22,475 bases of DNA from a virus: IMG/VR virus record IMGVR_UViG_3300010150_005239, positions 1 through 22,475 of that record; one strand, written 5' to 3'. The notes below the pieces were generated by a model that worked only from the letters and a program-made list of their open reading frames with translations, was not told the DNA's origin and did no database searches. Below, one piece after another: positions 1-22,475 of this stretch (position 1 is the first letter of the stretch; every line of letters starts with the position of its first letter). The translations under genes and the position numbers were made by a program.

Positions 1-695
1 CACTGATGCATCAATTCCTTAATTTGCGTGTGGTGAGTACCCTGTAAGATAAACTCCATTTGCCATGTGAAAGGAAGCCCCTCTTTGTATTCATGCTGAA
101 TATTGTGAAGGAAGTTGATAGGCATTAGTTCACGAGAGCAATTCATGAAGATAACATGAGTAAAAGGGTGTTTCTTAAGGTGTTCGATATGAGCCTTAAC
201 AGCGTCCCACTCTGTTCCACCAGGAATGAAAACAATTAAGGTTGTATTCCTTCCTACCTTAACTTCGTCAGTAGCCAACTGCATTAACTCTTCTAGTCCA
301 AACCCCTCGTCTAGTGGCCTGTCCTGCAATGTAGATTGCGTATCAATCCACTTTTGCTCACGTTGGGTAGTACAGATACGCCCACCAATGATATTGAAGG
401 TGGTAGTAGAGTCAAGTTCCTTCCCAGTATCAGGCTCAATGTCTACTTCTTCAGCCTGCTTAATTTCTGTGTCGATAGCCTTGAACTGGTCGAGACGCCC
501 CATAAAACAACCAGTTTGAACACGAGTGGTATCGTCTTCGTCATAGGCAGCAAATATGCAGTTTTTACAAATAGTGACAACCTGTGTATCAGCATCCTTA
601 TCCTCGCCGTCATCACTACGCTCAATAAGCTTATTTAGTTCTTGCTCATTTAGAATAGGCTGAGACTCGCCTTCTTTTATAAACTTGCCGCTCAT
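1..695 (-). CDS. Cys4-motif protein, possible glycosyltransferase, 3' end cut by window edge
   Basis: The frame stays open from an ATG at 695 to the left edge (about 231 codons), so the C-terminus is missing. The start overlaps the stop of the methyltransferase-like gene as ATGA (692-695), which suggests translational coupling. The N-terminal part has a charged stretch and then four cysteines at about residues 43, 46, 63 and 108 (CKNC, GC, RIC), a possible metal-binding module. From about residue 150 a hydrophobic strand (TTLIVFIPGG) is followed by helix and strand patterns (THVIFMNCSREL) that resemble the start of a GT-A/GT2-type nucleotide-sugar fold. A DxD motif is not visible in the part present. 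The glycosyltransferase reading is inference from this pattern and from the sugar-transfer neighbours. It could be an unrelated Cys4 protein. Confidence 0.6.
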   Translation of the reverse strand, partial: MSGKFIKEGESQPILNEQELNKLIERSDDGEDKDADTQVVTICKNCIFAAYDEDDTTRVQTGCFMGRLDQFKAIDTEIKQAEEVDIEPDTGKELDSTTTFNIIGGRICTTQREQKWIDTQSTLQDRPLDEGFGLEELMQLATDEVKVGRNTTLIVFIPGGTEWDAVKAHIEHLKKHPFTHVIFMNCSRELMPINFLHNIQHEYKEGLPFTWQMEFILQGTHHTQIKELMHQ

Positions 696-1171
696 GGTCG
701 TCGTGCCTCCACTGTAGCGTCGAATCCATTGATTCGCTTCTTGATAATTTCTAGTCCGTGTGCCACAGAAAGATATTCTGCAAAACCGTGAGTAGTAAAA
801 CTACAGGTCTTGACAAGTGTTTTGTTCTCTTGTTGACCATGAAGGAATTCATTGAACTCAGTCAGTGGTGTATTAAAAGCAACAAACTCCTTGGCAATTT
901 CGTAACAGTCCATGAAGTTAACAACTAGCGTCCCCCCATGCCTTAGTTTCTTAACCCAGTGGTCAACTACATCGTCAATCTGTGTTCGGGGAATGTACTC
1001 AACTACACCATGGAGAGCAAGGATAGAAGTAGCCTCAGCGTCTTCAACCCACTCGTCTAGGTTCTTCCAGTCACCCCTGATTAGTTTAGGGTTATCTTCT
1101 GCCAACGGGTCAATGTTGATATGCCCGCTCATATAGTCGCCTTGACCATATAATAGATTAATTTTAGTCAT
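692..1171 (-). CDS. SAM-dependent methyltransferase-like protein
   Basis: This 159-residue protein has the layout of small class I methyltransferases of the methyltransferase-11 type. An N-terminal strand (INLLYGQGDYMSGHINIDP, about residues 4-22) corresponds to motif I and the acidic SAM-ribose contact. ALHGVVEYIP (52-61) is the usual place of the EHI/EYI segment, and the helix plus strand LRHGGTLVVNF (76-86) is the PGG-like motif after it. Motif I lacks the canonical GxGxG, so SAM binding may be altered. It starts at ATG 1171, overlapping the upstream glycosyltransferase stop by 8 bases. It sits among glycosyltransferases, so methylation of a sugar or of a glycosylated target is likely but unproven. 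The substrate cannot be read from the sequence. Confidence 0.7.
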   Translation of the reverse strand: MTKINLLYGQGDYMSGHINIDPLAEDNPKLIRGDWKNLDEWVEDAEATSILALHGVVEYIPRTQIDDVVDHWVKKLRHGGTLVVNFMDCYEIAKEFVAFNTPLTEFNEFLHGQQENKTLVKTCSFTTHGFAEYLSVAHGLEIIKKRINGFDATVEARRP

Positions 1172-2204
1172 CTAAGAATGTACTTTCTTGTAGGTAGAGG
1201 GCATGGTTAAAGATTTCATTCCACCCGCTAATGAATGAATCTAGTCCAAAGTGTTCTTCAATAGTTTTTCTTGCAGCAGCACCTAATCGGTTTGCTAGTT
1301 CGTCATCTTCAAGTAATTGTTTGGTATACTTCCTTAGTTCGTCAGGGTCATTACTAATCAGACCGTTGACGTTATGCTCAATAATCTCGGGAATCATGCA
1401 GGTAGCGGTTGTCACTACTGCACAACCAGAAGACATCGCCTCTAGCAAAGCGGTAGGAACAGGCGAGATTGTCGAGGTGTTCAAAAAGACTCGCGTCATG
1501 CGGTAGTCCGCAGGTAGGTCCGGTGAGGGATTAGATAGTCCAGGGGTAGAGCCGAAAACCTTGATGGGTATATCTGCGTTCGGGTATTTTGTAATGTGTT
1601 GCCATAGCTTAAACCCACAACACCAATCCCTGTTTACCCAGTCATTAACTACAGAAAGAGCAAACTTGTCTCTTTCAGAAGGAGGAAGACTAGGAGAGGG
1701 ACAGAACTGTTCTGTATCAATACCATGGTGAATTACCTCGGCCTCGTCTGGACCCCACCCCCAGCGGTCTCGGCTATACTCAGAGATGAATACATTCACG
1801 TCACCTTTCATGCGTGCCAGTGGAACAAGCTGTTCTTGCCCCCATTCTTGGCGTGGTAGCGTATGCTCCAGACTAACCATAGGACAGCCAATCTGAGGGG
1901 CTAGTTGTACTGCGGTCTGAAACTGACCAAATTTATGTTGGCTCAACACTAGGTCTATGTCAATATGCATAGGTAACTGACGAGCCTGACGATTCGGATT
2001 GAGAATCTGATAGTTATCAGGAATAGGTGCATAGTCTTCTACCCAAGGTTTTGTTGTTCCTGGCACTTGCCAAGCATAGAAATTATGGCCTGTCTTAGCC
2101 AGATTGGTCTCGTATCGCTCATGGGTAGGAAACGTTAGAATATTTAACGGTTCCCCTTCACGTCGCCGTGACCTTAGTAGTGTATTAATAATAGGTGACG
2201 GCAT
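1164..2204 (-). CDS. GT-B glycosyltransferase (GT4-like)
   Basis: This 346-residue protein has the features of group 1/GT4 glycosyltransferases, which move a sugar from a nucleotide-sugar donor to an acceptor. The N-terminal Rossmann half is somewhat divergent. VIHHGIDTEQFCP (157-169) is the linker motif that enters the C-terminal domain. SPVPTALLEAMSSGCAVVTT (247-266) is the donor-binding E-x7-E type signature, followed by IPEIIEHNVNGLI and the regular C-terminal helices. No signal peptide or membrane segment is visible, so it should be cytoplasmic. ATG 2204 is preceded by a clear GGAG at 7-base spacing. It lies 2 bases after the deformylase stop and overlaps the methyltransferase-like gene by 8 bases. 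The donor and acceptor are unknown. Confidence 0.85.
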   Translation of the reverse strand: MPSPIINTLLRSRRREGEPLNILTFPTHERYETNLAKTGHNFYAWQVPGTTKPWVEDYAPIPDNYQILNPNRQARQLPMHIDIDLVLSQHKFGQFQTAVQLAPQIGCPMVSLEHTLPRQEWGQEQLVPLARMKGDVNVFISEYSRDRWGWGPDEAEVIHHGIDTEQFCPSPSLPPSERDKFALSVVNDWVNRDWCCGFKLWQHITKYPNADIPIKVFGSTPGLSNPSPDLPADYRMTRVFLNTSTISPVPTALLEAMSSGCAVVTTATCMIPEIIEHNVNGLISNDPDELRKYTKQLLEDDELANRLGAAARKTIEEHFGLDSFISGWNEIFNHALYLQESTFLDD

Positions 2205-2206
2205 TT

Positions 2207-2860
2207 TTATTCTCCAGGGATAATCAACCCACGACGGGTTTCTTTAAACTTGTTCTTGATAACCATTTCTTCTTCTGAGTCTTTGGTTGTTGGTACACCC
2301 GCAGAGTCTACCTCAACAAAATCATACCTCTCGGGGTCTAGCTCATTACCAAAGTGCATTTCTTCAACTTCTGGAATAGCAGTCTTATTGCGTCCAATAT
2401 CCTCAAGTAGAATACCTTGCTGGTGGTCCACTTCATGTTGGAACGCGATACAGGTGATAGGATGAACAACCATAGGAAGAGTGAATTCTTTTGCTTCCAT
2501 GCCGTTCCAAAAGTGTCCAGATACATTTATGTGGCGATAACGGGGAACTGTCCATGTATACCCAGGTAATGACAAACACCCCTCCTCGACTTCTCCCCTT
2601 TTCCCATTGGAGGTATAAGTCGTATTAATGAATGTAACCATGTCCACCATACTGAATGGCTTGAATTTAAACTTTATGAGGCTAAAGTCTACAATGAACA
2701 TGTTGTATTCATAACCGATTTGAACAGCGGACAGGCCAATGGCAGGACCGTGTTCTCGAATACCTTCAATTAATTCCTTTGAGATACGGCTGATTAAAGT
2801 CGTATCAAACAAATCAACGTCTTGTCCTAGGGGGATGTCTTTGGAGGGAATGAGTGTCAT
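2207..2860 (-). CDS. def: Peptide deformylase
   Basis: Peptide deformylase removes the formyl group from the N-terminal methionine of new proteins. All three family motifs are present in 217 residues: motif 1 as GLSAVQIG (42-49), motif 2 as EGCLS (93-97) and motif 3 as QHEVDH (141-146). Predicted metal ligands are C95, H142 and H146, with E143 as catalytic base. Motif 1 is slightly off the usual GLAAPQ form. A tail of about 55 residues after motif 3 is longer than the minimal phage versions. The stop and start overlap with the neighbouring glycosyltransferase as ATGA at 2857-2860. Phage deformylases are known from several marine phages, where they are thought to support host or viral protein processing. 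Identification is firm; the reason for its place in a glycosyltransferase block is unclear. Confidence 0.95.
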   Translation of the reverse strand: MTLIPSKDIPLGQDVDLFDTTLISRISKELIEGIREHGPAIGLSAVQIGYEYNMFIVDFSLIKFKFKPFSMVDMVTFINTTYTSNGKRGEVEEGCLSLPGYTWTVPRYRHINVSGHFWNGMEAKEFTLPMVVHPITCIAFQHEVDHQQGILLEDIGRNKTAIPEVEEMHFGNELDPERYDFVEVDSAGVPTTKDSEEEMVIKNKFKETRRGLIIPGE

Positions 2861-4068
2861 ACTGTGTGATTTTTCCTTATTTCCTTTGCCCAGTCGTGAA
2901 GGATAGGTTGGGTTTTACCCTCTAGCAATTCCTTCATTTGTTGACCAACAGCCAAGTGTGAATAGTCATATGCTCTAGCGATACCATTCTCAGCACGCTT
3001 TTCTCGTTCTTCTTTGTTCTCAAAGGCCTCTCTCATGGACTCCCGAAGAGACTGAATATTGATAGCTTGCCAGTTTTCGTTACTGACATAAAGGTCTTCA
3101 AGGGTATCCCTTACATCATAGCAGGGTTCGGGTTGACAGTCAACCAACCAACCGCCTTTAGCGTAATCTAATTCGCCAGCCACTAGTCGCCCCTGGCTTT
3201 TGTATAAAAAGTCCGAAGGACCACCGACATCTGTACAAATGGGAGTCTTACCCATTGCCATGGCATCAAAAGCTGGAATACACCATGCCTCACCGTGGCT
3301 TGCAATAGTGAAGCAATCACATGTACTGTGAAGCTTCATAATCTGTTCATCAGAGAATCGTTGGGTTAGAATGATTTCATCATGATACATCTCTGGATTA
3401 CGATAAATCTTCAGTCCGTTCTTGATTACCGTACATTCATTCCTGATAATACGCTCTGCTTGTTGAGAGGTCTTACCTGGGACGTTAGCCTTGATAACCA
3501 ACTGGACTTTGTCAGTAGGTCTAAACTCAAGGTGAAAAGCCTTGACTAGAGCCGCAACGTTCTTCCTTTTGGTAAACTCACCAATGAAGTAGAAGCGGAA
3601 CACGCTGTCTCCTCCTGGTAGTTCAATCTTACTGTAGGTCTTCTGATACTTAGCTGTGTCACAAGGAACCGGCACTACTGCCAATGGACAAGCCACATAG
3701 CTATTCTTAGAAGCTTCAATCATCTGATTACAGGAAACCCATGATTCATCCATGAGTGTTAGACTCTGAGCCCATGATGTATTACGGAAGTGGTCTGTCT
3801 CCGTCAAGTACATACCAATGTTCTTTTCGAAGTCTCCGTTGAAGTCCATATGGTGAGGAAGTACATTCTGAATCACATGGGTGACATCATGCGTGCTTTT
3901 ACCCTCTAGCTCTTTAATTCGCTTAGGGATTTCTCCATCCCTCTTATTCAGCTTTAATGGGCGACACACAACGTCTACCCCAGCAGCGTCTAAAGCAAGG
4001 ATGTTTTGGATAGCACTGTGGCTCCAACCTGTTCCGTCTCGGTACACACCGATGTATAGTACTTTCAT
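2857..4068 (-). CDS. GT-B glycosyltransferase (GT4-like)
   Basis: This 403-residue protein is a second group 1 glycosyltransferase. It begins with the typical first strand of a GT-B N-domain (MKVLYIGVYRDGTGWS, residues 1-16). FRFYFIGEFTKRKNVAALVKAF (157-178) is the beginning of the C-terminal domain. SHGEAWCIPAFDAMAMGKTPI (258-277) is the donor-site signature, followed by TDVGGPSDFL. It is probably cytoplasmic, with no export signal. ATG 4068 is preceded by GAGGAA about 11 bases upstream, within the end of the preceding small gene, and the gap is only two bases. The stop overlaps the deformylase start by four bases. Substrates are not readable. It is not a close copy of the other GT-B proteins here, so the three genes are not recent duplicates. 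Confidence 0.85.
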   Translation of the reverse strand: MKVLYIGVYRDGTGWSHSAIQNILALDAAGVDVVCRPLKLNKRDGEIPKRIKELEGKSTHDVTHVIQNVLPHHMDFNGDFEKNIGMYLTETDHFRNTSWAQSLTLMDESWVSCNQMIEASKNSYVACPLAVVPVPCDTAKYQKTYSKIELPGGDSVFRFYFIGEFTKRKNVAALVKAFHLEFRPTDKVQLVIKANVPGKTSQQAERIIRNECTVIKNGLKIYRNPEMYHDEIILTQRFSDEQIMKLHSTCDCFTIASHGEAWCIPAFDAMAMGKTPICTDVGGPSDFLYKSQGRLVAGELDYAKGGWLVDCQPEPCYDVRDTLEDLYVSNENWQAINIQSLRESMREAFENKEEREKRAENGIARAYDYSHLAVGQQMKELLEGKTQPILHDWAKEIRKNHTV

Positions 4069-4070
4069 TA

Positions 4071-4289
4071 TTATATCATTTCCTCAATGTATTCATTAAC
4101 TGTGCTGTTGAGAACTTCGGGATTTTTGCTTTGCCAGTGGCTTCCATCAAACCCTACACCTATATAGAGAAAACGAAAAACTCCTTCTACGTCTCTTCTG
4201 TTTTCTACTTTAGTGACCACACCCACCTTGCCATGACCACAGGCACAAACACTACCAAACTCTACTTTACATAAACCTTTACGTACCAT
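4071..4289 (-). CDS. Small unknown protein, Cys-containing beta-rich
   Basis: This 72-residue protein is of unknown function. The N-terminal half has CACGHGKVGVVTKVE (about 14-28), where the GKVGVVTKVE stretch resembles the turn-rich start of KOW/SH3-like small domains. It continues with FLYIGVGFDGSHWQSKNPEVL, a beta-hairpin-like pattern I associate with small phage proteins. No membrane segment is visible. ATG 4289 lies inside the end of the upstream small gene (28-base overlap), with a GGGAA about 8 bases before it. Codon use matches the neighbours and the reading frame is intact, so I consider it real. The KOW comparison is weak and rests only on pattern. Confidence 0.65.
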   Translation of the reverse strand: MVRKGLCKVEFGSVCACGHGKVGVVTKVENRRDVEGVFRFLYIGVGFDGSHWQSKNPEVLNSTVNEYIEEMI

Positions 4290-4519
4290 GTCATCGTTCC
4301 CATTTTAAAGCTTGGTTTTTCACTTGTTGTCATCAAACGAGTAGGGGCTTTTTCTACCCATTCGTATGCTAAGATATACTTGAGATACTCTTTCCCTGGA
4401 TTATTAGTCATAATCTTATAGACAGAATCCCAAACAAATTCTTCACTAGGCTTATCCTGTAGATTAGGAGAAGATGGAGAATCTGGTATCACTTTGATGT
4501 TAACGCTTATTCGTTCCAT
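4262..4519 (-). CDS. Small unknown protein
   Basis: This is an 85-residue protein of unknown function that begins with ERISVNIKVIPD. The frame is also open upstream to a TTG at 4561, but ATG 4519 is preceded by an AAGGAAGAT Shine-Dalgarno-like sequence at good spacing, so I place the start there. It overlaps the end of the zinc-ribbon glycosyltransferase gene by 20 bases. The composition is mixed alpha/beta, with aromatic residues in the C-terminal half (YLKYILAYEWVEK, then TMTWYVKVYVK). There are no motifs, cysteines or membrane segments. Its position between two glycosyltransferase genes gives no specific function. Confidence 0.65.
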   Translation of the reverse strand: MERISVNIKVIPDSPSSPNLQDKPSEEFVWDSVYKIMTNNPGKEYLKYILAYEWVEKAPTRLMTTSEKPSFKMGTMTWYVKVYVK

Positions 4520-6239
4520 TAATATCTTCCTTCTTGTTCTTGACAAAGCTTGGGGTAGCAACTTTAATCATCCCTACTCGTCTCTTCTCGTATGTATTCC
4601 TTCGTTCAGCCATATCATAGAACTGACGAATGGCGTGTTCAGGAAGGAATTGGTGATACACGTTTTTATTAGCGAGGTGAGAGGCCTCATTAAAAAACAA
4701 CCCTCCTGTGCCGCCTACAGTGGACCCATATTGAAGGTCTCTTAACATACGGAGGGCGACATAGCTTTGAACTTGGTCTGGCTCCCCCCAGGTATTAAGA
4801 ACCGCCCAATGAACAAGCTGTTCGGGGTTCATATTGCGAGGAGGAGAGGTGTTAGGAGTGTTAAGTCGAGGTGGACTGTCCCATGTCTCAATCTCTTCAC
4901 GTAGTTCAACTCCATCAATAATTGCTTCCCATTTTGTTGCAGTAATATCATAGTTGTACTTCTTCAGTACTTGATTGTATGCTTCACGCCCCTTATGGCG
5001 ACGTACTGTAGTTGGCTTACTTAGGAACTTAGCCAGTTTTTCTACAAAGTCATCGTTATCAGGTAACGCACGCCATTGTTGAGTATTGGCGTCACGGAAC
5101 ATCCTCTGGACATCAATCGGTGTTCCCTTCAAGTCTTTTACCACAGATTGCATAGCAGAATAGTCTACAGCCATCACAGGAACACCACAAGAAGCAGCTT
5201 CCACCTGAGGCATACCAAACCCCTCGCAGACGGAGTATTGAACGTAGACATCAAACCAATTATATATAGCCGCAAGCTGTTGGTTATTTACCCCAGACTG
5301 AGTAGTTGGAAGCTTGGCAGTTCTCCTGTGACACTTCTGACAAGTTGTTCTACCACCCTGAAAGAAGGAAGGGAATACATACTTACAGTTAGGTTGTTGG
5401 CATACATAAGTGAACAGGACACGATGACCGATGTCATTTTCTCGTAGAAGACTAGGAATATCCCATCCTAAGTCAGGCCAAGCGGTATGAGCATAGAGGA
5501 ATGTGTTCTCGGCTATATCTGGGTGTTTTCTACCGAAGTCAGCAAAAGACTTGAATAGGTCAGGGAATAGCTTACGAACTTGATTACGCATAACCGTTCC
5601 CACAATTTTGCAATTAGGGTCTAGTCCACATTCTTCCTTGTGTTTTTCCTTATCTTCCACAGGTTTGAAAGCCGACAAGTCTGCCCCTGGAGGTGTTATG
5701 TCAGCAACCTTGATGGAACCATTGGTCTCTTGCTCTAAACAATCCTTACCAAACTGGCTGTATGTAGTAACTATATCAGCATCAAGATAAGTAGCGAGCC
5801 ATTGTTCTTGTTGAGGGGCACTATCAATAGTGGGCATAACCAACCATTTGAAGTGAGGACGAAACGGAGAACGGGCAATGAACTCGTGCATCCAATGGTC
5901 ACGAATATCCATTACAATATCAGGACGGAAGTCTAGGCAAACGTCTTCAAAACGCCATTCGCCAAACTGATAAGTGTTCTGAGACCGATATAGAGAAACG
6001 GCCTCGTCGTTATAAGAGGGGTGAGATTGGTTTTCTACTGGTGCATTACCATAGAAGGTCCAGGGAAGCTTAAATCTTTCGGTAGCTGTTTCATCAGCGT
6101 ATCCACCTAATTCAGCAATCTCATATTTACCTGTTGCATGTAGTCTTTTAAGAACTTCATGGCCGTACACAGAATAACCTGTTTTTAGAAAGGTTGCTTC
6201 TCCGACCCACAAGATTCTCGGTTTCCTCTTAATATCCAT
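4500..6239 (-). CDS. GT-B glycosyltransferase with inserted Cys4 zinc ribbon
   Basis: This 579-residue protein is longer than usual for GT4 enzymes (about 350-420). The N-domain opens with RILWVGEATFLKTGYSVYGHEVL (8-30). The linker ITPPGADLSAFKP (181-193) and the donor signature CEGFGMPQVEAASCGVPVMA (338-357) mark the C-domain. Between them are four cysteines in zinc-ribbon spacing: C280, C285, C300 and C303 (CQQPNC then CQKC). This looks like a domain inserted into the C-domain just before the donor motif. A C-terminal extension of about 130 residues follows the core (NMNPEQLVHWAVLNTWGEP onward) and may bind the acceptor. ATG 6239 has GGGAAG a few bases upstream and overlaps the sigma factor stop by 11 bases. 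The role is sugar transfer; donor and acceptor are unknown. Confidence 0.85.
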   Translation of the reverse strand: MDIKRKPRILWVGEATFLKTGYSVYGHEVLKRLHATGKYEIAELGGYADETATERFKLPWTFYGNAPVENQSHPSYNDEAVSLYRSQNTYQFGEWRFEDVCLDFRPDIVMDIRDHWMHEFIARSPFRPHFKWLVMPTIDSAPQQEQWLATYLDADIVTTYSQFGKDCLEQETNGSIKVADITPPGADLSAFKPVEDKEKHKEECGLDPNCKIVGTVMRNQVRKLFPDLFKSFADFGRKHPDIAENTFLYAHTAWPDLGWDIPSLLRENDIGHRVLFTYVCQQPNCKYVFPSFFQGGRTTCQKCHRRTAKLPTTQSGVNNQQLAAIYNWFDVYVQYSVCEGFGMPQVEAASCGVPVMAVDYSAMQSVVKDLKGTPIDVQRMFRDANTQQWRALPDNDDFVEKLAKFLSKPTTVRRHKGREAYNQVLKKYNYDITATKWEAIIDGVELREEIETWDSPPRLNTPNTSPPRNMNPEQLVHWAVLNTWGEPDQVQSYVALRMLRDLQYGSTVGGTGGLFFNEASHLANKNVYHQFLPEHAIRQFYDMAERRNTYEKRRVGMIKVATPSFVKNKKEDINGTNKR

Positions 6240-6699
6240 TTGCTTCCCGTATTTTAATCAGAAGTTCCTTTGTTTTAGCACTGGCCCAGGACTTAGTCCT
6301 GTCCATCTCCTCCCCAATTTCCTTAAATGTTCTATTCTCCACAAGTCTCATGTAAAGAACATGCCTCTCTATTTTAGTGAGGTCTTCAGGCATAAACTCC
6401 CAAATATCGGGGGACTCTTCCTGTTCTATTTCCTGGGATAGCTCAATGCTTTTAGTCTTACTAAACTTCTTTAGTTCACGATAGATTTCGTTTCTGATAA
6501 TAGTTGTGGCATAAGTACTAAACTGAATACCACGACCATCGTCAAAACCACGAACAGCCTTTAGGAGACCTATCGACCCTACCGAAATAAGGTCGTCTAG
6601 GTCTAAAATTCCTAAAGGTGTAAACTGTAAAGCTTGGTAAACAACCAAAGCTAGATTCTCTTCTACAAGAGAAGCTTCATTAGAAGGGGATGTCGTCAT
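6229..6699 (-). CDS. Phage RNA polymerase sigma factor (regions 2 and 4)
   Basis: This is a 156-residue sigma-70 family protein. Residues 11-80 match region 2, with the core-binding and promoter-melting signature DLDDLISVGSIGLLKAV (33-49) and the region 2.3/2.4 segment FDDGRGIQFSTYATTIIRNEI (52-72). After a linker of about 25 residues, residues 106-156 match region 4 with its helix-turn-helix (RTFKEIGEEM). Region 3 seems to be absent. It would direct host core polymerase to phage promoters, likely middle or late ones. I chose ATG 6699; the frame is open further upstream inside ssb, but those residues are not sigma-like. In-frame GTG codons 4-5 positions earlier are alternatives. The start overlaps the ssb stop by 20 bases and no strong Shine-Dalgarno sequence is visible, so coupling to ssb translation is likely. 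Confidence 0.88.
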   Translation of the reverse strand: MTTSPSNEASLVEENLALVVYQALQFTPLGILDLDDLISVGSIGLLKAVRGFDDGRGIQFSTYATTIIRNEIYRELKKFSKTKSIELSQEIEQEESPDIWEFMPEDLTKIERHVLYMRLVENRTFKEIGEEMDRTKSWASAKTKELLIKIREANGY

Positions 6700-7102
6700 C
6701 GTCTGATGCACCACCGCCTGAAGAAGAAGTTGCAGCGGAAGTAGCAGTTTCGTTACTCTCGCCCTTCTTGTCTGGGGAGTTATAAGGAAGGAATTCGAAC
6801 TCATTAACACGATAGTTAATGGCAGTTCTCTTCTTTCCTGTCTCTCGGTCTTCCCAGCGGTCTTGCTTAGCCTTACAATGGACCATAATCAAATCGCCCT
6901 TCTTGAAGTACTTAGCAATGGCTTCTGCACCACTCGCCCAGGCGAAACAATTGAAGAAGTCAACTTCCTCAATCTTATTGCCTTCTTTATCCTTACGAAT
7001 ATCGGATACCGCAATGCTGAATTCAACCTTGCTTGTACCTCCATATTCGTTTAGTTCAGGGTCAGCAGTCAATCGCCCAACAAACATACACTTGTTACTC
7101 AT
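6680..7102 (-). CDS. ssb: Single-stranded DNA-binding protein
   Basis: This 140-residue protein has the bacterial SSB layout. An OB fold covers residues 1-108, from KCMFVGRLTADPEL (4-17), through VEFSIAVSD (26-34), to VDFFNCFAWASGAEAIAKYFKKGDLI (47-72) and a final strand NEFEFLP (100-106). A flexible Ser/Gly/Ala linker follows, then an acidic tip DDDDIPF. In bacterial SSBs that tip recruits helicases, primases and nucleases. It coats single-stranded DNA at the phage fork. The start is ATG 7102, because GGAGGT lies 7 bases upstream; a GTG at 7117 would remove that spacing. Its stop overlaps the sigma factor start. Confidence 0.95.
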   Translation of the reverse strand: MSNKCMFVGRLTADPELNEYGGTSKVEFSIAVSDIRKDKEGNKIEEVDFFNCFAWASGAEAIAKYFKKGDLIMVHCKAKQDRWEDRETGKKRTAINYRVNEFEFLPYNSPDKKGESNETATSAATSSSGGGASDDDDIPF

Positions 7103-7622
7103 AAACGTTACCTCCACGCAAAATGTGTTTTACTCGCTGATAGCCATCATCAATGCCCAACTCGATGGCACGAGTATCAAAATCGGAATGAAACTTAATT
7201 GGGCAATTCATCGCATTAGTGACCAAACTTCTTAATAGATGGTCTTTTTGTTCATCTTCTGGTTCCAGGGGAAACCATAGCATTTGTTTACTAAATGTTA
7301 CATGGTCCGTTTCCTGTCCACCAATATCAAACTTTATTAAGTCTTTGTCATAACCAAATCTTTCACAAGAGGCTACAACAACAGACATAACAAAGGGTCG
7401 TATAGCATATGGAGGAAGAGGGATTTTACCCTGTGACTCCCCATTTGTTTTTATAGAAACGCTATCGGCCTCTACTCGAAAAACCGTATCCACCGCAGGG
7501 GTGACGGGCTTAATCTGTCTCTCTGGTAGGCTAAAAACGATGTCGCCGTTTTGTGCCTTCACGACACAAACGAGACACTTCTTTTCTTCCAGATATTTTT
7601 TCATTGTGTTATTATCCATCAT
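7095..7622 (-). CDS. Unknown protein upstream of ssb
   Basis: This 175-residue protein is not recognised. It starts with two adjacent ATG codons (7622 and 7619) and has a third in-frame ATG at 7604. There is no good Shine-Dalgarno sequence before any of them, but a promoter-like site lies directly upstream (7631-7660). The protein is mixed alpha/beta: an N-terminal KKCLVCVVKAQNGDIVFSLPE, a central IPLPPYAIRPFVMSVVVASCERFGYD (about 68-93) and a C-terminal acidic helix. It has no membrane segment or recognisable catalytic motif. It overlaps the start of ssb by eight bases, so it is probably co-transcribed with ssb and the sigma factor. A replication or regulatory role is only a guess from position. 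Confidence 0.75.
   Translation of the reverse strand: MMDNNTMKKYLEEKKCLVCVVKAQNGDIVFSLPERQIKPVTPAVDTVFRVEADSVSIKTNGESQGKIPLPPYAIRPFVMSVVVASCERFGYDKDLIKFDIGGQETDHVTFSKQMLWFPLEPEDEQKDHLLRSLVTNAMNCPIKFHSDFDTRAIELGIDDGYQRVKHILRGGNVYE
7110..7115 (-). promoter_or_regulatory. Strong ribosome binding site of ssb
   Basis: Read on the minus strand this is GGAGGT, seven bases before ATG 7102. It is among the best Shine-Dalgarno matches in the window and sits inside the end of the preceding gene. It settles the ssb start and fits a protein needed in large amounts. Confidence 0.8.
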
Positions 7623-7630
7623 GGTACTTT

Positions 7631-7660
7631 ACCATACACGCCAGAGGTCACTTTTGTCAA
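7631..7660 (-). promoter_or_regulatory. Candidate sigma-70 promoter in the largest intergenic gap
   Basis: On the minus strand a perfect TTGACA (7655-7660) is followed after 18 bases by TATGGT (7631-7636, 4 of 6 consensus bases). The site occupies the 39-base gap between two genes, the longest gap in the window. The expected start is about 7624, only two or so bases before ATG 7622, so the transcript would be nearly leaderless. That fits the absence of a Shine-Dalgarno sequence there. It would drive the unknown gene, ssb and the sigma factor. Confidence 0.5.
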
Positions 7661-7661
7661 G

Positions 7662-8036
7662 TTAAATTATGGGAACGCCACTAATCTCGTCTTCTGTAAC
7701 CCTTTTGTGGCTTTTTACTTTAAGGCCTGCCAGACCAAAGGTGTTGCCTTTGGCAATCCCCTCACAACAAGCAATCTGAACAATCTCCATTATTGCTTGA
7801 CCAAAAAATTCGTCATTCCAGTCTTCTTGCGAACATGGAACAGACCCTATATGTGTGTTATTGAGGTAGACATGCATAAGTTCACAACTAGGCTGAAAAG
7901 CAACAGTTGCTCCCGTTGCATATTCTTTATCTTCCAATTCCTTCTCTGCTTCTGCTTCTGCTTCTGCCGCTTCTGCTTCTGCTGCTGCTGCTGCCTCCGC
8001 TGTCTCCAAAAAACCTTCATCAAAATAGTGACTCAT
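7662..8036 (-). CDS. Unknown protein with Ala/Glu repeat
   Basis: This 124-residue protein starts at ATG 8036, which shares one base with the polymerase C-half stop (TGATG); AAAGGAAA lies upstream at good spacing. A TTG codon one position earlier is a less likely start. Residues 12-34 are a low-complexity alternation of Ala and Glu (EAEAEAEA), probably a charged helix or flexible linker. The remainder (about 40-124) is a compact-looking domain with cysteines at C51, C69, C90 and C91 and a hydrophobic helix AIMEIVQIACCEGIA. I do not recognise the family. The repeat is encoded by a hexanucleotide tandem that could vary in length. It lies between the polymerase C-half and the ssb group. Confidence 0.7.
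   Translation of the reverse strand: MSHYFDEGFLETAEAAAAAEAEAAEAEAEAEKELEDKEYATGATVAFQPSCELMHVYLNNTHIGSVPCSQEDWNDEFFGQAIMEIVQIACCEGIAKGNTFGLAGLKVKSHKRVTEDEISGVPII
7945..7996 (-). repeat. GCAGAA/GCA tandem microsatellite in coding sequence
   Basis: The plus strand reads as repeated TTCTGC units mixed with CTG triplets. On the coding strand this gives GCAGAA and GCA units encoding Ala-Glu and Ala runs. All steps keep the frame in multiples of three, so slippage would change protein length without a frameshift. Confidence 0.85.
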
Positions 8037-9772
8037 CAAATTTCCTTTACTTTCTTAACAGAGAGAGAACCTTGATTAGTTCTTTCTCCTTGAATTAGTA
8101 CAGTATTTCCTTCAAACAGCATTGCTTGATATTTCTTGTAGGGTTCTGGGAAACAGACAACATCATCAAGGGCACATGAAGAATCAGAGACGGTCAATCT
8201 CGCCATCTTCGCTCCAGGGTCTTTACCCTTCTTTGTGACCAACTCGTGTGCCTTATCTATTTTAACAGCCACAACCATATAGTCAAGTGCCTGACCCCCT
8301 AAAAATTCCCGACAGGTGGTATTAGCGTTGATAGCCTCTTCTCGGCCATCCACGACGCTGCAAGATAGCGAAACCCCGAGATATTTCTCTTCTGACCAAG
8401 CTATGAAGTCCATGCTGTCTTCTAAATCTTGACCTGGGTTCTTCAGTACAAGAAGTAAATCCTTAAGTTTTTCACCTCTTTTTTTAGTGGAAGCACCTCC
8501 ACCACTGATTCTCACACGCTTGCGAACACCATCATCATCAGTCTGAAACTGGAACTTACCCGGTTCTGAGCAGTCGTCGATAATGTCTATAAGACAAGTC
8601 CACTTTTTAGAAGCCCACTTTTCCCTTACCCATTCCTGCTCTGATGCCTTAACATTCTTGTTCCATTGAGTGTACTCAAAGAACATCTTCCTGCGACTGA
8701 CCTTAAAGTAGTCCAAGGCACCGCAGTTGATAAGAGCCTCATTCACTGTCTTATTTGTAAAAGGAGCGAAGAAACATAGGTATTCTAGCCAGGACCACTC
8801 TTTGGGCTCTTTACCCAGTAGTTCAGTAGTCTCCTTGATTTGTTTGTAGAGTTTCGTTGATGCGGATTTACCAATGTCACGAATCTCTTGGGTTCCCATG
8901 CGAATCTTCCGGTCTTTAATTTGAGCGTAAGGACGAATGTCAAAAAACTCAGGAAGAAGAACATCCATGTCTAGGGTTTTAGCGTCATTAACTACTACAG
9001 CAATCTCTTCATACTTATCTGATTTCCAGTCTGCACCAATAATGTAGGAGCAGGCGAACTCAATTGGGAAGTGAGCCTTGCAGTAGGCAGTCCAGTAAGC
9101 ATTTTTACCATAGGTTACAGCATGAGATTTATTAAAGGAGTACTTCTGACTTTCACGAATCCAACCAAAAACCTCTAAGGCAAGTTCGTCATTTAGAATA
9201 CCTGTCTTTTTACACCCCTCAAGGAATCCCTTCTCAACCAATGCCATGATGTCAGCTTTTTTCTTACCGATAGCCTTACGCAGAATATCTGCCTCTTGCT
9301 CAGTAAAACTTGCCATCATTGAAGCAATACGCATAGCTTGTTCTTGGTAAGCTAATACACCAAAAGTCGCTCTCAGAATAGGTTCTAGAGCCGGATGGAT
9401 ATTCGTCACTGGTTCACGACCATGTTTTCTATCCACATAACGCTCTGTCATACTCTTAGGGGGAGTACCGCTCATGGCACGAAGGCAACCCGGTCTCAAC
9501 AATGCGTTCAAAGCACCTAAATCCTCCAAGTTCTTAGGTTTGGAGTCTTTGGACCATCGCCTACCGAGATTACTCTCAAGTTGGAAAATCCCTTTGGTGA
9601 TACCCTCTCCCATTAACGCCCAGACTATAGGGCATTCCAATGAGACATTGTGAATATCTACATCAGCCAAGGGGATTGGGTCACCGGGTTCGGCGTGGAA
9701 ATCTTCTTTCGACTTGTAATTGGGGTCAACGATTTCCCAGCGACACCCACAAGGATAGATTACATCAGGCAT
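8036..9772 (-). CDS. dnaE: DNA polymerase III alpha, C-terminal half (split DnaE)
   Basis: This 578-residue protein begins where the other half (12136-14229) ends. After an N-terminal extension with a CGC motif (8-10), residues 32-68 match the DnaE segment just after the third catalytic aspartate region, ending in TKGIFQLES (59-67). Then come LNALLRPGCLRA (88-99), FGVLAYQEQAM (137-147), RKAIGKKKADIM (165-176) and SFNKSHAVTYGKNAYWTAYCKAHFP (212-236), all standard C-family fingers motifs. The C-terminal 60 or so residues look like an OB fold. It lacks the PHP domain and the PDxDxD box, so it must work with the N-half. No Shine-Dalgarno sequence precedes ATG 9772, but a perfect consensus promoter ends five bases before it. 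A clear beta-clamp-binding motif was not identified. Confidence 0.93.
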   Translation of the reverse strand: MPDVIYPCGCRWEIVDPNYKSKEDFHAEPGDPIPLADVDIHNVSLECPIVWALMGEGITKGIFQLESNLGRRWSKDSKPKNLEDLGALNALLRPGCLRAMSGTPPKSMTERYVDRKHGREPVTNIHPALEPILRATFGVLAYQEQAMRIASMMASFTEQEADILRKAIGKKKADIMALVEKGFLEGCKKTGILNDELALEVFGWIRESQKYSFNKSHAVTYGKNAYWTAYCKAHFPIEFACSYIIGADWKSDKYEEIAVVVNDAKTLDMDVLLPEFFDIRPYAQIKDRKIRMGTQEIRDIGKSASTKLYKQIKETTELLGKEPKEWSWLEYLCFFAPFTNKTVNEALINCGALDYFKVSRRKMFFEYTQWNKNVKASEQEWVREKWASKKWTCLIDIIDDCSEPGKFQFQTDDDGVRKRVRISGGGASTKKRGEKLKDLLLVLKNPGQDLEDSMDFIAWSEEKYLGVSLSCSVVDGREEAINANTTCREFLGGQALDYMVVAVKIDKAHELVTKKGKDPGAKMARLTVSDSSCALDDVVCFPEPYKKYQAMLFEGNTVLIQGERTNQGSLSVKKVKEI

Positions 9773-9777
9773 AGTAT

Positions 9778-9806
9778 ATTATATCACGGCATGGGGAAGT
9801 TGTCAA
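9778..9806 (-). promoter_or_regulatory. Perfect extended sigma-70 promoter at the start of the polymerase C-half
   Basis: On the minus strand TTGACA (9801-9806), a 17-base spacer and TATAAT (9778-9783) match the sigma-70 consensus at all 12 positions. The spacer ends in TGA, giving the extended -10 form TGnTATAAT. The TGA is also the stop codon of the exonuclease gene. Five bases follow the -10 before ATG 9772, so the expected start is at or next to the A of the ATG, a leaderless messenger. The ATG has no Shine-Dalgarno sequence, which agrees. Confidence 0.75.
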
Positions 9807-10536
9807 CGAAACAGTTCTTCATTTCCAGGCGGCGTTTGTCAGAGCCCGGCTTCTTAGCTGTCATAAACCTCTCCATTTTAAATAGCTTGATTGCCATTTG
9901 AGCGGTAATATGGACATCAATGTCAGCAGCGTGAGTTTGACTTAGAAGGGATTCTGGCACCCCCATGTAGGCAGCTAGAGTACCCAATTGAAGATTCTGC
10001 AACTCTTTCTTTTTGCCTGTCTCAATATTTTCATTCCAAAACCACATATGTTTCATAACGTCGAAGCTATGAACCTGATTAAATAGGCGGGGTTTCATCT
10101 TACCCTCAATAAAGCGGTCCTTCTCAGTTGGTCCATACTTATGACAGTACCTAGAAGTAATAGGGTTATCGAACCCCTCAATGTTATACCCACAAGAGAC
10201 AGGAGCCTTAAACCCAGACTTTCCAGGTTTGCCATAGTTGTACTTATCAACCCAGGAAACAAAGGTGGGCCACACAACGTCGATGCTAGGAGACTCGTTA
10301 AGTTCCGCCTTGAACTTATCTACAGTGATTTTCCTAACTTCTTCTGCGTGCCACTTAATGGTATCTTCTTCACAACCCTCTGCGTCCCAGTCAGGCCGGA
10401 TTTTCATTCTAAACTTATCGACAATCTCCAGCTTACGGGAGTGAACCATCGTTGCGGCTATCTCGATAATCTGACAGTTGTCAGGGTCTCGTCCTGCGGT
10501 TTCGTAATCGTATACACAAATTGGATTAAAATTCAT
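9784..10536 (-). CDS. DEDDh 3'-5' exonuclease (DnaQ-like)
   Basis: This is a 250-residue exonuclease of the DnaQ superfamily. Exo I is VYDYETAG (8-15) with D10 and E12 as metal ligands. Exo II is probably GYNIEGFDNP (116-125) with D123. Exo III is THAADIDVHIT (201-211) with H202 and D207 in the HxxxxD arrangement. C-family polymerases rely on a separate or inserted proofreading exonuclease, and this gene lies immediately before the polymerase C-half, so proofreading of the phage replicase is the likely role. ATG 10536 has GAGG about 7 bases upstream and overlaps the upstream glycosyltransferase stop as ATGA. Long inserts between motifs make it larger than E. coli DnaQ's catalytic domain. Confidence 0.9.
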   Translation of the reverse strand: MNFNPICVYDYETAGRDPDNCQIIEIAATMVHSRKLEIVDKFRMKIRPDWDAEGCEEDTIKWHAEEVRKITVDKFKAELNESPSIDVVWPTFVSWVDKYNYGKPGKSGFKAPVSCGYNIEGFDNPITSRYCHKYGPTEKDRFIEGKMKPRLFNQVHSFDVMKHMWFWNENIETGKKKELQNLQLGTLAAYMGVPESLLSQTHAADIDVHITAQMAIKLFKMERFMTAKKPGSDKRRLEMKNCFVDNFPMP

Positions 10537-11402
10537 CTAGTTACCTCTTCAGTTTCTAAGTGTAATGAACGCTGCTTCTTGACATGCTTAGTCCAAAAGT
10601 CCTGCCCTGTCATTTCGGGCCACTGGTTTTGTCTAGCCCTCAAGAGGGGTAGTTCATCCGTAAGCCTCTCCTCTGTCATTTCTGACCATTTATCTAATAC
10701 AAGTATTGGAAGGAAAGCCGACAAGCGTTCCATCCCCACAGTTCTGGTCACAATCGGAACAGCACCCATCTTCAACGCTTCCCACACTCTGAAGGAATCA
10801 TGTCCATTGCCCCTGGGGCAGGCGACGTAGTGGTGCTTCTTAAACTGCTTATAGTAGTCTTCCTGGCTTACGCTGTTCTCTTCAATGGTGACCCAAGGTT
10901 TGCCAGAGGCATAGACCCTAGGAATAAATTGACGGAAAACACATGTGTCGTGATTGAAGTTGACATAGCACATATTCTTGTACTTGTCTTGCTTAGTGGG
11001 AATATAGTTATCCCTAACATCTACTAGTGTATGAATATTCCTAGTCAACACACCCAGTGGATGATGTCTCATTTTAGGATGTTCCACATTCAGATTGTTC
11101 ACATACATGTAGTTCAAGTTCTCAGGAATAATATCATCAAAGAACATGAAGCTAGTCAATCCAGCCGTACTAGCAAAGTAGTAGGCAAACTCATTCTCTT
11201 CTAACCCCATATCTCCATTACGCATCAATAGGGAGGCAGTATGGTCCTGCTTATGCAACCAGTCCATACACACGCCAAAGTCCTTAAAGTCCAGGTAGAT
11301 AATCGTGTTATCTTTGGTAAGGGGCACTGGCTTGTCGGCTTTAAAAAACACGTCATACTGACCGTGTGGTGCGTGAGAGTCTGCTGTTATAAATTCGCTC
11401 AT
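10533..11402 (-). CDS. Exostosin-like glycosyltransferase
   Basis: This 289-residue protein carries the exostosin/GT47-type signature CPRGNGHDSFRVWEALKMGAVPIV (about residues 195-218), the nucleotide-sugar-binding part of a GT-B fold. It is preceded by a stretch of short strands and histidine-rich turns, with no N-terminal membrane anchor, as is usual for bacterial and phage versions. It transfers an unknown sugar, probably in the cytoplasm. ATG 11402 has AGGA 4-5 bases upstream. The gene lies between the two halves of the split polymerase, away from the main glycosyltransferase block (1-6239), which suggests a separate insertion or a rearranged order. Confidence 0.8.
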   Translation of the reverse strand: MSEFITADSHAPHGQYDVFFKADKPVPLTKDNTIIYLDFKDFGVCMDWLHKQDHTASLLMRNGDMGLEENEFAYYFASTAGLTSFMFFDDIIPENLNYMYVNNLNVEHPKMRHHPLGVLTRNIHTLVDVRDNYIPTKQDKYKNMCYVNFNHDTCVFRQFIPRVYASGKPWVTIEENSVSQEDYYKQFKKHHYVACPRGNGHDSFRVWEALKMGAVPIVTRTVGMERLSAFLPILVLDKWSEMTEERLTDELPLLRARQNQWPEMTGQDFWTKHVKKQRSLHLETEEVTR

Positions 11403-11403
11403 G

Positions 11404-11892
11404 TTATCCTGATGTTGGTGGAATATTTCGTGTGGTCATCTTTGTCGTTGGGACTGCACTACCGTAGTGTTCTTCCCATTGGTTTTTAGGCATGTATCTC
11501 ATGTCAACAGCCTTTTCTATGTCTTCCTTTTTCATCCAGGCTTGTTCTTTACCTGCTGTCCATTCTTTTTCGGTTTCCTTAACGTACTCTGATGGAACAA
11601 ACTCCTTGTCTTCATCAGGAGCTAATAAATCTAAGGGGAACTCAGTTTTACAACCTGGAGTTATGTCTACTGTCTCAAAAATTTTACTTGTAATATCACC
11701 TGATAACACACCCATTCTCAAGGGGGTTGATAGTGCTATGGCTAAGTCACGCTCAGCCTTTCCTTGGGCGTAGCCCTCACCAAACCTTACATCTCCGTAG
11801 GCACGAATGCCACACATAACAGACCCACAAATAAGTCTCAATATTACATACAGAGACAATATCAACGCAACCTGTAAAGCAATCACCAACAT
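11404..11892 (-). CDS. Membrane-anchored protein with capsid-arm-like segment
   Basis: This 162-residue protein begins with a strongly hydrophobic segment (3-22), a likely transmembrane or signal-anchor helix. FGEGYAQGKAERD (37-49) follows it. Residues 50-100 (LAIALSTPLRMGVLSGDI, then DITPGCKTEFPLDLLAP and DKEFVP) resemble the N-terminal arm found in some phage major capsid proteins, where a PG...FPLD..AP pattern precedes the HK97-type fold. That comparison is from memory and not verified. The remaining 60 residues are charged and do not look like a capsid core. The start is well supported by GGAGG before ATG 11892, and the gene shares one base with the upstream stop (TAATG). Function unknown. 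Confidence 0.7.
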   Translation of the reverse strand: MLVIALQVALILSLYVILRLICGSVMCGIRAYGDVRFGEGYAQGKAERDLAIALSTPLRMGVLSGDITSKIFETVDITPGCKTEFPLDLLAPDEDKEFVPSEYVKETEKEWTAGKEQAWMKKEDIEKAVDMRYMPKNQWEEHYGSAVPTTKMTTRNIPPTSG

Positions 11893-12155
11893 TACACTTC
11901 CTCCGCTTCAATTTCGTCTGCTACATCAGCTAGTCTCTGCACGAGTTTCGCTCGAATCTTACTTGCAGTAGTACGACTACCAGACTCAATACCTTCCTTA
12001 AAACCTTGATTGTATCGGTCCTGAGCATGACTGTCAGACTTTAAGCTGTAACATACACTTGTTGCCAACCAACCGGAGAATATCCCTATAGCTGTTGCTA
12101 TAGTGATACTAATTAAAGCAGTTGTCGCTGTTACTTCAACCATTAATGTGTCCAT
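11892..12155 (-). CDS. Small single-pass membrane protein
   Basis: This 87-residue protein has a hydrophobic helix at about residues 10-33 (TTALISITIATAIGIFSGWL), then DRYNQGFKEGIESGSR (46-61) and a C-terminal charged helix that may be a coiled coil. The Y-x-x-G-F-x-x-G pattern just after the membrane segment is repeated in the next gene (FGEGYAQG). ATG 12155 has AGGAAA 6 bases upstream and overlaps the end of the polymerase N-half by 20 bases. I do not recognise a family. A spanin or holin role is possible for a small one-helix protein, but lysis genes are not nearby, so I do not assign it. Confidence 0.7.
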   Translation of the reverse strand: MDTLMVEVTATTALISITIATAIGIFSGWLATSVCYSLKSDSHAQDRYNQGFKEGIESGSRTTASKIRAKLVQRLADVADEIEAEEV

Positions 12156-14229
12156 AAAAATTTCCTGTTCTAATCAGATTCAAACAACCTTTAATTTTGT
12201 CCAAGCAACTAATCCCGAGAACATCGAACTTCACATGGCCCATTGCCTCAAGGTCGTTCATTTCCATTCCCGCAATCAATGCTCCCGTAGTCTTATCATA
12301 CACCATCGGACACACTTCGGCAAGTGGCTCTTGCGAAATAACTACGCCCGCAGCGTGCTTACTTGTACCCTTCTTAGTGCCTTCTAGGCGAATTGCCTGC
12401 TCAAAAATTTTAGCAAGCGGGCCTTGTATATTACCGTCGTCGTCCAGATATGCCCACTCACGCAGGTCGTCAGGGCTATTTTCGAGGGTCCACTGGATAA
12501 TGCTAATGTCACCATCACCACCTTCATTTTTGTTATGCTCACGCATAATCTCAAGTTGGTCTTCAATATCAGCTTTTTCAGGTAGGTTCTCAGTAATCTT
12601 ATTGGCATCTTCATAGCTCATAATACCATGGGCACGAATAACATCCTTAATAGCACCACGCCCCTGCATAGTCTGGAATGTAATCATTTGAGCAACATGG
12701 TCTTCACCGTACCTCTGCTTCATATAGACAAGCACACGCTCACGCCCATGCTTCTCAAAGTCCATGTCCACGTCAGGCAGGGAAACGTGTTCGGCTGTAT
12801 TTCTACCAGCGTTATAGAACCGTTCAAACAACAGGTCGAACTCAATAGGGTCAATGTGGGTAACACCCAAGAGATACAGAATTAACGAACCAGCCGCAGA
12901 ACCACGTCCAGCACCAGTTAATTGACCATCTCGGACTGCCCAAGCAATAATGTCCCACACAATTAGGAAGTAGTCAGCTAGTCCTGCTTCATCCAGAACC
13001 GTCATTTCCTTCTCAAGTCTATCTACATAGTCTTTTTGTGTATATTCAAAGTTAGGGTGAGCAATCACCTTCTTAATTAAGTCTAATCTTTGCGTCCATC
13101 CTTCACGACATAGCTCTCTCAGATACTCAGCAGAGGTCTTATTGTCAGGGGTGGGGAACTTAGGAAGCATAGGAGGACCAGTAATCTTGTATTCCTCACA
13201 CATTGAGGCGACCAACAAGGTGTTACTTAGTTCTTCTGGGGTATGGATTGCCGCCATTGTCTCGTATGAGGGGATATGGTATCTGTCGGAACGAAAGAAT
13301 GTCCCTAGAGCCACGTCTTCCCCGCTAACGCTCTTTCTTTCAACCTCTCTTAAAGTTGTGTTCAGGTTGTTGCATAATAAAACCCGGTGGTCATATGCGT
13401 CTTCTGGATAGGCGTAGTGAGCATCTGGTGTTCCGATACACTTCAATCCTAGTTTCTTGGCGAGCCACCTCAATCCCTTTGCTACCACCTGGGAAGCAGG
13501 ACTGTTTTCTTGGTCAATTAGCTGAATTTCAACGAAGAAGTTCTCTTCTCCGAAAACATCTTGCAAAGACCTGATTTCTGCGGTTACTCTTTCTACCCAG
13601 TCAGGATGAACTAATTCCTTAGCCTCCTCATAGGAGTTTGCACTGTACGCATCTCCTGGGGTTTCAAAGAAGGCAGAGGCTAGGTGAGAACCCAGATGTC
13701 CACTGAAAGCAATAAGATTACCCCCACTAACCAATGACTTGATTGTAGGGAGGTCAATTCGGGGGTTGTAGTAGAATAAAGCTGGGTCAAATGCTTTAGA
13801 AGTAATCTGAATAAGGTCTTTCCAGCCCTGTTTGTTTTTGGCTAGAACAACCAAGTGGTTATTGTCACGCCTCTTGGTACTCTTATCACGAGGGTCATAT
13901 GAGGTGACGTATAGTTCACAGCCCAGAATAGGCTTTAGACCAGGAGATTCTACAACCTCTCCATTCTCACAATGTTCTTTTACATAATGATTCGCAAACT
14001 CTTCACCAGCAAAGTTTCTCTTTACATCCTTACCGTCCTTCACAACATGAAATCTATCACGGCTTAGAGCCGAAGAGAAGGACACAGCACCAGAAATGCG
14101 TCCATGGTCAGTGATGGCACAACCGGGCAGACCTAGCTCGTCGCATCGCTTTGCAACCTGTGAAGGTTTGCTGAGACCGTCAAGGAAACTATCGTGTGTA
14201 TGTACATGTAGTGGGAAATATGTTGACAT
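12136..14229 (-). CDS. dnaE: DNA polymerase III alpha, N-terminal half (split DnaE)
   Basis: This 697-residue protein is the first part of a C-family replicase. The PHP domain (1 to about 275) keeps its metal residues: H8, H10, H42, E105, H125, D269 and H271. The polymerase part shows GAGRGSAAGSL (439-449), the catalytic SLPDVDMDFE box (483-492, D488 and D490), THAAG-type KHAAGVVIS (624-632) and the third catalytic aspartate in VKFDVLGIS (666-674, D669). The protein stops about 25 residues after that motif, where an intact DnaE would continue through the fingers. The rest is encoded separately at 8036-9772. The final ten or so residues overlap the next gene's ribosome-binding site. No intein motif is visible at the end. 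Confidence 0.94.
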   Translation of the reverse strand: MSTYFPLHVHTHDSFLDGLSKPSQVAKRCDELGLPGCAITDHGRISGAVSFSSALSRDRFHVVKDGKDVKRNFAGEEFANHYVKEHCENGEVVESPGLKPILGCELYVTSYDPRDKSTKRRDNNHLVVLAKNKQGWKDLIQITSKAFDPALFYYNPRIDLPTIKSLVSGGNLIAFSGHLGSHLASAFFETPGDAYSANSYEEAKELVHPDWVERVTAEIRSLQDVFGEENFFVEIQLIDQENSPASQVVAKGLRWLAKKLGLKCIGTPDAHYAYPEDAYDHRVLLCNNLNTTLREVERKSVSGEDVALGTFFRSDRYHIPSYETMAAIHTPEELSNTLLVASMCEEYKITGPPMLPKFPTPDNKTSAEYLRELCREGWTQRLDLIKKVIAHPNFEYTQKDYVDRLEKEMTVLDEAGLADYFLIVWDIIAWAVRDGQLTGAGRGSAAGSLILYLLGVTHIDPIEFDLLFERFYNAGRNTAEHVSLPDVDMDFEKHGRERVLVYMKQRYGEDHVAQMITFQTMQGRGAIKDVIRAHGIMSYEDANKITENLPEKADIEDQLEIMREHNKNEGGDGDISIIQWTLENSPDDLREWAYLDDDGNIQGPLAKIFEQAIRLEGTKKGTSKHAAGVVISQEPLAEVCPMVYDKTTGALIAGMEMNDLEAMGHVKFDVLGISCLDKIKGCLNLIRTGNFYGHING

Positions 14230-14664
14230 TTACTGCTCTAATCTTTCGCGATAATTACGAATTTGACCTTTCTCAAACTCAACAGAATACGGTCTGCGAC
14301 CCCCCTTCTGGGCGGGCTCCAGGTACTCTCCTCGTTCTTCAATAAACTCTAAGACTTCATTAAGAAGGTCTTCTAGCTCACTTATTCTAGCATCGTTGTC
14401 TCCTTTTGTCAACCTCGACGCCGGAACCAGATTGAGAGATTCTGCTCCCTTCTGACAACAAGCCGCTGTCTGAACCAATCCTATAAGCATATCGCCGTAG
14501 TTTCGCTCTGCTTGAGATTGTTTCACTTGGTCCCAGAAGGTATCTATATTATCAATCAGGTGTCCATAAACCTCATGGGCGTTAACGTAGTCGCCTTCTG
14601 TTCTGACCCTTTCGCTTTCTACCCGAACATAGTCTTCAAATACGTGATTTACTCCTTGACTCAT
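14230..14664 (-). CDS. Unknown phage protein, MazG-like helical pattern
   Basis: This is a 144-residue, mostly helical protein. HEVYGHLIDNIDTFWDQVKQS (30-50) followed by GDMLIGLVQTAACCQKGAESLNL (57-79) resembles a family of phage proteins with an all-alpha, MazG/NTP-pyrophosphohydrolase-like layout. The usual EExxE metal ligands are not clearly kept, so activity is doubtful. The C-terminal half has an acidic helix (ISELEDLLNEVLEFIEERGEYL) and a basic tail. ATG 14664 follows a strong GAGGAG and overlaps the small upstream gene by four bases (ATGA). It is directly before the polymerase N-half, and a promoter-like site lies inside it (14384-14412). Confidence 0.7.
   Translation of the reverse strand: MSQGVNHVFEDYVRVESERVRTEGDYVNAHEVYGHLIDNIDTFWDQVKQSQAERNYGDMLIGLVQTAACCQKGAESLNLVPASRLTKGDNDARISELEDLLNEVLEFIEERGEYLEPAQKGGRRPYSVEFEKGQIRNYRERLEQ
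14384..14412 (-). promoter_or_regulatory. Near-perfect sigma-70-like promoter inside a gene upstream of dnaE N-half
   Basis: On the minus strand TTGACA (14407-14412), 17 bases, then TAGAAT (14384-14389) match 11 of 12 consensus bases. A transcript would start near 14377, about 150 bases before the polymerase N-half ATG at 14229, giving a leader from within the preceding coding region. It could raise polymerase expression independently of the upstream genes. Confidence 0.45.
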
Positions 14665-14849
14665 AACATCTCCTCTAATTCCTTAATTGATTCCTCAGAC
14701 CTGTATTTGATAATGAGAGAGCATTGCCTTTTGAGTTTTCTAAGGTCTCCAAGGATACGATGAACAGCACCTCCTGTTATCATACCATCATTAGCCTTTA
14801 TGGCTTGCTGAAAAGTCTCTATGTTTTTGTCGCTCATTATCTTGCTCAT
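14661..14849 (-). CDS. Small unknown helical protein
   Basis: This 62-residue protein is mostly helical (ETFQQAIKANDGMITGGAVHRILGDLRKLKRQCSLI region), with a basic middle and an acidic C-terminal end. ATG 14849 overlaps the HNH-like gene stop as ATGA and has GGGAAA upstream. ATG 14837 is an alternative. No family is recognised. Tight coupling to its neighbours supports its being real. Confidence 0.65.
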   Translation of the reverse strand: MSKIMSDKNIETFQQAIKANDGMITGGAVHRILGDLRKLKRQCSLIIKYRSEESIKELEEML

Positions 14850-15262
14850 TTAAATTTCCCTATCAATTCTGTAGTTTGCCAGTCTGTTATTATAGAGTTT
14901 TTTAGATTGTCACAAATATTCTGAAATTCATGGGCGGGGCATTTCCCCCGGCCTAGATTTGCCATGCGTGAACAGATAACGATATTGCCCTTAACATACC
15001 CCCTGTCATCATCAATGCGGTCAGCACTGATAGCGAGGGGGTTGTAGGACGTGAAGATACCGTCTGGGTCTAACTCAAACCCAAACCAGTAACAACAAGC
15101 CTGTTGGTCAATGAATATATCACGTAGGTCTTCCCATGTAACATCAATCCTGCGGGGGTCTTTGTCTAGATGGGCATCTCGCATCCTACCTGATATTTTG
15201 ATATTTCCAATTAACTTTTTCCAGGGGTTACGCCCCCGGTGCTTGGTACTTGTTGAACTCAT
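14846..15262 (-). CDS. HNH-like (His-Me finger type) protein
   Basis: This 138-residue protein has a pattern common in phage HNH endonucleases: CYWFGFELD (57-65), then LAISADRIDDDRGYVKGN (77-93) and IVICSRMANLGRG (94-106). The DRI...GY..GN and final N correspond to the beta-beta-alpha metal finger. The first histidine of a strict HNH box is replaced by aspartate (ADRI), so activity is uncertain. Such proteins are often free-standing homing endonucleases or Holliday-junction/packaging nucleases. I start it at ATG 15262, preceded by AAAAGG; the frame is open to a TTG at 15283. It overlaps the RecB-like gene by 35 bases. Its N-terminal region is basic, consistent with DNA binding. Confidence 0.6.
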   Translation of the reverse strand: MSSTSTKHRGRNPWKKLIGNIKISGRMRDAHLDKDPRRIDVTWEDLRDIFIDQQACCYWFGFELDPDGIFTSYNPLAISADRIDDDRGYVKGNIVICSRMANLGRGKCPAHEFQNICDNLKNSIITDWQTTELIGKFK

Positions 15263-16262
15263 GACCTGGGGCCTTTTCTTCAATTGTTGTACGCTCGATA
15301 CCCTGTCTCTTTATCTTGGCCGCGACCATAGAACAGATAGTGTGAGGGTCTCCAGTGTAGGGATTAATTTCACCACTTGGGTGCTGAGTCTTTCCAAAAC
15401 CGCAGAGGGTTTTGCACTTCCATCTTTGTCGAGTATTGGCAATTAAGCTAGGCTTAGTGCTTCTCTTAATTTCCTGAAATCTCCTACGAAGCATTTCTTC
15501 AGTAGCCTTAATGTCTTTAGGACCATAAGGCATGGTGTAGGCTCCACCGTCATTAATCCAATAGATAGTTGGGATAAACTGCTCCACTTCTGGAAACAGC
15601 TTATGTAGTGCATAATGATAGATTCGAAGCTGCGGGTCTTTGGTGAAACAGTTATAGCCCTTAGTCTCACCAGTAGCCCAGTTCATGCACTTACCAGTCT
15701 TCCAGTCAACACTCTCTAGAATACCAGGACGCTCCTCAGTCACCATATCAATGGTTCCCTTCATCGCCAACTGACCCTCAATCTTTTCGCCGTTAATCTC
15801 ATACTCGAACTTGGCCCATTCATATGGCAACACAAAATCGAAGTGTGGCTCTGCGGCTATAATCTTACGCTTACGTGGGTCAAAGCAACAGTTAAGTTCT
15901 GTTACAGCAGTATAACACCACTGAAGACATTTCTTTTTGTCTCCCTTAGTCCACTTATGAACAGACTTGCCAGCGTAGTAATCGTAGCTCAGAGTTAATA
16001 GGTAATCCATCCATGCATCGTCGAACAGTTCTTGCTCGCTAAACGTGAAGTCTCCTAGGGCATCGTCAGTAAAGGTATAAACACCATTCTGGTGACCTTC
16101 CTTAGCAACGGCCAGGATTTCCATTACCTTATGGACTATCGTCCCCATCTCAGCTTTTTTACCCGAGACATCTGGCAAACCCAGTACATACTTCAGGTAG
16201 TACTGTTGTTCGCAGAAATCCCAGTTATTAAAACTACTACTTCTAAAGTAGGTAACAATCAT
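15228..16262 (-). CDS. RecB/Cas4-type PD-(D/E)XK nuclease with probable Fe-S cluster
   Basis: This 344-residue nuclease shows the RecB-family motifs in order: GTIVHKV (40-46, H44), KGTIDMV (168-174, D172), SVDWKTG (184-190, D186 and K188) and QLRIYHYAL (211-219). Cysteines C17 near the N-terminus and C283, C287 and C310 near the C-terminus have the split arrangement seen in Cas4 and AddB nucleases, where they hold an iron-sulfur cluster. It probably degrades DNA ends during phage recombination or replication. ATG 16262 shares one base with the dNMP kinase stop (TAATG) and has GAGGAAG upstream. No CRISPR array or cas genes are near, so I read it as a replication nuclease and not an adaptation protein. 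Confidence 0.88.
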   Translation of the reverse strand: MIVTYFRSSSFNNWDFCEQQYYLKYVLGLPDVSGKKAEMGTIVHKVMEILAVAKEGHQNGVYTFTDDALGDFTFSEQELFDDAWMDYLLTLSYDYYAGKSVHKWTKGDKKKCLQWCYTAVTELNCCFDPRKRKIIAAEPHFDFVLPYEWAKFEYEINGEKIEGQLAMKGTIDMVTEERPGILESVDWKTGKCMNWATGETKGYNCFTKDPQLRIYHYALHKLFPEVEQFIPTIYWINDGGAYTMPYGPKDIKATEEMLRRRFQEIKRSTKPSLIANTRQRWKCKTLCGFGKTQHPSGEINPYTGDPHTICSMVAAKIKRQGIERTTIEEKAPGHEFNKYQAPGA

Positions 16263-17227
16263 TAAACGTAAGCTTCCTCTTGAGTTTTGTCGTAGGCATC
16301 ATCTTCAGTGTCGGAGATAACCCCCCACGACATCAGTTGTTTAAAAACCAGTTCGTTCTGCCCAGCTAAGGAAAGTTCAGAGTTGTCAATAATAGCATCA
16401 AACTTGTCCCAGTCGAAGTTTTCAGGGTCTAGTGCAGTTTCACTAGGGTGTTGGTCCTCACCCTTAAATATATCTCGCGTGAGACGCACGACTTTACCAC
16501 CAGCCTCTTGGACTGCTTCTACTTCATTGGGGAAGCGGCAATCGGTAATAATAGCCAATCCCACTTTCTCTTTTTGAATCTTGCGAATACAAGCCTTAGC
16601 CCACACATCGTAGTACATCTTACGGAAGATTTCAGTGCCAAGATGCTGCATGACTTCACGGCCAGTCATTCGGCCAGGACTGTGAGTAATAACCCCAATC
16701 TGGTCTAGCACAGAACTTTGTTTGCCACCGACATCTGGACCGCCGGGGTCTAAAGGCATAGGCCAATTAACCTCTAAAAGGTCCGCACTTAGTGGAACTC
16801 GCAGGCCGTCCACAAGACTAACCACCTGTTCTTGTGTCACGACCCCAGGCATATCCTCCCACTTCAAGTGTGTAAGACTATTCTTTTGTTCGTCAGTGCC
16901 ATAGACCTGTTCATCAGTAAGACCGAGAACCTCTGTGGCAATGGTCTTCAGCCACTCAGCAAACGAATACAGCTTGATTGTCGGCCATATACCAGTTTCG
17001 ATAAACCATTGTTGAACTTCTGGTCTACGGCTGCATGGGTCCAAAACACCTATGTCTAGTCCACCTTCAACATCAGGTCTTGTACTCACAACACGAAGAA
17101 GTCCTTCTTTGTCTACGAAGGCACCATCTGTGGTTTGCAACGCTACCATTTCGAGAGCGAAGAGGAAATTAGCAGAAGCACTTTTACCTGCTTGCTTTTT
17201 GCCAGAAAAGGCGATAATGTTTGTCAT
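16262..17227 (-). CDS. Deoxynucleoside monophosphate kinase
   Basis: This 321-residue kinase phosphorylates dNMPs to dNDPs and feeds phage DNA synthesis. The P-loop is GKKQAGKS (9-16). GREVMQHLGTEIFRKMYYDVW (189-209) and TDCRFPNEVEAV (228-239) are the substrate and lid signatures of phage dNMP kinases such as T4 gp1, followed by DQHPSETAL (258-266). It is longer than T4 gp1, mainly through a central insert at about 35-80 and 130-180. ATG 17227 has AGGAG five bases upstream, a strong site. It is the gene after primase with an 11-base gap. In phages with modified bases such kinases can be specific for the modified nucleotide, but that cannot be judged here. Confidence 0.88.
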   Translation of the reverse strand: MTNIIAFSGKKQAGKSASANFLFALEMVALQTTDGAFVDKEGLLRVVSTRPDVEGGLDIGVLDPCSRRPEVQQWFIETGIWPTIKLYSFAEWLKTIATEVLGLTDEQVYGTDEQKNSLTHLKWEDMPGVVTQEQVVSLVDGLRVPLSADLLEVNWPMPLDPGGPDVGGKQSSVLDQIGVITHSPGRMTGREVMQHLGTEIFRKMYYDVWAKACIRKIQKEKVGLAIITDCRFPNEVEAVQEAGGKVVRLTRDIFKGEDQHPSETALDPENFDWDKFDAIIDNSELSLAGQNELVFKQLMSWGVISDTEDDAYDKTQEEAYV

Positions 17228-17238
17228 GTCTACTCCTG

Positions 17239-18411
17239 TTAATATGTTGATAGTTGTTCTATGATTGGTTTGATGTCTGACGTAATGCTATCTGTCTGCA
17301 AATCTCCAAGGTCGCCAGTACCAGTGACATCTGGGAAGAACAATCTGAACTGTCTTTCCAACTGTCCCTTAATAATCGCCATGGCGTCTTTTCCAGCCTT
17401 GTCTCCATCAAGGAGGACAACTGCGGAGAGAGCCCCCGAACGCTCCAATATGACTCTTTGTTCGTCGGTGAGGTTTGTCCCAAAGAGGGCAACTGCGTTG
17501 TGTATTCCGGCCTCTTCCAGTTTCCATACGTCCCCTGGCCCCTCAACAAGAATAACTGTTCCTGACTTGAGGATGTGGTCTTTGGCGAACCAGTAATTGT
17601 AGAGGTAGTGACCTGTGTTGAATCCATCGTTATTTTTCCACTTTACGCAATAGGCTTTCTCAAGATTAGTCTGAGGACACCCCTTGTCTTTGTCATGGTA
17701 TAAACTGCACTTATCACATTCGTCATATAGCGTTCTTCCCGAGAATCCAACGCAGACCTTGTAATCGTCGTCGTAAACTGGAACAGCAACCCTTCTCTTT
17801 TGATTATACGTGCCTACGTCGTACTTGTCAAGCGTTTCGGCTAAGTAACCACGGTTTAGGTAGTATGGAGAAGGAATACTCAATAAAGAACGAACCTTCT
17901 CTCTTGGCCATGTCTTATTAGACATAGTTGGAGACAAAGCTAGACGACCGAATGCCTTGTTCATCATTCGTCGTTTTAGTGTTTCTACATTAGGAATTCT
18001 TACATCATAGATACTTTTATACCCACAGAACTTTAACAACACCTTAGTTGCGTCCCCAAGTTTAGGATACTTACCAGTGTTATAGTGTTGAATCCCTCTG
18101 ATAAAGCCGAGAAGGGTCTGTCCGTACATCAGACGGTTGGTATCAGGATGCTTCTTCATATGGCACCCATGCGTGCGACAACGCCAAATTCCCTTGATTT
18201 CATCCCCCTCGGGATAAATGTTTAAACCAGTGGGATTATCGCCGCCATGGACAGGGCATTGACCTACATACTTTTTACCCTGACACCTAAGGTCTGCACC
18301 TATTTCTGTCATTAGGGATTCAAAGTTCTCGCAGGCTTCATTTTGAAGCTCTACCAAGGACTGTCGAAATTCATCATCGGTAAGTTTAGACTGGGATGTC
18401 TTCTGATTCAT
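17239..18411 (-). CDS. dnaG: DNA primase (DnaG-like)
   Basis: This 390-residue primase makes RNA primers at the fork. The N-terminal zinc-binding domain has C52, H55, C78 and C83 (QCPVH then CRTHGC). The catalytic part includes FSGRTLYDE (223-231), the Toprim glutamate in ILVEGPGD (287-294, E290) and LLDGDKAG (333-340, D335 and D337). A second Cys cluster, C232, C235, C245 and C255, interrupts the usual GRxL segment. It ends shortly after Toprim, with no DnaB-binding C-terminal domain of normal size. I take ATG 18411 as the start; the frame is open to a TTG at 18447 but without support. It overlaps the helicase by 26 bases. Confidence 0.9.
   Translation of the reverse strand: MNQKTSQSKLTDDEFRQSLVELQNEACENFESLMTEIGADLRCQGKKYVGQCPVHGGDNPTGLNIYPEGDEIKGIWRCRTHGCHMKKHPDTNRLMYGQTLLGFIRGIQHYNTGKYPKLGDATKVLLKFCGYKSIYDVRIPNVETLKRRMMNKAFGRLALSPTMSNKTWPREKVRSLLSIPSPYYLNRGYLAETLDKYDVGTYNQKRRVAVPVYDDDYKVCVGFSGRTLYDECDKCSLYHDKDKGCPQTNLEKAYCVKWKNNDGFNTGHYLYNYWFAKDHILKSGTVILVEGPGDVWKLEEAGIHNAVALFGTNLTDEQRVILERSGALSAVVLLDGDKAGKDAMAIIKGQLERQFRLFFPDVTGTGDLGDLQTDSITSDIKPIIEQLSTY
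17803..17831 (-). promoter_or_regulatory. Perfect sigma-70 consensus sequence inside the primase gene
   Basis: On the minus strand TTGACA (17826-17831), 17 bases, then TATAAT (17803-17808) match all 12 consensus positions. It lies in codons for about residues 195-203 of the primase. The expected start is near 17797, giving a transcript that would carry the 3' part of primase and then dNMP kinase and the nuclease gene. The coding need of that stretch (LDKYDVGTYN) may also explain it. Confidence 0.5.
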
Positions 18412-19873
18412 CAATATCAACCATGTTCTCTGAAGGAGCATCTGCAAACGTTTCGTCTTGTTTCGCTTTCAGATTGCTATGCGTTTCAAGTTCCACAATT
18501 TGGGCGTACTTACCCTCCATGTGATAATTAATATAGTCAGGGAACTTAGTCCCCCCACCATGACGTGCTTTCATAACAACAATTTTATGGGTGCCAAATT
18601 CATCACCTCCATCTGCCGCCATCTCTGCATCACTCTTTGGTTTAAAAACACCTATGTTAGTAGCAAGCCAAGCGATTCGGTCAGAACCGGCAATAACACC
18701 TGTGTCTTCACCGTCAATTCCGTCACGGTTTAACTGAACCAAGGAGAAAATTGGGAGAGAGTACCTAACAGCGAAGTTATGCAAACAGGTCATCATAAAC
18801 CCAAGCATTTGATATTCCTGCATGTGTGCAGCCATACCATCACCACTCATTAGCTTCATATAATCGTAGATAATCAAGCAGTCTTTAGTTGTGCCGTCTT
18901 CGTTATATCCGACATTCTGCATAACCCAACGTCGCATAATAGCAACAATCTCTGGGAATGCTCGACCACTAATATTCAGATAATGAAAGGGCATATCCTC
19001 CATAATACCACAGGCGTCGAGAACAGCTTGTCTGCCAGCTTCAGTAAATCCTACCTTACCTGTTTCAATCAGCCCAATAGACTGGTTGGATAGGTTGGCG
19101 GCAACACGATACCAGTGGTCCTCATTAATCATTTCAGTATCCAAGTATAGTACAGGAATACCTAGAGTCCCGGCTACATGTTTACCAATGTTGACACTCA
19201 CCATGGACTTACCAACACCTGTTCGGGCACCCAGGAGGTTAACGCTATTTCGACGGAATCCACCACCAATGTGTTCGTCGTAATACTTGTAACCACTAGA
19301 GATACCAATCTGCTCAACGGGGTTGTCCATTAAAGCAGTCAGATGTTCACGCATTCCAACACCGAGTAATTCGGGGGAATTATTACTTGGGCCTTGTAGA
19401 CGGTTAGAGAAGTCGAAGAGGGGCTCCTCAACCATACCTAGAATTTGCTCGATTGGCTCGTCACCATTAATATCTTCTAGTGTCTTCCCAGCGAACATTA
19501 ACTGGTCCATCAACTGTCTTGTGATGGATAACTTCTCAACCTTAGCAGACCACTTAGAAACGTTCTCGGGTAATACCCTACCGTTTAGAATGGTACGAAC
19601 ATGATTTACGTCATCAGGTTTTTGGAACAGCCAGGAATAGCCCATCTGTTCGGCTGTAGCAGCGACAGAGGATTCGTCCAGGCGTTTCATTTCCTGTCGT
19701 CCGTACATATCGTGAAAGATGTTGAACAAAGCTTGATTAGCAGTATCGGTAAAACTATCCGCTCCACTAACCAAGTCTGTCACATCTAAATAACCGTCTT
19801 CTCCATGAGAAAACATTCCGGTTAAAACTGCTCTCTCTGCACCTAAGTCTTTTACGTTATCTGTTTTTAGCAT
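18386..19873 (-). CDS. dnaB: Replicative DNA helicase (DnaB-like)
   Basis: This 495-residue helicase has the two-domain DnaB layout. The N-terminal domain (about 1-155) has ERAVLTGMFSHGE in the place of the DnaB EAE..LG segment. The RecA-like ATPase domain has Walker A GARTGVGKS (215-223), the catalytic glutamate in LDTEM (244-248), Walker B LIIYDYMKL (333-341) and the sensor/arginine region SLVQLNRDG (377-385). It should form a hexamer that unwinds the fork. The C-terminal tail is acidic and ends in EDIPV, similar in form to SSB tips. ATG 19873 is three bases after the previous stop. It overlaps the primase start by 26 bases, as expected for helicase and primase acting together. Confidence 0.93.
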   Translation of the reverse strand: MLKTDNVKDLGAERAVLTGMFSHGEDGYLDVTDLVSGADSFTDTANQALFNIFHDMYGRQEMKRLDESSVAATAEQMGYSWLFQKPDDVNHVRTILNGRVLPENVSKWSAKVEKLSITRQLMDQLMFAGKTLEDINGDEPIEQILGMVEEPLFDFSNRLQGPSNNSPELLGVGMREHLTALMDNPVEQIGISSGYKYYDEHIGGGFRRNSVNLLGARTGVGKSMVSVNIGKHVAGTLGIPVLYLDTEMINEDHWYRVAANLSNQSIGLIETGKVGFTEAGRQAVLDACGIMEDMPFHYLNISGRAFPEIVAIMRRWVMQNVGYNEDGTTKDCLIIYDYMKLMSGDGMAAHMQEYQMLGFMMTCLHNFAVRYSLPIFSLVQLNRDGIDGEDTGVIAGSDRIAWLATNIGVFKPKSDAEMAADGGDEFGTHKIVVMKARHGGGTKFPDYINYHMEGKYAQIVELETHSNLKAKQDETFADAPSENMVDIDESEDIPV

Positions 19874-19876
19874 TCT

Positions 19877-20743
19877 TTACTCAAACTGTTGTCGGTTAAC
19901 TCGTCTACCAGGATTCTCTCGTTCTTCACGTAGCTTCTTACGCTCAATTCTCTCGCGACCAGCACGAGTATTGCAGTCGTTACATCTGTAAGTATTGTGC
20001 TTAGGATTCTTGTTCCATCCCGTTGCTAGTCTCTCATAGACAGTCTCTTTTGTTTCACAGAGGGCACACTCTACATCAACAGTATTACCAGTTTCAACTC
20101 CTCCTGCTAATAGAGACCTATCTCCCCCCGCCATTTGAGGCTTGGTCCCCAAGTCGGGATTGTTGCTAACTAGAAGGTTTGAATGAACATTCTTATTGTC
20201 AGTAAAACGATTTACTCTTTTACCTGGAATATTCATGGGGGACTTTCTGCTTTCGAAGTCCCCATTTTCGTTTTCAAATAACTCCCCAGGCTTGGATGGT
20301 GATTTTGCAGTCGCCACCATATTATTTCTTCCTTGATTACCTGAGAGCTTAGGTGCGTTAACCTCAGACATCTTATCAATGGTTTCTTGTGTAGCATACT
20401 CTGGCTCTGGAGCGAATAGGTTTGCAACAACTTCTGGTGCTATATCATCCTCTTCGTCATCCTCTTCGTCAAATCCTACTTCATCCCCTGGTTCAGGGTC
20501 TCCCGGTAACCACAAATTAGACCCCTCTTCGGGTTCTTTGATGTCATGGGCGACGGCTTGTTGTTTTATTATATCATCCTCGTCGCCAAGGTCAACCTCT
20601 AACGTCGCCCAATCTGGGGTTTCTGGTTCGGGAGGCTTAGGAATCTCTAGCGGCTCCCCCGTAATGCTGGTAAAAACCTTACAAACAATTGTCCAATCCT
20701 GTTCGAGAACGGCTTTTTTAAGTGCTTCAGGTAGCGTTGACAT
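19877..20743 (-). CDS. Acidic disordered protein with C-terminal Cys4 motif
   Basis: This 288-residue protein is not recognised. The N-terminus (LPEALKKAVLEQDWTIVCKVFTSITGE, 4-30) looks helical and folded. Residues 35-110 are rich in Pro, Glu and Asp, including FDEEDDEEDD (91-100). A low-complexity middle follows. The C-terminus has CALC (226-229) and CNDC (254-257), a probable zinc finger, then a very basic tail (RERIERKKLREERENPGRR). The acidic and basic ends suggest protein and nucleic-acid contacts. It sits just before the helicase, so a loader or accessory replication role is plausible. ATG 20743 overlaps the previous gene by 17 bases; AAGGA lies about 11 bases upstream. Confidence 0.7.
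   Translation of the reverse strand: MSTLPEALKKAVLEQDWTIVCKVFTSITGEPLEIPKPPEPETPDWATLEVDLGDEDDIIKQQAVAHDIKEPEEGSNLWLPGDPEPGDEVGFDEEDDEEDDIAPEVVANLFAPEPEYATQETIDKMSEVNAPKLSGNQGRNNMVATAKSPSKPGELFENENGDFESRKSPMNIPGKRVNRFTDNKNVHSNLLVSNNPDLGTKPQMAGGDRSLLAGGVETGNTVDVECALCETKETVYERLATGWNKNPKHNTYRCNDCNTRAGRERIERKKLREERENPGRRVNRQQFE
20568..20595 (-). promoter_or_regulatory. Candidate extended -10 promoter upstream of the helicase
   Basis: On the minus strand TTGACC (20590-20595), 16 bases, then TATAAT (20568-20573) preceded by TGA, giving TGATATAAT. It matches 11 of 12 hexamer bases with the extended -10. It lies within the acidic protein gene, so the transcript would start near 20561 and cover the rest of that gene and then helicase and primase. 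Confidence 0.4.
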
Positions 20744-21236
20744 AGTTTTGTCTATCCTTTGTTCGTTGATACTGAGACATCATTTCTGACATCTTGTTTA
20801 GTTGTGTAGGAATATAGTTAAGACGAGAGTGAAGGCTCTCAGCCCTACAATAAATCTTATGGTATTCTTGGGCAGCACTATCTTGATTAATAGCCATGGT
20901 TCTAATATTGGCCACACCCAAGAACTTGTCGTACTGTTTCATCTGGGGGGCAACAATTCTATCTCTTTGTCTCGCCGCCCAGTCCATCTTGGTTTTAAGT
21001 TCGTTAAGAAGTAGTTGGAGATATAGTGCTTCTTGCTGCATTAAATAAGCTGCCTCAGCACATTCCTCTGAACACATTTTTCTCAAAACCTCTTGGCTAG
21101 TCTTGAGATACTTAATAACCTCAGTACTTTCGAAGTGAGCGAACTGACCCATAAGTCTATTAAGCTCAGCTTCTACAGCTTTCCAATCAGTTTCCACCCT
21201 GGATAATTTTCTCTCGCCAGTCATCATCACTCTCAT
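20727..21236 (-). CDS. Coiled-coil protein of unknown function
   Basis: This 169-residue protein is almost wholly helical and probably a coiled coil: VETDWKAVEAELNRLMGQ (14-31), KMCSEECAEAAYLMQQEALYLQ (53-74) and a C-terminal SRLNYIPTQLNKMSEMMSQ segment. There are few motifs. The CSEEC pair (C55, C59) may bind metal or form a disulfide. ATG 21236, ATG 21227 and ATG 21224 are all possible starts; I took the longest. It overlaps the nuclease gene by 50 bases at 21187-21236 if that start is used, which slightly favours a downstream ATG. Position between recombinase and helicase modules suggests a replication accessory role, by context only. Confidence 0.65.
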   Translation of the reverse strand: MRVMMTGERKLSRVETDWKAVEAELNRLMGQFAHFESTEVIKYLKTSQEVLRKMCSEECAEAAYLMQQEALYLQLLLNELKTKMDWAARQRDRIVAPQMKQYDKFLGVANIRTMAINQDSAAQEYHKIYCRAESLHSRLNYIPTQLNKMSEMMSQYQRTKDRQNYVNAT

Positions 21237-21594
21237 TATAAGGAAGTTCTACAATTCTCAAATTATTATGGTGGCACCACTCAATCTTTCGATTGTCGTT
21301 AGCCTTAGCCCTAAGAAACCCCATCTTATCACCATGAAAGTGTTCGGTGTAGTTATAGTGCTGTTGTCCATGAACTTCAATACAAACCTTACGAGAAGGA
21401 AGAAAGAAGTCCAAAAATAGTCTCATACCTGGGAGAGGAACCTCCTCTAATACACTTTGTGTCGGGTAGAGGCTTTTGAGTATCGCCCTGGTTCTCAAAT
21501 GCAAATCGCTTCGCTTTCGCCTATCGTCAATATCAACCTCATGCCCACTTGGAGGCCAGTTGTACTCACGGTCGTCAAAGTCATAGACTTTCAT
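21187..21594 (-). CDS. Vsr/DUF559-type PD-(D/E)XK nuclease
   Basis: This 135-residue protein matches the small Vsr-like nuclease fold in which a strand with a metal ligand is followed by an IEVHG/IEVDG strand: RLFLDFFLPSRKVCIEVHGQQHY (58-80, with D62, E73 and H79). E51 and the segment RAKANDNRKIEWCHHNNLRIVEL (95-117) complete the core. In DUF559 and Vsr families this fold nicks DNA. A free-standing copy in a phage could be a homing endonuclease or a replication/repair nuclease. ATG 21594 has AGGAAG about 6-8 bases upstream. It follows the RecA-like gene directly. Confidence 0.75.
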   Translation of the reverse strand: MKVYDFDDREYNWPPSGHEVDIDDRRKRSDLHLRTRAILKSLYPTQSVLEEVPLPGMRLFLDFFLPSRKVCIEVHGQQHYNYTEHFHGDKMGFLRAKANDNRKIEWCHHNNLRIVELPYNESDDDWREKIIQGGN

Positions 21595-21595
21595 A

Positions 21596-22475
21596 CTATA
21601 CTTCCTGTTCTAATCCCAACATGCCATAGATTTCCTTTTTTAAAGCCGCAACGTAGCCAGGGTTATCTCTCAGTAGTTTAACCATCTGCTCTTTCCCTTG
21701 AACCTTCACTTTACTAGAGAAGGATTTATCAGGGTTTCCTTTTTTGTCCACAGTCCATTCATCTATCCCTAAGAGGTCGAGGTGGTACTGCATATAGTCC
21801 AGGGTTAGCCACGAGGAACCAGTGATAAAACCTGTCTGTTGACCAAGTTCCATCAGTTCGTAGACCTCGTCGATTCCAATACCATAACGGATGGTGGATT
21901 GAAACTTCTTGTGGGGTGCCACGATAGCGGTAGATTTAGTCACCCAGTTTACCTTTTGTCCTACAATATCAGCGTCGTCAGCAGAACTAGCCTTCATTAA
22001 TTCAATATGTGTACACTCAAGGTCAACGTCAACAGCGTAACCAATCTTACGACCACCAGAACGTCCCTTCTGCTTTTGGTTCATCTTAGCTCGTGTATTA
22101 GCAATCAAGTGTTGAATACCAATAACAGTAACACGATTAACAGGGAGGACAGTAGCAACACGCTTAGTGAACTGAGCCAGCAGGCGATAACCGCCGTCAC
22201 CAGCAACTTGACCAATATCAATGTTATGTTCTTTCTCAGTAGCAATCTGAGAGAATGAGTCAACGACAACTACACAACCTGGGTCATTATGGATGAAGTG
22301 TTCGGCTATAGCAATCCACTCCTCACCCTTTAGAATCTTACCTTCAACCTTACCACCCTTGCCATCCTTTTCTTCCTCTAGGAAAGAGCCGATAACGACA
22401 ATCTTATTAGGGTCTAAGCCTTTAATACCGAGAAGGTCTCGCCTCTTTAATCGACCTTCTACGTTTAGAAAATAC
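21596..22475 (-). CDS. recA: RecA-like recombinase, 5' end outside window
   Basis: The frame runs open from the right edge (first complete codon at 22474) to TAG at 21596, about 292 codons, so the N-terminus and Walker A are missing. CVVVVDSFSQIATE (about 66-79 of the visible part) is Walker B, followed by INRVTVIGIQ-like strand VTVIGIQHLIANTRAK, which matches the L2/ssDNA-binding end of the RecA core. GGRKIGYAVDVDLECTHIEL follows. The C-terminal part (LTLDYMQYHLDLLGIDEW, PGYVAALKKEIYGMLG) is a helical C-domain. It would pair strands in phage recombination and repair. It could be closer to UvsX than to bacterial RecA; without the N-terminus I cannot decide. Confidence 0.85.
   Translation of the reverse strand, partial: YFLNVEGRLKRRDLLGIKGLDPNKIVVIGSFLEEEKDGKGGKVEGKILKGEEWIAIAEHFIHNDPGCVVVVDSFSQIATEKEHNIDIGQVAGDGGYRLLAQFTKRVATVLPVNRVTVIGIQHLIANTRAKMNQKQKGRSGGRKIGYAVDVDLECTHIELMKASSADDADIVGQKVNWVTKSTAIVAPHKKFQSTIRYGIGIDEVYELMELGQQTGFITGSSWLTLDYMQYHLDLLGIDEWTVDKKGNPDKSFSSKVKVQGKEQMVKLLRDNPGYVAALKKEIYGMLGLEQEV

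What the first reader, a model, noticed from the sequence alone, without database searches (positions are those of the whole stretch)
8036..14229. Replicative polymerase split into two genes 2.4 kb apart
The DnaE N-part (12136-14229) ends about 25 residues after the third catalytic aspartate motif VKFDVLGIS. The C-part (8036-9772) resumes with the segment leading to TKGIFQLES. The halves are complementary, and both are intact and expressed from the same strand. Between them lie two small membrane proteins, an exostosin-like glycosyltransferase and a DEDDh exonuclease. Split inteins are the known way to rejoin such fractured genes (for example cyanobacterial DnaE and several phage genes), but I see no intein motifs at either end. 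Either the halves assemble without splicing, or an unusual joining mechanism acts. The break lies next to the catalytic core, which is a demanding place for a split replicase.
Basis: partly seen in the sequence, partly recalled or inferred. Interest (0 to 1): 0.72.

Follow-up and report, generated by a model that had tools for sequence, protein, structure and literature searches.

The report
Phage DNA polymerase permanently in two pieces
A large family of uncultured bacterial viruses makes its main DNA-copying enzyme as two separate proteins, with the gene for its proofreading enzyme lodged between the two halves, and the arrangement is the same in all 163 distinct family members examined.

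Summary
N-part 12136-14229(-) is PHP plus palm; C-part 8036-9772(-) is fingers, HhH and OB domain. Together they cover a full DnaE/Pol III alpha; only the poorly conserved palm-fingers linker is cut, and no catalytic residue is lost. It is neither artefact nor pseudogene: all 163 distinct IMG/VR loci holding both parts have the same break, on one strand, and all 163 carry a DEDDh exonuclease gene between the parts. This lineage is one side of a 100/100-supported branch, apart from every intact DnaE sampled; 70 of 80 phage-type DnaE loci from a separate scan are intact. Twenty-five large records hold one palm gene and one fingers gene, and no family A or B polymerase. N tails (12-40 aa) and C heads (7-62 aa) are too short for a split intein; no intein or intron was found at the break. 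All three genes are under strong purifying selection. Best explanation: an obligate two-subunit C-family polymerase that assembles without splicing, probably with the exonuclease as third subunit. Split phage polymerases are known, but I found no report of this one. Assembly and activity are inferred.

The parts
12136..14229 (-). dnaE N-part: PHP + palm/thumb of a C-family DNA polymerase (697 aa), with D486/D488/D490 and D669 (window numbering)
   Evidence: Pfam PF02811, PF07733; Taq Pol III alpha alignment; AF2 pLDDT 92.1, pTM 0.90, Foldseek E 2.8e-43 to 2hpi; catalytic Asp invariant in 48 sequences
8036..9772 (-). dnaE C-part: fingers + HhH + OB of the same polymerase (578 aa), with an extra N-terminal beta hairpin bearing CGC
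   Evidence: Pfam PF17657; Taq alignment 642-950 and 1052-1104; AF2 pLDDT 92.4, pTM 0.85, Foldseek E 2.3e-22 to 7pu7
9784..10536 (-). DEDDh proofreading-type exonuclease (250 aa), between the halves in every relative
   Evidence: PF00929/PF16473, phrog_192 DNA polymerase exonuclease subunit; present in the gap in 163/163; D10, E12, D123, H202, D207 invariant 163/163
10533..11402 (-). glycosyltransferase-like gene (exostosin/RXYLT1-like), local insertion in the gap
   Evidence: PF24785 E=7e-7; not seen in the gaps of the other loci listed
11404..11892 (-). small protein with a hydrophobic N-terminus, unknown, local insertion
   Evidence: sequence; no Pfam or PHROG match
11892..12155 (-). small protein with a hydrophobic N-terminus, start overlaps the end of the N-part by 20 nt
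   Evidence: ORF and sequence; no Pfam or PHROG match

Best explanation
This is a gene-in-pieces C-family (DnaE-type) replicative polymerase, ancestral to and fixed in a large lineage of tailed phages. The PHP-palm protein and the fingers-HhH-OB protein are translated separately from one operon, order N - exonuclease - C, and assemble non-covalently into one polymerase. The three catalytic aspartates all lie in the N subunit; primer-template and nucleotide contacts by the fingers come from the C subunit. The cut lies in the surface linker between the last palm helix and the fingers. The exonuclease encoded between them is probably the proofreading subunit. SHOWN: complementarity, conserved catalytic residues, a single split set per record, purifying selection, one origin of the split in this lineage, absence of room for inteins. 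INFERRED: co-expression, non-covalent assembly, polymerase activity, the subunit role of the exonuclease, and that insertion of a gene (the exonuclease, or a homing endonuclease since lost) caused the break.
For: 163/163 distinct loci split at the same place, same strand, exonuclease in the gap. The split lineage is one side of a 100/100 branch in two trees; 70 of 80 loci from a separate scan are intact. 25 records of 45-173 kb: one PF17657 each, one PF07733 gene each (in five records it is itself interrupted), no PolA, no PolB. Median dN/dS: N 0.033, C 0.050, exonuclease 0.023. N tail 12-40 aa, C head 7-62 aa; no intein domain in the window parts; no Rfam match in the window. C starts have a Shine-Dalgarno-like stretch about as often as N starts, 52% v. 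51%, v. 16% for internal ATGs; the exonuclease stop is within 30 nt of a C start in 143/163. Confident AF2 models matching complementary parts of Pol III alpha. Precedent: split T4-like gp43A/gp43B co-purify and are active, and split Aeh1 NrdA is functional (PMC2988022).
Against: No complex was modelled and no protein detected. The window's own C start has no clear Shine-Dalgarno sequence, so it may depend on coupling to the exonuclease gene. All genomes are uncultured metagenomic records of unknown completeness; host Pol III could supply activity. Records may be fragments, so a second polymerase elsewhere is not strictly excluded (one 206-kb record, G032, holds two palm genes).
Confidence: 0.86

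Rival explanations
1. The halves are joined covalently by an unrecognised trans-splicing mechanism (very divergent split intein, or trans-spliced intron halves).
For: Cyanobacterial DnaE is joined by a split intein, and one member of this lineage (L067) has a real split-intein-like fracture with a LAGLIDADG gene at another site, FNK|SH.
Against: N tails of at most 40 aa and C heads of at most 62 aa, of which some 42-47 aa in total are ordinary linker; no intein domain, no Rfam match in the window; each half has its own start codon and often a Shine-Dalgarno-like site; the linkers vary in length and sequence across the lineage.
Confidence: 0.04
2. The halves are no longer one polymerase: the host replicates the genome and the PHP-palm and fingers proteins have separate functions.
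For: No viral beta clamp was found in 17 records, so the host replisome is at least partly used; L069 and L071 have lost PHP HxH residues.
Against: Catalytic Asp of the palm and signature residues of the fingers are invariant, both halves are always kept together beside the exonuclease, selection is strong and the distance matrices of N and C agree (r=0.92).
Confidence: 0.07
3. The arrangement is an assembly artefact or a decaying gene.
For: None beyond the metagenomic origin.
Against: 163 distinct sequences from many metagenomes with the same break; low dN/dS.
Confidence: 0.01

Closest known systems
Split gp43 (43A/43B) of T4-like Aeromonas phages 25 and 44RR (PMC2988022)
   Same: Replicative phage polymerase encoded as two genes without an intein; the two parts of phage 25 co-purify and are active; a homing endonuclease may sit in the gap
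   Different: Family B polymerase; break confined to some phages; no proofreading exonuclease gene nested between (family B carries its own exonuclease domain, own knowledge)
Split minimal Pol III alpha of group 2.2 jumbo phages (PMC7824862)
   Same: Pol III alpha in two proteins in large phages, predicted to reconstitute
   Different: There: minimal enzyme without the other Pol III domains, distantly located genes, break between NTP-binding and Mg2+/template-binding subdomains, PolB also present. Here: full-domain DnaE, one operon with the exonuclease between, break between palm and fingers, no PolB
Microbacterium cluster EF / Krampusvirus phages with two Pol III alpha genes (PMC7302621; L092)
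   Same: DnaE in two adjacent phage genes
   Different: The break is much nearer the N-terminus (345 aa / 767 aa), no gene between
Rossellomorea phage phiT1 gp20/gp18 (PV767480)
   Same: Break at the same linker
   Different: Separate position in the tree; a 49-aa gene between, no exonuclease; apparently a recent, isolated case
Cyanobacterial split DnaE and fractured genes with split inteins
   Same: dnaE in two genes
   Different: Joined by protein splicing at the FNKSH region (own knowledge); here no intein and a different site
Aeh1 nrdA split by mobE (PMC2988022)
   Same: Gene-in-pieces phage enzyme that works without splicing
   Different: Ribonucleotide reductase; one phage

Membership tests
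C-family DNA polymerase (DnaE type) | Palm with catalytic aspartates and GRGS motif | tested here: met
   D486/D488/D490/D669 and G441-S444 conserved in alignments A1 and A3; PF07733
C-family DNA polymerase (DnaE type) | N-terminal PHP domain | tested here: met
   PF02811 E=5e-31 in the window; HxH degenerate in L069 and L071
C-family DNA polymerase (DnaE type) | Fingers, HhH and OB domains in this order | tested here: met
   PF17657, 558-column Foldseek match to 7pu7; HHH_6 below cut-off in the window but above it in L067
C-family DNA polymerase (DnaE type) | Single polypeptide | tested here: not met
   163/163 in two genes; filed as a two-gene variant of the family
C-family DNA polymerase (DnaE type) | Templated polymerase activity and clamp binding | not testable with these tools
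   needs biochemistry
Split-intein fractured gene | Intein halves flanking the break | tested here: not met
   N tail 12-40 aa, C head 7-62 aa, no Hint/intein match
Split minimal Pol III of group 2.2 jumbo phages (PMC7824862) | Minimal alpha without PHP and other domains; distant genes; PolB present | tested here: not met
   PHP and OB present; one operon; no PolB in 25 records
PolC | Exonuclease domain inside the polymerase polypeptide | tested here: not met
   exonuclease is a separate ORF; structure matches favour DnaE over PolC
DnaQ-like DEDDh exonuclease | DEDDh catalytic residues | tested here: met
   D10, E12, D123, H202, D207 invariant 163/163

The most novel reading that the evidence does not exclude
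A three-gene replicase core in which the DEDDh exonuclease is not merely a neighbour but a structural subunit needed to hold the PHP-palm and fingers proteins together: a PolC-like polymerase-exonuclease arrangement achieved by protein association, kept since the ancestor of a large phage lineage.
Probability: 0.25. Interest if true: 0.8.

Novelty: new variant of a known kind. Interest (0 to 1): 0.64.

Why it matters
A replicase is normally thought to gain from being one chain. Here a C-family replicase, apparently the only polymerase of its phages, has stayed in two pieces through divergence to about 34% identity, at a linker that tolerated independent breaks elsewhere. It gives a natural, testable split-polymerase system (palm and fingers separable, activity dependent on both), a case for how a fractured essential gene becomes permanent without an intein, and a warning for annotation: surveys that seek full-length PolC would count these phages as having partial or no polymerase.

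Tried and rejected
(1) Split inteins or trans-introns at the break: no room, no Pfam or Rfam match. (2) Artefact or pseudogene: rejected by 163 distinct-sequence cases and dN/dS. (3) Cultured phages of this lineage: three protein searches of 50,697 phage records gave at most about 33% identity; several top hits (the human-faecal 'Bacteriophage sp.' records) are bacterial dnaE, e.g. MT836494 lies next to a phosphofructokinase gene. (4) Bacterial genomes: the one scan gave a single locus, L099, a 25-kb contig of an alphaproteobacterial MAG, probably a viral contig; no host can be named. (5) Viral sliding clamp (PF02768) in 17 records: none. (6) Group I intron in the second interruption of L075: no Rfam match even at E of 1. 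(7) Complex modelling: the structure tool folds one chain only, so the interface was not modelled. (8) The CxC element at the start of the C-part as a metal site: it co-occurs with a third Cys (154 of 162 loci agree), but relatedness was not corrected for; left open. (9) The last literature query was malformed; prior-art search is limited to open-licence papers.

Full report
WHAT IS THERE. The window is a 22.5-kb viral metagenome record. On the minus strand lie, in order of transcription, a DnaB-like helicase, a Toprim primase, a PD-(D/E)XK nuclease, then the dnaE N-part (12136-14229, 697 aa), two small proteins with hydrophobic N-termini, a glycosyltransferase-like gene, a DEDDh exonuclease (9784-10536) and the dnaE C-part (8036-9772, 578 aa). 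The N-part holds PHP and the whole PF07733 profile, the C-part the fingers domain. Against solved structures the N-part aligns up to Taq alpha 628 or M. tuberculosis DnaE1 600, the C-part from 642 or 605. In intact enzymes 42-47 residues separate KFDxLG from the FQLE motif (five measured); in the split lineage the N tail (12-40, median 19) plus the C head (7-62, median 44) typically equals or exceeds this. No essential residue is missing and none is duplicated.

HOW GENERAL IT IS. Scans of IMG/VR gave, after removal of repeats, 163 distinct loci with both parts. All 163 are split at the same place (profile end 632-640, profile start 2-13), all on one strand, all with the exonuclease gene in the gap; the gap is 600-5583 nt, mostly about 850, and at its smallest little more than the exonuclease gene. 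The window's 2.36-kb gap is thus a basic N-exonuclease-C unit with extra genes inserted. Median identity within the lineage is 51% for N and 45% for C (minimum 34% and 32%). The scans kept the best matches to the window protein, so they favour its kin; as a control, a scan led by an intact phage DnaE gave 80 loci of which 70 are intact and only one (L290) is split at this linker.

ONE ORIGIN. In two trees of the N-part the split lineage is one side of a branch with 100/100 support. Rossellomorea phage phiT1 and L290, split at the same linker, fall elsewhere, among intact enzymes, so the linker was broken at least three times if the intact state is ancestral. The trees are unrooted, so derivation of the split from an intact form is the simplest reading, not a proof.

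FUNCTION RETAINED. The catalytic aspartates and signature motifs of palm and fingers are invariant in diverse members; the exonuclease keeps all five DEDDh residues in 163/163. In close pairs median dN/dS is 0.033 (N), 0.050 (C) and 0.023 (exonuclease) (a few pairs repeat the same contigs). Distances for N, C and exonuclease correlate (0.92, 0.86, 0.86), as expected of genes inherited together. Twenty-five records of 45-173 kb hold one fingers gene and one palm gene each (in five records the palm gene is interrupted again), and no family A or B polymerase. Nine others of 103-244 kb hold one palm gene each, save one with two. Terminase matches in 13 of 17 large records (7 above the cut-off) point to tailed phages.

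WHERE THE BREAK LIES. AlphaFold2 models are confident (N: pLDDT 92.1, pTM 0.90; C: 92.4, 0.85) and match complementary parts of Pol III alpha. In N the catalytic strand 666-673 (D669) is followed by helix 674-688 and then a tail of low confidence; in C the fingers begin at helix 48-55 after a loop. So the break is in the linker after the palm. In many members the C-part has gained an N-terminal hairpin with a CxC motif, which occurs together with a third Cys just before the fingers (91 both, 63 neither, 8 discordant). Whether it binds metal, the N-part or the exonuclease is unknown.

HOW IT PROBABLY WORKS. Splicing is not a credible route: there is no room for intein halves, no family match, and separate start codons, with Shine-Dalgarno-like stretches before C starts as often as before N starts (52% and 51%, against 16% for internal ATGs; the best of several in-frame starts was scored, which favours the genes). 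The lineage does contain inteins and a split-intein-like fracture at other sites of the same genes (L070, L067), so such elements are recognisable here when present. The exonuclease stop lies within 30 nt of a possible C start in 143/163, which suggests coupled translation. The best reading is a polymerase assembled from two proteins, as for phage 25 gp43A/gp43B, which co-purify and are active, and split Aeh1 NrdA (PMC2988022). The fixed exonuclease position suggests that it is the proofreading subunit and may help assembly; its gene, or a homing endonuclease since lost, may have caused the break. Zinc-finger or homing-endonuclease-like genes lie in the gap of several members (L013, L058, L179, L183, L213, L250; mostly weak or no Pfam matches), as for seg43 in phage 25. 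These last points are inference.

WHAT IS KNOWN. Split phage polymerases are not new: T4-like gp43 (PMC2988022), a minimal split Pol III alpha in group 2.2 jumbo phages with distant genes and a co-resident PolB (PMC7824862), and two Pol III alpha genes in Microbacterium cluster EF (PMC7302621). None of these is this arrangement. A survey of polymerases in 18,382 phage genomes (PMC11348598) has one irrelevant use of 'split' in its main text. I found no report of the N-exonuclease-C form, within open-licence papers only. Hence a new variant of a known kind: strongly supported as a genomic fact, inferred as a biochemical one.

Noticed in passing
L075:9998-12991 (also L072, L074, L079-L081, L099): The N gene is interrupted a second time, right at the catalytic PDIDID motif, by about 1.1 kb with a LAGLIDADG-like ORF (11286-12137); the second piece carries a 115-aa extension. 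No intein ends and no Rfam intron found.
   Followed up: partly
L067:12721-15674: C gene fractured at FNK|SHGV with an intein N-half (PF14890) on the first piece, a LAGLIDADG_3 gene between, and an intein-like C-half on the second: a likely split-intein fracture inside an already split polymerase.
   Followed up: partly
L070:12494-14860: In-frame intein with an HNH domain at RPG|C of the C-part; the close relative L071 lacks it.
   Followed up: partly
window:8036-9772, first 60 residues of the C-part, and 163 relatives: An added N-terminal beta hairpin with CxC co-occurs with a Cys four residues before the conserved W (91 both, 63 neither, 8 discordant).
   Followed up: partly
L069:10001-11839 and L071:10001-11812: PHP metal-binding HxH residues are lost in these divergent members, although the domain remains.
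   Followed up: no
L290:5974-9248: A third, separate split at the same linker, overlapping ORFs with a GGGAGGA site before the C start.
   Followed up: yes
L316:5968-12231: DnaE in three pieces, broken at the PDxD motif and again within the fingers.
   Followed up: no
PHROGs phrog_7513 (unknown function), matched by window:12136-14229: Matches residues 3-481 of the N-part at E=1.8e-63, so this family is a DnaE N-terminal piece, probably from phages interrupted before the PDxD motif.
   Followed up: no
window:1164-6239 and 10533-11402: Several proteins that read like glycosyltransferases (1164-2204, 2857-4068, 4500-6239 by sequence; 10533-11402 by Pfam) lie in a replication region.
   Followed up: no
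phage records MT836494, MT836213, MT837297 (L082, L095, L096): Human-faecal records labelled 'Bacteriophage sp.' carry mutually similar dnaE; MT836494 has a phosphofructokinase gene beside it, so these are probably bacterial DNA.
   Followed up: partly
G032 (206,326 bases, record of L192): Two palm genes 146 kb apart in one record: a second replicase or a chimeric assembly.
   Followed up: no
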